Positions 1-64,000 of a DNA stretch of 64,000 bases are shown piece by piece. Location: the NCBI GenBank assembly GCA_002742845.1, contig DLUH01000005.1:806553-870552 (forward strand), given 5' to 3'. The position numbers were made by a program, and so were the translations under genes. The notes under the pieces are model-generated. The model searched no databases. It was not told the DNA's origin and worked only from the letters and a program-made list of their open reading frames with translations. The stretch's first letter is position 1, and the number at the start of each line of letters is the position of its first letter. The DNA is from Sulfurovum sp. UBA12169. Lineage in GTDB: Bacteria > Campylobacterota > Campylobacteria > Campylobacterales > Sulfurovaceae.

Positions 1-195
1 GTTTTGCGTTTCATAATAAATCAGAATCGACTCCGATGGATGCAAATCAGGCTCCATCCTGATTTCAATATCATATGTTCCGATATCCTCGTTTATTGTT
101 GGGCTCTCTACAGTTAGGGTGTAGTGTTTTATTAAACCGTATGATTGAGTCATGAACATCAAATAAACAAATAATATATGCAATATAAATTTCAT
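1..195 (-). CDS. N-terminus of a secreted protein (cut by window edge)
   Basis: Only the first 65 codons are inside the window; the frame is open to base 1 and has no stop. The ATG (195-193) has a strong AGGAGG site about 5 bases upstream. The protein begins with a basic, hydrophobic stretch of about 20 residues ending in Ser-Tyr-Gly, which reads as a signal peptide, so export is likely. The mature part is acidic, with nothing I recognise. A function cannot be named from this fragment. It is transcribed away from bamD, sharing a 244-bp AT-rich intergenic region. Confidence 0.6.
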   Translation of the reverse strand, partial: MKFILHILFVYLMFMTQSYGLIKHYTLTVESPTINEDIGTYDIEIRMEPDLHPSESILIYYETQN

Positions 196-439
196 TCCAT
201 CCTCCTTTTTATATTCATTATTCAATAAGTATAGAGCTTTTATGGTTTATTTTTTCTTAAACACATGTGTGGATACAATGGTAGTGAATATATAGAAAAT
301 ATATCAATTTGGTTTTATAAATTTTTTATTAATTTATACTTGTTTGGATACTATTTTTCTAATTAAAGTAATACCTAATACGTTTTTTACATACTTTGAG
401 CTATCATACAGGCAATTAGATTTGAGAAGAGGTAGAAGT

Positions 440-1090
440 ATGGCAGATATGAAAAAAATAATTTTATCAAGTACGGTTTTGGCATTTTTGCTTGTGGGAT
501 GCGGTGATTCAGAAGCTGTCAAGGAATTCAATAAGCCGGCGCTCTATTGGTACAAACATATTGGAAGCAGTATTGCCAGCGGGAATCTTGACAAGGCTGA
601 TGCCTATTATATCTCGCTTAAAAGCGAACATATGCGCTCTCCTTTGATGCCTACGGCCAATTTGATGCTTGCTTATGCGCATATGGAGAATGAAGAATAC
701 CTCTTGGCGGATTATTATCTGGATGAGTACAATAAGCGTTTCGGCGAAGAGGGAAACAGGGAATATATCGATTTTATCAAGCTTAAGGCATCTTTTTTGG
801 GTATCAAAGATGTCTATAAAGATCAAAAACTGATCATGGACAGCATTGAGAAGGCTGAAAAGTATGGCTACAGATATCCCGGTTCGCCTTATCTGCCTAT
901 GGTAAATCATATGCTTATCAGGCTTCACATGAGCCAGTATCTTCTTAATGAAAATATTGCGGCTTTATATGATCGTACAGGGAAAAAAGATGCAGCAGCA
1001 ATCTATAGAGACAAAAACAGTAATTCTATTATAGAAATGACCGATATTACGCCTCCGGAAAAAGGAATTATAGGCAAAATTTTTGATTGA
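440..1090 (+). CDS. bamD: BamD-type outer-membrane assembly lipoprotein
   Basis: Predicted lipoprotein of the BAM complex, which inserts beta-barrel proteins into the outer membrane. From the ATG at 440 (GAGAAGAGG ribosome site 7 bases upstream) the 216-residue protein has a short signal peptide with lipobox Leu-Val-Gly-Cys (Cys21), then helical TPR-like repeats. The stretch around residues 48-100, with paired alanine- and tyrosine-rich helices, and the later segment YPGSPYL match the BamD pattern. An upstream in-frame ATG at 344 would bury the signal peptide and is rejected. It lies directly before lon, an arrangement I recall from Campylobacter (not checked). It is slightly shorter than E. 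coli BamD (245 residues). Confidence 0.75.
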   Translation: MADMKKIILSSTVLAFLLVGCGDSEAVKEFNKPALYWYKHIGSSIASGNLDKADAYYISLKSEHMRSPLMPTANLMLAYAHMENEEYLLADYYLDEYNKRFGEEGNREYIDFIKLKASFLGIKDVYKDQKLIMDSIEKAEKYGYRYPGSPYLPMVNHMLIRLHMSQYLLNENIAALYDRTGKKDAAAIYRDKNSNSIIEMTDITPPEKGIIGKIFD

Positions 1091-1201
1091 TCACTTGATT
1101 TTTTGGCATTTGCCGGAAAATCAGGAATGCTGACATATTAAATTTTTATATGATATAGCTGTTTTTTAGCAAAAAATATACTTACACGCAGGAGCCATAG
1201 T

Positions 1202-3619
1202 ATGCAACTTAGCAATTACGACGCATTTCCAGCCACTCTGCCTATCGTTGTAGAGGATGAGCTTTTTTTATATCCTTTTATGATAAGCCCCATTTTTTTG
1301 ACCCATCAAAAAGATATCGATGCGGCAGATGATGCAATGGAAAACAATTCTTTACTTTTTGTTACCTCTTCTATTGCCGGCAAAGAGGGCAATAGGGATT
1401 TTGAGGCGATGTATAAAGTGGGTGTTGTCGGCTCTATTATGCGAAAAGTTCATATCCCTGACGGAAGAGTCAAGATACTTTTTCAAGGACTCGCAAGGGG
1501 CGCCATTCTTAAAGAGATAGAGGGCCCGTTTAATCGTGCGGTTATTGATATTGTTAAGCAAGAGGAGTATGAGAAACTCAAAGTAGATGCACTGATGGAT
1601 ATTTTGCGGGATAAGGTCAAGCAGGCATCAACTTTAAGCAGCCGTTTCCCGGCAGATCTTGTACGTACGATTGAAGAAAATGATGAGCCAAATCGTATTG
1701 CGGATTTGGTTTCTTCGATGCTGAAGTTGGACAAAGAGACGGCATATGCGCTTTACATAGAGGCAAATATTGAAAAAAGACTGTTGGGGCTTATCGATGT
1801 GGTCACCTCAGAGATTGAATCCGCCAAAGTGCAGCGAGAGATCAGGTCCAAAGTGCACACCAAGATAGAGCAAACCAATAAAGAGTACTTTCTTAAAGAA
1901 CAGCTCAAAGAGATACAGCGTGAGCTGGGAGCGGATACACAAAGAGAAGAGGAAATTGCACGATTTAGAGAAAAAGTGGAAGCCCTTAAGCCGCATCTGG
2001 ATGAGAGCGCTTATAAAGAGATCAGTAAGCAGCTGGAGCGTTTTGCACGTATGCATCCTGAAAGTGCTGATGCCAATGTATTGCAAAGCTACCTTGAGTG
2101 GGTGTTGGAGTTGCCTTTTGGCCGTATGACAAAAAAAAGTTTAAGTGTTGCGGAAGTTTCTAAGGAATTGGACAAGGATCATTATTCTTTAGAAAAACCA
2201 AAAGAGCGTATTGTAGAGTTTTTTTCCGTAAGAGAACTGGCAATGCTTCGGGGTGTTAAACAACAAGATGCGAACGGAGCCATACTTTGTTTTGCGGGAC
2301 CTCCGGGAGTAGGTAAAACCTCTTTGGCAAATTCGATAGCTACAGCGCTAGGAAGGCCGCTTGTGCGCATAGCGCTGGGCGGGCTTGAAGATGTCAATGA
2401 GCTTAGAGGACACCGGAGAACCTATGTGGGTGCTATGCCGGGAAGACTTGTGCAAGGGCTTATAGAAGCAAAAAGCATGGATCCTGTAATTGTTCTTGAC
2501 GAGATAGACAAAGTGGGGCGAAGCATGAGAGGCGACCCTACGGCGGTCTTGCTTGAAATACTTGATCCTGAACAAAACAGCAAATACCGGGATTATTATC
2601 TCAATTTCAATATCGATCTAAGCAAAGCCATATTTATTGCGACGGCCAATGATGTTGGAAATATTCCTGCTCCTTTGCGCGACAGGATGGAGTTTATAGC
2701 CTTAAACTCTTATACGCCAAAAGAGAAATTTGAAATTGCCAAACGCTATTTGATTCCTCAAGAGCTTAAAAAGCATGCGCTTAAACGCAGAGAATTCTTT
2801 ATAAGCGATAAAGCATTAAAAATTCTTATAGATGAGTACACAAGAGAAGCCGGCGTAAGAAATTTGCGGAGAAAAATAGCCGGATTGATGCGTAAATCAG
2901 CACGTACTCTCTTGGAAGACAGAAGTATTGAACAGGTTAACATCACAAGAAAGAATTTGAAAAAATTTGCAGAGAAGAAAGTTTTTGAAATCTCTTTGGT
3001 GGACAGCCGGCCTCAAGTGGGAGTTGTCAATGGTTTGGCATGGACTGCCGTAGGCGGGGATGTGTTGACCATAGAGGCCATTAAGATCAAAGGGAAAGGT
3101 GCCCTGCAGCTTACCGGGAGCCTAGGGGAAGTCATGAAGGAGTCCGCGCGCATAGCACACTCTGTAGTAAAAATTCTTATAGATGAAGGAAAACTGGGAA
3201 TTTCTCAAGGAGTAATTCCGCTTACTTTTAGGGAAAAGGAAGAACAATTAAAAGTAGATGCAAGTGAAGTTTACAAACGTTATGATCTTCATGTCCATGT
3301 CCCTGAAGGTGCAACGCCCAAAGACGGGCCAAGCGCGGGAATTGCCATGGTGAGCGTCATCGCTTCCATTTTGAGTGGAAAAAAAATAAACAATAAAGTG
3401 GCCATGACGGGTGAAGTGACTTTAACGGGGAAAGTATTGCCTATCGGCGGACTCAAAGAAAAGCTTATAGCAGCCTATAAAGCCGGAGTAACAACAGCAT
3501 TAATACCTGCTAAAAATTATGAAAGAGACTTGGAAGATGTTCCGGCTGAAGTGAAAGAGCATATCCACATTATCGGTGTTTCCAATATAGAAGATGTGCT
3601 GCAAGAGGTTTTTATATAA
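1202..3619 (+). CDS. lon: ATP-dependent protease La (Lon)
   Basis: Cytosolic AAA+ serine protease that degrades misfolded and regulatory proteins. The 805 residues run through an N-terminal substrate-binding domain (about 1-200), a coiled helical linker, an AAA+ module with Walker A GPPGVGKT near 367 and Walker B VLDEID, and a C-terminal protease domain. The catalytic Ser is in KDGPSAG (Ser711) and the Lys of the dyad is 43 residues on (Lys754), the same spacing as E. coli Ser679/Lys722. Length is normal. AGGAGCC precedes the ATG. No heat-shock operator was seen in the short gap after bamD, so the two may be cotranscribed. Confidence 0.97.
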   Translation: MQLSNYDAFPATLPIVVEDELFLYPFMISPIFLTHQKDIDAADDAMENNSLLFVTSSIAGKEGNRDFEAMYKVGVVGSIMRKVHIPDGRVKILFQGLARGAILKEIEGPFNRAVIDIVKQEEYEKLKVDALMDILRDKVKQASTLSSRFPADLVRTIEENDEPNRIADLVSSMLKLDKETAYALYIEANIEKRLLGLIDVVTSEIESAKVQREIRSKVHTKIEQTNKEYFLKEQLKEIQRELGADTQREEEIARFREKVEALKPHLDESAYKEISKQLERFARMHPESADANVLQSYLEWVLELPFGRMTKKSLSVAEVSKELDKDHYSLEKPKERIVEFFSVRELAMLRGVKQQDANGAILCFAGPPGVGKTSLANSIATALGRPLVRIALGGLEDVNELRGHRRTYVGAMPGRLVQGLIEAKSMDPVIVLDEIDKVGRSMRGDPTAVLLEILDPEQNSKYRDYYLNFNIDLSKAIFIATANDVGNIPAPLRDRMEFIALNSYTPKEKFEIAKRYLIPQELKKHALKRREFFISDKALKILIDEYTREAGVRNLRRKIAGLMRKSARTLLEDRSIEQVNITRKNLKKFAEKKVFEISLVDSRPQVGVVNGLAWTAVGGDVLTIEAIKIKGKGALQLTGSLGEVMKESARIAHSVVKILIDEGKLGISQGVIPLTFREKEEQLKVDASEVYKRYDLHVHVPEGATPKDGPSAGIAMVSVIASILSGKKINNKVAMTGEVTLTGKVLPIGGLKEKLIAAYKAGVTTALIPAKNYERDLEDVPAEVKEHIHIIGVSNIEDVLQEVFI

Positions 3620-3681
3620 TTATGGAATAAAAAAGAGAACCCTTGAATGGGGTGGAGTGCGCTAAGGATTTTTAATGGTCT

Positions 3682-4047
3682 TTAAGACCATTGTGCAATT
3701 TTTTCAAAGAGCTTCTCTTCTTTTATGGGTTTTGTTAAAAAGTCATTTGATCCGCTATTGAATGCTTCAGTTTTTTTCGTATCATCGGTTGAAAGTACAA
3801 TAACAGGAATATGTGCATTTGCCATATCTGATCTAAATATTTTTAAAAACTCTATCCCGTCTAGTATGGGCATTACCATATCCAGCAAAATAAGATCAAT
3901 ATCTGAATTGTTCTCAATTCTGTCTAAGGCCTCAGACCCGTTTTCTGCCTCTAGAATGTCTGTGACATTAGGATGCTTTCTTAAAAGAGTCTGCAACAGT
4001 TTTCTGTTGATGAAATCATCATCAACGATTAATACTTTAAGGGCCAT
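3682..4047 (-). CDS. Stand-alone CheY-like receiver
   Basis: A 121-residue receiver domain with no output domain. The acidic pocket is at Asp9-Asp11, the phospho-acceptor Asp56 lies in LLDMVMP, Ser/Thr follow in VLSTDD and the conserved Lys is in TKPIKEE. It should accept phosphate from a histidine kinase or HPt protein and act by protein-protein contact. It starts 5 bases after the stop of the hybrid kinase and is the last gene of a four-gene minus-strand operon, so the neighbouring kinase and HPt protein are its likely partners. Its stop codon sits in a 19-bp palindrome (3674-3692). Confidence 0.9.
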   Translation of the reverse strand: MALKVLIVDDDFINRKLLQTLLRKHPNVTDILEAENGSEALDRIENNSDIDLILLDMVMPILDGIEFLKIFRSDMANAHIPVIVLSTDDTKKTEAFNSGSNDFLTKPIKEEKLFEKIAQWS

Positions 4048-4052
4048 TTTTA

Positions 4053-7000
4053 TTATCCTCTATGTTTTTTGATTAAATTTTCTATTTCTTCTTTGGTTAC
4101 GGTTGTTATGATGGTGTGTATATTTGGATGCGATACAGTCATTTGTTTGGCAATAGGAGTGTCATCTGCAAACAGAAGATCATATTTGCCCGATGAGAGT
4201 TCGCTTTCAAGTTGATCGAAATCACCTAGAGTCCTATAGGCATACCCTAGATTTTCAATCATCTTTGCAAGAATTCTACCCTCTAAAAGAAATTTTTTCG
4301 CGATGAGGATCATTTTTGGCTTATTGCTTTCTTCTTTAATAAGAACACTGCCGTCCCGGTCCGGCGCAATAGTCGTATCTTCATACTCCTCTTCTTTTGC
4401 GTTTTGCGTTTTTTGGGCTGATTTGTCTATCATTGTTTTTGTTGCTTTGTGGGATAAAAATTTATTCAGAATAAAGAGTAGTTCACTTGTTTCAATAGGT
4501 TTTGTGATGTACTCATCCATCCCTTCGTTCATAAATTTTTCTCTGTCGCCCTTGAGCGCATTTGCCGTAAGTGCAACGATTGGTACATGGGAGATCTTCT
4601 CATCTTCTTCGTAGTCTAAAATTTCACGGGTTGCCTCTATGCCGTCCATAACAGGCATTTGAATGTCCATAAAAAGAAGATCATATTGTTTATTTCTTCG
4701 TTTTTCAAATGCTTCAAGGCCATTGTTGGCTAAATCAACGATGATGCCATGATCTTCAAGAACCCTTTTTATGAGTTTTTGATTAATGACGTTGTCTTCG
4801 GTTACCAATATATGTGCATCAAATTTTGTCTCAAGCAGTGCTTCTTCTTTGATGGCTTCAGTTGCTCTTTCTGTATTTTTATTTAATGCGGCCTTCAGTT
4901 TTGAAATCGTAACGGGTTTATAGATCACATTCTCTTTGGCAATGCCTAGTGATTCTAGCTTGTTGCGGCTTGTGATGTTCGCAATAATAATAAGTTTGGA
5001 TTTATCAATATTTCTCAATGCATCCACAATATTTTGTTTTGCTTTTTCAATATCAATCCAGCAGTTTTTACATATTTGAAGGCCACTAAGCTCTTTGAGC
5101 TCCTCTTCAGATTTAAAATATTTGACTGTCGGACCAAAGTATTTGAAATACTCTTCTAGATAACTGTCGAGTTTTGTCGGAACATCTTGTTGATATTTAC
5201 AGATGGTGATATTGTCAAATGTATGCTGAGAGCTTAAATCTGTTGATGCGACCTCTTCCATGGGTAAAGTAAAATAGAATCTTGTACCATGATCTTTTGC
5301 ACTTTCGAGTTCGAGTCTGCCTCCCATAAGTTCAACAAGCCGACTGGAAATAGTAAGTCCGAGTCCTGTTCCTCCGTATTTTCTGGTGACAGAAATATCT
5401 GCTTGAGAAAAAGCATCAAAGATGTGAAGCTGCTGGTCTTTTGTCATGCCGATACCATTATCCTGAATGCTAAATTCAATATCGCTTGTTTCATTATTTG
5501 ATTGTATTTTTCTTATTTCAAGATTGATTTCGCCTCCATGACTTGTAAATTTGATGGCATTGCTGAGCAAATTGATAATAATTTCTTTGATTTTGGTCGG
5601 ATCGCCTTTGAGTTTGGGAGAAATTGCAGGATCCATGTAAAAATTAAGATCAATATTCTTTTCTGAAGCCCCTACGGCATAGGTTTCTATGGCGCTTTCA
5701 AACTCTTCAGCAGCATCAAATACGATATTTTCTATTTCAATTTTATTGCTTTCTATTTTTGAAAGATCAAGAATATTGTTGATAATGCTTAATAAGTTTT
5801 CAGAGCTTTTGTCAATGATTGATAAAAACTCCTCTTGTTCCGGAGTAAGTTCAGTACCTCTTAGAATCTCTGTAAATCCTACGATACCATTAAGGGGAGT
5901 ACGAATTTCATGAGACATATTTGCCAAAAAAAGTGATTTTGCTTCATTGGCCTGGAGTGCAATAAGCTTATCTTGTTTGGCAGTGTCAACGAGTGTTTCT
6001 AGGAACTTGTAGGCTTCTTTGGTTCCTTCGTGGGTATCCAACTCGATATTTTCAATGGCAGCAGTATCAGAGCTGAGGTATTGACCGCCTTGTTTCATCT
6101 CATCTACAGCCTTGTTGAGTATGTCTTCAAGTTCTTTAATGTTTCTTGTGATGTCTCTAGCTATCGTGTATCCGATATATGCCAAAATAAAACCAAAGAA
6201 TAAAATTGCCGTAGCAATAGCAAGCAGCAGAAGTTGTTGCCGAAGAAAAATTTCACTTTTTTCCCATAATTTATTGGAAACGATAAGTTCTGCCTTGGCA
6301 AGAAGTGTAATTTTTTGTGTTTGTAGCGAAAACCAGTTCATGACTTCTTCTGCGTATTCTCCGTTATCCACATCGGTTTGAATTGCAGAAGATGTTTCGG
6401 CTAGACTTGTAAGCATCTCTTTGGCTTGCGGAGTATTAAATAGTTCCTCTAGCTGATAGCGTAAATCGCCGTCTGTAACTTGTTTGATATCAAAGAGATT
6501 GGCCTTGGTTTTAAATTGATCCCATAAAGCCATCTCTTCAAAAGACATGGGAGATTTTTTTGTCATATAATGTGACACAAAACCTCTCTCCTGTCCCGCA
6601 TTTTCTTTGGCTGTATAAAGCTGAGTAAGTGTTGTGATAAGGGAGGCTATCTCTGTATTTAGCGCATATTGGTTGATTTGTAAAAGGCTGTCCAAAATAG
6701 GTGTGGCAACTTTTGCCGTAAACATATCAAAAAAGATTTTTTGAAAATCCGCATCGGGGCTGTCAACCTCTTTTCTGATATCGGAAACATTTGCAATACT
6801 TGAAAAAAGTGCTTGGTATCGTAATTGATCTAGTGGTTTTTCTTTATCAAAAAATTTTACAATCATGGGAAAATAATTTGTATTTTCAGTAATAAGATCT
6901 CTTTTTAATGTTTCAATGGATAGGTCCAGAGCTTCTCGCTGGTTTTTTAGCAAATTGGAAAATTCTTTTTGTCCGCTTCCTATATAAAGTGCAGATAATC

Positions 7001-7181
7001 CGCGTTCTTTGCCAACATGGGAGAGTGTTTCTGCAAGTTTGGCATTGTTTTTCAATGTGTTTTTTAATGCATTGGCCTTTTCAAAGTTCAAATAGGATGT
7101 GATGAAAAAAGAACTTGCAAGCAGAATAAGCAGTGCGACCGGCACCAATCCGGCCAATTTAAGTTTACTACGTATAGTCAT
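4053..7181 (-). CDS. NIT-domain hybrid sensor histidine kinase
   Basis: Inner-membrane hybrid kinase of 1042 residues. A first membrane helix (about 10-30) leads into a long periplasmic all-helical region with the NIT-domain hallmark [14 protein letters not shown] and a second GQERG motif; NIT domains elsewhere sense nitrate/nitrite (family knowledge). A second helix (about 315-340) is followed by HisKA with His424 in [10 protein letters not shown], an HATPase_c domain with N, G1 and G2 boxes, a degenerate receiver-like segment, a full receiver with Asp839 in [10 protein letters not shown], and a C-terminal tail of about 90 residues resembling a second degenerate receiver. It lies between the HPt and receiver genes. 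No nitrate reductase genes are in the window, so the ligand is inferred. Confidence 0.9.
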
Positions 7182-7193
7182 TGGATATTTCCT

Positions 7194-8573
7194 TTATCTT
7201 GACGTGAGATTTATTTGGGTTTCAAAAGATAAAAAATGTCCCCAATACCGCTTAATTAGATCTTCAAGACGACGGCTGTCTTCACAGAATTGTATATCAT
7301 AGAGAGTGTTTGCAAGCGGGTCGATACGCAAATTGCTTGAAACTCCTTTAAGAAGATGCCCGATTTTTTGTATAGTAGGCAGATCGCCTTTTTCGTATGC
7401 CCTCAGCATTTTCTGTGTTTCCGTATGTGCCTGCTCGATAAAATCATGTACAAATTCGTCGATGAGTTCTACGGGCAAATTCAAGTCATTCGCTGTTTGC
7501 TCTAATTGAAAATCAAAATGAATAGGTTTGACATCTTTAAGGTTGATGGTTCCAAAACTTTCTTCGGGCAGAGGTTCAAGTTTGAGTTGTGTATCGGTTT
7601 CAATTGTCGGGCTGATAGTAAATTCATTGCGATCTTCTTCTGATTGTGTGTACGTTGTCAATCTGGATAATACCGTATAAAAAGATTCTATGAGGGGTTT
7701 TTTATCGCTCTCTTTTGCTTTGTCGATTTGTGTAAGTATATCTACTGCTGCGGGCAATCCCAATACGTTAGAAAGATGCAAAAGTGTGTCAACGGCATTT
7801 TTTTGTTTGTTAAGGTCAGCAGCCTGAAGATCATCTTCAAGCATGAGCGCTGTATCGATGTATTCATTTAAGAAAATATTGTAATCTTCAATGGAAATCC
7901 CGATTTTTTTACTCAGCTGCGCTACGTTGATTTTAATCGCAGAGACGCTGTCTGCCCGGGCAATGAATTTTTGCTGTTTTTCTGTTTGAATTTCAGAGAT
8001 ATGTTCGTCTGCTTCGCCCGGAAGGATAAGATCGAAAAGATCGTCATTTTTTTCTTTTTCCTGAAGAGATGCTTTTTGCGGAAGCTCCCTATGGATAGAG
8101 TCATCCTCCAGAAGCAGCAGCTGATCCTCATTATTCTTGGGCAGCACAGACAACTCTTGATCGACGGACTCTTCGGCGGAGATAAGATTATCGCTGTTGA
8201 AGCCGTCGATATTGAAAATGTCATCAGATTCTGCGATCGTGAACGGATTGGTCTCGTCGGATTTGGGCGATTCGTGTTCCTTTATCTCTGTCTCACATGT
8301 TTTTTCAGGAACAAAAATCTCATCTGCAAGCATTTTGACTTCAAACAGGGTAAGCTTGCCTAGCAAGCTTGTAAGCTCGGTTTTTTGGTAAGTGTAGCTA
8401 TCTTCGCTGTAAGGGGTTTGTATGACAACATTGTTATCCGAGAGGTATAAAAAAGTAATTTCTTCATGTATGATTTTAGTACAAAGTTCAACTAAATCTT
8501 TAATGTTCAGCAAAAGCAATAAATTGTTATCAGCAGCAATGATATGATCATCTTGGTTGGTTATATAATACAT
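7194..8573 (-). CDS. HPt-domain phosphotransfer protein
   Basis: A 459-residue acidic protein. The C-terminal 100 residues form an HPt domain, with phosphorylatable His406 in IGHLLKGVSSNL. A related helical segment sits around 205-290 (SIEDYNIFLNEYIDTALM) but lacks the histidine motif. The first 90 residues look like a small alpha/beta domain and the middle is low-complexity and acidic. It probably relays phosphate from the hybrid kinase receiver to the stand-alone receiver downstream. Its start codon overlaps the stop of the PAS gene by one base (TAATG), so the two are translationally coupled. The N-terminal function is unknown. Confidence 0.85.
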   Translation of the reverse strand: MYYITNQDDHIIAADNNLLLLLNIKDLVELCTKIIHEEITFLYLSDNNVVIQTPYSEDSYTYQKTELTSLLGKLTLFEVKMLADEIFVPEKTCETEIKEHESPKSDETNPFTIAESDDIFNIDGFNSDNLISAEESVDQELSVLPKNNEDQLLLLEDDSIHRELPQKASLQEKEKNDDLFDLILPGEADEHISEIQTEKQQKFIARADSVSAIKINVAQLSKKIGISIEDYNIFLNEYIDTALMLEDDLQAADLNKQKNAVDTLLHLSNVLGLPAAVDILTQIDKAKESDKKPLIESFYTVLSRLTTYTQSEEDRNEFTISPTIETDTQLKLEPLPEESFGTINLKDVKPIHFDFQLEQTANDLNLPVELIDEFVHDFIEQAHTETQKMLRAYEKGDLPTIQKIGHLLKGVSSNLRIDPLANTLYDIQFCEDSRRLEDLIKRYWGHFLSFETQINLTSR

Positions 8574-9004
8574 TATGCGAAGAACTCCTTTTGATTTTTT
8601 TCTTTTTCGAGCAACTCTTTGTAAAGCAGTGTTGATTCTATGACTTCATTTGCGGTTGCAGGTCTTCTTGCTGCCGTATATCCCGTAATGTTCCCGTCTG
8701 TTACAATGGGAATAATATGTGAATACACCCAATAGTACCTGCCGTCTTTGCGAAGATTTTTGACAACTCCGCTCCACTCTTTTCCTTGTTTGATTGTATC
8801 CCACATGTTTCGAAAGGCAGCCTTTGGCATATCCTGATGCCGGATGATATTATGGTTTTGTCCTTTAAGCTCATCTTTTGTGTAGCCGGCAATTTCACAA
8901 AATTTTCGATTGGCATGTGTAATAATGCCTTCTGGATTGGTAGAACTTACAATTAAACCCGATTCAAACGTATATTCTTCATCTATGGGAATAAATGTGT
9001 TCAT
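8573..9004 (-). CDS. Single PAS-domain sensor protein (Aer/CetB-like)
   Basis: A 143-residue cytosolic protein made of one PAS domain (about 10-125) and a short helical tail ending in charged residues. The motifs NRKFCEIAGYTKDEL, GQNHNIIRHQDMP and the later GRYYWVYSHIIPI are those of the Aer/CetB PAS group, which binds FAD and senses redox state (family knowledge). It is the first gene of the operon with the HPt protein, kinase and receiver, behind a strong GGGAGGG ribosome site, and probably supplies a second, redox input to that relay. It has no methyl-accepting domain, so it must act through a partner. Confidence 0.88.
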   Translation of the reverse strand: MNTFIPIDEEYTFESGLIVSSTNPEGIITHANRKFCEIAGYTKDELKGQNHNIIRHQDMPKAAFRNMWDTIKQGKEWSGVVKNLRKDGRYYWVYSHIIPIVTDGNITGYTAARRPATANEVIESTLLYKELLEKEKNQKEFFA

Positions 9005-9193
9005 CTTTTCCCTCCCTCTTAGATATTTTGTTTTGGTGGTATTTGTTGAGCCGCAATGCGCCTAGTTTAAAACCTAATTATCAAAACAATATAACAAATA
9101 AACTAAAAGCATAATGAAACAAAAAGATTTTTAGTAAAAAATATGAAATTCGTAACCTATTGGTATAATAATTAATTATTAAATTACAGCTTT

Positions 9194-10984
9194 TTAAGAA
9201 TTACAGTTTCTTATAATTAATGCAATGTTTTTACCGGCTACATTTTCTAGCTCTTCCAAAGAAGCATTTTGGATAGCTTCAAATGTGCCAAAATAATCGA
9301 TAAGTTTTTTGAGTGTGGCTTTGCCTACTCCTTTTTGATTGAGCAGGGAAATTTGGACGTCTTCTTTCCTTTTTTTGTTTTGGTGATAGGCAGCGGCATA
9401 GCGATGCGCTTCATCTCTTTGTCTTTGGATCCAATGGAGGCGCTTGTCTGAACTTTGAAGTTCTATCACTCCTTGCGGCGTATAGATAAGATCTTTTGCG
9501 GCGCCTTTGGCGCGGTGTGCTTTGGCGTCAAGTTTTTCTTTGGCAATGGCAATGACATCAAGATTGATTTTCGTTTGCTTAAGAAGCTGTATGGCAAGAT
9601 TGAGGTTGGCTTGTCCTCCATCAAGTATCCACAGATCAGGAGGAGGATTTTTTGCAAAATCGGCAATTCGTCTTGAGAGCAATTCTCTCATTTGTCCGTA
9701 TTCATCGCGTTCGTGCAGTTCGTAGCGCCTATAAGCTTTTTTGTCCCAATGGTTTTCGTTCCAAACAACCATGCCGCCCACGACAGCTGTACCCATCATG
9801 TGGGAGTTATCAAATGTTTCTATCCGGTACGGAATGGTATTCAGGTCAAAAAGATCTGCAATTTTTTGTTCGATGATAGCGTGGTTGTCTTGTTTGCGCA
9901 ACAACTCATCGCAATTTTGCATCGCCAATGCAATAAGTTTGACTTTTGGGCCGCGCTTGGGGCAAAGAATCTTTATTTTTTTATCAAATCGCATCGAGAG
10001 CGCATGAGCTACCTGTTCGCTGTCTTCAAAAGTATGTGCAGTAAGAATAGTTTTGCATACTCGGGGCACATCAGGAGGGTAAAATTCAAGAAGTGCCTGC
10101 TTGTACGCTTCATTGGCATCAAAGATATGCGTATGTCTAAAATAAGAATAAGACGAAGAGATAATTTTTCCTCCGCGCATAAAAAGTTTGACAATGACGC
10201 CTCGCTCCTCACCGTTTTGTATCGCAAAAATATCCGCATCAAGAGAGTTGGCGAGATCAACATTGGATACAGGAGCAAGAGCAGCAATCGATTTGACCAT
10301 ATCGCGCATTTTTGCCGCCTCTTCAAAGCGTTCCTGCAAAGCAAATTGCGCCATTTTTTTTTCGAGTGCCAGGATAAGCCTGTTTCGTTTGTGTATGGAG
10401 ATTTTTGCTTCTTCTATGATCCGGGCATATTCTTTGGGCGATATTTTGCCCTCACAGGGTGCAAGGCATTTTTTGATCTGGTAAAACAAACACGCTCTGC
10501 CTCCTTTGAGGCATGACTTTTTTTGTATCAAAGGATAGACCTCATAGAGTGCATCAAATAACGCTTTTCCTCCGCTTGGAAAAGGTCCGTAATAGGTAAT
10601 TTTTTTCCCTTTGACAATTTTTCGTGTGATTTCAAAACGCGGATACTCCAGGGATTCGTCCAAATAGATATAAGGATAGGTCTTGTCGTCTCTTAAAAGA
10701 ATATTGTACTTTGGTTTGAGCTGTTTGATGAGAGAGTTTTCAAGAATAAGCGCATCCTCTTCGGTTTCCACGATGATGTATTCTAGACTGTATGCTTCAT
10801 GCAGCATTTTGATAATTCGTGTGGAAAGCGTAGGATTTGGTGTAAAATCCGGAACAAAACGCCAATAGCTTTTCACTCTGTTTTTGAGGTTCTTTGCTTT
10901 TCCTACATACAGCAGTTTGCCTGCAGCATCGAAATACTGGTAAACACCCGCCAGAATAGGAAGATTTTTTATTGTCGATTGCAC
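9194..10984 (-). CDS. uvrC: Excinuclease ABC subunit C
   Basis: Nucleotide excision repair endonuclease that makes both incisions around bulky lesions bound by UvrB. The 596 residues show the N-terminal GIY-YIG nuclease (GVYQYF, YVGKAKNLKNR, about 12-90), a cysteine cluster near residues 155-175, a UVR domain (MAQFALQERFEEAAKMRD), the RNase H-like second nuclease (RIETFDNSHMMGT, WILDGGQANL) and a C-terminal helix-hairpin-helix domain. Length is normal. The start lies inside the 3' end of the upstream DUF721 gene (16-bp overlap), which implies coupled translation. Confidence 0.97.
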   Translation of the reverse strand: MQSTIKNLPILAGVYQYFDAAGKLLYVGKAKNLKNRVKSYWRFVPDFTPNPTLSTRIIKMLHEAYSLEYIIVETEEDALILENSLIKQLKPKYNILLRDDKTYPYIYLDESLEYPRFEITRKIVKGKKITYYGPFPSGGKALFDALYEVYPLIQKKSCLKGGRACLFYQIKKCLAPCEGKISPKEYARIIEEAKISIHKRNRLILALEKKMAQFALQERFEEAAKMRDMVKSIAALAPVSNVDLANSLDADIFAIQNGEERGVIVKLFMRGGKIISSSYSYFRHTHIFDANEAYKQALLEFYPPDVPRVCKTILTAHTFEDSEQVAHALSMRFDKKIKILCPKRGPKVKLIALAMQNCDELLRKQDNHAIIEQKIADLFDLNTIPYRIETFDNSHMMGTAVVGGMVVWNENHWDKKAYRRYELHERDEYGQMRELLSRRIADFAKNPPPDLWILDGGQANLNLAIQLLKQTKINLDVIAIAKEKLDAKAHRAKGAAKDLIYTPQGVIELQSSDKRLHWIQRQRDEAHRYAAAYHQNKKRKEDVQISLLNQKGVGKATLKKLIDYFGTFEAIQNASLEELENVAGKNIALIIRNCNS

Positions 10985-11418
10985 TGTATAAGCTCTTTAA
11001 TGTGTTCAAATTTCTCTTTGAGCGTCTGATCTTGCGTTTGAATCTCAAAGCAGGATGTCGAGCGTTCCTGATAATACGGGATGGTTGAAATAAGCGGTTT
11101 GCTTTCTTCGGCAGGATAGTACCTGCTGTGAAATACAATAATTTCTTGTGCCTGCATAAAGGCACATTCGGCATCATAGGTGCGCAACTGTGTTAATACG
11201 CTTTTTAATAAATCTCTATTATAATTGAGTTCCATTTTAAATGCAGGATGAGTTGTGGCCACAAAAAGTGTTTCATTTTTGACATAGACAAATGCAATAG
11301 CATTTTGGTATCTTGAGCCCAAAAGCTTAACAAATTTGTTATAGCAAGCCTGTTTTTTTAAGAATCTAAATTGAGGTTGACACGTAAGATGAGACAAAAT
11401 AACATGCGCTTTTTTCAT
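10969..11418 (-). CDS. DUF721 (DciA-like) protein
   Basis: A 149-residue protein starting at the ATG 11418; the longer upstream extension would run into nadB. The central pattern, a conserved Leu/Gly segment followed by a beta-rich NETLFVATTHPAFKMELNYN and a helix, resembles the DUF721 family. Some DUF721 members (DciA) load the replicative helicase in bacteria lacking DnaC (family knowledge); that role here is inference. The C-terminal 60 residues are poorly conserved. It is cotranscribed with uvrC and overlaps it by 16 bp. Its first codons also overlap, on the other strand, the start of the small lipoprotein gene at 11404. Confidence 0.6.
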   Translation of the reverse strand: MKKAHVILSHLTCQPQFRFLKKQACYNKFVKLLGSRYQNAIAFVYVKNETLFVATTHPAFKMELNYNRDLLKSVLTQLRTYDAECAFMQAQEIIVFHSRYYPAEESKPLISTIPYYQERSTSCFEIQTQDQTLKEKFEHIKELIQCNRQ

Positions 11419-11526
11419 AAATGCATTATAGCATTTGTTTGCTGTATGATAATGGCGGGTTGCGGATACAAAACAGACCCGGCCTACGTGCCCGATCAAA
11501 ACAATACCCTGCAAACAAAAGGATAA
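11404..11526 (+). CDS. Small LptM-like lipoprotein (40 residues)
   Basis: A 41-codon frame. It encodes a basic start (MRFFHK), a hydrophobic core and a lipobox Met-Ala-Gly-Cys at Cys20, then a polar, Pro-rich tail of 20 residues that opens GYKTDPAYVP. This is the layout of the tiny LptM/YifL-type lipoproteins, which begin Cys-Gly-x-Lys and assist outer-membrane LptD maturation in enterobacteria (family knowledge; role here inferred). It ends 4 bases before nadB and its last codons hold the nadB ribosome site, so the two are probably one transcript. Its own ribosome site is weak (AAGATGAG), which is the main doubt. Confidence 0.55.
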   Translation: MRFFHKCIIAFVCCMIMAGCGYKTDPAYVPDQNNTLQTKG

Positions 11527-11530
11527 CAGG

Positions 11531-12979
11531 ATGGACAAATATGATGTACTGATCATTGGTGCAGGGATCGCAGGGCTGTATGCTGCATTGCAATTGCCCA
11601 AAAGCAAAAAAGTGTTAGTAGTCTGCAAAGATATTCCGTGGGAGTGCAATACATTTTATGCGCAGGGAGGGATGGTTACAGCGCTTAACGAAGCCGATAT
11701 TGCTTTGCATGTAGAAGATACTATGGCTGCAGGTTCCTATCACAATAACAAGGAGGCGGTTGAAATCCTTTCCCGCACCTCGCTTGAGACTACGGCAGAT
11801 ATTATCCAAAGAGGTATGGAGTTTGACAAGGATGAGCAAGGCAACATTCTTTACACTAAAGAAGCGGCACATTCCGTAGCGCGGATCATTCATGCTGGAG
11901 GAGATGCGACGGGACGATATATGCACTATTTTATGATGGTGCAAAATATGCATCATTTGCAAAAAAATACATTGGTCTATGATCTGCTTATTGAAAATGG
12001 AAGATGTTACGGCGTCAAAGCAACAGTCAATTATGAACCTACCACTATTTATGCGGATGATGTCATTATTGCATCGGGCGGGATTGGATCGCTGTATGCC
12101 TACAATACCAATTCTCGTACCGTCAGTGCGGATATTCACGGTATCTGCGTAGAAAAAGGTATAGAATTGGCCGATATGGAATTTATGCAGTTTCATCCTA
12201 CCGTATTTGTCAAAACGCCTTTTGCCAGAAAACTGCTTCTTACCGAAGCGCTTAGAGGTGAGGGCGCGCATGTGGTAGATCAAGAAGGAAAACGTTTTTT
12301 GTTTGAGTATGATGAGCGTGGAGAGCTGGCGGGCAGAGATATTGTCGCGAGGGGTATTTTTGACTATAGGCGCCGAACAGGACAAGAGGCATATTTAGAT
12401 TTTTCAATGTTTGAAGAGTCATGGTTTAGAGAGCGATTTCCCAATATTACGCGTACTTTTGGTGCATTGGGGTATCGTTTTCCTCAAGATAGGGTTCCGA
12501 TTTCTCCGGCTTTTCATTATGCCAACGGAGGCATTAAAAGTGACACCAATGGCTGCATAGAAGGAGTGGAAGGATTGTATGTGATAGGAGAGGCTGCCAG
12601 AACAGGGGTGCATGGAGCTAACCGTTTGGCATCCAACTCTTTGCTTGAAGGGGTTGTTTTTGCCAAAAGAGCAACCGCGCACCTTTTGGGTAAAAGCCAG
12701 AAAGAGGGCAAAACACCTAAATTTGATAAAGATTACGGTAATATTCTGCACAAAGAAAACGACAAGATGTACAAGCATCGTTTGCGACAGGTTATGTGGA
12801 ATGATATAGGTATTATTCGCACATCCAAAGGATTGCATGAGGCAAAAAATCTTATCTATGACATGAAAAATAAAGAGATAGGCAGGCTGCTGAAGTTGCG
12901 TCTTAACACGGCATCCGCGATAGTCGAGGCAGCTTTGGCACGCAAAGAGTCACTTGGCTCACACTATATTGAATTATAA
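11531..12979 (+). CDS. nadB: L-aspartate oxidase
   Basis: FAD enzyme that oxidises L-aspartate to iminoaspartate, the first step of de novo NAD synthesis; under anoxia fumarate can be the acceptor (family knowledge). The 482 residues have the FAD dinucleotide motif GAGIAGLYAA (10-19), FYAQGGM typical of the succinate dehydrogenase/fumarate reductase flavoprotein superfamily, HSVARIIHAGGDATGR, the active-site block ELADMEFMQFHPT, and the FAD-contacting GEAARTGVHGANRLASNSLLEG near the C-terminal third. It lacks the long C-terminal domain of SdhA/FrdA, which supports NadB. It sits between the small lipoprotein and nhaD; nadA and nadC are not in the window. Confidence 0.92.
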   Translation: MDKYDVLIIGAGIAGLYAALQLPKSKKVLVVCKDIPWECNTFYAQGGMVTALNEADIALHVEDTMAAGSYHNNKEAVEILSRTSLETTADIIQRGMEFDKDEQGNILYTKEAAHSVARIIHAGGDATGRYMHYFMMVQNMHHLQKNTLVYDLLIENGRCYGVKATVNYEPTTIYADDVIIASGGIGSLYAYNTNSRTVSADIHGICVEKGIELADMEFMQFHPTVFVKTPFARKLLLTEALRGEGAHVVDQEGKRFLFEYDERGELAGRDIVARGIFDYRRRTGQEAYLDFSMFEESWFRERFPNITRTFGALGYRFPQDRVPISPAFHYANGGIKSDTNGCIEGVEGLYVIGEAARTGVHGANRLASNSLLEGVVFAKRATAHLLGKSQKEGKTPKFDKDYGNILHKENDKMYKHRLRQVMWNDIGIIRTSKGLHEAKNLIYDMKNKEIGRLLKLRLNTASAIVEAALARKESLGSHYIEL

Positions 12980-12987
12980 GGATTAAA

Positions 12988-14319
12988 ATGCATGATTTGA
13001 ATTTAACGACGAGTTGGGTAGGGATCGCCTCGTTGATCATATTTGTGGTGGGATATTATTTTATTGCCACTGAAGATAAATATCATATAAATAAGGCAAA
13101 ACCGGCATTGTTTGCAGGAACCTTTATTTTTATACTGATCGGTATCTATTATGCGGCTAATGGTTTGGACGGTAAACATCTGCATCACGAAATAGAGCTG
13201 CTCATTTATGAAATAGCGGGCATCTTTTTCTTTTTGTATGTTGCGATGACGTATATTGAAGCTATGATTGACAGGAATGTGTTTACCGCGCTTCGGTACA
13301 GACTTGTCTCAAAAGGGCACAGCTATCAAAGGCTTTTTTGGATCACAGGTCTTTTGGCATTTTTTATCTCTCCTGTGGCGGACAATCTTACAACGGCACT
13401 GATCCTTTCAACGGTGTTGATCACTATTGACAAAGAGACAAAAGCTTTTCTTGTGCCTGCGGCGATCAATATTGTCGTGGCTGCCAATGCGGGAGGCGCG
13501 TGGAGTCCGTTTGGTGATATTACAACGCTGATGGTATGGGTTGACGGAAAAGGACAATTTATTGATTTTCTTTATCTTTTTCCTGCTGCATTTTTGGGAT
13601 GGTATGTAACAGCTTTTCTTTTGGTTCGTTTTGTTCCAGAGGACAATCCTCCTTTTGTCAAAGGAGAAAAAGAGGTACATATTGCCTATGGCGGAAAAAT
13701 GATTATAGGGCTTTTTGCTTTGACTATAGCCTCTGCGGTTATCTCTCATCAAGTGCTTCATTTGCCGGCAATGTGGGGTATGATGTTTGGGTTGGCGATT
13801 TTGAAACTTTATACCTACGGAATGAATAGAGAAGTAAGGTATGAGAGTGACGGTACCGCTTGTCCTCGAGTCAATGTTTTCTCTTTTATTGCTAAAATTG
13901 AGAACGATACACTGCTCTTTTTCTTCGGGATTTTAGCTGCAGTCGGTGGGCTTCACTTTTTAGGCTTCTTGGAGTATTTTACGGCACTCTATAGTCAGTT
14001 TGGTGCAACCGCGGTAAATATCGGTGTAGGATTTCTTTCGGCTGTTGTCGATAACGTACCTGTGATGTCAGCGGTACTCAAGGCTAATCCTGATATGGGC
14101 GCAGATTCACATGCGCAGTGGATGCTTGTAACCATGACCGCAGGGGTAGGAGGATCGCTGATTTCGTTTGGAAGTGCCGCAGGCGTAGGTGTTATGGGCA
14201 AACTGCATGGAATTTATACTTTTTCTTCTCACATGAAATATGCATGGACGGTACTTGTAGGCTATTTTGTTTCATTGGCCGTATGGTATTTGCAATTTCA
14301 AGTATTGGGGCTGCATTAA
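12988..14319 (+). CDS. nhaD: NhaD-type Na+/H+ antiporter
   Basis: Inner-membrane secondary transporter exchanging cytoplasmic Na+ for H+, for sodium and alkaline tolerance. The 443 residues form about 11-12 hydrophobic segments. Diagnostic NhaD/ion-transporter motifs are FISPVADNLTTALILSTV (about 125-142), NAGGAWSPFGDITTLMVW (about 168-185) and the repeat-related VDNVPVMSAVL and AGVGGSLISFGSAAGVG in the second half. It begins 8 bases after nadB with an AAGGAT ribosome site, so it is likely in the same transcript. The sodium specificity is inferred from the family. Confidence 0.92.
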   Translation: MHDLNLTTSWVGIASLIIFVVGYYFIATEDKYHINKAKPALFAGTFIFILIGIYYAANGLDGKHLHHEIELLIYEIAGIFFFLYVAMTYIEAMIDRNVFTALRYRLVSKGHSYQRLFWITGLLAFFISPVADNLTTALILSTVLITIDKETKAFLVPAAINIVVAANAGGAWSPFGDITTLMVWVDGKGQFIDFLYLFPAAFLGWYVTAFLLVRFVPEDNPPFVKGEKEVHIAYGGKMIIGLFALTIASAVISHQVLHLPAMWGMMFGLAILKLYTYGMNREVRYESDGTACPRVNVFSFIAKIENDTLLFFFGILAAVGGLHFLGFLEYFTALYSQFGATAVNIGVGFLSAVVDNVPVMSAVLKANPDMGADSHAQWMLVTMTAGVGGSLISFGSAAGVGVMGKLHGIYTFSSHMKYAWTVLVGYFVSLAVWYLQFQVLGLH

Positions 14320-14366
14320 GATTTTTACTTTCTTCTGTTTCTTCGTCAAAGGAGCAGAAGAAAAAA

Positions 14367-14411
14367 TATTTGTATAGTTAAGTTTTTTCGAAAAATTTAA
14401 CTATACAAATA
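14367..14411 (+). promoter_or_regulatory. 21-bp hairpin in the guaA leader
   Basis: A near-perfect inverted repeat: 15 exact pairs outside (arms from 14367 and 14411 inward), one G-U pair, five A-U pairs, and a 3-base loop at 14388-14390. It ends two bases before the AAGGAG ribosome site of guaA. A TATAGT hexamer (14373-14378) lies in the left arm, so this may be an operator over a promoter, or an RNA stem that controls ribosome access. It has no U tract after the stem, so it is a poor terminator. Confidence 0.6.
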
Positions 14412-14423
14412 GAAGGAGAGAAG

Positions 14424-15962
14424 ATGAAAGAAGTGCCTATAGTTGTTTTGGATTTTGGATCCCAGTATACTCAGCTTATTGCCAGAAAACTTAGAGAGAG
14501 CGGTATATATACTGAAGTCGTACCTTATCGTGAAAGCATTCATGACATTAAGACGCGCAAACCTAAAGGAATTATTCTTTCCGGAGGCCCGGCTTCTGTT
14601 TATGCAGAGGATGCCTATAAGCCCGATGATGGCATTTGGGAATTGGGGTTGCCGATTTTGGGCATTTGTTACGGCATGCAGCTTATTACGCAGCATTTTG
14701 GGGGAGAAGTGGTGGCCGCAGACCATCATGAGTATGGAAAAGCCAAGTTGCACATAGAGGGGAATTCCCCTATTTTTAAAGAGGTCAACCATGACTCGGT
14801 TGTTTGGATGAGCCACGGTGACAAGGCTGAGTGCATCCCTGAGTCATTCAGGGTAGTCGGCACAAGCGAGAATTCACCTTTTGCAGCAATTGCCAATGAG
14901 GATAAAAAGATTTATGCATTCCAGTTTCACCCCGAAGTGCATCATTCCGCAGAAGGCGTGAAAATGCTTAAAAATTTTGCTAAGCATATCTGCGGATGTG
15001 AAAGCACATGGAATATGGGAGGCTTTGCCAAAGAAAAGATTGTGCAGATCAAAGCGCAAGTCGGGAATAAAAAAGTACTTTGCGGCGTAAGCGGGGGCGT
15101 AGACAGCTCGGTGGTTGCTGCGATGCTGCATGAAGCTTTGCCTAAAGAGCAGCTTATCTGTGTATTTGTAGACCAAGGGCTGCTTCGTAAAGATGAAGCG
15201 GTGCAAGTGCAAAATATGTTTAAGATGCTCGATATTCCTCTGATTAGTATTGATGCCAAAGAGATTTTTATGAAAAAACTGGCAGGCATTAGTGATCCTG
15301 AAACCAAGCGCAAAGTGATCGGAGAGACCTTTATAGAGGTTTTTGATCAAGAGGCAAAAAAACATACCGATGTTTCATTTTTGGCTCAAGGAACGCTCTA
15401 TACAGATGTGATCGAGTCTGTTTCCGTCAAAGGGCCCTCAAAAACCATCAAATCGCACCACAATGTGGGCGGACTTCCTGACTGGATGACATTTGAATTG
15501 GTAGAGCCGCTAAGAGAGATATTTAAAGATGAAGTAAGAAAGCTTGGATTGGAGTTGGGACTCCCTAAAGAGATGATAGGAAGGCATCCTTTTCCCGGAC
15601 CCGGACTGGCCATCCGCGTAATGGGAGAGGTGAACGAAGAAGCGCTTAGACTGCTTAGGGAATCAGACGCCATCATGCAAGAAGAGCTAAAGGCTACCGG
15701 ATATTACGACAAAGTATGGCAGGCTTTTACCGTATTGCTTAATGTGAAGTCCGTCGGAGTTATGGGTGACAACAGAACCTATGACAACACTGTTTGTGTT
15801 CGTATGGTTGAATCAGTGGATGGCATGACCGCCACTTTTGCCCATGTACCTCATGATGTGCTTGAAGGAATAAGCCGACGTATTATAAATGAAATAGACG
15901 GCATAAACCGTGTCGTTTATGACATAAGTTCTAAGCCTCCTGCAACCATAGAATGGGAATAG
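14424..15962 (+). CDS. guaA: GMP synthase (glutamine-hydrolysing)
   Basis: Converts XMP, glutamine and ATP to GMP, the last step of guanine nucleotide synthesis. The 512 residues have the class I amidotransferase domain (Cys82 in GICYGMQ, His in [10 protein letters not shown]), the ATP-pyrophosphatase domain with P-loop GVSGGVDSS near 222 and [10 protein letters not shown], and the C-terminal dimerisation domain ([12 protein letters not shown], ending KPPATIEWE). All catalytic motifs are intact. AAGGAG lies 5 bases before the ATG, just after a long hairpin. Confidence 0.98.
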
Positions 15963-16072
15963 TTTGGCCTTTTTGTCGCCCTGTTTTGGCATGGCGGCAG
16001 AGATTTATCGCAGAAATTCCAATCTACCCAGTAATTTTAAATCTACAAAAAATATAAACAAGTCGGTTGTTG

Positions 16073-16564
16073 TTATATATTTTTTGGATAGATAAAAAAA
16101 TGCAATCGGGCAATACTGTATTGACACTCTTGCCATTTTAGAACAGGAAGTGCAAGCGCTGCAACTCCTAGCGTCGGGATGTTTTCGATGGTTTTATCTG
16201 CTGCCATTTTGTTTGCAAAGTCAGTAATTCCCGGATTGTGGGCGATAATAAAAACATTTTGATGTTTTTTTCTGATTTTCTGAACAATCTGAAGCATGGT
16301 TTTGGGGCCGGCAAGATAAAGATCGTCCAGATAAATAATTTTCTTTTTGTATCCTATTTCTCTTGCAAGACCTTTGGCGGTCATTTTAGTTCGTTTCGCC
16401 GAGCTGGAAAATATAAGATCAGGCATTACTTTTTTCGCTTTTAGCGCATGTGCCATTTTTAAAATAGCTTTTTTGCCTCTCTGGCTTAAACCTCTGTCAA
16501 AATCATTTGCACGCTTGCTGTCTCTTTCGGATTTGGCATGTCTGATTAGATATAAATATTTCAT
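16073..16564 (-). CDS. sixA: SixA-type phosphohistidine phosphatase
   Basis: A 163-residue histidine phosphatase (phosphoglycerate-mutase fold). The catalytic RHAK motif has His9, the second arginine follows in SQRGKKA, and the second histidine is in IAHNPGITDFA. SixA enzymes remove phosphate from phosphohistidine, for example on HPt domains or the nitrogen PTS (family knowledge). It is monocistronic, divergent from htpG. A link to the HPt relay at 3.7-9.0 kb is possible but unproven. A small-molecule phosphatase is the alternative. Confidence 0.8.
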   Translation of the reverse strand: MKYLYLIRHAKSERDSKRANDFDRGLSQRGKKAILKMAHALKAKKVMPDLIFSSSAKRTKMTAKGLAREIGYKKKIIYLDDLYLAGPKTMLQIVQKIRKKHQNVFIIAHNPGITDFANKMAADKTIENIPTLGVAALALPVLKWQECQYSIARLHFFIYPKNI

Positions 16565-16655
16565 AGATGCAGTATAACATATATTTTTTAAGTACAGTAA
16601 AATACAACTTGAGTCTTTGTGGCTAAAGAATATTTAATCTATATTGTAAGAACAC

Positions 16656-16684
16656 TTGAAATAATTTATTTTTTATACTATAAT
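16656..16684 (+). promoter_or_regulatory. Sigma-70 promoter of htpG
   Basis: TTGAAA (16656-16661), 17-base spacer, TATAAT (16679-16684), about 34 bases before the htpG start codon. A good -35 box is unusual for this lineage. No CIRCE-type repeat is present. Confidence 0.75.
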
Positions 16685-16717
16685 CGCACAAAAATAGTGA
16701 CTATGAAAGGATATTTT

Positions 16718-18580
16718 ATGGCAAAACATCAATTTCAAACCGAAATCGGCCAACTTTTAAAACTTATGACACATTCTTTATATTCAAACAAAGAAATCTT
16801 TATACGAGAGCTTGTGTCAAACGCAAGCGATGCATTGGATAAGTTTAATTATCTCTCTTTAACAGACGAGAAATATAAAAATGAAGAATGGAAAGGCCAA
16901 ATTTTTATAGGATTGGACAAAGAAGACGGATCGCTAACGATAGGCGATAACGGGATAGGAATGAATGAAGCAGATCTCATCAGCCATCTTGGAACTATCG
17001 CAAAATCAGGTACCAAATCTTTTATAGAGTCTCTTACAGGTGATGCAAAAAAAGATTCCAATCTTATCGGTCAATTTGGAGTAGGATTTTATTCTGTTTT
17101 TATGGTTGCCCAAAAGGTAGATGTGATTACTAAAAAAGCAGGTGAAGAACAAGCCTATAAGTTTACTACCGACGGAACGGGAGAGTTTGAGATCGTTCCT
17201 GTTACCAAAGAGTCTCAAGGCACCATTATTTATATTACGCTTAAAGAGGATGAGAAAGAATTCTTGGATAAGTGGAGGGTGAAAGAGGTCGTCAAAAAGT
17301 ACTCCAATCACATTGCTTATCCCATCATGCTTAATTTTTCTGAAGAAGAGACAGTAGGCGAGGGCGAGGAAAAAAAGATCAAAAAAGTAAAAAAATCTGA
17401 ACAGATCAATGCCGCGTCCGCACTTTGGACACTCTCCAAATCCGAGCTCAAAAAAGAAGATTATATAGAGTTTTATAAAACAATTTCACACGGGGATGCC
17501 GAACCGCTTACCTATATGCACAATAAAGTAGAGGGCGCCCAAGAGTTTACCACACTTTTTTACATCCCCAAAACAGCTCCTTTTGATTTGTACAGGGCAG
17601 ATTATCAGCCCGGCGTAAAGCTTTATGTGAAGCGTGTATTTATCACAGATGATGACAAGGAGCTGTTGCCTGCGTATTTGCGTTTTGTAAGAGGCATTAT
17701 AGACAGCGAAGATTTGCCGCTTAACGTCTCACGCGAAATACTGCAAGAAAATAGAATTTTGGCTAATATTAGACAAAGTTCGGTTAAAAAAATTCTCTCA
17801 GAAATTAAAAAATTGAGTGAAGAAGATGTTAAAATATTTACCGAACAGTACAATAGGGTCATCAAAGAAGGTATTTTTACAGACTATACCAACAAAGAAA
17901 CATTGTTAGAAATTGTACGATACAAAAGTTCAAATCAAGAGGGGCTTACTGGCTTGGATGAGTATATTTCTCGTGGAGATTCCGAAAAAAAAGAGATCTA
18001 CTATATCATAGGCAAAGATGAGAAAGTGCTGAGAAATTCTCCATTGCTTGAGGCGTATAAAAAAGCAAATATTGAAGTGCTTGTAATGGATGATGAGGAA
18101 GTCGACAGTATCGTAACACCAATGATAGGCAGCTATAAAGAGTGGAGCCTTAAAGACGTTACCACGATAGAAGCACCGGACAGTAAAAGCCAAGAAGAGA
18201 AGGAAGAGATCTCCAAAGAATATAAAACGCTTACAGACAAAATCAAAGCGGTTTTGGGTGATGAAGTCAAGGAGGTTAAGATCTCGGCCCGGTTGACTTC
18301 AAGCCCTTCTTGTGTTGTAAAAGACAGTAGTGATCCTATGGCAGGCATGGCGCATATGTTTGCACAAATGGGACAAAAGATGCCGGAGATACCGCTTGTT
18401 TTGGAGATCAACCCTGAACATGAAATGATCAAAAAGCTTGATGTGCTTCATGATGAAAGTCTTTTTGCGGATGCAGTATGGATCTTGCTTGACAGCGCAA
18501 AACTTTCAGAAGGATTGGAGCCCAAAGATAAAGCCGCATTTGCCCAAAGGATTGCCCATTTGGCAAGCAAAGCACTGTAG
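16718..18580 (+). CDS. htpG: Hsp90-family chaperone HtpG
   Basis: Cytosolic ATP-dependent chaperone that helps client proteins fold under stress. The start is set at the ATG 16718 (AAAGGA 6 bases upstream; the protein begins MAKHQFQTEIGQLL, as the family does), giving 620 residues; longer in-frame starts fall upstream of the promoter. The GHKL ATPase domain has ELVSNASDALDK, DNGIGM and GQFGVGFYS; the middle domain has LPLNVSREILQ with the catalytic arginine; the C-terminal domain carries a glycine- and methionine-rich stretch (DPMAGMAHMFAQMG). Monocistronic. Confidence 0.97.
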   Translation: MAKHQFQTEIGQLLKLMTHSLYSNKEIFIRELVSNASDALDKFNYLSLTDEKYKNEEWKGQIFIGLDKEDGSLTIGDNGIGMNEADLISHLGTIAKSGTKSFIESLTGDAKKDSNLIGQFGVGFYSVFMVAQKVDVITKKAGEEQAYKFTTDGTGEFEIVPVTKESQGTIIYITLKEDEKEFLDKWRVKEVVKKYSNHIAYPIMLNFSEEETVGEGEEKKIKKVKKSEQINAASALWTLSKSELKKEDYIEFYKTISHGDAEPLTYMHNKVEGAQEFTTLFYIPKTAPFDLYRADYQPGVKLYVKRVFITDDDKELLPAYLRFVRGIIDSEDLPLNVSREILQENRILANIRQSSVKKILSEIKKLSEEDVKIFTEQYNRVIKEGIFTDYTNKETLLEIVRYKSSNQEGLTGLDEYISRGDSEKKEIYYIIGKDEKVLRNSPLLEAYKKANIEVLVMDDEEVDSIVTPMIGSYKEWSLKDVTTIEAPDSKSQEEKEEISKEYKTLTDKIKAVLGDEVKEVKISARLTSSPSCVVKDSSDPMAGMAHMFAQMGQKMPEIPLVLEINPEHEMIKKLDVLHDESLFADAVWILLDSAKLSEGLEPKDKAAFAQRIAHLASKAL

Positions 18581-18685
18581 TCGATTCTTTTGCTGTCTTA
18601 AAAATATGTAAGACAGCATTGTCTTTCTTTTGTTTTTCAGCTAAAATTTTTACCATACGCAAAACCAATTTATCAAGGAATTTTT

Positions 18686-19618
18686 TTGAAAAAAATGATG
18701 TCACCCCAAAAACGTGCAACTGTTATATCAAGCAGTGTGGCAATTGTTTTGGTAGCGGTGAAGTTAGCCATAGGAATTGTCAGCGGTTCCGTGGCTGTTT
18801 TGGCATCGGCTATAGATTCTCTTTTGGATACGGCAGTTTCGCTTTTTAATTTTTTTGCAATTAAAAAATCAGAAGAACATCCCAATGGAGAGTACCAGTA
18901 CGGAAAAGGAAAAGTACAGGCTATTGCAGCAGTCATAGAAGGCACACTCATTACTGTGTCGGGGCTTTACATAATCTATGAAGCAATTAAAAAAATGATG
19001 TATCAGACAACTACTGTTTTGTTGATGCCTTCGATAGCCGCAATGGTTTTTTCTATCCTGGCCACCTATTTTTTGGTGCAGTATTTGTTAAGAGTGGCTG
19101 AGCAAACCGGCAGTGTGGTTATTAAAGCAGATGCACTGCATTACAAAACAGATCTTTGGAGCAACGCAGCAGTGCTTCTTGCGTTGGGTATAGTCTATAT
19201 GACAGGTTTTGACGGTGCGGATGCATTGTTTGGTTTGGGAATAGGTTTGTACATTATTTATTCGGCGTATGAGATTATCGTTGAAGGCATAGGTATTTTG
19301 CTGGACCGTGCACTTGAAAACGATACATTGATCAAAATAGAAGAAATACTTTCAAAACATTCCGAGATAAACGGCTACCATTGGTTGAGGACCCGTACGG
19401 ACGGCAGTACTAATTTTGTAGAGTTTCACATGGTGCTCCGGCCCAATATGCTATTGCTTGAAGCTCATCGTATCGCAGATCAGGTAGAAGAAAAAATTAT
19501 GGCACTTGATTCGAAAAAAAAATGGGTAATTACCCCTCATTTTGATCCTTATGATGATGAAGAGGTTAATAAGGCTTTGTTGTACGGCAGGCCTTTTATG
19601 GAGTTAAAGCAATCATGA
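18686..19618 (+). CDS. Cation diffusion facilitator (FieF-like efflux)
   Basis: Inner-membrane divalent cation/proton antiporter of 310 residues with six predicted helices. The transport-site pairs are visible: Asp-x3-Asp in AIDSLLDTAV (helix II) and His-x3-Asp in ADALHYKTDLWSN (helix V), followed by a cytoplasmic C-terminal domain with the histidines HWLRTRTDG and VEFHM. This site layout fits Zn/Fe/Cd exporters such as FieF; the metal is not decidable here. The start is probably TTG 18686 (AAGGAA 5 bases upstream); ATG 18695 is the alternative. It overlaps hemD by 4 bases (ATGA). Confidence 0.9.
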   Translation: MKKMMSPQKRATVISSSVAIVLVAVKLAIGIVSGSVAVLASAIDSLLDTAVSLFNFFAIKKSEEHPNGEYQYGKGKVQAIAAVIEGTLITVSGLYIIYEAIKKMMYQTTTVLLMPSIAAMVFSILATYFLVQYLLRVAEQTGSVVIKADALHYKTDLWSNAAVLLALGIVYMTGFDGADALFGLGIGLYIIYSAYEIIVEGIGILLDRALENDTLIKIEEILSKHSEINGYHWLRTRTDGSTNFVEFHMVLRPNMLLLEAHRIADQVEEKIMALDSKKKWVITPHFDPYDDEEVNKALLYGRPFMELKQS

Positions 19619-20283
19619 GACCTATTTATCTTCTCTCTCCCTCCGTCAAAGAAGGGGTAAATGCTTTGCCTGTGATTGCATTTTCATTGGTTGCCCAAAA
19701 AATTGATTTTGATGAGTGTGACACTTTGGTGTTTACTTCAAAGCAGGCCGTTGTGTCTGCGGACATGATAGACAAAAGATGGAAAGAGTATCCCTGTATA
19801 GCTATTGGTCCGGCTACAGCAAAGCAGATAAGGCAATTGGGAGGAGAGGTAATTTATGAGCCAAAAAATTTTTACGGCGAAGTGCTTGCTTTGGATATTG
19901 CCGCTTTTTTTAAGGAAAGAAAACTTCTTTATCTCAGACCAAAAGAGATTTCGTTTGACAGCAAGAGTTTCTTGGAAAAAAAAAGGATAATTTTAGAAGA
20001 ACAAATTATCTATGAAACCTCTTGTGTAAAATACGATAAAGAAAAAGCACCCCCTCAAGATGCGATCATTATTTTTACCTCCCCTTCCTCGGTGGCATGC
20101 TTTTTAAAAAGTTTTGAATGGAATCCAGGCTATACCGCAGTGGTGATAGGAGAGGCTACGCTTAAGCATTTACCTGAGAATGCGAAGTGTGCGGTTGCAG
20201 AGGAACCCTTGATAGATGCCTGCATTAAAAAAGCAAAAGAATTGCAAAATCATAACATTAAACCTGCCTCTAACTCCAAATAG
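19615..20283 (+). CDS. hemD: Uroporphyrinogen-III synthase
   Basis: Cyclises hydroxymethylbilane to uroporphyrinogen III, the branch point of haem and sirohaem synthesis. The 222-residue protein shows the two-lobed HemD pattern: LVFTSKQAV, AIGPATAKQIRQLGGEV and LYLRPKE in the first part, YETSCV, IIFTSPSSVACFL and AVVIGEATLKHL in the second. Sequence conservation in this family is low, but these motifs are in the right order. It is translationally coupled to the cation efflux gene. Other haem genes are not adjacent (hemJ lies 37 kb on). Confidence 0.88.
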   Translation: MRPIYLLSPSVKEGVNALPVIAFSLVAQKIDFDECDTLVFTSKQAVVSADMIDKRWKEYPCIAIGPATAKQIRQLGGEVIYEPKNFYGEVLALDIAAFFKERKLLYLRPKEISFDSKSFLEKKRIILEEQIIYETSCVKYDKEKAPPQDAIIIFTSPSSVACFLKSFEWNPGYTAVVIGEATLKHLPENAKCAVAEEPLIDACIKKAKELQNHNIKPASNSK

Positions 20284-20285
20284 GT

Positions 20286-20291
20286 TATAAT
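20286..20291 (+). promoter_or_regulatory. -10 box of the 6S-like RNA
   Basis: A perfect TATAAT overlapping the end of the hemD region (hemD stop at 20283). Transcription would begin about 20297-20299, exactly at the 5' arm of the stem of the RNA below. Confidence 0.65.
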
Positions 20292-20297
20292 TAAATA

Positions 20298-20488
20298 ACC
20301 TGGGTGGTGCGACAACTGTATTTGGGGTCCAACATATATGTTTGGTGGGATACGTAGCAGATCGGTGTGCGGATGGTTTCGTTTGAGCACGGCTTAAAGC
20401 CTGCGAGAAATTGTCCCCTAAAGAGATGCTCTCTCCCGCATCGTTGGCTAATTAGGGCCGACTTGAAGCAGAACGCCTACCCGGGGGC
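20298..20488 (+). ncRNA. ssrS: Candidate 6S RNA
   Basis: An apparent 190-nt structured RNA in a 366-bp gap. The ends pair: bases 20299-20311 (CCUGGGUGGUGCG) match 20474-20485 (CGCCUACCCGGG) as 12 pairs with one bulged U at 20308. Further in, 20329-20333 CCAAC can pair with GUUGG near 20442-20446, so it folds as one long irregular rod with internal loops. Size, rod fold, own TATAAT promoter and position before purD fit 6S RNA, which mimics an open promoter and binds RNA polymerase; I recall the same location in Helicobacter (not checked). There is no U-rich terminator after the 3' arm, so the 3' end is probably processed. It is not tmRNA (no T-arm or tag frame) or SRP RNA. Confidence 0.6.
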
Positions 20489-20622
20489 TAATAAGTCATA
20501 TTTGTTTGCTCATACAAGGATTTTCTTGAAAATTGAAACAGAGAGTTGTCTGTACTGAATTTTGATGAAACCTCTTGGCAACAAACATATCAGTTACTTC
20601 AAGTTTGAGACAATGAGATAAT

Positions 20623-20628
20623 TACAAT
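20623..20628 (+). promoter_or_regulatory. Probable -10 box of purD
   Basis: TACAAT 22 bases before the purD ATG. A TTGAGA at 20605-20610 is too close (12-base spacer) to be its -35. The 110 bases between the RNA and this site show no other clear signal. Confidence 0.45.
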
Positions 20629-20649
20629 ACACCTTTTTTGGAGAAATAG

Positions 20650-21918
20650 ATGAATATATTAATCATAGGTTCTGGAGGTAGAGAATACTCTATCGGTTTG
20701 GCACTTAAAAAAGATAAAAATGTAGAGAAGATCTATTTTGCGCCAGGAAATGGAGCAACAGACGCATTGGGAGAGAATCTGGCCATAAGTGATTTTAATG
20801 CTTTGGCTGATTTTGCAGAAGCACGAGAGGTAACGCTAACTATTGTTGGTCCGGAATCACCGTTGGTGGAAGGCATTGTAGACATATTTAAAGCAAGAGG
20901 ATTAACAATATTTGGACCCACTGCGCAAGCGGCACAGCTGGAAGGGTCCAAGATTTTTATGAAAAATTTCTTGGCGCGACACAATATTCCCACTGCAAAA
21001 TATATTCAAACGGATTCTTTGGAGGAGGCTTATACCTTCATCAACACTCTTGATGCGCCTATTGTCGTCAAGGCCGATGGTCTTTGCGGCGGCAAAGGCG
21101 TAATTATTGCCCAAAGTCACGATGAAGCCAAAAAAGCGGCCGGTGAAATGCTCAGCGGCAATGCATTTGGCGATGCGGGAACAGCTATTGTCATAGAGGA
21201 ATTTCTTGACGGATACGAACTTTCTGTTTTTGCCATATGCGATGGGAAAGACTATGTGGTGCTTCCGGCTGCGCAAGATCATAAAAGATTGCTCAATGAA
21301 GACAAGGGACCTAATACGGGCGGGATGGGTGCCTATGCACCGACGCCATTGGTCAATGAAACTATCTATAAAAAATTAGATGAGCGCGTGATTAAACCTA
21401 CACTAAAAGGAATGGAAGAAGAAGGAATGCCTTTTACGGGAGTTCTTTTTATTGGTGTCATGGTGGTGAAGGGTGATCCGATTATCCTGGAGTATAACGT
21501 ACGTTTTGGTGATCCTGAGTGTGAAGAGTTGATGCCATTGCTTAAATCGCCTGCAAGTGAACTTTTTTATAAGGCAGCCACAGGTGATTTGAAAAATGCA
21601 AAAATCGAATTTCATGACAAGTATGCAGTAGGTGTCGTGATGGCAAGCAAAGATTATCCGTATAAAAATTCTGACCCCGCTGAGATTATTGTAGATGAGA
21701 TTCACCATGAAGAGCTAAAAGAAAACGCACACATTTCTTACGCGGGAGTAAGCCGCGGAGAAGATGGAAAGCTTTATGCAACCGGCGGTAGAGTTCTTGT
21801 GTGTGTAGGAGTCGGCAAAAGCATTAAAGAAGCACAAAGACGCGCTTATATGCTGGTGGGTCAGGTGCACTTTGCAGGCAAGCAGTGCCGTAGTGATATC
21901 GCTTATCAAGCACTTTAG
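20650..21918 (+). CDS. purD: Phosphoribosylamine-glycine ligase
   Basis: ATP-grasp enzyme joining phosphoribosylamine and glycine to give GAR, step two of purine synthesis. The 422 residues begin with the Rossmann-like N domain ([12 protein letters not shown]), then the ATP-grasp core with [16 protein letters not shown], the strongly diagnostic [20 protein letters not shown], and metal ligands in [10 protein letters not shown]. All are intact and length is typical. A GGAG site precedes the ATG. It begins a run of plus-strand genes reaching pnp. Confidence 0.97.
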
Positions 21919-21929
21919 GCTGCCGGATA

Positions 21930-22385
21930 ATGTCTAGCTCTTTTTCTTTTCAGATTGCAACCATACCGAAACGAACTGTAGCATTTGTCATAGATGATAT
22001 TGTTGTTTCGATCTTCTTTGTAGTGATTTTTTATGATCAGATGATAATGCTTATGTCAGGAGTTTCCGCCCTTGATCAATCAACAGCAGAGGCAATGAAT
22101 GTTTTTGTTCAGGAAAATATTTTAGTTTTTTTTGTTATCAAAATACTTTATCATACTGTTTTGGTATGGCAAAGCGGCATGACACTGGGTAAATATGTAG
22201 TAAAAATAAAAGTCATTGATTATCAAACGGAACAGATTCCCTCTTTTGTGAAGGCATTTTTGCGTGCATTATTGAGGGTGCCTAGCGAACTTTTTTTTTA
22301 TGTCGGGTTTATGTTGGCATTTTTTACGCCGTTGAGGCAAACCTTTCATGACAAATTTTCAAACTGTGTAGTGATTGATGCCTAG
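21930..22385 (+). CDS. RDD-family membrane protein
   Basis: A 151-residue protein with the RDD layout: an N-terminal Arg (KRTVAFVIDD), two or three membrane helices, and the conserved GMTLGKYVVKIKVID after the second helix, then FLRALLRVPSEL. RDD proteins are small inner-membrane proteins; some act as Na+/H+ antiporters but most are uncharacterised. It is sandwiched between purD and lptD and overlaps lptD by 8 bases, so it may be envelope-related. The function is open. Confidence 0.8.
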   Translation: MSSSFSFQIATIPKRTVAFVIDDIVVSIFFVVIFYDQMIMLMSGVSALDQSTAEAMNVFVQENILVFFVIKILYHTVLVWQSGMTLGKYVVKIKVIDYQTEQIPSFVKAFLRALLRVPSELFFYVGFMLAFFTPLRQTFHDKFSNCVVIDA

Positions 22386-24456
22386 ACTTCTTTTTCTTTT
22401 TTTTCTGACTGTATTTTTTGGGTCACAAAGTATCTGTGCAGAAGAGAAAAAAGGTAAAATAGAGGTTATTGCAAAGCATTTGCAGTCATCCAAAACGACA
22501 GTGAGGGCCATAGACGAGGTTATTGTGTACTATGAAGACTCTGTAATCAAAGCATCCAGCGCATTTTATGATAAACAAACAAAAAAACTTATCCTTGACG
22601 GGCAAGTGGAAATGATAGGATACGAGGGCACCAAGACGCAAACCAATCATCTTGAAATTCAAACAGATACCAAAGAAGTTCATTTTCAAACACTTTTTTT
22701 TGTCACGGAAAATGATATATGGCTATATGCAGACAAAGCAAGCAAAAAAGAAGGAAATTATACTTTGGGCCAAAGTATATTTTCTAGCTGTGACATGAAT
22801 GACCCTGTATGGAAAATGGTTTTTTCTCGCTCTTTGTATGACAGTGAGGCCAAATACATGAAGATATATGACGCAAAAGTCTATCTATGGGATATTCCTG
22901 TTTTTTATTCGCCTTATTTGGGTTTTTCGACCCACAAAGAGCGCAGTTCGGGATTGCTTTTTCCTCTTTTTGGCTATTCATCTGAAGAAGGATTTGTCTA
23001 CGAGCAGCCTATTTTTTGGGCTATTTCTTCCAGTATGGATTTTGAGATTAACCCTCAAATGCGAACCAATCGCAGCAAGGGAATTTACGGCACGTTAAGA
23101 TTTGCAGACAGCAACAACTCTTTTGGGCAATTAAGGACAGGTTATTTTAGAGATAATGATGAAAATCAGTTAGAGCATTATGGTGCAGAATTCCTTTATG
23201 ACTCCAGCAGTTTTTTTGATTCGAGTTTGCCGCAAGGGCTCAAAGACGGCCTGTATGTGAATGCGACTTATTTGAATGATATAGATTATTTGAACCTGCA
23301 AAAGACACATCTGGAGCATTTTGGTCTTTTGCCGCTGCAGGAATCGCGTTTGAATTATTTTTTATATAATGATGACCACTATGCGGGTATTAACGGAAAA
23401 TATTTTATAGACACCCGAAATGAAAGCAATGCAAATACCTTACAAGTACTTCCTTCTTTGCAATGGCATAAATATTTAAATCATTTCGTATGGAATAATC
23501 TTACCTATAGCGTCGATGCGCATATTAACCATTTTTATAGAAAAGAAGGGGTGACGCTGAAACAGGCAGAGACCAAAATGCCTTTAGAGTGGACCAATTC
23601 TTTTTTCGATGGATTTGTCAATCTTTCTTTAAGTGAAGAGTTCTATTACAGTAAATTCTTTTTTGGCAACGGAAGTTATGAATATGATAAATTTGAATAT
23701 TACAGCAATACACATAAAGTAAAATTTTTTAGTGATTTAACGAAATCCTATACAGATTTTATTCATGTCTTGCAGCCTTCTTTTGGTTATGTCAAGCCAG
23801 GAAACGAGCATCAAGATCCTACCTATTTTGAGTGGCTTACTGAAGCACAAAAGATGCTTTTTGAAGCGGACTTGCCTGAGGAATACTATGATTTGAGCTT
23901 AGGCCAATATTTTTATGATGCACAAATGAAGCTTATTTTTTTTCAGCGTCTGTCTCAAAAATATTATACCAACCGTGAATACAAGTTTGCAGACATATCC
24001 AATGAGATGCAGTACAATTGGAAGAATTGGCAATTTTATAATGATATAGTCTATTCTTATGAATTTAATAAAATACGAGAATCTTCGAGCCTCATTTTGA
24101 TGGCTGAAGATGAATACCATTTGAGCATTGGACACTCTTTTAGACAAAAACTGCCTGATGATATTATTGATATTGCTGTGGCAAATGATATTAATTTTGA
24201 TTTTAGATATGATATAAATAAAAGAGTGGCAGTGAACGGAGGAATCACCTACAATATAGACAATGCTTCCAATACACAGTGGAGGGCCGGAGCCAGCTAT
24301 AATAGGGATTGCTGGAATGTTGCTACATTTATAGGAGAGGAAGTTACGCCAAGACCGACAGGATACACTAAAGATAATATATTTTATGTTCAATTTAACT
24401 TCAAGCCGTTTGGCGGTATTGGATCAGGGGAATTGGAAAAGGAAAGGTTAAAGTAA
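22378..24456 (+). CDS. lptD: LPS-assembly outer-membrane protein LptD
   Basis: Outer-membrane beta-barrel that delivers lipopolysaccharide to the cell surface. The 692-residue protein (ATG 22378) has a signal peptide ending SICAEE, an N-terminal OstA/LptA-like beta-jellyroll (about 25-130: KIEVIAKHLQSSKTTVRA, LILDGQVEMIGYEG), then the large barrel with DVPVFYSPYLGF-like WDIPVFYSPYLGFS and many aromatic-rich strands. It has few cysteines (SSCDMNDPVW plus a late DCWN). Its start overlaps the RDD gene and its stop overlaps the J-domain gene, so translation is coupled throughout. Confidence 0.92.
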   Translation: MPRLLFLFFLTVFFGSQSICAEEKKGKIEVIAKHLQSSKTTVRAIDEVIVYYEDSVIKASSAFYDKQTKKLILDGQVEMIGYEGTKTQTNHLEIQTDTKEVHFQTLFFVTENDIWLYADKASKKEGNYTLGQSIFSSCDMNDPVWKMVFSRSLYDSEAKYMKIYDAKVYLWDIPVFYSPYLGFSTHKERSSGLLFPLFGYSSEEGFVYEQPIFWAISSSMDFEINPQMRTNRSKGIYGTLRFADSNNSFGQLRTGYFRDNDENQLEHYGAEFLYDSSSFFDSSLPQGLKDGLYVNATYLNDIDYLNLQKTHLEHFGLLPLQESRLNYFLYNDDHYAGINGKYFIDTRNESNANTLQVLPSLQWHKYLNHFVWNNLTYSVDAHINHFYRKEGVTLKQAETKMPLEWTNSFFDGFVNLSLSEEFYYSKFFFGNGSYEYDKFEYYSNTHKVKFFSDLTKSYTDFIHVLQPSFGYVKPGNEHQDPTYFEWLTEAQKMLFEADLPEEYYDLSLGQYFYDAQMKLIFFQRLSQKYYTNREYKFADISNEMQYNWKNWQFYNDIVYSYEFNKIRESSSLILMAEDEYHLSIGHSFRQKLPDDIIDIAVANDINFDFRYDINKRVAVNGGITYNIDNASNTQWRAGASYNRDCWNVATFIGEEVTPRPTGYTKDNIFYVQFNFKPFGGIGSGELEKERLK

Positions 24457-24725
24457 TGCATGGACCGGCCAAAGAGCTCAACAGAGCTTTGGAAATTTTA
24501 GAATTGCCCGCATTTATTACTAAAGAGGATATCAAAAAACAGTATCGTTTTCTTGCCAAAAAACATCATCCGGACTTGGGCGGCGAGGCTCAAAAAATGG
24601 AAGAAATTAATTATGCTTATAAACTTTTGATGAAGTATATAGAAGAGTTTCGTTATACTTTTGATGAAAACGAAATCAACAGACAGTACCCGGGGGCGGA
24701 TTATGTTCAGCGATTTAGGGTTTAG
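24456..24725 (+). CDS. Minimal J-domain protein
   Basis: An 89-residue protein that is little more than a J domain: LEILELPAFITKEDIKKQYR, the catalytic HPD tripeptide in KKHHPDLGG, and EINYAYKLLMKY. The HPD loop stimulates ATP hydrolysis by DnaK, so it should recruit DnaK to some target. It lacks the Gly/Phe region, zinc finger and client-binding domains of DnaJ (encoded separately at 35646). It begins at the lptD stop (TAATG) and overlaps the phosphoribosyltransferase gene by 23 bases. The target is unknown. Confidence 0.85.
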   Translation: MHGPAKELNRALEILELPAFITKEDIKKQYRFLAKKHHPDLGGEAQKMEEINYAYKLLMKYIEEFRYTFDENEINRQYPGADYVQRFRV

Positions 24726-25419
24726 TTATCATTTTGAAGACCGCCAAGATGCAGCCGAAAAACTCATCGAAACGCTTCCGCTTGAGATTTTGCAAAAAAA
24801 TGAAGCGGTGATTATTAGCGTGAGCGAGGGGGGTGTTTATTTTGCCGACCAGATAGCAAAAGCTGCTCATGCCCCAATGGATATATTGCTTACAGCGCCT
24901 ATTTTGGCATCCAACAATCCTGAAATAGCTATCGCTATGGTTTCGGAAACAGAAGAAGTGGTTATGCACAGAGCATTGATTGAAGCTTTTGAGATCAATG
25001 AAGACTATGTATACAGCGAAGCAAAACGTAAATACGAAGAAGAGGTATTAGGTTATATATATAAGTATCGTCAAGGCGCAGGGCTGATTTCTTTGAAAGA
25101 CAAGTATGTGGTACTGGTTGATGAATGTATTGAAACAGGACTTACGATGATGGTTGCACTCAAATCAGTGATCGCGCAAGAGGCAAAAAATATCTATATT
25201 GCGGCACCGGTGTTAGATAAAACAGTTTATCAAAATTTGCTTTCTGTGTGTGATGGTGTATTTTGCCCTTGCAAAATACAAGATTATATTTCAATAGAAT
25301 ATTACTTTAAAGTGTTTGAAAAATCTAGCTTTGAGGAAATTTCTAAAACAGTAAAATCCTACGAAAAATTAGTGGCGCGGGATGGAAAAATTAAAAAGGA
25401 TATAAGAACATATGAATAA
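24703..25419 (+). CDS. Phosphoribosyltransferase-family protein
   Basis: A 238-residue protein starting at ATG 24703 (MFSDLGFSYHFEDRQDAA), which matches the start of a family of type I phosphoribosyltransferase-like proteins with FEDR-DAA-LI. The PRPP-binding loop is VVLVDECIETGLTMMVAL, with an acidic pair but Glu-Cys-Ile in place of the usual Asp-Asp; SVSEGGVYFADQIA is the first loop. The substrate is not known; nucleobase salvage or a regulatory role is possible. A longer start at 24661 is unlikely. It overlaps pnp by 8 bases. Confidence 0.75.
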   Translation: MFSDLGFSYHFEDRQDAAEKLIETLPLEILQKNEAVIISVSEGGVYFADQIAKAAHAPMDILLTAPILASNNPEIAIAMVSETEEVVMHRALIEAFEINEDYVYSEAKRKYEEEVLGYIYKYRQGAGLISLKDKYVVLVDECIETGLTMMVALKSVIAQEAKNIYIAAPVLDKTVYQNLLSVCDGVFCPCKIQDYISIEYYFKVFEKSSFEEISKTVKSYEKLVARDGKIKKDIRTYE

Positions 25420-27547
25420 CGAAAAAATTGTAGATCTGGAAATGAATTATCTTGAAGAAAAGTATGAGTTTGACAAGGTAGCAAAACAAGCCAGCGGCGC
25501 TGTAATGTATAGACAGGGCAAAGCCGTATTGATCGCTGCGGTTGCGATTGATGAGAAAAGCGGAGAGGAAGATTTTTTGCCGCTTACGGTTCAGTATTTG
25601 GAAAAGTCATACGCTGCAGCAAAAATTCCAGGAGGATTTATCAAAAGAGAAACCAAACCGGGAGATTTTGAAACATTGACTTCACGTATCGTTGATCGTT
25701 CTCTGCGCCCTTTGTTCCCTGATGGCTTTCACTATCCGGTTACGATAACCGTCATGGTGGTAAGCAGTGATTCTGAAGTGGATATGCAAATAGCCGCACT
25801 GCATGCAGCCAATGCGGCACTTTTGGTCTCGGATGTTCCGGTTAGTCAAAGTATTGCAGCGGTAAGGGTGGGCAAAGTGGAGGAAACAATAGTAATCAAT
25901 CCTGCATTAGGCCAACAGACAAAAACGGTGCTCGATCTTCTTGTGGTCGGCTCCGGCAAAGATGTCCTGATGATAGAGATGAGAACTTTGCCCTCCAAAA
26001 AAGATCAAGTGCAGCACTGCAATGAACTTAATGAAGAGGCATTGGTGGAAGTGATTGCTCTTGCCAGTGAGCACATAGCGCAAGCATCAAAAACTTATAT
26101 GGAAGCTTTTAGGCCATTTGTCAAGCAACCTTTAGATCTTCCGCTCAGTGAAGAAAAAATTAATGACGAGCTTTATGGCTACATCGAAAAAAACTATGCC
26201 CAAGAGATAGAAAAAGCCATTTCGCATATGGCAAAAAGTGAACGCTCTACTGAACTCAAAAAAGTTCGTTCAACTATTTTAGAGGCACTCGAAGAGGCAG
26301 GGAAAGAAGCAGACAAAGAACTTGTTTCAAAAGTGCTTGAGCGTTACAAAAGAAGTGTTGTGAGATCAATGATTCTCGACAAAAATATAAGGGCAGACGG
26401 GCGGACTTTGGACGAAATTAGAGCCATAAGCATTGAAACGAATATTCTGCCTTCTGTGCACGGTTCGTGTCTTTTTACGCGCGGACAAACGCAGGCGTTA
26501 GTGACCGCAACGTTGGGTGACAAAAAAGATGCGCAGATGTATGAACTTATCACAGATAAAACAAGCCAGTTAGAAAACTTTATGGTGCATTACAATTTTC
26601 CGGGCTTTTGCGTAGGTGAAACTAAACCGATCGGAGCTCCGGGAAGAAGAGAATTGGGTCATGGAAATCTTGGAAAAAGAGCATTGGAGCCGGCCGTTGA
26701 TATGCATTACGATGGAACAATTCGTCTTGTTTCAGAAATTTTGGAGAGTAATGGCTCTTCGTCCATGGCGACAATTTGCGGAGGAAGCTTGGCATTAAGA
26801 GGAGCAAAGGTAGAGATGGTTGATCTGGTGGCAGGCATTGCTATGGGGCTTGTAAGAGAGGAGAGCAGATATGCCGTGCTTTCAGATATTATGGGGCTTG
26901 AAGATCATGACGGCGATATGGATTTTAAAGTAGCCGGAACCAAAAAAGGGATTACGGCCCTTCAAATGGATATCAAGCTGGGGGGCATTGATCTGGATGT
27001 CCTCAAAACGGCACTCAAGCAGGCATCCAAAGGCAAAAATCATATAATTGGGCTGATGGAAGAAGCTGAACAGCACATCATATCAAGCGGTGCGCTCCCA
27101 AGCGTTGAGCAGTTTAGTGTTCATCCGGGCAAAATAGTAGATATTATAGGCAAAGCGGGAGCTACAATACGGGAAATTATTGAAAGGTTTGAAGTTACAG
27201 TTGACTTGGATCGCGATGCGGGCGGAGTCAAAGTTTCAGGAGAAGATAAAGAAAAAGTAAAAGCGGCCAAAGCGCATATTGAAACCATTGCTTCTGCTCC
27301 TGCAAGAAAGCAAATAGAATATAAAGTGGGAGAAAGCTACAGGGGCAAAGTAAAAAAGGTAGTGGATTTTGGTCTTTTTGTAGAAATGCCGGATGGATTT
27401 GATGCACTGCTTCATATCTCAAAGGTTGCAAAGGAGCATGTCAATAATCTTTCTGAACGCTACCGCGAGGGTGAAGAGATCACTGTTATAGTTATGGAGC
27501 AAAAGGGCAAAAAGGTGGAGTTGGCAACACCGGAATTTTTAGCATAA
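25412..27547 (+). CDS. pnp: Polyribonucleotide nucleotidyltransferase
   Basis: Phosphorolytic 3'-5' exoribonuclease and RNA degradation enzyme. The 711 residues hold two RNase PH domains (FLPLTVQYLEKSYAAAKIPGGF with TSRIVDRSLRPLFP; then SCLFTRGQTQALVTATLG, NFPGFCVGETKPIGAPGRRELGHG), an all-helical linker, a KH domain (IVDIIGKAGATIREI) and a C-terminal S1 domain (GKVKKVVDFGLFVEM, DALLHISKVA). Catalytic Asp residues lie in DHDGDMDFKVAGT. It ends the operon from purD or lptD. Confidence 0.97.
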   Translation: MNNEKIVDLEMNYLEEKYEFDKVAKQASGAVMYRQGKAVLIAAVAIDEKSGEEDFLPLTVQYLEKSYAAAKIPGGFIKRETKPGDFETLTSRIVDRSLRPLFPDGFHYPVTITVMVVSSDSEVDMQIAALHAANAALLVSDVPVSQSIAAVRVGKVEETIVINPALGQQTKTVLDLLVVGSGKDVLMIEMRTLPSKKDQVQHCNELNEEALVEVIALASEHIAQASKTYMEAFRPFVKQPLDLPLSEEKINDELYGYIEKNYAQEIEKAISHMAKSERSTELKKVRSTILEALEEAGKEADKELVSKVLERYKRSVVRSMILDKNIRADGRTLDEIRAISIETNILPSVHGSCLFTRGQTQALVTATLGDKKDAQMYELITDKTSQLENFMVHYNFPGFCVGETKPIGAPGRRELGHGNLGKRALEPAVDMHYDGTIRLVSEILESNGSSSMATICGGSLALRGAKVEMVDLVAGIAMGLVREESRYAVLSDIMGLEDHDGDMDFKVAGTKKGITALQMDIKLGGIDLDVLKTALKQASKGKNHIIGLMEEAEQHIISSGALPSVEQFSVHPGKIVDIIGKAGATIREIIERFEVTVDLDRDAGGVKVSGEDKEKVKAAKAHIETIASAPARKQIEYKVGESYRGKVKKVVDFGLFVEMPDGFDALLHISKVAKEHVNNLSERYREGEEITVIVMEQKGKKVELATPEFLA

Positions 27548-27564
27548 ATTTAATTTAATTTTGC

Positions 27565-27570
27565 TATAAT
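27565..27570 (+). promoter_or_regulatory. -10 box of atpE
   Basis: TATAAT in the context GCTATAATTTCGCC, the typical strong lineage promoter. It gives a leader of about 95 bases before the atpE ATG. Confidence 0.7.
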
Positions 27571-27671
27571 TTCGCCGTTGATACAAAGTGACAAGTAGGG
27601 ATACGCAAGCCGAACAGACTTTGAAAGACAGTCTAAAGAGACTTAAAACCTATTTAATTGAAGGAATAAAT

Positions 27672-27977
27672 ATGAAAAAGTTTTTCTTACTTTTCTTGGC
27701 ACTCGGTGCTGCTGCATTTGCAGGCGAAGGTGAATCTATGGTACAAGCATACTCAGTAGTTGCTGCTGGTGTTGGTCTTGGTCTTGCTGCTCTTGGCGGT
27801 GCTATTGGCATGGGTAATACTGCTGCTGCAACAATTGCAGGTACTGCTAGAAACCCTGGTCTTGGCGGTAAATTGATGACAACAATGTTTATTGCATTGG
27901 CGATGATCGAAGCACAAGTTATCTATACTCTTGTTATCGCTCTTATCGCACTTTATGCTAACCCATTTATCGGTTAA
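27672..27977 (+). CDS. atpE: F0F1 ATP synthase subunit c
   Basis: Proteolipid of the c-ring in the membrane rotor. From ATG 27672 (GAAGGAATAAAT site) the 101 residues contain a cleavable-looking N-terminal signal peptide (MKKFFLLFLALGAAAFAGEG), helix 1 with GVGLGLAALGGAIGMG, the polar loop ARNPGLGG, and helix 2 with the ion-binding Glu in MIEAQVIY. A signal peptide on subunit c is a feature I associate with this phylum. The rest of the ATP synthase genes are not here. The longer frame from 27588 covers the leader and is rejected. Confidence 0.93.
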   Translation: MKKFFLLFLALGAAAFAGEGESMVQAYSVVAAGVGLGLAALGGAIGMGNTAAATIAGTARNPGLGGKLMTTMFIALAMIEAQVIYTLVIALIALYANPFIG

Positions 27978-28026
27978 TCTAAATAAATATTAAGGTTGCG
28001 GCGGTATAATCCCGTCACAACTTTTT

Positions 28027-28045
28027 GATAGTTTACTAAACTATC
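28027..28045 (+). repeat. Palindrome between atpE and tRNA-Leu
   Basis: A perfect 9-bp inverted repeat around a single C (GATAGTTTA-C-TAAACTATC), 10 bases before the tRNA. T5 lies before it and not after, so it is not a standard plus-strand terminator. It could be an operator, or a weak hairpin ending atpE mRNA. Confidence 0.45.
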
Positions 28046-28054
28046 TAAGTCTAC

Positions 28055-28139
28055 GCGGCAGTGGTGGAACGGTAGACACGCTACCTTGAGGGGGTAGTGC
28101 CCTACGGGTGTGGAGGTTCAAATCCTCTCTGCCGCACCA
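28055..28139 (+). tRNA. tRNA-Leu (anticodon GAG)
   Basis: 85 nt with a complete cloverleaf: acceptor GCGGCAG pairs with CTGCCGC, anticodon stem CTACC/GGTAG (28081-28085, 28093-28097) with loop TTGAGGG so the anticodon is GAG at 28088-28090, a long variable arm typical of leucine tRNAs, and T loop GTTCAAATC. The discriminator is A and CCA is encoded (28137-28139). Decodes CUC and CUU. Confidence 0.97.
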
Positions 28140-28375
28140 TTTAAATTCTATCTAGCTTAGCAAAATCAGGCAAATTATTTTAATACAGCAAGCTACAGTT
28201 AAGATGCTAGCGTATGATAAAAATTTTCTATCGCTCCAGAGTTTCCTAAAATGCAAACATATTATCTGCGTGGACTTTATGGGCATTATCTATATCAGTA
28301 TACTCTATGCCTCTTTTGTTTTACACAGAATCCATCCGAAGTGTTTAATAAAGTTTAAAGTTGGTCTTTTGCCCT
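28140..28375. other. 236-bp gap with no recognisable gene
   Basis: Stretch between tRNA-Leu and the trkA stop. An open plus frame runs through it (from ATG 28204) but continues far into trkA antisense and has no ribosome site. No terminator, promoter or repeat stood out. It may be decayed sequence at a tRNA 3' end, a common insertion point; no direct repeat of the tRNA end was found. Confidence 0.35.
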
Positions 28376-29023
28376 TCAAACCTTTTTGCTCAGCGATTCA
28401 ATATTGTTGCTGTTGCCAAGAACTACCAAGATGTCGCCTGCTTCAAGAATATCGTTTTTCTCAAAAGAGGTGTGCCATTCGCCTTGATGTTTGTAGGCGA
28501 TGGGTTTGACCTCGAACTCCTCTTTAAATACCGGCGATAGTATAGAGGTTCCAACCCAAAAAGTAGGGACAACCATCTTTGCAAGCTTTATGGTAATAGA
28601 GAGATCGATAGTTTCGTAGTGCATATTTTTAACGATTTTTTTGACCAGTTTTTTCGCTGATTCCATCTCTGGATAGATTACTTTAGCGGCACCTAGTTTT
28701 GATAATATTTGACCGTGAACTTGCGTAATGGCTTTTGCTACCACAGTTTTTATACCTAGCTCTTTGAGTGCCATAACGGTAAGAATACTTGCTTCAAGAT
28801 TTTCTCCGATGCTCACTATTGCCATCTCGGCGTCTGCTATGCCTGCTTCATAAAGTGCCTTTGGGTCTGATGAGTCAAGAATGATTGCGTCTTGAACAAA
28901 CTCACTTATATTTCTCACCTTCTCCTCATCATGATCTATGGCGATAACCGCCGCCCCTTGCTGTGAGAGCCCTTTTGCTACGTGGTATCCGAATTTTCCT
29001 AATCCAATAACGACATATGTCAT
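28376..29023 (-). CDS. trkA: K+ uptake regulatory subunit TrkA/KtrA
   Basis: A 215-residue cytosolic gating subunit of a Trk/Ktr potassium channel-transporter. It has one RCK_N domain (VIGLGKFGYHVAKGL with the GxGxxG nucleotide site, then IAIDHDEEKV, about 1-125) and one RCK_C domain. A single RCK pair is the KtrA arrangement; E. coli TrkA has two. It binds NAD(H) or ATP/ADP (family knowledge). Its start overlaps the trkH stop by 4 bases. Confidence 0.93.
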   Translation of the reverse strand: MTYVVIGLGKFGYHVAKGLSQQGAAVIAIDHDEEKVRNISEFVQDAIILDSSDPKALYEAGIADAEMAIVSIGENLEASILTVMALKELGIKTVVAKAITQVHGQILSKLGAAKVIYPEMESAKKLVKKIVKNMHYETIDLSITIKLAKMVVPTFWVGTSILSPVFKEEFEVKPIAYKHQGEWHTSFEKNDILEAGDILVVLGNSNNIESLSKKV

Positions 29024-30348
29024 ATAATCACCTTTCCTTCTGCGTATTTGATACGGGTTTGCACCGCTTTTCCTACGATCACTATTGTAAATGCAAAAAC
29101 TCCTATTCTCCCCATGAGCATAAGCAGGATGATATTGAGTTTTCCTACATCGCTAAAGAGTGCACTGTAGCTTAGCACTCCGCCGTTGCCCGTTGATACC
29201 CCTACTGTTGCAAATGCTGAGCATGTTTCAAAAAGAGTTCTGACAAAGTGAAGATGTTCACTCTCATTTAAAATAACCGTTGAAATGAGGATATAAAAAG
29301 AGGCGACAAAGATAATCGCATAGGCTTTGTTGATCTGGTAGGGAATTAAACTTCTGTGAAAAATATGCGGGTTGTTTTGACCGCGCAGCGTAAACCAAAC
29401 ACCTATGATAGAGAGTGCCAAAACAGTAGTTTTGACACCTCCTGCCGTTCCGCCCGGACTGCCGCCGATAATCATAAAAATAGTTCCAAAAAAGAGGTTA
29501 GAATCGTTGAAGGTGGAAAAATCTATCGTGTTGAATCCTGCGGTACGGTAATTGACCGATGCAAACCATGCCGCAGCGATTTTTTCTCCAAAAGGCATAT
29601 TTCCAAGAGAGTTCGGGTTGTTCCACTCCAGTGAGAGGATGATAGCTATCCCTGCAACAATCAAAATAGCCGATGTCCATAAAACAAGCTTTGTGTGTGT
29701 AGAGAGACGTGTGAGCGACTTTTTGCGGTAATTGTAGAGCTCTAAAAGGACAAGATAGCCAAGCCCGCCTATAATGATGAGCAATGGAATGGTAATATTG
29801 ATAATGAGGTCATCCCTAAAGCGCATCATATTGTCGCTAAAGAGAGAAAATCCTGCATTGTTGAAAGCGGAGATGGAGTGGAAAATACCAAACCATAGGG
29901 CATCCGCAAAGGGCATATCCGCCAAAAATCGAAGCGTAAGCAGTGCTGCACCACTTAGCTCGATAATGATAATGGAGGTAAATACAATTTTTAAAAAGCG
30001 AAAAACACCGCTCATTCCTGGATAGTTGAGAGACTCTTTGAGGATAAGACGATCACGGTAGCCGAGTTTTTTGCCGCGCATGATGGCTAAAAATGTTACC
30101 GTCGTCATATAGCCTAGCCCACCGATTTGAATAAGAAGAAGAATGATGGTGTGACCAAAGATTGTAAAATCAACGGGAGTATCTTTGACGATAAGCCCCG
30201 TTACGCAAACTGCCGATGTTGCGGTAAAAAGAGCGTCTATGATAGTGAGTTCGCCGTTATGGGCAAAAGGAAGCATCAGTAAAAAAGTTCCTATGCCAAT
30301 GAGAATAACAAAACTCAAAAAAATAATTTTCATATCTTGTGTTTGCAT
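29020..30348 (-). CDS. trkH: K+ uptake membrane subunit TrkH/KtrB
   Basis: Inner-membrane K+-translocating subunit of 442 residues built from four M1-P-M2 repeats. The four filter segments are visible, each with its conserved Gly: SAVCVTGLIV, FNNAGFSLF, NYRTAGFNTID and FATVGVSTG. The gate-loop region GGSPGGTAGGVKTT follows repeat three. The size is that of KtrB rather than E. coli TrkH (483). It is cotranscribed with trkA and lies just downstream of the KdpE-like regulator. Confidence 0.94.
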   Translation of the reverse strand: MQTQDMKIIFLSFVILIGIGTFLLMLPFAHNGELTIIDALFTATSAVCVTGLIVKDTPVDFTIFGHTIILLLIQIGGLGYMTTVTFLAIMRGKKLGYRDRLILKESLNYPGMSGVFRFLKIVFTSIIIIELSGAALLTLRFLADMPFADALWFGIFHSISAFNNAGFSLFSDNMMRFRDDLIINITIPLLIIIGGLGYLVLLELYNYRKKSLTRLSTHTKLVLWTSAILIVAGIAIILSLEWNNPNSLGNMPFGEKIAAAWFASVNYRTAGFNTIDFSTFNDSNLFFGTIFMIIGGSPGGTAGGVKTTVLALSIIGVWFTLRGQNNPHIFHRSLIPYQINKAYAIIFVASFYILISTVILNESEHLHFVRTLFETCSAFATVGVSTGNGGVLSYSALFSDVGKLNIILLMLMGRIGVFAFTIVIVGKAVQTRIKYAEGKVII

Positions 30349-30356
30349 GCAACTCC

Positions 30357-31040
30357 TTAGCTATCGCAGCAAAATCTATATCCGATACCGGATTCTGTTT
30401 TGATATAGTTTGGCCTTGTGCTGTTTTTTTCTATTTTTTTTCTCAGGGTATTGACATAAGTTCGCAAATACTGCATTTCATTTTGATACCCTGTGCCCCA
30501 AACCTCTTTTAATATCTGTTTATGGGTAAGCGTTTTGTTGGCATTAAGCAGAAAATATTTTAATAGTTCATATTCTATAGGGGTTAATTTTAGGCTTTCC
30601 TTTTGAAATAAGATGCTTCGTGAAAGGAGATTGAGCTCCAGCTCCCCGCAGATAATATTTTTTTTAATGTTTTCTTCGCTGATATTTCTTCTTAGGTTTG
30701 CTTTTACTCTCGCCAACAGTTCATTGATCGAAAATGGTTTTGTGATATAATCATCCGCCCCGCAGTCTAAAGAAGTTACAATCTCTTTCTCGTCGCATCT
30801 GGCGGTAACTACAACGATGGGTACTTTGGAGATTTCCCGCAAATCCATGATCAGGTCTTTCCCATCCCCATCCGGTAAACCCAGATCTACTATGACAAGA
30901 TTGGGATTTTGGCTCAAAAAAAGTGCTAAGGCGCTCTTTTTGCTTTCGCAGGAAATAAAATCAAAACCATATTCTCTAAATGTAATTTCTAAAAGTTTTT
31001 TAACCGATCGGTCATCTTCAACTATCAATATTTTTTTCAT
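30357..31040 (-). CDS. kdpE: KdpE-like response regulator
   Basis: OmpR-family regulator of 227 residues: receiver with Glu-Asp-Asp at 8-10, phospho-acceptor Asp52 in VIVDLGLPDGDG, Lys in DYITKPFSINEL, and a winged-helix DNA-binding domain (LTPIEYELLKYFLLNANKTLTHKQIL, YLRTYVNTLRKKIE). The sequence is closest in feel to KdpE. The gene overlaps the KdpD-like kinase gene by 4 bases and sits 8 bases from trkH, so it probably controls this K+ uptake operon. There is no kdpFABC here. Confidence 0.88.
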   Translation of the reverse strand: MKKILIVEDDRSVKKLLEITFREYGFDFISCESKKSALALFLSQNPNLVIVDLGLPDGDGKDLIMDLREISKVPIVVVTARCDEKEIVTSLDCGADDYITKPFSINELLARVKANLRRNISEENIKKNIICGELELNLLSRSILFQKESLKLTPIEYELLKYFLLNANKTLTHKQILKEVWGTGYQNEMQYLRTYVNTLRKKIEKNSTRPNYIKTESGIGYRFCCDS

Positions 31041-32062
31041 ATGAGTTCTGCTTTCTTGGTTATCGGCAATCTTATATCTATTTGCATGCCGCTGTTGATG
31101 GCTTTTGCTTCAATGATGCCTCCATGAAGTGTTACGATGCTTTTGCATAAAGCCAAACCGATGCCGCTTCCTGAGATATCATTTGTATCTTCAAGACGAT
31201 AAAATTTATCAAAAATATTTTTGAGTTTCTTTTTGTCAAGATGATCGCTTTTGTTAAAAATGCTTAAAATCATTGTATTTTCAAGCGATTGAATTTTAAG
31301 CAGGATATCAGTACCGGGTGTTGCATATTTTAAAGCATTGTCCAGCAGGTTGACAAGAAGCTGTGTCAGCAGCATATTGTCTCCCCAGAAAAGCTCGATA
31401 TTTTGAATGTCTATCTTTAAGATGTCATCGGTTTGTTTTTGAGAAAATTCCTGCAAGGCAACTCCGATCATGTCTTCAAAATCGCACCATTGCAGTTTTA
31501 AATCCATTTCTTTGTTTGAAAACCTTGCGCTGTCAAATAGATTTGTAATAAGCCGTTTCATTCTCAAAGAAGCATAGTTGATATCTTCTAAAAGCGTCAT
31601 CGTTTTTTCTTTGTTCAATTCCGGGTTGGCGAGGATAAGATTGACAGTTCCGTGTATGGTTGCCAGGGGAGTTCTTAGGTCATGAGAGATGATATGCAGC
31701 AAAGACTCTCTTAGTTCGTTTTGTCTTTTTTGGGCGCTAAGATTTTTTGCTTGATAGGTAATAATCCAGCCTACAATCCCGAAAATAACAAAACTCCATA
31801 TATACAGTTCATTGTGAACACTAAAGCTGTAGAGCGGCGGAATATATAAAAAATTAAAACAGATTACGCTGACTAACGTGATAAAAACAGTCGATTTCAT
31901 ATTGCCGTGCATCGAAACAATTGCCACGGGAATAATGTGGATAAGCGCTATATTGATAATGTCTAAATACGCCCTGAAAATATGGCTTATAAACGTGATA
32001 AAAATCAAAATTAAAATAGAATTGAAGAGATATCGATAGGTATAAAAAAGATCAGGTTTCAT
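31037..32062 (-). CDS. Truncated KdpD-like sensor kinase
   Basis: A 341-residue histidine kinase that corresponds to the C-terminal half of KdpD: four membrane helices of DUF4118 type (about 10-105), HisKA with His127 in ISHDLRTPLATIHG, and HATPase_c with NLLDNALKYA, and GSGIGLALCKSIV. The large N-terminal KdpD/universal-stress cytosolic domains (about 500 residues in E. coli) are absent; the start is clean, with no remnant upstream. It may sense K+ or turgor through the membrane part alone. First gene of the kinase-regulator-trkHA operon. Confidence 0.87.
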   Translation of the reverse strand: MKPDLFYTYRYLFNSILILIFITFISHIFRAYLDIINIALIHIIPVAIVSMHGNMKSTVFITLVSVICFNFLYIPPLYSFSVHNELYIWSFVIFGIVGWIITYQAKNLSAQKRQNELRESLLHIISHDLRTPLATIHGTVNLILANPELNKEKTMTLLEDINYASLRMKRLITNLFDSARFSNKEMDLKLQWCDFEDMIGVALQEFSQKQTDDILKIDIQNIELFWGDNMLLTQLLVNLLDNALKYATPGTDILLKIQSLENTMILSIFNKSDHLDKKKLKNIFDKFYRLEDTNDISGSGIGLALCKSIVTLHGGIIEAKAINSGMQIDIRLPITKKAELI

Positions 32063-32370
32063 AAAAATACCAGACCCCTCTACTTCGCATACTAAACATT
32101 TGATATATCCTTTGCCCGCTTAATCATTTTTTACTTTTAAATAGATTGATTTTATGATAGTCATTATAGGTTTTAATAGATAAATAAAATATCAAGATTG
32201 TATCAAAAATATAAAGATTTTATAAAAATCAATCTACTGAACTTAAGAGCAGACTCAGAGATAACGAGAATTTTTAAATAGAGAAATAAAAAACTTCAGC
32301 CAATATATCAATCTATATTGATATATAAATATTTTTATAGTATTATTCTAGGACGCCAAAGGAGTAGAGT
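32063..32370. promoter_or_regulatory. Divergent regulatory region
   Basis: 308 AT-rich bases between the KdpD-like gene and arsR. It holds a 12-bp inverted repeat with far-apart arms (TAGATTGATTTT at 32142-32153; AAAATCAATCTA at 32225-32236), the arsR operator at 32303-32326, and a TATAGT -10 at 32336-32341. Confidence 0.5.
32303..32326 (+). promoter_or_regulatory. ArsR-family operator
   Basis: Perfect 10-bp inverted repeat with a 4-base spacer (ATATATCAAT-CTAT-ATTGATATAT), 44 bases before the arsR start and directly upstream of the TATAGT -10 (32336-32341). AT-rich dyads of this form are typical SmtB/ArsR binding sites, so autoregulation is likely. Confidence 0.75.
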
Positions 32371-32682
32371 ATGGAAGTTTTTTTAAAAACAATAGGTGCT
32401 ATCAATGATGAAACGCGATTGCGCCTTTTACGATTTGTAGGGTTAAATGATGAAGTATGCGTGTGTGATATTGAGACTTCGTTTGATATGGTGCAATCGC
32501 GCATTTCAAGACATCTGAAAATACTCAAAGAGGCGGGGTTTTTAAAAGTAGACAGAAGGGGGCGGTGGGCTTACTATAGCATACGAAGCCCTTTGGATGT
32601 TTTTAGGCAGTCTATTCTTGAAGAGATAAGCTGTTTAAGTATGGATATTCCTGTGCTCAAGAAAGGGTGTATAGCACGATAG
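32371..32682 (+). CDS. ArsR/SmtB-family metal-sensing repressor
   Basis: A 103-residue winged-helix repressor. The motif EVCVCDIETSF carries the Cys-x-Cys-Asp of the alpha3 metal site used by ArsR/CadC-type sensors for As(III), Cd or Pb; the recognition helix is QSRISRHLKILKEAGF, then the wing GRWAYYSI. A further Cys lies in the C-terminal tail (KKGCIAR). AAAGGAG precedes the ATG. No arsenic or metal resistance gene follows, so its target other than itself is unknown. Confidence 0.9.
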   Translation: MEVFLKTIGAINDETRLRLLRFVGLNDEVCVCDIETSFDMVQSRISRHLKILKEAGFLKVDRRGRWAYYSIRSPLDVFRQSILEEISCLSMDIPVLKKGCIAR

Positions 32683-32983
32683 CTGCCTTGCGGGTTTTGG
32701 ATCGGAACGGCTTATTTATCAGTGATGCGTACCGTATCCCTGTTTCTATTTTTGCACTTGGCGGAGCAATCGTATATGTGTGGGATATTCACGGCAAGAT
32801 AACATCTCTGAATTTATCATGATCAAGTATTGGTTATTGCAAATTAAAACTATAAGCTTTTTTGTTTGGTTTTTTGACAATAAGATAAACAAAGTACACA
32901 AAATAGGGCTTTTTGGAGTATTTTTATGTTTTTTTAAGATTAGATTGTGTTATAATGATCGCATCTTAAATAAAGGAAGAAGA
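32683..32983 (+). other. Gap after arsR with a doubtful 51-codon frame
   Basis: 301 bases before HU. A plus-strand frame from GTG 32667 to 32822 overlaps the arsR end and would encode 51 residues with one possible membrane helix (IPVSIFALGGAIVYVW). It has no well-spaced ribosome site and I recognise no family, so it may be chance or the remains of a gene once controlled by ArsR. The rest is AT-rich leader with the HU promoter. Confidence 0.25.
32951..32956 (+). promoter_or_regulatory. -10 box of the HU gene
   Basis: TATAAT, 28 bases before the HU start codon, giving a leader of about 20 bases that contains AAAGGAAGAAG. Confidence 0.75.
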
Positions 32984-33268
32984 ATGACAAAAGCAGAGTT
33001 TGTGGAATTGGTACAAAAGAACGGTGAATTTGAGAGTAAAGCAGCAGCGGAGAGAGCAGTGAAAGCATTTATAGCTTCCGTAACTGAAGCGCTTGTAAAA
33101 AAAGAGACTGTATCATTGGTCGGTTTTGGAACATTTTCGACAGTTGAGGTGGCAGCAAAAAGCGGTACAGTTCCAGGAACAGATAAAACATATAAAAAAG
33201 CGGCACATACTGCACCTAAGTTTAAAATAGGCAAAACGCTTAAAGATGCGGTAGCAGCAGCAAAATAA
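32984..33268 (+). CDS. hup: HU-family nucleoid protein
   Basis: Dimeric DNA-bending protein of 94 residues: MTKAEFVELVQ with the helical body, then VSLVGFGTFSTVEVAAKSG leading into the beta-arm, and the conserved C-terminus PKFKIGKTLKDAV. The arm tip is GTVPGTDKTYKKAAHT where the common form is RNPQTG; it lacks the usual RxPxTG proline motif but keeps a Pro. The start is ATG 32984 with AAAGGAAG; the longer frame from 32780 crosses the promoter. A terminator follows, so it is monocistronic. Confidence 0.93.
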   Translation: MTKAEFVELVQKNGEFESKAAAERAVKAFIASVTEALVKKETVSLVGFGTFSTVEVAAKSGTVPGTDKTYKKAAHTAPKFKIGKTLKDAVAAAK

Positions 33269-33278
33269 TCTATTTTAT

Positions 33279-33311
33279 GGTTGCCTGTGTGGCGGGCAAC
33301 CTTTTCTTCTT
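33279..33311 (+). terminator. Rho-independent terminator of HU
   Basis: Stem GGTTGCC (33279-33285) with GGCAACC (33295-33301), 9-base loop, followed by TTTTCTTCTT. It starts 10 bases after the HU stop. Confidence 0.85.
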
Positions 33312-33536
33312 ATTCTTCTGAATGTATATTCTCTATACAAATAAAGTATTAAAAATATTTTACAAGAAAACAGTTGCATTATATTTTTACATTTAATTGC
33401 TTGAGCAAACGATTTGGCTGAGATCGGGTATTGATAAAATAACGATTTTTTTATTTTTTGTCGTAGTCAGTATGGATTTCAATGTATGTTTTGTGTAATT
33501 TTCAAAATGGTATACTTTTACCAAAAAGAGCAAAAA

Positions 33537-34334
33537 ATGAATCTAAAACATATGATCGGTTTGGGTGTAGCAGGCAATTTTGCACATCATTTAGAGCAAG
33601 CAGGCGAAATAAAAGATTTTGAAAATATTACTACCGAGCAACCGGATGCACCCAAAGGGATTTTCCCATTTTATGTGCCGCGCTCCAAGACTTTTCTTGG
33701 CCTCTATCCTGTGGGAACAAAAAAACTCTGTCTCCCCGAATATGAGGCAAATGCACAGGTTGAACCTGAAATCGCCATCCTTTTTGATATTGTTTATGGC
33801 GATGATGAGACGGTGACAGATCTTACTGCAAAAATGTTTACAGCATTTAACGACTGCACCATTCGCAAAGCCGGAGCCAAAAAAATCTCTGAAAAGAAAA
33901 ACTGGGGATCAAATTCTAAAGGCATCGCAGACAAGTGGATAGCAATAGACAAATTTGAAAAAGGCGGCGTAATGGATCGTTACCGCCTCTGCTCTTTTGT
34001 GATGCGTGATGGCATCCTTCAACCCTATGGCGTAGATGCACCGCTGCTGGGGTACAGTTATTTATATGATACGCTCAAACTTTGGCTTATCGACAAGCTA
34101 AACAATCAAAAAGATTTTGGTCCGCTGGAGGACATGGCTATGTATCTGAAAGTATCTGATTATCCGGATCAGGCATTGATCTCTATAGGGGCGACGGCTT
34201 ATGCGGAGTTTGGCGAAAAAAACTATCTTAAACCAAATGATGACATTTATGTTATTGCTTATGATAAGCATAAAGACAGGGGAGATAGGCAAACGAGTGA
34301 AAGTAAGATTATATTGCACCAAAGGGTGCAATAG
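33537..34334 (+). CDS. DUF5718-family protein
   Basis: A 265-residue cytosolic protein. The start is set at ATG 33537 because the family begins with IGLGVAGNFAHHLEQAGE; in-frame starts at 33486 and 33507 only add unrelated residues. The fold is reminiscent of fumarylacetoacetase-type proteins (PEIAILFDI, GSNSKGIADKWIAIDKF, TAYAEFGEKNYL), but catalytic identity is not established and I know no function. The gene is converging on, and one base from, the ferritin-like gene. Upstream, 33312-33536 shows only AT-rich sequence. Confidence 0.7.
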   Translation: MNLKHMIGLGVAGNFAHHLEQAGEIKDFENITTEQPDAPKGIFPFYVPRSKTFLGLYPVGTKKLCLPEYEANAQVEPEIAILFDIVYGDDETVTDLTAKMFTAFNDCTIRKAGAKKISEKKNWGSNSKGIADKWIAIDKFEKGGVMDRYRLCSFVMRDGILQPYGVDAPLLGYSYLYDTLKLWLIDKLNNQKDFGPLEDMAMYLKVSDYPDQALISIGATAYAEFGEKNYLKPNDDIYVIAYDKHKDRGDRQTSESKIILHQRVQ

Positions 34335-34335
34335 C

Positions 34336-34851
34336 TTAGCCCATATTTTTTTTGATATCGGCGATGAATTCAGTGATGTCATCATGAAGTGCCTGTAGAT
34401 CTTCTTCATGTTCAACTTCATCGGCAAGTATCGAAGAGACAATGTCATAGGTTACGATATCTTTGTCTTTGGTCATTTCGGCAATTTTAGAGTAAATGCT
34501 AATCGCACACTGTTCACCTTTAATTGCATCATTCAAAATAGCAACAACATCAAACTCTTTAGGCTCTTCGTAGCCGCAATTGGTGTGTGTGAACCATTGT
34601 TGAGGATGTGTCAACGGAGTGCCGCCAAGCTGAAGGATTCGATCTGCTACCAGGGTGGCATGTCTAAGTTCATCAGCAGCATGCTGCGTAAGTTCGGTGA
34701 TCGCAGCATCTTTCATAATCCCTTTGATCACTTTTGCTTCGATAAAATATTGATAGTAGGCCAACCATTCATCTGCATATGCTTTGTTGAGTTCAGTAAT
34801 AATATCATTGATCTCTAACCCTTTGATGATTGAATTCCCTTTTCGTGCCAT
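34336..34851 (-). CDS. Dps-like ferritin (thioferritin type)
   Basis: A 171-residue ferritin-superfamily protein that should store iron and detoxify peroxide. The di-iron ligands are visible: Glu28 in DEWLAYYQY, Glu61 and His64 in AADELRHA, Glu113 in KGEQC, and Glu145/His148 in ADEVEHEED. Two cysteines, Cys92 (TNCGY) and Cys115 (GEQC), lie where Dps-like thioferritins carry their cysteine pair near the ferroxidase site. This sets it apart from classic Dps and bacterioferritin. Monocistronic; AAAGGAT ribosome site. An ordinary ferritin-like protein is the alternative. Confidence 0.75.
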   Translation of the reverse strand: MARKGNSIIKGLEINDIITELNKAYADEWLAYYQYFIEAKVIKGIMKDAAITELTQHAADELRHATLVADRILQLGGTPLTHPQQWFTHTNCGYEEPKEFDVVAILNDAIKGEQCAISIYSKIAEMTKDKDIVTYDIVSSILADEVEHEEDLQALHDDITEFIADIKKNMG

Positions 34852-35001
34852 AATTTATCCTTTTGAAATGATGTAAAGAAGTTTTTTCTTTATTTATGAT
34901 AGTCTTTTTTGACTTAAATGGTAATTGCTTTTCTTTGATCTGTATTGAGGCAATCTTATGATATTTTTGTTAGAATGATAAAGAGAAGCGAGAGGAGCGA
35001 T

Positions 35002-35649
35002 ATGAAACCGTTTTTAATTTTAAGTGCAATGCTTTTGATGGCAGGGTGTGGAGAAAACAACGATAACCAACAAGCAAGACTTCTGGGCGGTCGTATGCCC
35101 GAAAGCAAAGTTGTTTCAACAGAATTTGCCAATGAAAAAAATGCCAAAAATCAAACAGTGCTTTTAGAAGAAATGAAGCATGAAAATGCACTTGATCTTG
35201 CCAGAATTGAGGCCGAAAAAGCCAAGGCGATTGGCCATATCGAGCTGGAAAAATCAAAGATAGAAATCTCTGCCAGACAGGAGATGGCTGCAATGGCACA
35301 GCAAACCCAAAAAGAGGTCGCCTTGGCCAAAGAGCAGAGGATCGCAGCAACAAAAGATAAAGATATTGCACTGTATCAAATGATTATGGGCAGCGGGGCT
35401 GTATTGGTTTTATTTGGCATGGCACTTTTTTTGTGGATCTACAGAAAAAACAGAAACGATAAGCTTAAAATGCATGAAGAGACGCTCAGGCATCAGGCAT
35501 TCATGCAGTCTAGCCGGCAGCAGCATGAAAAAATGAATAAAATGCTAGAGATCATCGTGGATGAAAAAGCAGACAAAGCAGTTAAAAAAGAGTTGGTCAA
35601 GCTGCTCAAAGAGCAAGAAGGATCACCCGCCCTTATAGAGTACCGTTAG
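35002..35649 (+). CDS. Coiled-coil lipoprotein with a membrane helix
   Basis: A 215-residue protein of unknown function. It starts at ATG 35002 (GAGAGGAG site). A lipobox MAGC gives Cys16, followed by a charged, Ala/Glu/Lys-rich coiled coil (about 45-120). A strong membrane helix follows ([21 protein letters not shown], about 128-148), flanked by YRKNRND and a second, basic, Met/Gln-rich coiled coil. So it would be lipid-anchored on the outer face and cross the inner membrane, with the C-terminus in the cytosol. It overlaps dnaJ by 4 bases at the 3' ends. Confidence 0.7.
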
Positions 35650-36782
35650 CTTTTAAACCAACTTTTTACTTTGTCAAATGTGGATTCGAAAGTTGTTTTG
35701 TGCGGACGGCTTTCTACACCGTAGCTTTCTTGAAGCTGCTCAAGAAGCTCTTTTTGTTTGCTGTTTATTTTTTGAGGAAGCACCATGCGTATTTGGGCAA
35801 CAAGGCGGCCTTTTCTTCCGGTGTGAACATCCGCAATACCTTCTCCCTCAAAGACAAACTGTTCTTTATCTTTGGTGCTTTGCTGAAGCTCGAGTTCCAG
35901 TTTTCCCTGTAGGGCAGGTATGGTAATAGTTTCACCTAAAACGGCCTGGGTGAAAAATACAGGCACTTCGATATAGACATCATTGCCGTTGCGAATGAAG
36001 TGCTCATCTTCTTCGACTAAAAATGTAACATAAAGATCTCCCCGGCTTTTATTCTTGGCTTCATTGCCGCGGCCTTGTACTCTGAGACGATTGCCGCTAT
36101 CCACGCCTGCGGGAATAGTGATGGTTACGGAGTCTTTTTCTTCATGGTAGCCTTTGCCTTGACAGCTGATACAGTTTTTGGCGATTTTCTGTCCTCTTCC
36201 ATGGCATTTCGGGCAGGTTTGTGTAAATGTCATCGGTCCCTGACGCATGATCACTTGTCCCCGGCCCCCACAATAGTCGCATGTTTCAAGTTTTCCGTCT
36301 TTGGCTCCTGTTCCTTGGCAATCGCTACAGGATGTTTTATAGAAAACGTCTATGGTTTTTTTGCATCCAAATACTGCTTCGTGAAAGGCCAATGGCAATT
36401 CTATCTCAAAGTCCAAAGCATATTTTTGGCTGGGGTCTTTGCGTGTCTGCCCGAAACCGCCGCCAAAACTACCCGTTGCCCCGCCAAACATAGAATTGAA
36501 GATATCCATAATATCATCCATGCTTCCGCCGCCAAAACCGCCGCCCATGCCATGTCCTTCAAGCCCGGCTTTTCCGTAGCGGTCATAAATAGCTCTTTTT
36601 TCCTCATTGCTTAGTACTTGATAGGCTTCATTGACAAGTTTAAACTTTTCTTCGGCTTCTTTGTTGTCAGGATTTCTGTCGGGATGATATTTCATCGCCA
36701 ATTTTCGATACGATTTTTTAAGTTCACCACCCGAGCAACTTCTGCTGACTTCCAATACTTCATAATAATCAAGTTCTGTCAT
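35646..36782 (-). CDS. dnaJ: Chaperone DnaJ
   Basis: Hsp40 co-chaperone of DnaK, 378 residues. J domain with [18 protein letters not shown] (HPD intact), Gly/Phe-rich linker ([19 protein letters not shown]), the zinc finger with four CxxCxGxG repeats ([32 protein letters not shown]) and two C-terminal substrate-binding domains. All canonical features are present. It is monocistronic and far from grpE-dnaK, which lie 9 kb on. A second, minimal J-domain protein is at 24456. Confidence 0.97.
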
Positions 36783-36875
36783 TTTCTGTGTTTCCCTCTT
36801 TGGTCTTAGTGGATTATTTTGGCGAATTCTACCATAATTTGGCTATAATCACAAAAACCAAGAAGAGAGGCAGGG

Positions 36876-37169
36876 ATGGTAGTCCATATCGTAATGTTTC
36901 AGTTTAAAGAAGAAAACAAAAAACCCAATATCATTCAAGCCAAGCAGATGCTTGAAAATTTGATGGGAGCCGTGCCTTCCCTTAGAAGTATGGATGTGGG
37001 GGTCAACTTTTCGACAGAAGACAGAGCGATGGATCTTAGCATTATTGCTTCTTTTGAGAGCAAAGAAGGCCTTGATGCCTATGCGGTCCACCCTGAGCAC
37101 CTCAAAGTAATCGATTTTATTAAGACGGCTGTAGAATATTCTAAAGTAGTAGATTATGAGAGAATATGA
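36876..37169 (+). CDS. Dabb-family (stress-responsive A/B barrel) protein
   Basis: A 97-residue protein with the Dabb pattern: MVVHIVMFQFKEE at the start, SLRSMDVGVNF in the middle, and AVHPEHLKVIDFI with the conserved His-Pro-x-His toward the end. Dabb proteins form dimeric ferredoxin-like barrels of varied, mostly unknown function. It is translationally coupled to recR (4-base overlap, ATGA). A tight GAGAGG site precedes the ATG. Confidence 0.85.
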   Translation: MVVHIVMFQFKEENKKPNIIQAKQMLENLMGAVPSLRSMDVGVNFSTEDRAMDLSIIASFESKEGLDAYAVHPEHLKVIDFIKTAVEYSKVVDYERI

Positions 37170-37735
37170 GAAAGCACAGGATAGAAGCATTTGAAAATCT
37201 GGTAGAAGCCTTGGGAGCATTGCCCGGGATCGGCAAAAAAACAGCAATTCGTTTGGCATACCATATGGTGATGGAAGACGGGTTTGCAGGAATGAAGCTT
37301 GCGCATGCTATTGAAACGGGCGTCAACAGCATTCAAAAATGCAGCAAATGCCACAATATGAGTGAAGATGAATTGTGTGCGATTTGTTCTGATCCTTTTA
37401 GAGACAGCTCTAAGCTCTGTATTGTACAAAGTGCAAAAGATATTTTAACCATAGAAGAGAGCAGACAGTTTTTGGGTGTTTATTATGTGGTTTCGCAGGT
37501 GAGCGATCTGGACGAGAGCCATCTTTTGTATGCGGCACATGGAGTAGATGAAGTGATTTTTGCTTTTCCTCCAAGCATTGCCACCGATACGATGATTCTT
37601 TACATTGAAGATAAGCTCAAAGGATTAAATATCAATTTTACCAAAATAGCACAAGGGGTGCCTACGGGGGTGGAGCTCGAAAATATCGATTTGCTTTCAC
37701 TCTCTCGTGCGTTTGAAGCAAGAGTGAAGATATAA
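37166..37735 (+). CDS. recR: Recombination mediator RecR
   Basis: DNA repair protein that with RecO loads RecA at gaps. The 189 residues begin with the helix-hairpin-helix (EALGALPGIGKKTAIRLAYHM), then the four-cysteine zinc finger (CSKCHNMSEDELCAIC), a Toprim domain (ESHLLYAAHGVDEVIFAFPPS) and the Walker-B-like end with GVPTGVELENID. Length is about 10 residues short of typical but complete. It is cotranscribed with the Dabb gene. Confidence 0.96.
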   Translation: MRKHRIEAFENLVEALGALPGIGKKTAIRLAYHMVMEDGFAGMKLAHAIETGVNSIQKCSKCHNMSEDELCAICSDPFRDSSKLCIVQSAKDILTIEESRQFLGVYYVVSQVSDLDESHLLYAAHGVDEVIFAFPPSIATDTMILYIEDKLKGLNINFTKIAQGVPTGVELENIDLLSLSRAFEARVKI

Positions 37736-37756
37736 ATCAAAAAAATACCTTGGAGG

Positions 37757-38806
37757 CTACTCTTGAGCGCATTTTTCGTTGATATAGTCTTGGATGAATT
37801 GGCGTACCTGGGCGTAGACAAAGGAATCTTTGTATGTATCAATCTTTCCCCCGCTGGCGTTGGGGTGACCGCCGCCGCCGCCGATATGTTCAGCCATTTT
37901 TGAAACATCCAGCTTGTTATTGCTGCGCAAAGAAAAATGGCCTCTGAAGTTGATATCCATATAAAAGTCATAGTCAGGATTGTTGACAAGAAACGTGTTG
38001 CCGATGATGGAAGTGTTGCCTATATTGTATCCCAGGATGCCCTTGTATCCTTTGTAATGAATGGTGAGGCGCGCCTTATCGATACCTAAAAGATCTGTGA
38101 CGTAAAAAGCAACAAGGTTGTCTTTGGTGTTGTTTGCTTCTCTCATAAAAAAAGATTTTTTGATCCGGTGCAGCGCATCATCAAGTTTAATGGGAGCATC
38201 GGCATCGTCTGCCATTTGTTTCGCTGCTTCGATAAGCGAGAGTTTCAAGGCTCTGTCCTCGTCGGGGAATAGGATGCGATTGATCTCTTTTGCGCCCGAA
38301 ATCATGCCAAGCATCACTTTGCCGTATTCAAAAAGCGTGTCTTGATTCAGCCAGATATCGACGGCATTGACTGCCTGTACAATATGCAAAAACGTATGGT
38401 CTAGATCAAAATCATAATGTCTTTTGAGCCAATCATAAGTGATGCGCGTGGCGCTGCGGGAAGTGTCCAGCGTGTACCATGCAAAACGTTCTGCGGTATT
38501 GGCGCCTGTTGCATGGTGGTCAAGCAGTTGCAGTTTTGCACCGATACGTACGGCTTCTTTTTCTATCCAATTTGCTTCTTTCGTGCTAAGGTTAAGATCC
38601 GTGATAAGGATCAATGCTTCGGTATTTTCTCCGCGAACAAATTTGTCTTGCTCGATCTTGTGGACTATCTCTTCGAGCCTTGCAGTCACTTCGGGTCCAT
38701 AGTTTGCATTGTAGCACACGATGTTCTCAAAGCATTGCACGGTAAGGTATTGGCATGCATACCCGTCAAGGTCGATGTGGGAAAGATGATAAATGTATTG
38801 TTTCAT
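37757..38806 (-). CDS. DHH-family phosphoesterase
   Basis: A 349-residue cytosolic metallo-phosphoesterase. The N-terminal DHH domain shows HLSHIDLDGYACQYLT (motif I Asp residues), ILITDLNLS and the LLDHHATG signature; the C-terminal DHHA1 domain ends with GGGGHPNASGGKI. Relatives include nanoRNases and c-di-AMP phosphodiesterases; the plain two-domain layout without membrane or PAS parts favours a nanoRNase-like enzyme, but the substrate is not decidable from sequence. It converges on recR. Confidence 0.82.
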   Translation of the reverse strand: MKQYIYHLSHIDLDGYACQYLTVQCFENIVCYNANYGPEVTARLEEIVHKIEQDKFVRGENTEALILITDLNLSTKEANWIEKEAVRIGAKLQLLDHHATGANTAERFAWYTLDTSRSATRITYDWLKRHYDFDLDHTFLHIVQAVNAVDIWLNQDTLFEYGKVMLGMISGAKEINRILFPDEDRALKLSLIEAAKQMADDADAPIKLDDALHRIKKSFFMREANNTKDNLVAFYVTDLLGIDKARLTIHYKGYKGILGYNIGNTSIIGNTFLVNNPDYDFYMDINFRGHFSLRSNNKLDVSKMAEHIGGGGGHPNASGGKIDTYKDSFVYAQVRQFIQDYINEKCAQE

Positions 38807-38916
38807 GATAAAAGATACCTTTTTAATTTTTAATCATACCAAATAGAGCCACTGATGCAGGCGATCAATAAAATGGCTGTTGCGACAGTATGTTTCAGGC
38901 TTTGTTTGAAAAGCAT

Positions 38917-39318
38917 TTATAATAATATATCGCCCAACGTCAGATCAAATAAAAAATCATCGATTTTTGTTTGAAATTTAAGTAAAAACGGAGAGATGGC
39001 ACAGCTTCCGATCATTCCGTTCGGACAGGTTTGGGCATATTGGGCACAATCAAAAACAGTAGGCATTTTTCCTTCTGCAGCACAGATGACATCATAAACC
39101 GGGATACTGTTAATATCTTTTGCCAGCATAAATCCGCCGTGTGCGCCTTTTCTGGATTCCAGGATACCCTGTTTGGCCAAATTTTGAAGAATTTTAGCCA
39201 GAAAACTTTTAGGGATGCAAAGTTCATTTGCCAATTGTTCAGCTCCGATAGGGGCTTCTGCTTTTCGAATGGTATCCAAAGAAAGTAACGCATATTCGCT
39301 CGCACGTGTCAATAACAT
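38917..39318 (-). CDS. Rrf2-family iron-sulphur regulator
   Basis: A 133-residue winged-helix repressor. The N-terminal helix-turn-helix (LANELCIPKSFLAKILQNLAKQGIL, then the wing SRKGAHGGFML) is typical Rrf2. Three cysteines at 91, 98 and 106 match the spacing of the [2Fe-2S] ligands of IscR (92, 98, 104), so cluster binding is likely. A perfect dyad at 39352-39371 lies 34 bases before its start and should be its own operator. It is divergent from rpsO; no isc genes are nearby, so other targets are unknown. Confidence 0.88.
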   Translation of the reverse strand: MLLTRASEYALLSLDTIRKAEAPIGAEQLANELCIPKSFLAKILQNLAKQGILESRKGAHGGFMLAKDINSIPVYDVICAAEGKMPTVFDCAQYAQTCPNGMIGSCAISPFLLKFQTKIDDFLFDLTLGDILL

Positions 39319-39351
39319 AATGAGACCTTATTTAATGAATTAGGAGTATAT

Positions 39352-39371
39352 TACTCTAATTTATATTAGAG
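39352..39371 (-). promoter_or_regulatory. Operator dyad before the Rrf2 gene
   Basis: Perfect ACTCTAAT-TTAT-ATTAGAGT, with a second partial repeat (GGAGTATATTACTC) overlapping its left side at 39342-39355. It lies between the divergent Rrf2 and rpsO genes. Confidence 0.65.
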
Positions 39372-39480
39372 TTTGGTTTGGCCGAAAGACAGATTGGCCT
39401 AAGCTCCAAAAAAGAATAGTATGGTATCATTGCGCTCCCAAATACACTTTGGAAAATAAAATACCAATCAGGAGGTCATT

Positions 39481-39750
39481 ATGGCTTTGGATCAGGCGAA
39501 AAAAGCAGAAATTATCGCAAAATACGCTAGAGGCGACAAAGATACAGGTTCAACAGAGGTGCAAGTGGGACTTATTACAGAAAGAATTACGTACCTTACA
39601 GAACACCTTAAAATCAACAAAAAAGACCACTCATCAAGAGTAGGGCTTCTTAAGCTTGTAGGTCAAAGAAGAAGACTTATGAGATATCTTAAGACTAAAG
39701 ATATCAGTCGATGGAATACGATCAAAAACGATCTTGGCATCAGAAACTAA
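39481..39750 (+). CDS. rpsO: 30S ribosomal protein S15
   Basis: Primary 16S rRNA-binding ribosomal protein, 89 residues, with DTGSTEVQVGLITERI, the HLKINKKDHSSRVGLL rRNA-binding loop and GQRRRLMRYLK. A very strong AGGAGGT site precedes the ATG. The leader contains a small hairpin (CCAAA-TACAC-TTTGG, ending 39452) that might serve S15 autoregulation, which is known in other bacteria with other structures. It is not beside pnp here, unlike in E. coli. Confidence 0.98.
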   Translation: MALDQAKKAEIIAKYARGDKDTGSTEVQVGLITERITYLTEHLKINKKDHSSRVGLLKLVGQRRRLMRYLKTKDISRWNTIKNDLGIRN

Positions 39751-39797
39751 TCTTTTTTTCAATCCAGCCGCCTTTGGCAGCTGGACAAAACCGCGCG

Positions 39798-40100
39798 CTA
39801 GAGTGTACTGATATACTCTGCCACCGAACGAATCTCTTCTTTGCTGTATCTGTCTAGCAAATTCTTTTTATATATTTTTGCGATAGGCATTGCTTTCTTT
39901 TTACCCGAAGCAAACTGTTCCACATCTTCAACAATTTCTTCTGCAGACATCCCTTTGATAGCCTTTGAGTGCTCGGCAGCAACTTTCTCTCCTTCATAGC
40001 CATGGCAACCTGCGCAAGTTTTGTCATAGATTGATTTCCCTGATGCCGCACACAAAAAACCAGTCATTAAGAAAGGTAACAAAATTTTTATTTTTCTCAT
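39798..40100 (-). CDS. Small periplasmic cytochrome c
   Basis: A 100-residue class I c-type cytochrome. The start is ATG 40100, with GGAGAG 5 bases upstream; nine extra residues from 40127 are not needed. A signal peptide (MRKIKILLPFLMTGFLCAAS) is followed by the haem motif Cys29-Ala-Gly-Cys32-His33 and a likely axial Met in KKAMPIAK. It should carry electrons in the periplasm, for example to an oxidase. It has its own transcript; a hairpin between it and rpsO lacks a U tract. A role with the 43.8-kb haem porin is possible but not shown. Confidence 0.92.
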   Translation of the reverse strand: MRKIKILLPFLMTGFLCAASGKSIYDKTCAGCHGYEGEKVAAEHSKAIKGMSAEEIVEDVEQFASGKKKAMPIAKIYKKNLLDRYSKEEIRSVAEYISTL

Positions 40101-40189
40101 TTTCTCTCCTTTTTTAAATTGTAACAAACACCCTGTTTTGTAATGCTTAAAGAAGTGATCGATAGGCAGCGATGCAGTTTTTTATGAGA

Positions 40190-40966
40190 TTATGTCAGTG
40201 AAGAGAATTTATTATAAAGTTCGATTTTTGACGTGACGCGGTATTTGTTGAAAATATTTTTCATGTGTGTTTTAAGTGTATTGATCGATATCCCAAGCGT
40301 TTGCGCAACTTCACCGTAAGACATTCCGTTCAATACTTTACGCACTATTCTTTTTTCCTGTTCTGTGAGCAGTTTCATGTTTTCATCAATTCTCATGCAT
40401 TTGGAGTACACGAGGCTGTAGTGCTGATCGTACAGGGGTTGGAGCAAGGTTTGAAATACATTTTGGATGTTTTCAAGTTTTTTAAGATCGATTTTGTTTT
40501 CTGCTTGAAAGATAAAACACACAAAACCGATTTTATCTAGTTTATCAAAAGCATAAAGAGGCATCAAAACAGCTTCTTTCATCTTTATCTCTTCGGTAAA
40601 TGCTTTGGCTTCTTTCTGTGTTATTATGCCCTTGAACAGCTCAAACAGATCATGTATGGTATGGTGTTTTTGTCCGAGATTAAAATGATCGGTACAGTTT
40701 TTGACAAACTGATTCCAGTTTAGCTTTTTTTTGGGGAAAAGATATTGTATTAGCAGATGAGAAAAAAGCCTGTGTTTTTCAATAACATGCTCTACATGAA
40801 CCTTTTGGTGTTCATTGACACAGATCGCAATGATGTCCGCCTTTGATTTTTCAAGATAAAAATCACTATCCTTATGCAAAAGAGCCTTTAAGCTTCTGCC
40901 TTGAATGACACATCCTTGAATCTCTATAATCTTATGGAGAATCTCCTGGTCTGTGATCGTATGCAT
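40190..40966 (-). CDS. LuxR-type transcriptional regulator
   Basis: A 258-residue regulator with a C-terminal GerE/LuxR helix-turn-helix (LTEQEKRIVRKVLNGMSYGEVAQ, ISINTLKTHMKNIFNK). The N-terminal 190 residues are helical with no receiver signature (no phospho-acceptor Asp motif) and no autoinducer-domain motif that I recognise, so the input is unknown. Of two nearby ATGs, 40966 has AAGGAG at 8 bases and is preferred over 40972. It is divergent from the large surface lipoprotein, 198 bases away, and is its likely regulator. Confidence 0.8.
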   Translation of the reverse strand: MHTITDQEILHKIIEIQGCVIQGRSLKALLHKDSDFYLEKSKADIIAICVNEHQKVHVEHVIEKHRLFSHLLIQYLFPKKKLNWNQFVKNCTDHFNLGQKHHTIHDLFELFKGIITQKEAKAFTEEIKMKEAVLMPLYAFDKLDKIGFVCFIFQAENKIDLKKLENIQNVFQTLLQPLYDQHYSLVYSKCMRIDENMKLLTEQEKRIVRKVLNGMSYGEVAQTLGISINTLKTHMKNIFNKYRVTSKIELYNKFSSLT

Positions 40967-41164
40967 GTGCATGACTCCTTGGCAGATAATCTTTGAGTGA
41001 TTGTAGTCTACATTTTCTTAAGGTGTTCCTATTTTGTAGAAAATCACACGAAAGGGTGATGTATGCAGAATGATATTTTGCTATACTACAAATATAGTTT
41101 TGATTATATTATGATTTTATAGTAATTCAAAATCTAAAATCTATACTTAAAAAGGAAGGGAATT

Positions 41165-43699
41165 ATGATGAAAAAAAGTTTACTATCTTCATCTGCCGTA
41201 GCTCTTATAATGGGCAGTTTGCTAGTCGGATGCGGAGGAGGAAGCAGTTCGAGCTCAAGCGGAGAGGATGATCCGCTGGTGATCGAACCGCAGCCTCCGG
41301 TGACAGAGATCAACGGCACAACACTGTTGTGTGACGGAGGGGATTCGGAAGTATCGGTAGATGCAGCCGAGTTTAATGCCAGCCAAACTGTAAGAAGAAA
41401 TATCTCTTCTACTTCAAATGATCCAAGCAGCAAAAATTACCACAGAGAAAGTCCGACATCACACAATACGCCGGAGCCTTTGGATATGGTGGTGCTCTCA
41501 ACGCACGCAGACGGAAACCTGACCGAAGCCGGTGAGGCAGACACAAAAGTGCATCCGATCGTCGTCAGTTATGCCCAGCAGATCGTAGGAGACTATGAAA
41601 CGGGTATCGGAAGCGCAGATGTAGGCGATCCGACGCATGTAGACGGAGTTTTTGTGAGTTACTCCAGAGACAACGGCGATTCGTGGAAGAGCTATGTGAT
41701 CTCCGATACGACAGAGAAGAGTTCGATGCAGGTAGACTGGAACGGTACGGAGATTGAGTATCCGGGGCATGCGCAAAAACCCACCATGGCGGTAGAGGGC
41801 AACCATATCCTTGTAGCGTGGAACGACAAATACTGTCCAAGCAACAATCCGTTTGATCTTCCTCAAGAAGGCGATGATGCAAATGCCACCTATCCGACCG
41901 ACTATTTTGCCGTTAACGGGCCGCAAAAATCGATCGACTATGAAGGAGCAACGGCGTTGCCTGACGGTAAGCAGGTGTGGGAAGTACCGTTTAGCTGTGT
42001 ATGGACAGCCAGAGGTATTGTGGATCCTTCAACCGGAGATATTACATGGCATACGCCTCAACAGCTCACCACAGGGACAAGAGATTCTAACCACATTTGG
42101 ATCGCAAGTTCAAGCGCAGGATTTGCCATGTCGTGGCAAGAAGATACGGTGGGATTGCGTTCGGGCAACGGCGAAGGTCCCGGGGATGGCTGGAGCGGTG
42201 CGACAACCAATCACGGCTCGGATATCTGGTACACCTCTATCAAAATGGATGAGTTTGACGATATCAACGGGACTGATGAAAATGTAACCAAACCCAAATC
42301 GCTTTATAAATTCAACTATCCGGTGCGTATCACGGATAACGAAAAATGTTCCAATGACGATACGAAACCGTATTGCCAATATATATGTGACACTTACGGA
42401 TTTGTGACGTTGACTACCAACAACAACCAAGAAACCGAGATTACACGTTGTAAAACGTACGATACGGATATGCTGACCGATACGCAGGTTGTTTTAGACG
42501 GTGATACGGGCGCTTCCAGATCGGCGATAGAAATTCTTGTAACGGATCAAAATGAACATGTGGTGATCCTCGGATACGAAGAGACCAAAGGATTGTCAGA
42601 CAGCACGCCGGGCGAGCCTGATCAGGATCAAGGGGACAGCGAAACCAACATTTCCGTAGAAGGTAAATCGGTCTATTTTGAAAGTTTCAAATTTGACGCC
42701 CTCGATGCGTTTGACGAAACCAATCTTTCAACGATCCAAAATGTAGCGATGCCGCTGGTGAGTGCAGGAAATATTGTCAATATTAAAGTGCCTGAACAAA
42801 ACAATACTAGCAACATGATCTATGAGAATGCGCGAAGATTGGTGATCGGTACACAGGTGGATGATTGTGAGGCAGACAAATATACGTTTGCGTTTATGTA
42901 TAAACAGTCATTTGAAACCCAAGGAGGACCGGCAGATATGTATGTGCGTGTCAACCAAGGGTTTACTTATGATGATTTTGTGCCGCTAAACGGGCTCGTG
43001 GTGACCAATGTCAGTTCGCAAGCCTATAAAGTAGTGGAAAATATCGAAGATTACAACATTACATGGAGTGAAGCGAATCTTGATGACAATACGTACGACA
43101 ATGGCGAAGAAAATGTATTTTCTCCTCGTCTTTTCCTTAGAGGAAACAATATTTATGCAGGATTTGAGTATACGCCAAATGCCACCAAAACGGCTCAAGA
43201 AAATATGCCGGCGAATTTCCATATCCACAGATATGTAGACGGAAGCGGATGGCAAGGGCCTCAAAATATCACGGAAGTGCTTACAGGATGGGAAACAACA
43301 GTGGATGCGAGATTCTTTAGTACGCCTGAAGGAATGTATGACGACACCGGACTGGAATCAGACAAGAGCAATCCGAATGTATTTTTTGTGACATGGGGCA
43401 ATGTCGGCTATATCAGCAACGATAACCATGATCTAGGCAAAGCAGAAGGAGATCTTTTCTATCGACGTTCAACGGATGGCGGTGTGACATGGGAGCCTGA
43501 GCGCGTGCTTTCAAACAGAGAAAAAAGCGTCATCCAGGAAAAAGAGGTAGAGAGTTTTGCGTCACCGGATGGAAAAACGATCTACAATGTGTGGCTGCAG
43601 GATGAAGAGGAGTTTAATGCTACCGATCCGGATTCAGGTGTGGACAGCTGGTTTGGACGTGTGGATTACAATATTTCTATTGCGTCAGTGCCTGAGTAA
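41165..43699 (+). CDS. Large Asp-box (sialidase-like) lipoprotein
   Basis: A predicted outer-membrane lipoprotein of 844 residues. The lipobox LVGC (Cys23) is followed by a Gly/Ser spacer (GGGSSSSSSG) and an acidic body. Two Asp-box motifs, SRDNGDSW (167-174) and STDGGVTW (769-776), plus repeated ...AWND, VFFVTWGN and YNVWLQDE strands, suggest a beta-propeller like BNR/sialidase proteins. The sialidase catalytic Arg triad is not evident, so binding is more likely than hydrolysis. A set of Cys residues (positions near 222, 275, 393-405) may form disulphides. The gene has AAGGAAGGG before ATG and ends at a terminator. The exact role is unknown. Confidence 0.7.
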   Translation: MMKKSLLSSSAVALIMGSLLVGCGGGSSSSSSGEDDPLVIEPQPPVTEINGTTLLCDGGDSEVSVDAAEFNASQTVRRNISSTSNDPSSKNYHRESPTSHNTPEPLDMVVLSTHADGNLTEAGEADTKVHPIVVSYAQQIVGDYETGIGSADVGDPTHVDGVFVSYSRDNGDSWKSYVISDTTEKSSMQVDWNGTEIEYPGHAQKPTMAVEGNHILVAWNDKYCPSNNPFDLPQEGDDANATYPTDYFAVNGPQKSIDYEGATALPDGKQVWEVPFSCVWTARGIVDPSTGDITWHTPQQLTTGTRDSNHIWIASSSAGFAMSWQEDTVGLRSGNGEGPGDGWSGATTNHGSDIWYTSIKMDEFDDINGTDENVTKPKSLYKFNYPVRITDNEKCSNDDTKPYCQYICDTYGFVTLTTNNNQETEITRCKTYDTDMLTDTQVVLDGDTGASRSAIEILVTDQNEHVVILGYEETKGLSDSTPGEPDQDQGDSETNISVEGKSVYFESFKFDALDAFDETNLSTIQNVAMPLVSAGNIVNIKVPEQNNTSNMIYENARRLVIGTQVDDCEADKYTFAFMYKQSFETQGGPADMYVRVNQGFTYDDFVPLNGLVVTNVSSQAYKVVENIEDYNITWSEANLDDNTYDNGEENVFSPRLFLRGNNIYAGFEYTPNATKTAQENMPANFHIHRYVDGSGWQGPQNITEVLTGWETTVDARFFSTPEGMYDDTGLESDKSNPNVFFVTWGNVGYISNDNHDLGKAEGDLFYRRSTDGGVTWEPERVLSNREKSVIQEKEVESFASPDGKTIYNVWLQDEEEFNATDPDSGVDSWFGRVDYNISIASVPE

Positions 43700-43710
43700 A
43701 ACATAAAACA

Positions 43711-43730
43711 AAGCGGGCTTTGACCCGCTT
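43711..43730 (+). repeat. GC-rich hairpin after the lipoprotein gene
   Basis: Stem AAGCGGG/CCCGCTT with a 6-base loop, 12 bases after the stop. It has no U tract, so it is not an intrinsic terminator alone; it may protect the mRNA 3' end. Confidence 0.5.
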
Positions 43731-43741
43731 GATGATTGATC

Positions 43742-43782
43742 AAAAAAGCAAAAGATACCAAGTGGTGTCTTTTGCTTTTTTT
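43742..43782 (+). terminator. Strong bidirectional-type terminator
   Basis: An 18-bp stem (43742-43759 with 43764-43781) capped by a 4-base AAGT loop, with seven T at the 3' end. It separates the lipoprotein from the haem porin. A TATGAT -10 box (43785-43790) follows at once and would start the next gene. Confidence 0.88.
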
Positions 43783-43784
43783 GT

Positions 43785-43790
43785 TATGAT
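43785..43790 (+). promoter_or_regulatory. Probable -10 box of the haem-porin gene
   Basis: TATGAT directly after the terminator, 27 bases before the haem-porin ATG; leader contains GGGAGAGAGG. Confidence 0.5.
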
Positions 43791-43817
43791 GCTTAAAATA
43801 AAAAGGGAGAGAGGAAA

Positions 43818-45137
43818 ATGAAAACAAAAAAATATATAAAAGCAGCAGCGGGGATGTTTGCTTTTGCAGGGTTGAATCAAGAAGCTCAGGCATTGCCGAT
43901 GTTCAGTACGCAAACGGGGATGGATTGCAAATCGTGCCACTTGCAGCATATACCCAAGCTCAATGAATTTGGCAGAAAGTTTGCTGCTTCAGGTATGACG
44001 CTGAGTAAAAAAATATTAGACGAAAATATGACCGCAACCGATATCAATCCTTCGGTGATGGTCAAATCGCTTTATCAAAAAACGTGGGATAAACCGGGAG
44101 CATCGGGTGACGTGAGCACCAAAAGCCAAACAGAAGACGGAGAATTTTCTATCCCTAAAACAGCTACACTTTATTTGGGCGGCAGGGTAAGTGAAAATAT
44201 AGGGGGACTCGTCAATCTTTCCTATAAAAAAGAAGAAGATGAAGCCATTTCGGCAAAAGCAGCGTATGTTCAAGAAATCGAAGACGGGTTTTGGGGGATC
44301 GTAGGGTCTTCTTTTGCCGATTTTGGTCCGTTTTCTGGCATGGAATTTTATAACACAGGACTCTATAAGCCTCTAAGAACATTTGATATGAGAACACTCT
44401 CCAATGCATTTCAGGCATCCTCAATCGGTACGGGCGAATCAACGGGGTTGCAGGCTTATTATGACAAGGGCAACCTTTTTGGCACCGGAGATCATTTTTT
44501 TGTAACCGCGGGAGCGTATGCGCCGACACAGGACAATCTTTATATGGATATCGCAGACAACATTCTTCCTTTTGCCAGAATGGCATACCTATATCCTGTG
44601 GGTAATTTTAATGTGATGATGGGCGCATTTGCGATCGCCGGGGGATCAACCGTCGCATCTACGGAGTCTCTAAGCATTGAAAGAGAGACATACGGCATTG
44701 ACTTGCAGATCGAAGGAGAGATCGCAGAAAAGCTTGTTTCCTTGAATGTGGCAAAAGTATTGAAGAATGAAGTGACCTATACGGGCGTCGGCGCAGGAGC
44801 GGTTCATGAACTTGACAACTTGGACAATGAAGCATTCTCGATAGAAGGCGAAGTAAACCTTACACCTGATTTTGGCGTTAAATTGGCCTACATGAACTAT
44901 AATGACCGTTATACGTATCCAGATCACGACCATGGCGGAGAGGATCATGATCATGAATCGACCAATCAGTTTGTTGATGTAAAGGATTTGGACCATGCGA
45001 TCACCGTGGGGCTTGACTATTCGTTTGATTTTTATCTGCCTATGAAGGCCTCAGCAGAGTATTGTTGGGCAAAACCGAGTTTGGATAGAGTGAAAGATTA
45101 TGAAACACTTCTTTTTTCTCTAAATATGCTTTTTTAA
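43818..45137 (+). CDS. Cyc2-like fused cytochrome-outer-membrane porin
   Basis: A 439-residue exported protein. After a signal peptide (cleavage near AQA-LP), a single c-type haem motif, Cys37-Lys-Ser-Cys40-His41, lies in LPMFSTQTGMDCKSCH, followed by LNEFGRKFAASG; this block is very like the start of Cyc2-family proteins. The other 370 residues are amphipathic beta-strands ending in the aromatic LFSLNMLF, as in outer-membrane barrels (about 16 strands would fit, not counted by software). One loop is His/Asp-rich (DHDHGGEDHDHE, 369-380). Cyc2 moves electrons from Fe(II) into the periplasm (family knowledge); electron transfer across the outer membrane is inferred here. Confidence 0.78.
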   Translation: MKTKKYIKAAAGMFAFAGLNQEAQALPMFSTQTGMDCKSCHLQHIPKLNEFGRKFAASGMTLSKKILDENMTATDINPSVMVKSLYQKTWDKPGASGDVSTKSQTEDGEFSIPKTATLYLGGRVSENIGGLVNLSYKKEEDEAISAKAAYVQEIEDGFWGIVGSSFADFGPFSGMEFYNTGLYKPLRTFDMRTLSNAFQASSIGTGESTGLQAYYDKGNLFGTGDHFFVTAGAYAPTQDNLYMDIADNILPFARMAYLYPVGNFNVMMGAFAIAGGSTVASTESLSIERETYGIDLQIEGEIAEKLVSLNVAKVLKNEVTYTGVGAGAVHELDNLDNEAFSIEGEVNLTPDFGVKLAYMNYNDRYTYPDHDHGGEDHDHESTNQFVDVKDLDHAITVGLDYSFDFYLPMKASAEYCWAKPSLDRVKDYETLLFSLNMLF

Positions 45138-45290
45138 ATCCAAAAAACGAGTATCAATGGGGATAATTTGTCTCCATCGATGCTTTTTCCGCAGGATTAT
45201 TTCAAAAATCTCATAAATACTTTTTAGTACACAACCCCTCGCCTTCCTGTTTTGTTTTTTAGTGTAACGGTGTAAATTGTAGATCTCTAA

Positions 45291-45315
45291 AAGTTTAGTC
45301 TATTTAACTAAACTT
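45291..45315 (+). promoter_or_regulatory. Dyad operator before grpE-dnaK
   Basis: Perfect AAGTTTAGT-N7-ACTAAACTT, 27 bases before the -35 box. The N7 spacing and outward CTT/AAG resemble the HspR site HAIR (CTTGAGT-N7-ACTCAAG). No CIRCE repeat is present. Confidence 0.55.
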
Positions 45316-45342
45316 AATTTATAAAAAATATGAAGCATGTAC

Positions 45343-45372
45343 TTGACAATCATTCGCTCAATGTTGTATAAT
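45343..45372 (+). promoter_or_regulatory. Sigma-70 promoter of grpE-dnaK
   Basis: TTGACA (45343-45348), 18-base spacer, TATAAT (45367-45372), 53 bases before the grpE start. Both boxes are perfect consensus, rare for this genome. Confidence 0.82.
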
Positions 45373-45425
45373 TATTTCAAGCATTCAACTGAGATGCAAT
45401 ATATCTATAAAAAGGAGGTGTGTTA

Positions 45426-45968
45426 ATGAGTCAGGAGAAAGAAGATTTTCAAGACGAAAAAGCACCCCATGAGCAAAATGAAATTCAAGAAGAGATGACA
45501 CAAGAAGATCTTTTAGCTCAAACCCAGGCTCTTGCGGATGAGTACAAAGACAAGTATCTTCGTGCACACGCAGATTTTGAAAATTCCAAAAAACGTTTAG
45601 AAAAAGATAAGGCGAATGCCATAGCTTATGCCAATGAAGGTTTTGCCAAAGATCTTTTGGCGGTGATTGACTCTTTTGAAAATGCGCTTGCATCTATTGA
45701 AAGCACCAATGAAGAGAATACACATGAAATACTTGAAAAAATGAAAGAGGGAGTAAAGCTCACTTACGATCAGCTCAAAAAAGTTTTAGAAAAAAATCAC
45801 ATCAAAGAGATTGGATGCGAAGGAGTGTTTGATCCTGAAGTCCATCAGGTGATCATGCAGGTAGAAAGCCAAGAGCACCAAACAAACGAAATCGTACAAG
45901 TCATGCAAAAAGGGTATATACTTAAAGACAGAGTACTCAGACCTGCCATGGTAAGTGCCGCAAAATAA
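45426..45968 (+). CDS. grpE: Nucleotide exchange factor GrpE
   Basis: DnaK cofactor that releases ADP. The 180 residues start at ATG 45426, 7 bases after a strong AGGAGG, rather than the GTG at 45420. The acidic N-terminus and long coiled coil (LAQTQALADEYKDKYLRAHADFENSKKRL) are followed by the beta-wing domain (GCEGVFDPEVHQVIMQV, KGYILKDRVLRPAMVSA). It is first in the operon with dnaK, 24 bases upstream. The hrcA gene that often precedes grpE is not here. Confidence 0.95.
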   Translation: MSQEKEDFQDEKAPHEQNEIQEEMTQEDLLAQTQALADEYKDKYLRAHADFENSKKRLEKDKANAIAYANEGFAKDLLAVIDSFENALASIESTNEENTHEILEKMKEGVKLTYDQLKKVLEKNHIKEIGCEGVFDPEVHQVIMQVESQEHQTNEIVQVMQKGYILKDRVLRPAMVSAAK

Positions 45969-45992
45969 AAAATTTCAATAAAGGATAGATAC

Positions 45993-47873
45993 ATGGGTAA
46001 AGTATTAGGAATAGATTTAGGGACAACAAACTCTGCAATGGCGGTTTATATCAATGGTGAAGCGTCGATTATTGCCAACAAAGAAGGAAAAAACACTACC
46101 CCTTCTATTGTTGCTTTTACGGATAAAGGAGAAGTGCTTGTCGGTGAAACAGCAAAAAGACAAGCGGTAACCAATCCGGAAAAAACCATTTACTCTATTA
46201 AAAGAATTATGGGGCTTATGAGTGACGAAGAAAAAGCCGCCGAAGCCAAGGAGAGACTGCCTTACCATGTCATAGACAGAAATGGCGCATGCGCGATCGA
46301 AGTGGCAGGAAAAGTTTATACGCCTCAAGAGATTTCAGCAAAAGTATTGATGAAACTTAAAGAAGATGCAGAAGCGTATCTGGGAGAAAAAATAACAGAT
46401 GCCGTTATCACAGTACCTGCTTATTTTAATGATGCACAAAGAAAAGCAACCAAAGAAGCGGGAACAATTGCAGGACTCAATGTGCTAAGAATCATCAACG
46501 AGCCTACTTCGGCAGCGCTTGCATACGGATTGGACAAAAAAGAGTCTGAACAGATCGTGGTGTATGACCTTGGCGGAGGTACATTTGACGTAACAACGCT
46601 TGAAACAGGCGACAATGTTGTAGAAGTTATGGCAACAGGAGGAGATGCATTTCTTGGCGGAGATGATTTTGATAATAGAATTATCGATTTTGTCGCAAGC
46701 GAATTTAAGTCTGAGACAGGTATTGATATCAAATCAGACGTGATGGCTCTCCAAAGGGTAAAAGATGCAGCTGAAACAGCTAAAAAAGAGCTCTCTTCAG
46801 CAATGGAAACAGAGATCAACCTTCCGTTTATCACGGCAGATGCGACAGGACCTAAGCACCTGGTTAAAAAGATCACCAGAGCAAAATTTGAGTCACTTGT
46901 CTCAGATTTGGTAGCCGGTACAATCAAAACGATCGAAGCAGTTCTTAAAGATGCAGGTCTTAGCAAATCCCAGATCAATGAAGTGGTTATGGTGGGCGGA
47001 TCCACAAGGGTTCCTTTGGTTCAAGAAGAGGTTAAAAAATTCTTTGGCAAAGAGCTTAACAAATCTGTAAACCCGGATGAAGTGGTTGCGCTTGGTGCGG
47101 CAATTCAGGGCGGAGTACTTGCAGGCGATGTAAAAGATGTATTGCTTCTTGATGTGACTCCGTTGAGCCTTGGTATCGAGACGTTGGGCGGAGTAACAAC
47201 TAAGGTGATCGAAAAAGGTACCACGATCCCTGCGAAAAAATCACAAGTGTTCTCAACGGCAGAAGACAATCAGCCTGCTGTGAGTATTCATGTACTGCAA
47301 GGGGAACGTGAATTTGCAAAAGACAATAAATCTTTGGGTATGTTTGAATTAAGAGATATTCCTGCAGCTCCTAGGGGTGTGCCTCAGATTGAAGTAACTT
47401 TCGATATCGATGCCAACGGCATCCTGACGGTTTCGGCGCAAGATAAAGGTACAGGCAAATCTCAGGAGATTAAAATTACCGGTTCGTCAGGACTTAGCGA
47501 TGCAGAGATAGAAAAAATGGTTCAAGATGCAGAAGCACACAAAGCAGAAGACGAAAAAAGAAAAGCTGTTGTGGAAATAAAAAATCAAGCAGATGCATTG
47601 ATTCATCAAACCAAAAAATCAATCAGTGATTTGGGTGAAAATTTTGATGCCGGCGAAAAAGCCAACATTGAAAAAGCAATAGAAGATCTTGAGGCAATAC
47701 TTAAAGATGAAAATGCAACCAAAGAGCAGATTGAAGAGAAACTAAAAGCATTGACAGAGAAAAGCCATAAATTGGCTGAAGCGATGTATGCCAAAGAGCA
47801 AGGCGGAGCTGATGCTGCAAAAGGCGGTAAAAAAGCAGAGGATGATGATGTTATTGATGCCGAAGTAGAGTAA
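45993..47873 (+). CDS. dnaK: Chaperone DnaK
   Basis: Hsp70 chaperone, 626 residues. Nucleotide-binding domain with [14 protein letters not shown], the phosphate-2 motif [14 protein letters not shown] and [13 protein letters not shown]; linker [16 protein letters not shown]; substrate-binding domain and helical lid; C-terminus [10 protein letters not shown], the conserved EEVD-like acidic tail of bacterial DnaK. Length is normal. It is the second gene after grpE and is followed by a strong terminator. Confidence 0.98.
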
Positions 47874-47895
47874 TAGACGCTGCGTTACTCCCCTT

Positions 47896-47924
47896 AAATC
47901 CCTCTTTAGGGGGGATTTTTATAT
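47896..47924 (+). terminator. Terminator of dnaK
   Basis: Nine-pair stem (47896-47904 with 47910-47918), 5-base loop, then a T-rich tail. It lies 22 bases after the dnaK stop. Confidence 0.85.
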
Positions 47925-47995
47925 CCTCTTCCCTCTCTATTAATTCATTTTAAGCTATAATCATTCTATTGTGACGATATACTCAAGGATAGAAA

Positions 47996-48295
47996 ATGAA
48001 AACAAAAAAATGCGTGACGCTTCAAGAAGCGAGAGAAGAAATCGATAAGGTTGACAGTCAGATCGTGACATTGATCGCTCAAAGAAATGACTATATCAAG
48101 CAAATCGCACATTTTAAAAACAGTATTGATGAGATAAAAGCCGAAGATCGGATACAAGATGTTATTTCAAGAGTCAGGGAGCAGGCAATTTCATTGGGTC
48201 TTTCTCCTAACCTTATCAATGATCTGTATGTCAGAATGATCGATGCGATGGTTGAGAGTGAAATTGCGGAGTTTAAAAACGCAAAAAGTTATTAG
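47996..48295 (+). CDS. AroQ-type chorismate mutase
   Basis: A 99-residue all-helical protein. Helix 1 REEIDKVDSQIVTLIAQRN carries the conserved Arg, helix 2 IAHFKNS the active-site Lys, then EDRIQDVISRVREQA with the conserved Arg, and helix 3 ends VESEIAEF. It would turn chorismate into prephenate for Phe and Tyr. In E. coli a Gln (Gln88) lies near the last helix; here the nearby residue is Glu or Ser, so isochorismate-pyruvate lyase-like chemistry is a less likely alternative. AAGGAT precedes ATG; single gene. Confidence 0.85.
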   Translation: MKTKKCVTLQEAREEIDKVDSQIVTLIAQRNDYIKQIAHFKNSIDEIKAEDRIQDVISRVREQAISLGLSPNLINDLYVRMIDAMVESEIAEFKNAKSY

Positions 48296-48489
48296 AGAAT
48301 ATTGCCCCTGCTTTTTTGGATGCACCCAAAAAGAAACAGTATGACAAATCGGATAATGCTTACGTTTTGATTTTTATTCAAAAGTGTTTGCAAAAATCAT
48401 CGGGCACAACCAGAAATCCCAAATTTACCACTTACGCAAAGAGAGGATTTCGCGACTATTTTTTAGTTGACAAATACGTAAAGACAAAA

Positions 48490-48894
48490 CTATTCTTTTG
48501 TGTCTTCAATGTCATTCATGAGAGCCCCGATTACATCTGTCATCGTTAAGATGCCCAGCAGTTCATTGTTATCGACGACAAGCAGTCGTTTGATACTGTT
48601 TGTTACCATCATTTTGGCTGCATATTTTACATTGAGCTTCGCAGAAACCGATATGGCGGGTATGGTCGCGATATCATATACGTTTAAAAGATCGATATCA
48701 CCGTCTTCTGCAACAATGCTTTGTAAAATATTTTTAAAAGTCACCAGGCCATAAGCGCCGTCTTCATGGTTTTTCTCCACGATGACAGAGCGCACTTTGT
48801 GCGTTTTCATTAGCTGAAGTGCTTGACGTACCGAAGCGGTGGGGGTAACGAGGACCAATTTCTCTTTTGGGGTCATAATGTTTTGAACTAGCAT
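48490..48894 (-). CDS. CBS-domain pair protein
   Basis: A 134-residue protein made of two CBS motifs (NIMTPKEKLVLVTPTASVRQAL..., and IPAISVSAKLNVKYAAKMM..., each closing with LLGILTMTDV-like strands). CBS pairs bind adenosine ligands such as AMP, ATP or S-adenosylmethionine and gate partner proteins. It is the third gene in the DUF1538 / P-II-like / CBS minus-strand unit, 9 bases after the P-II-like gene, so it probably reports energy state to that membrane protein. Confidence 0.87.
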   Translation of the reverse strand: MLVQNIMTPKEKLVLVTPTASVRQALQLMKTHKVRSVIVEKNHEDGAYGLVTFKNILQSIVAEDGDIDLLNVYDIATIPAISVSAKLNVKYAAKMMVTNSIKRLLVVDNNELLGILTMTDVIGALMNDIEDTKE

Positions 48895-48903
48895 ATTTTT
48901 CTC

Positions 48904-49254
48904 CTATAGCATATTTTTAATATCATCTTCAAATTTTTCCAATTCTTTGATGTCCAGTCCGGCAACATGGCTCAAGGGCACAGTAAAAGTGAGGCCGCTG
49001 TTTTCGGGATTGTCCAAATCAAATGTTTTTCGTAAAACCCTCATGACTTTCAGGGAAAGTTTTCGGGGCAGTATAAAAAGCAATATGGATATGTTTTCTT
49101 CAAGTGTTAAGCCAAAAAATACCTTTTTTTCCTCAAGACCGATATTCTTTCCGGCGATAATGGTGACGCTGCCTGCTCCTGCTTCTTTGGCTACCTTGAT
49201 AGCCTCTTCTTCATCTTTGTCTTGAATGATAGCGATAAGTGCCGTAAACTTCAT
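48904..49254 (-). CDS. P-II-like regulatory protein
   Basis: A 116-residue alpha/beta protein with the P-II ferredoxin-like pattern: [34 protein letters not shown] at the N-terminus, a short loop, and a hydrophobic core strand ISILLFILP. The ordinary GlnB uridylylation Tyr and T-loop signature (RGAEY) are absent, so it is a P-II relative and not a nitrogen GlnB. It overlaps the DUF1538 gene by 4 bases, which suggests that it binds and regulates that membrane protein. Confidence 0.8.
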
Positions 49255-50759
49255 GATGCAACTCCTTTTGTTTTGGATTGTTGATAGTGGGCATAGATAC
49301 CATATCCCATGACGGTCAGCATAGGAAAAAGAACTGCAAATGCAATGAGACCAAATCCGTCAATGAGCGGATTGCGTCCCTCGACATTTTCAGCCAGTCC
49401 AAGCCCCAGTGCAGCTACAAGCGGCACTGTAACTGTTGACGTTGTTACTCCGCCACTGTCGTAAGCGATAGGAATAATATAGCGAGGTGCAAAATAGGTT
49501 AGAATGATTACCACGATATATCCCATAATAATATAATAATGAATCGGATCACCTTGAACAATGCGAAAAGCGCCCAGAGTAACTCCCATGGATGCACCCA
49601 ACGCAACAATAAGGCGCAACGGCTTTTGTTTCATGTTGCCTTGGCTCACCTCTTCTGCCTTGAGAGCAATAGCCAAAAGAGCCGGTTCCGCCATGGTTGT
49701 AGAGAAACTGACCAAAAACGCAAAAAGATAAACCAAGCCGATATAATCCATGGAAGTCAATTGGAATGCAATGGCTGACCCAATAGGGAACAGCGCCATT
49801 TCGAGCCCTACAATAAAAGCATAGAGCCCAAAAATTACCAAGATAATTCCTGTTGCGATTTTTCGTAAATAAGGAATGGCTTTTTTGATGATAAGGTATT
49901 GAAAGAAAAAAATGACCGCCAAAATGGGTGCAACATCTTTTGTAACCCCTCCAATTCCCATTAGAATTTCACGTAATGAAAAGGCATAGGCATTTACACT
50001 CGCTTGTGTCTGATTTGCTACCGCCTCAACTCCCGCCGAGGATACTTCTGCGAAACTGTATACGATAATACCATAAATTTGGACAAAAATCATCGGAGTG
50101 AGTGAGGCGAAGGCAATGAGTCCAAAACCATCTATGGCCGGGTTGCGGCCTTTGATACTTGAAGCCAGCCCGATACCCAGGGCGGCCACCAGCGGCACCG
50201 TCACGGTCGATGTCGTTATCCCTCCGCTGTCATAAGCTAAACCAATGATCTCTGCAGGAGCAAAAAAAGTGATCGTTATCGCAAAAATATACCCGGCTAT
50301 AATATAGTAATGAATCGGATGTCCTAATAAAATACGCAATACCCCAAGCATAATGGCGAATCCTACCGAAAGTGCCACAGTCATACGAAGCCAAAAGGCA
50401 TCAATAAGCCCTCCGCTAATGAGAGTCGCCTTATTGGCTATCGCCATTAAAGCCGGTTCCGCAACAGTCGTAGAAAATCCTACCGTGAAAGCAAAAAGAA
50501 GTAGCCAAAAGAGTGATCCTTTTTTTGCAAAATCGACTGCAAGACTTTCTCCGATAGGAAAGATGCCAAGTTCCAATCCTCTGACAAAAAGAGCTAATCC
50601 TACGGCAACTATAAATAAACCTATTATGATGGAGTCAAGGTTCTTGGGAATAACCTGGATGATCCCTGCTTGGAAAAACGTCACAACTGCAATGATGGGC
50701 AAAAGATCTTTAAATGAATTTCTGATATCGGAATAAAATATTTTAATGCTTTCTCTCAT
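49251..50759 (-). CDS. DUF1538 duplicated membrane protein
   Basis: An inner-membrane protein of 502 residues from ATG 50759 (MRESIKIF); TTG 50783 adds eight residues and is the alternative. It is an internal duplication: both halves carry [28 protein letters not shown] and the almost identical [20 protein letters not shown] / [20 protein letters not shown], then [15 protein letters not shown]. That is a two-fold repeated transporter architecture, about six helices each. The substrate is unknown. TATAAT lies about 10 bases before ATG 50759, so the mRNA may be nearly leaderless. Confidence 0.82.
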
Positions 50760-50982
50760 GTCAAATATTATATCTATTGGCAAATTCTTTTGTGTTTAAA
50801 AGGTTTTATTCTTATACAATCTTGTAGTAAAATACATAGTAAATCATTTTAATAAGAAATCCAAAGGCGAGATGTGCTGTTGGTATTTGAATGATTTGGA
50901 ATTTGATACAAAAGCCCTTGTTGCTATGGCGGGAAAAAAAGAGTTTGAAGCCTTATTTTTCTTCTTGCTCCCGCAAATAAAA

Positions 50983-52923
50983 TTAGTTCCCCATTCTGGT
51001 TTGTACGCAGCTGATGATGCCGCTAAATTCTTTTTCATGTCCAAAGCAACTGCTGCTATTGCAAATCATAAAATCATCATTTAAACTATTTTTAAACAGC
51101 GTAAAAGGGTAGGGAACGGTGTCCATTTTTTCAATATGCGGTTTGAGCGTTTCTTCTTTGGCTTTAATGACAAGGTCGTCCTTGAGGTAGCGTATCACCG
51201 TATGGCTTAGTTTCGGCGTTGAGATAGGTTGACGCATGACATCATAAGAGTTAAGTTCCAAAGTTTTAAAAACAAACTTTTTGTAAACGGTGTCAACCAG
51301 TGAAGAGAGACTAAGAAGTACGCAAAGCATTGTTGAAACTGATGAAGGATAGGAACTGTCATAAAGATCTGCATCGGTTTCAAATTCGCCGCGGGAAAAT
51401 TTCCATTTTCCGTGTACATAATATTTTTCTATCGCACTGTTTGCCAGCTTGGCGGCAGTGATGAGGTATCTTTCGTCCAGAGTGCTTTTGTAAGCTTCTA
51501 TCAGCGCTTCGCTCAAAAAGGCATAGTCTTCCAAAAAGGCATGTATTTTTGGTTTTTTATCTATAAGTGCAGAATGAAAGAGCTGGGAATGGATATACAT
51601 AGTTTCAAGCAGTCTGTCTAGGGAGCCAGTAGCTGCTTCAAGATAGTGTTCGTTGATACGCGCGGCTTTAAAAAGTGCTTTGATCATCATGGCATTCCAA
51701 GAAACAATGATTTTTTTGTCTATGAAAGGATAGGTGCGCTTTTCTCTGCATTTTTTTAAAGCCCCAATCGCCTCATTATAGAAAGGGGTATCTAAATGTT
51801 GAGGATCTTCGATCCGGATGATATTTTTGCCTTCAAAATTGCCTGCTTTTGTGATATGCAAGGCAGCCGCAAGCGCGGCATGCTCTTTGCTTGGGATGTT
51901 TGCTTTTTTAAAAGATTTGAGTGCTTCTTCGTAGGTATAAACAAAATAGTTTCCCTCTTTCCCTTCTGTATCTGCATCGCTTGCGGAATAAAAAAGTCCA
52001 TTTTGGTTCATTTTTTTAAGCATAAAATCTAATGTTTCAAAAGCGATTGTTTTGTAAACAGTATTTTGAGTGATACAGTAGGCCTTCAGGTATACTTCGG
52101 CAAGCAAAGCATTGTCATAAGTCATTTTTTCAAAGTGGGGAACCAGCCATTGATTGTCTGTAGAGTAGCGGCAAAAACCACCTTCCACCCTATCGTACAA
52201 GCCTCCTTTTGCCATTGATAGAAGCGATACCGTTCCCATTGAGAGTGCTTCTTTGTCTTTAGTGAGACTATAAAGATCAAAAAGCAGGTCAAGGATTGAA
52301 GCTTGCGGAAATTTGGGCGCCTGGTTGAATCCTCCGTTTTGATAGTCAAAAAGTTGTTTAGCTTGGCTTAAAAAACGATTTATGATACTTTCATCAAGTG
52401 TTGTGGCTTGAATTTTGTCTATTTTTGGATTAAGAAAAGTCAAAATCTCTTCCGCTTTTTGGGTAAGGAGTTCTTTTTCGCTATGGTATTTTTGCACAAT
52501 CGCCTCCAAAAGCGACTCGAAACTCATCATGCCGTAGCGTGGTTCGGGAGGGATGTAGGTTGCCGCATAAAAAGGCTTTAGCTCTTCGGTAAGAAAAATG
52601 GATGTAGGCCAGCCTCCCGGACGGGAATTTATAAGCTGATAAACTCCCTGAAAGTGTTTGTCAATATCAGGACGTTCTTCCCTGTCTACTTTGATGGAAA
52701 TAAAATATTCATTAAGAATTTTTGCGGTTTGTTTATTTTCAAATGATTCGCGCTCCATCACATGACACCAGTGACACGAACTGTAGCCGATTGAAAGAAA
52801 AATAGGCTTATGTTCTTTTTTGGCTTTTTTAAATGCTTCTTCGCCCCATGGATACCAATTCACCGGGTTTTGAGCATGTTGCTGGAGGTAAGGAGAGTGT
52901 TCATTTTTAAGATGATTTGCCAT
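50983..52923 (-). CDS. YyaL/SPATA20-type thioredoxin-fold protein
   Basis: A 646-residue cytosolic protein of the DUF255 family. The N-terminal thioredoxin-like domain opens [18 protein letters not shown], carries the redox-type CHWC motif in SSCHWCHVM and [16 protein letters not shown], then [10 protein letters not shown]; the rest is an alpha/alpha-toroid like sugar epimerases ([26 protein letters not shown]). The function is not established in bacteria. It is a single gene, divergent from dsbD. Confidence 0.9.
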
Positions 52924-53035
52924 AAGTAACCTTTTTTATAATTCAATTTGTACTATAATCTTATAGAGTAGTATGCGGCTTATATGCGATTATAATACTA
53001 TAATTGAATAAAAAATAAAGAAAAAAAGAGAAAAG

Positions 53036-54814
53036 ATGGGCAGTACGATAAAAAAAATGTTGTGGATGAGTGTTGTTTTGAGTACCTTTGTATTGGGAGG
53101 GTTTGGCGGCGCAATTCAAAAACAGGAATTTTTAAAACCTGAAGATGCTTTCAAGGTTAGCGCAGCCAAGCAAAACGATAAGATTGAAATAGACATTGCA
53201 ATCGCCCAAAGTATTCATGTTTACAAAGAATCGTTGGAATTTATGATTGTATCTCCTATTGAAAAAAAGGTGGAAGCAGCCAAACCTCAAGCGATTGATT
53301 TTGAGGGAGAGGAAGTGTATGAAAAAACTATACATGTTTCTATCCCGGCAGAGCAAATCGAATCTCAAATCAAAGGAAATTATACGCTTGCAGTAAAATT
53401 TGAAGGATGTTCTGACCAAGGTATTTGTTATCAGCCCATAACGGAAACATTTGACTTTAAAGGAGAAGAGCTAAGCGTTTTTGATAAGATCTCCTCTTTG
53501 ACAAAAGAAAGAAATACCGCAAAAATTGCTGACGTATTAGGGGGTGAAAGTTCATGGTTTGTGATTGTGCTGTTTTTTATTTTCGGTCTGCTTTTGGCCC
53601 TTACGCCTTGTGTCTTCCCGATGATTCCAATTCTTTCTTCCATCATTGTTTCGCAGTCGGGTGATGAAAAGCCCAGTGTAGTCAAAGCATTTTTTATCTC
53701 GTTGGTGTATGTTGTTTCTATGGCGTTAACCTATACCTTTGTGGGGGTAGTTGCAGGTCTCCTGGGGGCAGACATTCAAGCAGCAATGCAAAATCCTTGG
53801 GTTTTGACGCTGTTTGCCGGGCTTTTTGTTGCTTTGGCTCTTTCGCTTTTTGGTTATTATGAGATAGGTCTTCCCGCTTCTTGGCAGTCTAAAATCTCTA
53901 AAGCCAGTGATGATGCAGCCAAAAGCCAAGGACTTTTGGGCACAGCCGTCATGGGATTGCTTTCCGCGCTTATCGTAGGCCCCTGTGTTGCACCTCCGCT
54001 TGGCGGAGCCGTGTTGTTTATTTCCCATACGGGAGATGCATGGCTTGGAGGATGGGCGCTTTTTGTGATGAGTATGGGTATGGGGATGCCGCTGCTTCTG
54101 GTAGGGATAGGTGCAGGCAAGTTTATGCCGCGTCCGGGAGGATGGATGATGCGCGTTTCACAAGTCTTCGGTGTGATGATGTTGGGGCTTGCCATTTTTA
54201 TGTTAAGCCGTATTTTGCCCGACAGCGTTACGGTAGTGCTTTGGGCGCTGCTTTTTTTGGGGTCTGCACTCTACATGGGGGTCTTTGAGAGCAAAGAAGA
54301 CGAGGGGGCGCTGAAACTTTTCAGACTTCTCGCTTTGGTCTTTTTGCTCTATGGAGCATCGTTGTTTGTAGGTGCGCTTAGCGGTGCAACCTCGATGCTT
54401 GATCCGTTTGAAAAATTTACTTCCGGTACGAAAGTGACAGGTGCTGCTCAAGAAACGGACAAGAGTACCCATTTGGGTTATTCCGTGGAGAGATTGATGC
54501 AGGAGGTTCAAGCTTCTGAAAAACCGGTGGTTGTGGATTTTGGAAAAGCTTCATGTTCTGCGTGCGATGAGCTTGAGCTTATCACTTTCCCAAATCCAAT
54601 CGTGCAAGAACAGCTTAAAAAGTTTACGTTTATTAAAATAGATTTGACCAAAAACACCGAAGAAGACAAAGCGCTGCTGAAAAAATTTGAACTTTTTGGG
54701 ACTCCCAACATCATTTTCTTTGACAAAGACAACAATTTTCTGCCGGAGAAAAGTTTGACGGGATTTATAAAACCTGAAGATTTTGCAAAACATTTGGAAG
54801 CGATAGCGCAATAA
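53036..54814 (+). CDS. dsbD: Thiol-disulphide interchange protein DsbD
   Basis: Carries electrons from cytosolic thioredoxin across the inner membrane to periplasmic reductases, including cytochrome c maturation. The 592 residues contain a signal peptide, the alpha domain with Cys125 and Cys131 (EGCSDQGIC), eight membrane helices with the paired CVFPMIPILS and GPCVAPPLGG cysteines, and a C-terminal thioredoxin domain with CSAC (Cys507, Cys510). All three redox pairs are present. Two TATAAT boxes lie at 52991-52996 and 52999-53004. The link to c-type cytochromes in this window is functional only. Confidence 0.95.
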   Translation: MGSTIKKMLWMSVVLSTFVLGGFGGAIQKQEFLKPEDAFKVSAAKQNDKIEIDIAIAQSIHVYKESLEFMIVSPIEKKVEAAKPQAIDFEGEEVYEKTIHVSIPAEQIESQIKGNYTLAVKFEGCSDQGICYQPITETFDFKGEELSVFDKISSLTKERNTAKIADVLGGESSWFVIVLFFIFGLLLALTPCVFPMIPILSSIIVSQSGDEKPSVVKAFFISLVYVVSMALTYTFVGVVAGLLGADIQAAMQNPWVLTLFAGLFVALALSLFGYYEIGLPASWQSKISKASDDAAKSQGLLGTAVMGLLSALIVGPCVAPPLGGAVLFISHTGDAWLGGWALFVMSMGMGMPLLLVGIGAGKFMPRPGGWMMRVSQVFGVMMLGLAIFMLSRILPDSVTVVLWALLFLGSALYMGVFESKEDEGALKLFRLLALVFLLYGASLFVGALSGATSMLDPFEKFTSGTKVTGAAQETDKSTHLGYSVERLMQEVQASEKPVVVDFGKASCSACDELELITFPNPIVQEQLKKFTFIKIDLTKNTEEDKALLKKFELFGTPNIIFFDKDNNFLPEKSLTGFIKPEDFAKHLEAIAQ

Positions 54815-54886
54815 CGTAAAATTGGATATAATCATTCATAGATTGTGTGTGCTTCGCAATACTTCAATACGACGGAAAAACCTATC

Positions 54887-55762
54887 ATGCCAAACAAACT
54901 TCAAAATACACATATTAAAATTGGTGAAGTCAATACTCTCAAAGTAGAGCGGGATACTGACTTTGGTCTTTATCTTGTTGCTCAGGATTTTCACGAGGTG
55001 CTGCTGCCCAATATTTATGTGATGGAAGACGAGATGCCCTTGGGCGCACTGATAGATGTATTTGTCTACACGGATTCTGAAGATCGTCCTGTGGCAACAA
55101 CTAAAATGCCTTATGCAAAACGGGGTGAGTATGGGTATTTTACAGTGGTGGATTACAAATCATATGGAGCATTTGTCAATTGGGGTTTGCCAAAAGATCT
55201 CTTTGTCCCTCTTTCTCAGCAAAAAGAGTATTTTAATATCGGAAAAAAATATATCCTGCGTATTTGTCTGGATGAACAAACAGGGCGGCTTTATGGTACG
55301 CAGAAAATAGGCAAATATTTTAACCGCGATATGAAGGGGCTGCATCCAAACAAAGAGATGGAGATAGTTGTGATTGCTAAAACCCCTTTGGGATATAAAG
55401 TCGTTGCAGACAACCAGTATGAAGGAATGCTGTTTGATAATGAGATTTTTGAAGAGGTGAAAACAGGAGATCGCAAAAAAGCCTATATCAAAACGGTAAG
55501 GAAAGATTATAAACTAGATCTTTTATTGCAGCCTATGGGCAAAAAAGCTAAAGTGGAGGAGGCGCAGCATAAAGTGCTGCGATTGCTTAAGGAGCAGGGC
55601 GGCCGGCTGCCTTTTACTTATAAAAGCGATGCAGAGGAGATTCAAAAAGTATTTGGATTGAGTAAAAAAAACTTTAAACGCACGCTTACGACACTTATTG
55701 AAAATAAACAAATTATACTTCATGAAGATTGCATAACATTTGATAGTGCATCTTTTGTCTGA
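54887..55762 (+). CDS. CvfB-like S1 RNA-binding protein
   Basis: A 291-residue protein starting at ATG 54887 (a GTG at 54845 would add 14 residues). It has tandem S1-like OB folds (VNTLKVERDTDFGLYLVAQ; YFTVVDYKSYGAFVNWGLPKDLFVP; ILRICLDEQTGRLYGTQKI) and a C-terminal winged helix (SDAEEIQKVFGLSKKNFKRTLTTL), the CvfB domain order. CvfB proteins bind RNA and affect virulence or gene expression in Gram-positives; the role here is inferred. A TATAAT (54827-54832) precedes it. Confidence 0.87.
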   Translation: MPNKLQNTHIKIGEVNTLKVERDTDFGLYLVAQDFHEVLLPNIYVMEDEMPLGALIDVFVYTDSEDRPVATTKMPYAKRGEYGYFTVVDYKSYGAFVNWGLPKDLFVPLSQQKEYFNIGKKYILRICLDEQTGRLYGTQKIGKYFNRDMKGLHPNKEMEIVVIAKTPLGYKVVADNQYEGMLFDNEIFEEVKTGDRKKAYIKTVRKDYKLDLLLQPMGKKAKVEEAQHKVLRLLKEQGGRLPFTYKSDAEEIQKVFGLSKKNFKRTLTTLIENKQIILHEDCITFDSASFV

Positions 55763-55838
55763 CAATTTGACAATTTTTTCTTTTCTTCCTTATTTTCTTT
55801 GATAAAATATTTAATCAATACAAAATAGGGGATTGCTT

Positions 55839-57383
55839 TTGCGATATTTTTATTTTTTTTTATTGCCATTGCTGCTGTATGCTAAGCCTTTTAAGATAGC
55901 AACCTATAATGTGGAAAACCTTTTTGATGCGTCTTTTCAGGGAAGCGAATACGAACAATATGTTCCCGGCAAACATAATTGGAATGAGCAGATGGTGGAT
56001 ACCAAGCTCAATCATACCGCAGAAGTTATCTGTGATTTGGATGCCGATATCCTGGGACTCCAAGAGATAGAAAACAGTAATATACTTAAACAGCTTCAAA
56101 AACGCCTTGAAGAGGTTGGGTGCGGCTATCAATATAGTGCCATTACGACAAAAACAAATACGTCGATCCAAGTCGCGTTGCTTTCGCGGTATCCTATACG
56201 GGCACATAAAGAACTGGTGGTAAGCCATGAGCCGAATATACGCAATCTATTGGAAGCGGACGTGGAAGTGCAAGAGCATTTTGTGAAACTTTTTGTCAAT
56301 CATTGGAAATCAAAAAGCCGAGGCGGAAAAGAGAGCAAGCGTATCATCTATGCGAAAAAGTTAGAAAAGTATATTCTGTCTTTGCCTCCCGGTACAGATT
56401 ATATTGTTATGGGGGACCTTAATAGTGATTATGATGCGTACTTGACATTAAATCACAGGCTTGATGATACAAACGGGCAGACCGGCATCAATCATGTGCT
56501 GCGTACTGTCTGCGATGAGAAATTGCTGCAAAAAGATGAAATGTCAAAAGCGCAAAAAGGAAGTCATTATAATTTATGGCAGGAGCTTCCTTTCGTGCAA
56601 AGATGGAGCCATAAATTTTATGGCAATAAAAGTACTTTGGATCACATAGTACTTCCTGCGGGTATGTTTGACAAAAAAGGCATTGACTATGTCAATCACT
56701 CTTTTAAAGTATTTAAGGCCCCTTATCTCTTTACAAAGCAAGGATACATCAACCGCTGGCAATATGACCACGGCAAGCACAAGGGTAAAGGCTATTCTGA
56801 TCATTTGCCTGTCTATGCCTTTTTTGACACAAGTCCTTATGCGGCAGATAAAAATTCTCAAAAGAATAAAACAATTGTCTCCAAACCGATAGAGTTTCTT
56901 TATAGTGTTGAATCCTTGAAAGAGGAAGTCTTGCTAGAAGATGTAGTGGTATTAATGAAGAGAGGGAACCATGCCCTGATCAAGCAAACTCCAAACGGGC
57001 GCGGCATCTATCTTTACGGTTGCGCAAAAGGACTTACGGAGGGTCGCCGATATGATATTGTGGCTCAAAATATCGCTATGTATCATGGACTAAAAGAGAT
57101 TACACATGCCTACAGGGTCAAAGAAAAAACCAAAACCAAAACCGCTTCTTATTTTAATCAAAATACAAAAGTACAAAATGAAGCGCTCAAAGAAATTATT
57201 GGGATCTACAAAGGCAAAAACTTTTATTTTAACGGGCAAACGCTGCCTATTCACTTTAAAAATAAAAAAGATATTCCGCGCCAAGGAAGCAAACTAAAGT
57301 TACACTATGCGCATTTAGGATATTATAAACAATTACAAGTGGTTGTATACAATAAAAAAGATTTTAGCATAGTGAGGGAATAA
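55839..57383 (+). CDS. Exported endonuclease/exonuclease/phosphatase-fold protein
   Basis: A 514-residue protein. The TTG at 55839 is preferred (AGGGGA 6 bases upstream); TTG 55833 is possible. A signal peptide (MRYFYFFLLPLLLYA) precedes the EEP fold: IATYNVENLF, ILGLQEIENS, LNHWKSKSRG-like VNHWKSKSRGGKES, VMGDLNSDYDAY and YSDHLPVYAFF with catalytic His-Asp. Residues about 340-514 form a second, OB-like domain (VLLEDVVVLMKRG). It resembles secreted nucleases. It ends at the hemJ start (TAATG). Confidence 0.82.
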   Translation: MRYFYFFLLPLLLYAKPFKIATYNVENLFDASFQGSEYEQYVPGKHNWNEQMVDTKLNHTAEVICDLDADILGLQEIENSNILKQLQKRLEEVGCGYQYSAITTKTNTSIQVALLSRYPIRAHKELVVSHEPNIRNLLEADVEVQEHFVKLFVNHWKSKSRGGKESKRIIYAKKLEKYILSLPPGTDYIVMGDLNSDYDAYLTLNHRLDDTNGQTGINHVLRTVCDEKLLQKDEMSKAQKGSHYNLWQELPFVQRWSHKFYGNKSTLDHIVLPAGMFDKKGIDYVNHSFKVFKAPYLFTKQGYINRWQYDHGKHKGKGYSDHLPVYAFFDTSPYAADKNSQKNKTIVSKPIEFLYSVESLKEEVLLEDVVVLMKRGNHALIKQTPNGRGIYLYGCAKGLTEGRRYDIVAQNIAMYHGLKEITHAYRVKEKTKTKTASYFNQNTKVQNEALKEIIGIYKGKNFYFNGQTLPIHFKNKKDIPRQGSKLKLHYAHLGYYKQLQVVVYNKKDFSIVRE

Positions 57384-57817
57384 TGGAATTTTATACATGG
57401 ATATTGGCATTTCATGTGATGAGTTTTGTGAGTTGGATGGCAATGTTGTTTTATCTCCCAAGGCTGTTTATCTATCACCGCGAAAATGCAGACAATAAAT
57501 CCTTTACAGAGATTGTAGAAATACAAGAGTATAAACTTTTTAACTATATAGGCGTTCCTGCGATGTGGGCAACTCTGTTTTCAGGTTTGGCCATGATTTA
57601 TTTAAATGCCGGTATTTTTTCAAGCGGCGGATGGATGCATGCGAAGTTGGTTTTGGCGGCATTCTTGATCGCTTATCATTTTTCGTTGGGAAATATTCGC
57701 AAAATCATGCTGGAAAATCCTCACTACAAAACAAGCAAATACTTAAGAGTCTACAATGAAGTTCCCACATTGCTGATGATTTTTATCGTGATTATGGTGG
57801 TTGTAAAGCCGTTTTAA
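57383..57817 (+). CDS. hemJ: Protoporphyrinogen oxidase HemJ
   Basis: Four-helix inner-membrane protein of 144 residues that oxidises protoporphyrinogen IX, the last but one haem step. Conserved histidine in the first helix (LAFHVMSFVSWMAMLFYLPRLFIYH), the Leu-Pro-Arg-Leu-Phe block, WMHAKLVLAAFLIAYHF with another His, and RVYNEVPTLLMI with the Arg-x-x-Asn-Glu motif fit HemJ well. Translation is coupled to the nuclease-fold gene upstream. Found in bacteria lacking HemG and HemY. Confidence 0.92.
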   Translation: MEFYTWILAFHVMSFVSWMAMLFYLPRLFIYHRENADNKSFTEIVEIQEYKLFNYIGVPAMWATLFSGLAMIYLNAGIFSSGGWMHAKLVLAAFLIAYHFSLGNIRKIMLENPHYKTSKYLRVYNEVPTLLMIFIVIMVVVKPF

Positions 57818-57818
57818 A

Positions 57819-57848
57819 ATATCATAAAATAAAATTATTTTATGATAT
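57819..57848 (+). promoter_or_regulatory. Palindrome over the DUF2231 promoter
   Basis: Perfect 14-bp inverted repeat with a 2-base spacer, starting 2 bases after the hemJ stop. The TATAAT -10 (57846-57851) overlaps the right arm by three bases. Operator-like; an AT-rich stem that could also close the hemJ mRNA. Confidence 0.6.
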
Positions 57849-57883
57849 AATATTTTATATAAAAGTTCTAAAAGGAGCAATAT

Positions 57884-58606
57884 ATGGAACTTCCGACTAT
57901 TACATTGCCTGCTATACATCTCCCTTTTGATATTCCCTTGTTGCTGCATCCGCCGGTAGATCATTTTGCTATCGCATTGCCCGGTGTTATTCTCTTGCTG
58001 GAGCTTTCAAATCTGGTACTTAAAAGAAGAGCCGTCAGTATAACTTCGTTCTTGTTTATAACTTTGATGGCCATAATGACCGGTGCGGCCTATTTCACCG
58101 GAGTGACCGATGGAAAAGAAGCTTTTGAGCTATTAAGTGATGAGGGGCAGGAAGCACTCAGGGGACACAAAAACTTGGGCACCTATCTAATGTTGGCATC
58201 CTGGATTGTATGGTTGGCAAAATTGTTCTCCATGATGCTAAGCAGGAGAGGAATACAGATAGCCTACATGGTTCTTCTTCTTTTGTTTGTTGCTCTTATT
58301 CTCAAGCAAGGCAAAGACGGAGGTGAGCTGGTGTATGTTCACGGAGCGAATGTAGCCAAGGTTCAAGAGCTTGATGATGAAATGTTTGATATAAGCGAAG
58401 AGCTTGATGATCTGAAAGCAGAGATGAAGAAGCTAAAGGAAATACAGCCGCCGGTCATTGAACCTGAGTTGGAGACTGAAGTTCCGGCTGCTTCGGCGCC
58501 TGACGCCAACCATACTGTTGAAGCAGAAGACAAAACAAAAGAAGTGCAGCAGAGCGAAGTTGATGCTCCGAGTGCGGAGACGTTGCCTCAAACAACAACG
58601 GATTGA
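57884..58606 (+). CDS. DUF2231 membrane protein with acidic C-terminus
   Basis: A 240-residue inner-membrane protein. The first 145 residues form a DUF2231-like four-helix domain (ALPGVILLLELSNLVLKRR; GEEALRGHKNLG-like GQEALRGHKNLGTY with a conserved His) with a His in HPPVDHFAIALPG that may bind haem. Then a coiled coil (DISEELDDLKAEMKKL) and a disordered acidic tail rich in Glu, Pro and Thr. AAGGAG precedes the ATG. Its location next to hemJ suggests haem or redox context, but no function is known. Confidence 0.75.
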   Translation: MELPTITLPAIHLPFDIPLLLHPPVDHFAIALPGVILLLELSNLVLKRRAVSITSFLFITLMAIMTGAAYFTGVTDGKEAFELLSDEGQEALRGHKNLGTYLMLASWIVWLAKLFSMMLSRRGIQIAYMVLLLLFVALILKQGKDGGELVYVHGANVAKVQELDDEMFDISEELDDLKAEMKKLKEIQPPVIEPELETEVPAASAPDANHTVEAEDKTKEVQQSEVDAPSAETLPQTTTD

Positions 58607-58620
58607 ACGTATTTGAAGTT

Positions 58621-59343
58621 TCAATAAGTGATACGGGCAAGATAAAGCCCTGAAGGCGACGCAAGTTTTGTAGTGTGTCGTATTTTACATGCAAGTTGCT
58701 GCTCTAAGGCTTCTATGGACATTGTGCCGCAAGCACAAGCCATTGCCGCCTCAATCATCATTCTTACCTGTGAGCGCAAAAATCCATTGGCCTGAAAATA
58801 GATAAAATGATAGCGGCCATGTTGTTTGTAAGCTGCATGGTAAATTTTCCTAACTGTGGTATGGGTGATTGTTCCTGTTTTATGAAAATAGTCAAAATCA
58901 TGTTCGCCTTCAAAACATGCGAGCGCTTGGCACAGCAGCGTTTTATCAAAAATGCCATAACAAGAGATATAGTTTTCTTCAAAGACAGAAAGTTCATCTG
59001 TTTTAAAAACATAACGATAAAGACGTTTTTTGGCACTGAAACGCGCATGAAATGCTTGAGATGTTTTGGTAATATGTTTAAAACGGATACCGCGCAGTTT
59101 TTTATTGAGTATGGACTTTAGTTTGTCTAAATCGTACCAGAATTCAGGCAGGTCAAAGTGTATAATTTGACCTGCAGCATGAACACCTGCATCCGTTCGT
59201 CCGCTTGCAACGATACGAGAGTCTATGCGTAAAGAATGCAGCGCTTTTTCTATCGCCGAAGCAATAGTCTGAGAGGTGCTGTTTTGTTTTTGAAAGCCAT
59301 GGTAAGCGCTTCCGTCGTAGGCAATGACGGCTTTTACTCTCAT
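58621..59343 (-). CDS. truA: tRNA pseudouridine synthase A
   Basis: Modifies uridines 38-40 of the anticodon arm. The 240 residues have the family start (KAVIAYDGSAYHGFQKQNSTSQTI), the catalytic Asp in ASGRTDAGVHA, AHARFSAKKRLYRY-like FHARFSAKKRLYRY, and FLRSQVRMMIEA near the C-terminus. Complete and of normal length. It is in a minus-strand run with LptF/G. Confidence 0.96.
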   Translation of the reverse strand: MRVKAVIAYDGSAYHGFQKQNSTSQTIASAIEKALHSLRIDSRIVASGRTDAGVHAAGQIIHFDLPEFWYDLDKLKSILNKKLRGIRFKHITKTSQAFHARFSAKKRLYRYVFKTDELSVFEENYISCYGIFDKTLLCQALACFEGEHDFDYFHKTGTITHTTVRKIYHAAYKQHGRYHFIYFQANGFLRSQVRMMIEAAMACACGTMSIEALEQQLACKIRHTTKLASPSGLYLARITY

Positions 59344-59356
59344 AGGATTTCCTTTG

Positions 59357-60376
59357 TTAAAAATATTTAGCTACACGTTTGTTAAAGAGCCATTTTCCAA
59401 ACAGCGCAATTATAAAAATCAGTAAAAGCACTATGTAAAAATTTCCCCATTTGTCCAAAGATGACGCTATAAAATAAAAAAAGAGCGACACTGCAAAGAT
59501 AATAAGAAAAGAATGATTGGCATCATATCGGGGGTTGATCATGGCAAAAGAAGCTATCGGATAGACACAAAGAAGGGGGATGAAACTCACAAAGATAAAA
59601 AATAGAATTTTGCCCATTAATTTTTGATTGACGGCTGCCTGTGCCCAATAGTTAAATATGTCTTGATAATGGAAATCTTTTTGTGCGGTTGTGTCGTAAA
59701 CTTGAAGAAGTTTGTATTGGGCTTGCTGTAGTTTGGTGCCCGTGTAAGTATATCCGTATCCCTCATTGAGTAAAAGCGAAGTTTGATTGTGTTCTTTGTT
59801 GAGTTTGCCGCTATGCGAAGAGAAAAACTGTTCTTGGTCTTTGTTTGTGCGGTTATAGATGACGATCGTGTGAAAAACATCATCTTTGTTCTCTTTAACA
59901 TAGACATAATAATCCCCAAACCTTTGACCCAATTTACCCGGAACGATATTGAGTTTAGCCTCGGCTTGCTTGGCCGTCTTAAATGATTGATAATATTGCT
60001 TGCTGAGCGGCATCGCCAAAAAAGAAACAAAGAGAAGCAGCAGTGAAAAAAGCAATCCCAGAACAAAAAGACTTCTCAGTATTTTGTCTGCTTTGAGCCC
60101 AAGCGCATATAGCGCGATCAGCTCATTGTCCAAAGAGAGTCTCATGAGAACGTTTGTCAAAGCTGCCACAAAAGAAAGAGGCAGAGTATAGAAAATGATA
60201 TCGGGCAATGTATAGCTGTACAGTTGAAACATTTCTGTAAAAGAGATTTGTATCTGAGCCGTAAGCGAAGCTATTTTTACAAGATACACCAGGGAGATGA
60301 TAAGAAAAAAAGGAAGAAATACTGTCAAAAATGCTTTGGTGAAATTGGTTGAAATATACCCTTTGATATTAACCAT
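59357..60376 (-). CDS. LptF/LptG-family LPS export permease
   Basis: Inner-membrane subunit of the LPS export ABC transporter (with LptB and LptC), 339 residues. Three N-terminal helices, with FTKAFLTVFLPFFLIISLVY first, a periplasmic beta-jellyroll (about 125-250) and three C-terminal helices. LptF versus LptG cannot be told apart from this copy alone. It overlaps the prepilin-peptidase gene by 8 bases. With lptD at 22 kb it completes two parts of the LPS route in this window. Confidence 0.9.
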   Translation of the reverse strand: MVNIKGYISTNFTKAFLTVFLPFFLIISLVYLVKIASLTAQIQISFTEMFQLYSYTLPDIIFYTLPLSFVAALTNVLMRLSLDNELIALYALGLKADKILRSLFVLGLLFSLLLLFVSFLAMPLSKQYYQSFKTAKQAEAKLNIVPGKLGQRFGDYYVYVKENKDDVFHTIVIYNRTNKDQEQFFSSHSGKLNKEHNQTSLLLNEGYGYTYTGTKLQQAQYKLLQVYDTTAQKDFHYQDIFNYWAQAAVNQKLMGKILFFIFVSFIPLLCVYPIASFAMINPRYDANHSFLIIFAVSLFFYFIASSLDKWGNFYIVLLLIFIIALFGKWLFNKRVAKYF

Positions 60377-61115
60377 AGATGATTTTTCCTATAAGATATG
60401 ATGTTTGCGTGTCATAAAGATAGACAATCAGTGTTGCAAGTGCCAAAAAAGGCACAAACGGTACGCCTGTTTCGCGATTGATCAATGAGGGAACCATTGC
60501 CAGTACGGCCGAAAGAAAAAGGGCAACAAAAAAGTTTGGAAATCCAAGAAGGGCACCCATGGTTCCGGCAACAATGACATCTGCACTGCCCATCGCCTCT
60601 TTTTTTGCAAGAAAAGAAGAAACTAATCCGATAAGATAAAGTCCTCCTGCGGCAATGGCTGCATATAAAGCGGCATGTATGAAGTCCGGCTGAATCAAAG
60701 CAAAAATCAAGGCAGAAAAATTGACATTATCCGGAACAGCCATATATTTAAAATCGATCATCACCAAAGCAAGGAGTGCGGCAAAAGAAGCAGCCGCAAA
60801 AGGCAAATACCACACTAACCCCATTTTCATATAAAGCGCTGTAAAAATGAGTCCGGTAATCAGCTCGAGCATGGGATACTGTATGGCAATTTTTTCGCCG
60901 CAAAAATAACATTTTCCGCGCAATGCAATCCACGAAACGAGAGGAATATTGTGCCACCATCGAAGCGGCGTATGGCAGCTTTGACATTTTGATGCCGGAA
61001 AAACGATACTTTCACCTTTGGGGATACGGTAAATAACTACATTTAAAAAGGAACCGATGGTGATTCCCAAAATAAACACGGCTATGGCTACGGGAAGCAG
61101 AATCTCTTCTTGCAT
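60369..61115 (-). CDS. pilD: Type 4 prepilin peptidase
   Basis: Aspartic membrane protease that cleaves and methylates type IV pilin-like preproteins. Starts at ATG 61115 (GGAGGA site); a 27-residue longer frame is unlikely. The 248 residues have the zinc-binding CxxC pairs of the methylase domain (CQSCHTPL, CYFCGEK), then the catalytic aspartates in MIDFKYMAVPD and GSADVIVAG. No pilin genes lie in the window. Its start overlaps the uppS stop by one base. Confidence 0.93.
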   Translation of the reverse strand: MQEEILLPVAIAVFILGITIGSFLNVVIYRIPKGESIVFPASKCQSCHTPLRWWHNIPLVSWIALRGKCYFCGEKIAIQYPMLELITGLIFTALYMKMGLVWYLPFAAASFAALLALVMIDFKYMAVPDNVNFSALIFALIQPDFIHAALYAAIAAGGLYLIGLVSSFLAKKEAMGSADVIVAGTMGALLGFPNFFVALFLSAVLAMVPSLINRETGVPFVPFLALATLIVYLYDTQTSYLIGKIIYG

Positions 61116-61801
61116 TATAGTCCTCCAAAGCGTCTTGTGCGCTGATGGTAGTTTTGGATGATTGTATCCAATTCGTCCGCGGTAAAATCGGGCCAAAAGG
61201 TGGATGCAAAATAGAGTTCGCTATAGCTCAATTGCCAAAGCAAAAAATTTGAAATGCGCTGTTCTCCGCTGGTCCGTACAAGCAGATCGATATCAGCATA
61301 AGGTGTTTGAAGTGCTGATGATATATCCTCTTCTGTAAGCATATTTTTCCCGCTTGCAATAAGACTGTTGACTGCCGCGGTGATTTCAGCGCGTCCTCCA
61401 TAGTTGAGTGCAAGTATTTGTGTGAGGTTTGTATTGTTTTTGGTTTGCTCTTGGGTATCCAGAATCCTTTGCTGTAAGGTTTTTGAAAAAGCGCTCAAAT
61501 CCCCGATTGCTCTAAATGCGATGCCTTGTTTTTGATAAGAGGATAATTCTTCTTTAAGATATCTGTCTAGCATTTTCATAAGAAATTCCACTTCTATTTT
61601 GGGGCGCTTCCAGTTTTCTGTGCTGAACGCATAAAACGTAGCCGTTTCTATCGTGGGATGTTTGGCGCAATAAGCAGTAATATCGCGAATGACTTCTGCG
61701 CCCTTTTCATGTCCTTTGGTGCGCTTTAGTCCACGCTGCTCGGCCCATCTTCCATTGCCGTCCATGATGACAGCCAGATGCCGCAGGGGAGTATCACCCA
61801 T
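61115..61801 (-). CDS. uppS: Undecaprenyl diphosphate synthase
   Basis: Cis-prenyltransferase making the C55 lipid carrier for peptidoglycan and LPS. The 228 residues carry VIMDGNGRWAEQRGLKRTKGHEKGAE with the catalytic Asp, FYAFSTENWKRP, ALNYGGRAEI and DLLVRTSGEQRISNFLLWQ. All family motifs are present. It overlaps coaBC by 8 bases. Confidence 0.97.
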   Translation of the reverse strand: MGDTPLRHLAVIMDGNGRWAEQRGLKRTKGHEKGAEVIRDITAYCAKHPTIETATFYAFSTENWKRPKIEVEFLMKMLDRYLKEELSSYQKQGIAFRAIGDLSAFSKTLQQRILDTQEQTKNNTNLTQILALNYGGRAEITAAVNSLIASGKNMLTEEDISSALQTPYADIDLLVRTSGEQRISNFLLWQLSYSELYFASTFWPDFTADELDTIIQNYHQRTRRFGGL

Positions 61802-63062
61802 CTATAAGCGCCTTTGCTTTGTCAAGAATATATCCAGAAAGGGTGAGTTTGTCGGTTCTTTCTAGCGTGGTTTGACTTTCTTTTGTGATAAATGTGATTT
61901 CGTTTTCTTCTGTCCCAAAGCTTTCGCTATTGTTTAAAAGATTGTAGCATACCCCATCAACCTCTTTTTGTTCAAGCAGTGCCGCGGCATTGGCGAGGCC
62001 ATGCTCGGGATCCATTTCTGCTTTAAAAGCAATGGTTTTAATGCCTTCTTTGTTTAAAACAGAGAGGATATCCGGTGTTTGTTTTAGCTCCAAACTCCAT
62101 GTGTTACCCAAGAGGCTTTTTTTGAGTTTTCCTTTTTGCGGATACCTGGGCGTAAAGTCAGAAACGGCTGCAACCATAAAGAGGTAAGGTTCTTTCTGTA
62201 TGAGATGTCTGGGGTCATAGCTGTTCAGAGAGACTTTGCTCATCTTTCCTTTTTTGGCTACGCGAACAGCATCCTGTGTGTAATCCAAAAGCTCTTTTGT
62301 GTCATCAACCTCTATGGTGTAGATATTTTGAGGCAATCCTTCTTTCCCCGCAGTGGTAATGTAGCATACGTCTGCCCCCTTAAGATAAAGGCTTAGGCAG
62401 AGTGCTTTTGCCATTTTTCCTGAAGAGAAATTGCTGATATAGCGTACTTCATCTATCTTTTCGCGGGTACCTCCGCCCGTAACCACGATACGTCTGTCTT
62501 CCCAAAAATTCTCCTTGAGCAGGGCTTTTGCCGTTTCAAAAAATATTTCAGAAGGGTCTGCCAGTGCACCCGAACCTACATCCCCGCACGCTAAAAGTTT
62601 TTCTTGCGGCTGTATGATTGTATAATCATTAACTCCCAGCATCTTAAGGCTGCCCGCAGTGTAATGGTTTTTGAGCATTTGAGTATTGGCAGCAGGGGCA
62701 ACAAGCATAGGTCCGGCATAAGCCAGAGCAGTCTGTGTTAAGAGATTATCAGCAATCCCTTTAGAAAGTTTATTGATCGTGTTGGCTGTAGCGGGAGCGA
62801 TGAGGAACGTGTCGCATTTTTTGCCTATCTCAATATGATTCAATTCTGAGACCCAGCTTTCACTGCTTTCTGTCAGTACGGGATTTCGCGTAAGTGCCTC
62901 GAAGGTCAGCGCAGAAACAAACCGTTCAGCACTGGGCGTCATCACGACATGCACCTGTGCGCCGGCTTTGACAAAAAGTCTTGCAATGTCGCAGGCTTTG
63001 TAGGCTGAAATGCTTCCTGTGACGCCCAGTAAAATCGTTTTATTTTTTAAATCAACCTGCAT
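61794..63062 (-). CDS. coaBC: Bifunctional CoaBC
   Basis: Phosphopantothenoylcysteine decarboxylase and phosphopantothenate-cysteine ligase, two steps of coenzyme A synthesis. The 422 residues have the flavoprotein N-domain (ILLGVTGSISAYKACDIARL, LIAPATANTINKLSKGIADN, PAANTQML), then the ligase domain (VTGGGTREKIDEVRYISNFSSGKMA, DFTPRYPQKGKLKK). Both active domains are complete. It follows glmU with no gap. Confidence 0.96.
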   Translation of the reverse strand: MQVDLKNKTILLGVTGSISAYKACDIARLFVKAGAQVHVVMTPSAERFVSALTFEALTRNPVLTESSESWVSELNHIEIGKKCDTFLIAPATANTINKLSKGIADNLLTQTALAYAGPMLVAPAANTQMLKNHYTAGSLKMLGVNDYTIIQPQEKLLACGDVGSGALADPSEIFFETAKALLKENFWEDRRIVVTGGGTREKIDEVRYISNFSSGKMAKALCLSLYLKGADVCYITTAGKEGLPQNIYTIEVDDTKELLDYTQDAVRVAKKGKMSKVSLNSYDPRHLIQKEPYLFMVAAVSDFTPRYPQKGKLKKSLLGNTWSLELKQTPDILSVLNKEGIKTIAFKAEMDPEHGLANAAALLEQKEVDGVCYNLLNNSESFGTEENEITFITKESQTTLERTDKLTLSGYILDKAKALIDG

Positions 63063-64000
63063 CTATTTGTCTTCCTTGTTGCTCTCTGCGAGAAAAAACT
63101 TGTAAAAAAAGTTTTTTATTGTTCTAAGCGGAGCTCTTGAGATAGCAAGCTCGCCTTGCTTTATATTTTTATTGACAGTGGTTCCGGCGGCTATCATCAC
63201 ATCGTCTTCTATGACAATGGGCGCAACCAACTGTGTATCGCTGCCGACAAAGACATTTTTCCCAATGATTGTTTGGTGTTTGTTTTTGCCGTCATAATTG
63301 CAGGTGATGACTCCTGCGCCAAGATTGGTGCCTTCATCGATGCTCGCATCACCGATATAAGCCAGGTGTCCTGCTTTAACACCGTTGAGGGTGGATTTTT
63401 TGACTTCTACAAAATTCCCGATATGGGTGTTGATAATTTTTGAATGCGGTCTGATGCGTCCCATAGGGCCCACGTCAGAATTTTCTATATAGGATTCTTC
63501 AATAATAGAGTGTGCTTTGATGTGTGCATTATTGAGATGGCTTTTTCCTTGGATGCACACGCCATTTTCAAGGACACATTCTCCTTCAAATGTGGCTTGA
63601 CTATCAATGTAGATCGTCTCAGGCAGGCGCATGCTCACCCCTTCTTTCATCCATTTATGTCTGATGCGTCTTTGCATAATCTCTTCAGCAGACGCCAGAT
63701 CAAGTTTGGAGTTGACTCCTTTAAACTCTTCTTCTTGCACAAAAACAGGGTGCACTGTTTTATTTTCATCGACTGCCATTTTAATGATGTCGGTAAGGTA
63801 GTATTCTGCTTGTGCATTGTTGTTGTTTAGTCGGGGAATATAGTTTTCCAGCATTGCTTTTTTAACGCAATACACACCGGCATTGACCGATTGTATCTTT
63901 TTTTGTGCGAACGTACAATCTTTTTCCTCTACAATCTCCTGTACCTTATCCTCATCGATGATTACCCGCCCGTAGCCGCTTGGATCATCAAGTTTCAGGA
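63063..64000 (-). CDS. glmU: GlmU (5' end beyond the window)
   Basis: Bifunctional glucosamine-1-phosphate acetyltransferase and UDP-N-acetylglucosamine pyrophosphorylase. The frame is open to the right edge; about 311 residues are here and about 120 N-terminal residues are missing. Seen are the end of the uridyltransferase domain ([25 protein letters not shown]) and the left-handed beta-helix acetyltransferase ([54 protein letters not shown]). An internal ATG at 63875 is not the start. First gene of the coaBC-uppS-pilD run visible here. Confidence 0.95.

Follow-up and report, generated by a model that had tools for sequence, protein, structure and literature searches.

Outer-membrane barrels that are combined with haem, as in MtrCAB, PioAB and MtoAB, have been proposed to pass electrons over the outer membrane. 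The Cyc2 family is defined by the motif AXPXFAR[QK][TY] before CXXCH, a PXL motif four residues after it and a fused 16-strand porin, and the characterized fused mono-haem cytochrome-porins oxidize Fe(II), i.e. they work inward (PMC8406198). As for surface anchoring, JDVT-CTERM proteins and the myxosortase MrtJ form a pair that occurs sporadically in beta- and gammaproteobacteria (PMC11980579). The locus described here was found in a window of 64,000 nucleotides (the whole stretch of DNA that was analyzed) belonging to a genome of 1.86 Mb (99.97% complete), the nearest named relatives of which are Sulfurovum. It shares the barrel-with-haem design with the MtrCAB, PioAB and MtoAB systems, but has a single haem, carried by the barrel polypeptide itself, where those systems have a separate multihaem cytochrome, and its surface partner is devoid of haem. 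In the sulfur-oxidizing Sulfurovum and related bacteria, porin and large surface protein are inherited together, apparently under one regulator, which points to a route for electrons or other cargo over the cell surface that is undescribed in open-licence papers.

Organization of the locus

The following features were identified in the window:

39798..40100, minus strand: small mono-haem cytochrome c of ~100 amino acids with CAGCH motif and signal peptide (Pfam Cytochrom_C, E=5.6e-10)
40190..40972, minus strand: LuxR-type regulator of 260 amino acids with C-terminal GerE HTH (E=1.8e-11)
41043..41060, no strand assigned: LuxR-box-like inverted repeat ATCACACGAAAGGGTGAT, kept at target promoters of relatives
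41082..41087, plus strand: putative -10 box TATACT, preceded by TG, 21 nt 3' of the inverted repeat
41165..43699, plus strand: choice-of-anchor O lipoprotein (NF040591) of 844 amino acids with the lipobox LLVGC at residues 19-23
43711..43781, plus strand: two hairpins between the lipoprotein and porin genes, the second terminator-like with a T-run
43818..45137, plus strand: mono-haem cytochrome-porin of 439 amino acids with CKSCH at nt 43926-43940 (residues 37-41) and a modelled 16-strand barrel

The reading frames of the LuxR-type regulator, the lipoprotein and the haem porin agreed with those of a preliminary description of this DNA, while the divergent gap between the first two genes, given there as 198 bases, measures 192 nt (40973-41164). 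The cytochrome c gene, which lies directly behind the LuxR gene, was absent from that description. Its orthologues adjoin or sit near the porin gene in nearly all relatives, and its product is likely to be the periplasmic electron partner. The two hairpins (-36.9 kcal/mol, z -5.2) are kept in locus L032 and are weaker in L036. Due to the strong terminator-like hairpin between the two genes in the window, the lipoprotein may outnumber the porin in amount made.

The haem porin and its relation to Cyc2

The porin had no match in Pfam or NCBIfam, and PDB sequence searches with O, choice-of-anchor F (the partner protein of many relatives, see below) and the porin yielded no significant match. Its AlphaFold model (pLDDT 58, pTM 0.62) revealed 16 strands within residues 75-437, with the haem region modelled at low confidence, and Foldseek related it to general porins (E down to 1e-10, probability 1.0). 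The proposed fusion of a single-haem cytochrome to an outer-membrane barrel was thus borne out by a model of moderate confidence. The single CXXCH motif, on whose conservation the preliminary description had made its interpretation depend, is invariant in all orthologues examined.

The resemblance to Cyc2 (PMC8406198) comprises a signal peptide, which was read off the sequence by eye, a single N-terminal CXXCH fused to a 16-strand porin and a PXL motif after the haem site (CKSCH-LQHI-PKL in the window, ERL in two orthologues). With 439 amino acids the protein also lies above the Cyc2 length threshold of 365. Upstream of the haem site, the pattern A-x-P-x-F...QT is present as well, since the window porin reads ALPMFSTQT and keeps A, P, F, Q and T of the signature, but ST stands in place of AR. 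The arginine is missing from every member of the window porin clade, the Sulfuricurvum members having lysine. FARQ is mostly kept by remoter homologues in Campylobacterota and by Burkholderiales and Methylocystis plasmid proteins, and in a tree built of local homologues only, without reference Cyc2, the window clade is set apart from the local FARQ groups. The porin is thus Cyc2-like, as the preliminary description had called it on grounds of homology that still hold, but it lacks the diagnostic signature AXPXFAR[QK][TY] and by this published criterion does not qualify as Cyc2. A further difference from Cyc2 is the company of a surface-anchored partner (O or F) and a LuxR box.

The lipoprotein and the exchange of partners

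The lipoprotein matched nearly the whole NCBIfam model NF040591 (positions 3-670; 584.3 bits, cut-off 125, E=4e-175). This choice-of-anchor O family is named for its anchors, the name saying nothing of function; here, a member is tied to a haem porin by position and promoter box. The preliminary description had regarded the protein as a partner not known before, which is correct insofar as no function has been assigned to the family, although the family itself already bears a name. Of its characterization as an Asp-box, beta-propeller-like protein, the Asp-boxes were recovered. Two strict Asp-boxes, SRDNGDSW at 167 and STDGGVTW at 769, exceed the chance expectation (0.009 in shuffles), and BNR and Reelin matches remained below cut-off, but the AlphaFold model, based on an alignment of four sequences, reached a pLDDT of only 30, for which reason no fold, a beta-propeller included, is claimed. 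A lack of MrtJ as the reason for the lipoprotein form of O was ruled out, since the window genome (G000) encodes, at a distance from the haem porin, an MrtJ myxosortase adjoining another JDVT-CTERM protein (contig C2, L125, 7361-9710).

Almost all complete loci of Sulfurovum and Sulfuricurvum pair the porin with O, with F carrying JDVT-CTERM (usually together with MrtJ) or with F and an exosortase. The loci are arranged as follows:

Arrangement 1, O lipoprotein upstream of the porin: window, G037/L032 and G016; remnant in G151/L036
Arrangement 1, O lipoprotein downstream of the porin: Sulfuricurvum L034
Arrangement 2, F bearing JDVT-CTERM, as a rule with MrtJ after it: L033, G003, L040, L041, L042, L037 and L039
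Arrangement 3, F bearing a different C-terminal tag, with an exosortase-family protein after it: Sulfuricurvum L035 and L043
Arrangement 4, EpsL-like barrel in place of O or F: Sulfuricurvum L038

Exceptions within arrangement 2 are L037, which leaves its contig, and L039, in which no MrtJ adjoins F. In L041, the order is porin-F-MrtJ-O, and O itself carries JDVT-CTERM there. Replacement in place is evident from one Sulfuricurvum pair: L043 and L034 match by 76% through the end of the porin gene and by 94% beyond the partner, while a 2.1-kb segment with F and the exosortase in L043 stands where L034 has a 2.7-kb O segment. Both flanks are also common to G016 (O) and G027/G003 (F and MrtJ), and the distribution of O and F over the porin tree requires a minimum of three changes. 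F and O are not distant homologues; this possibility was ruled out because their alignment is confined to the C-terminal tag, besides which no shared domain was detected. Thus, the partner slot is conserved while its occupant and anchor are not, and the constant feature of the porin locus is an anchored partner, not the O lipoprotein as such. The pairing of porin and lipoprotein proposed for the window is found in relatives, but in most other porin-bearing Sulfurovum the lipoprotein is replaced by the unrelated F. The F version is present in Sulfurovum sp. AR.

F is presumably surface-anchored. That one slot is served by three anchoring routes suggests that selection keeps surface attachment. 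In comparison with the described JDVT-CTERM, MrtJ and choice-of-anchor F families (NF033191, NF033192, NF033657), the relatives have F with JDVT-CTERM as porin partner, in most cases with MrtJ behind it. Unlike the pair reported in PMC11980579, this one occurs in Campylobacterota and adjoins a haem porin, and the window itself uses a lipobox. The exosortases following F (L035:4111-4650 and L043:3410-3940) matched TIGR04178 with E~1e-13, lie under the cut-off of all named subtypes and are possibly an undescribed single-target subtype. G151 (L028/L036:5986-7370) lacks the intergenic region between LuxR and O as well as the greater part of O, a 147-aa O remnant being followed by an intact porin; the gap is either a deletion or an assembly error. 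A conserved block encoding a histidine kinase, a response regulator, a DUF2202 protein, a small protein of SnoaL-like size and two small secreted proteins flanks L020, L021, L024, L039, L083, L030 and the second O gene of G037.

The LuxR-type regulator and its promoter box

In the N-terminal part of the LuxR-type regulator, no (sensor) domain was recognized. Cys192 is invariant among its homologues, and its best NCBIfam match is the biofilm regulator CsgD, which at 39.9 bits is far under the cut-off of 250. Alignment of the intergenic regions of LuxR targets exposed the inverted repeat ATCACMC-N4-GGGTGAT, also given as ATCACCC-N4-GGGTGAT. Within 343 kb of loci, all matches of at least 12/14 positions lie upstream of O, porin, F, LuxR or a 942-aa lipoprotein gene of G010, which represents an enrichment within these loci and not a genome-wide one, since they were chosen for carrying these genes. 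In the window genome, 41043-41060 is the sole match at 0-1 mismatches. Almost all promoters of O, porin and F have 21 nt between the box and the -10 element (22 nt at one), and this fixed spacing puts the centre of the box near -41.5. Class II activator sites of LuxR-type proteins are situated near -42, so that by position, an inverted repeat there with a fixed distance to the -10 box, the site fits this class. In G380, which belongs to another family of the same order, the porin and an unlinked O gene are located on separate contigs, and both have the box at the same spacing. Nine of the ten LuxR-bearing genomes or loci possess it, the tenth being G151 with its missing intergenic region and truncated O gene; it is absent from all six loci without LuxR, the absence of LuxR having been checked genome-wide for G027 and G003 only. 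We infer that the LuxR-type protein of the locus binds the box, and the conserved box offers a handle on the inducing signal.

G380 harbors two tandem haem porins and two tandem LuxR paralogues (L060:6543-9241 and 10866-12539). In G010 (L083:9074-11902), the 942-aa lipoprotein, which belongs to no known family, is encoded between the LuxR and F genes and has a LuxR box in front, and there is no porin.

Co-occurrence of porin, partners and regulator

Porin, F, LuxR and MrtJ were surveyed in 61 Sulfurovum genomes and O in 120 genomes of the family and 298 of the phylum, so that the O survey does not extend to all 61. Many of the relatives are metagenome bins in which contigs break off within the locus. 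The porin clade occurs in nine of the 61 genomes; G023, the tenth genome with a match, encodes a divergent type. All five genomes with F are among these nine (Fisher 2e-5, ignoring relatedness), as are all seven with full-length LuxR homologues (Fisher 8e-8, again ignoring relatedness). O gave four matches in the family sample and three in the phylum sample, every one in a porin-bearing genome, so the co-occurrence of porin and lipoprotein, a second finding on which the preliminary description relied, was confirmed. MrtJ exceeded its cut-off in 12 of the 61 genomes, a wider distribution than that of porin and F, and thus serves other targets too. Since F had no match in the phylum sample, which left out known F-bearing species, the genus sample was used for this protein. 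A plasmid collection, the sole sample outside Campylobacterota, yielded no O and a single distant F; the latter lies on an Acinetobacter plasmid, and its surroundings include no annotated haem porin. Around plasmid genes for Cyc2-like 'cytochrome C', neither O nor F was present in the four loci examined.

Proposed function

We regard the locus as an electron conduit of the outer membrane that is controlled by LuxR and combined with an exchangeable non-haem partner anchored at the surface, a reading to which we assign a probability of about 50%. A putative LuxR-type activator, responding to some signal, would bind the inverted repeat near -41.5 and switch the surface module on. The mono-haem cytochrome-porin would span the outer membrane and relay electrons between the outside and the periplasmic mono-haem cytochrome c, while the partner at the outer face (O here, F elsewhere) might hold the donor, a mineral or the porin. 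A receptor or mineral binder fits best; candidate donors are Fe(II), reduced sulfur and a mineral. The homology of the porin to Cyc2-like proteins and the cytochrome c gene close by make electron conduction its most likely role. Surface exposure, electron transfer, its inward direction and the role of the partner are what we infer from these relationships, and electrons may be taken up or released. The reading as a whole is supported by the retained CXXCH and PXL motifs, the 16-strand model, the recurrent cytochrome c gene, the co-occurrence of the porin with O, F and LuxR, the in-place exchange and the repeated O/F changes on the porin tree, the box with fixed spacing (also at the unlinked O of G380) and the JDVT-CTERM of F with MrtJ or an adjoining exosortase. 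The type II secretion protein GspD, which is encoded in the window genome, was also counted in favor. Counted against it were the presence of one haem in the porin and none in O or F, the loss of the Cyc2 arginine, the terminator-like hairpin parting O from the porin in the window, the Sulfuricurvum locus without O and F, and a second O in G037 without an adjoining porin.

The locus is a concrete candidate for electron exchange of sulfur-oxidizing Campylobacterota with solids or other cells, and it offers a functional context for two families named for their anchors, choice-of-anchor O and F. More tentatively, and with the odds rather against it, the locus may represent a new class of outer-membrane redox modules, each an obligate combination of a mono-haem porin with an interchangeable non-haem surface receptor (O or F) that selects the extracellular donor or acceptor and is anchored by lipobox, myxosortase or exosortase. 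A swap of the receptor would then retune substrate use in sulfur-oxidizing Campylobacterota.

The lack of haem in the partner, two Asp-boxes hinting at a propeller-like binding protein and the ordinary solute porins found as the closest folds of the barrel would also suit a receptor-porin uptake pair, in which the partner traps a solute, metal or polymer at the surface for passage through the barrel (cf. SusD-type lids), with the haem as redox gate or structural plug. We consider this unlikely, as the haem motif is invariant in the clade and in distant homologues and the cytochrome c gene recurs, which suggests redox work. Slightly less likely still is an outward-working conduit, which would hand electrons to an acceptor outside, for instance Mn(IV), sulfur or another cell. 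Sequence sets no direction, a Sulfurimonas was reported to oxidize sulfide with manganese(IV) oxide, and a Sulfurimonas bin contained electron-transfer genes, though a complete conduit was not found there (PMC11748539). The inward direction of the conduit is nevertheless favored because of Cyc2 biochemistry, the characterized fused cytochrome-porins being Fe(II) oxidizers (PMC8406198). Finally, it is improbable that LuxR governs an attachment or biofilm regulon of surface adhesins with the haem porin merely co-regulated, to which the CsgD match and the porin-less contig 222 of G010, with LuxR, the 942-aa lipoprotein and F under boxes, might point, since the porin also stands beside its partner where LuxR is absent (Sulfuricurvum; Sulfurovum G027 and G003), and the pairing is thus independent of the regulon.
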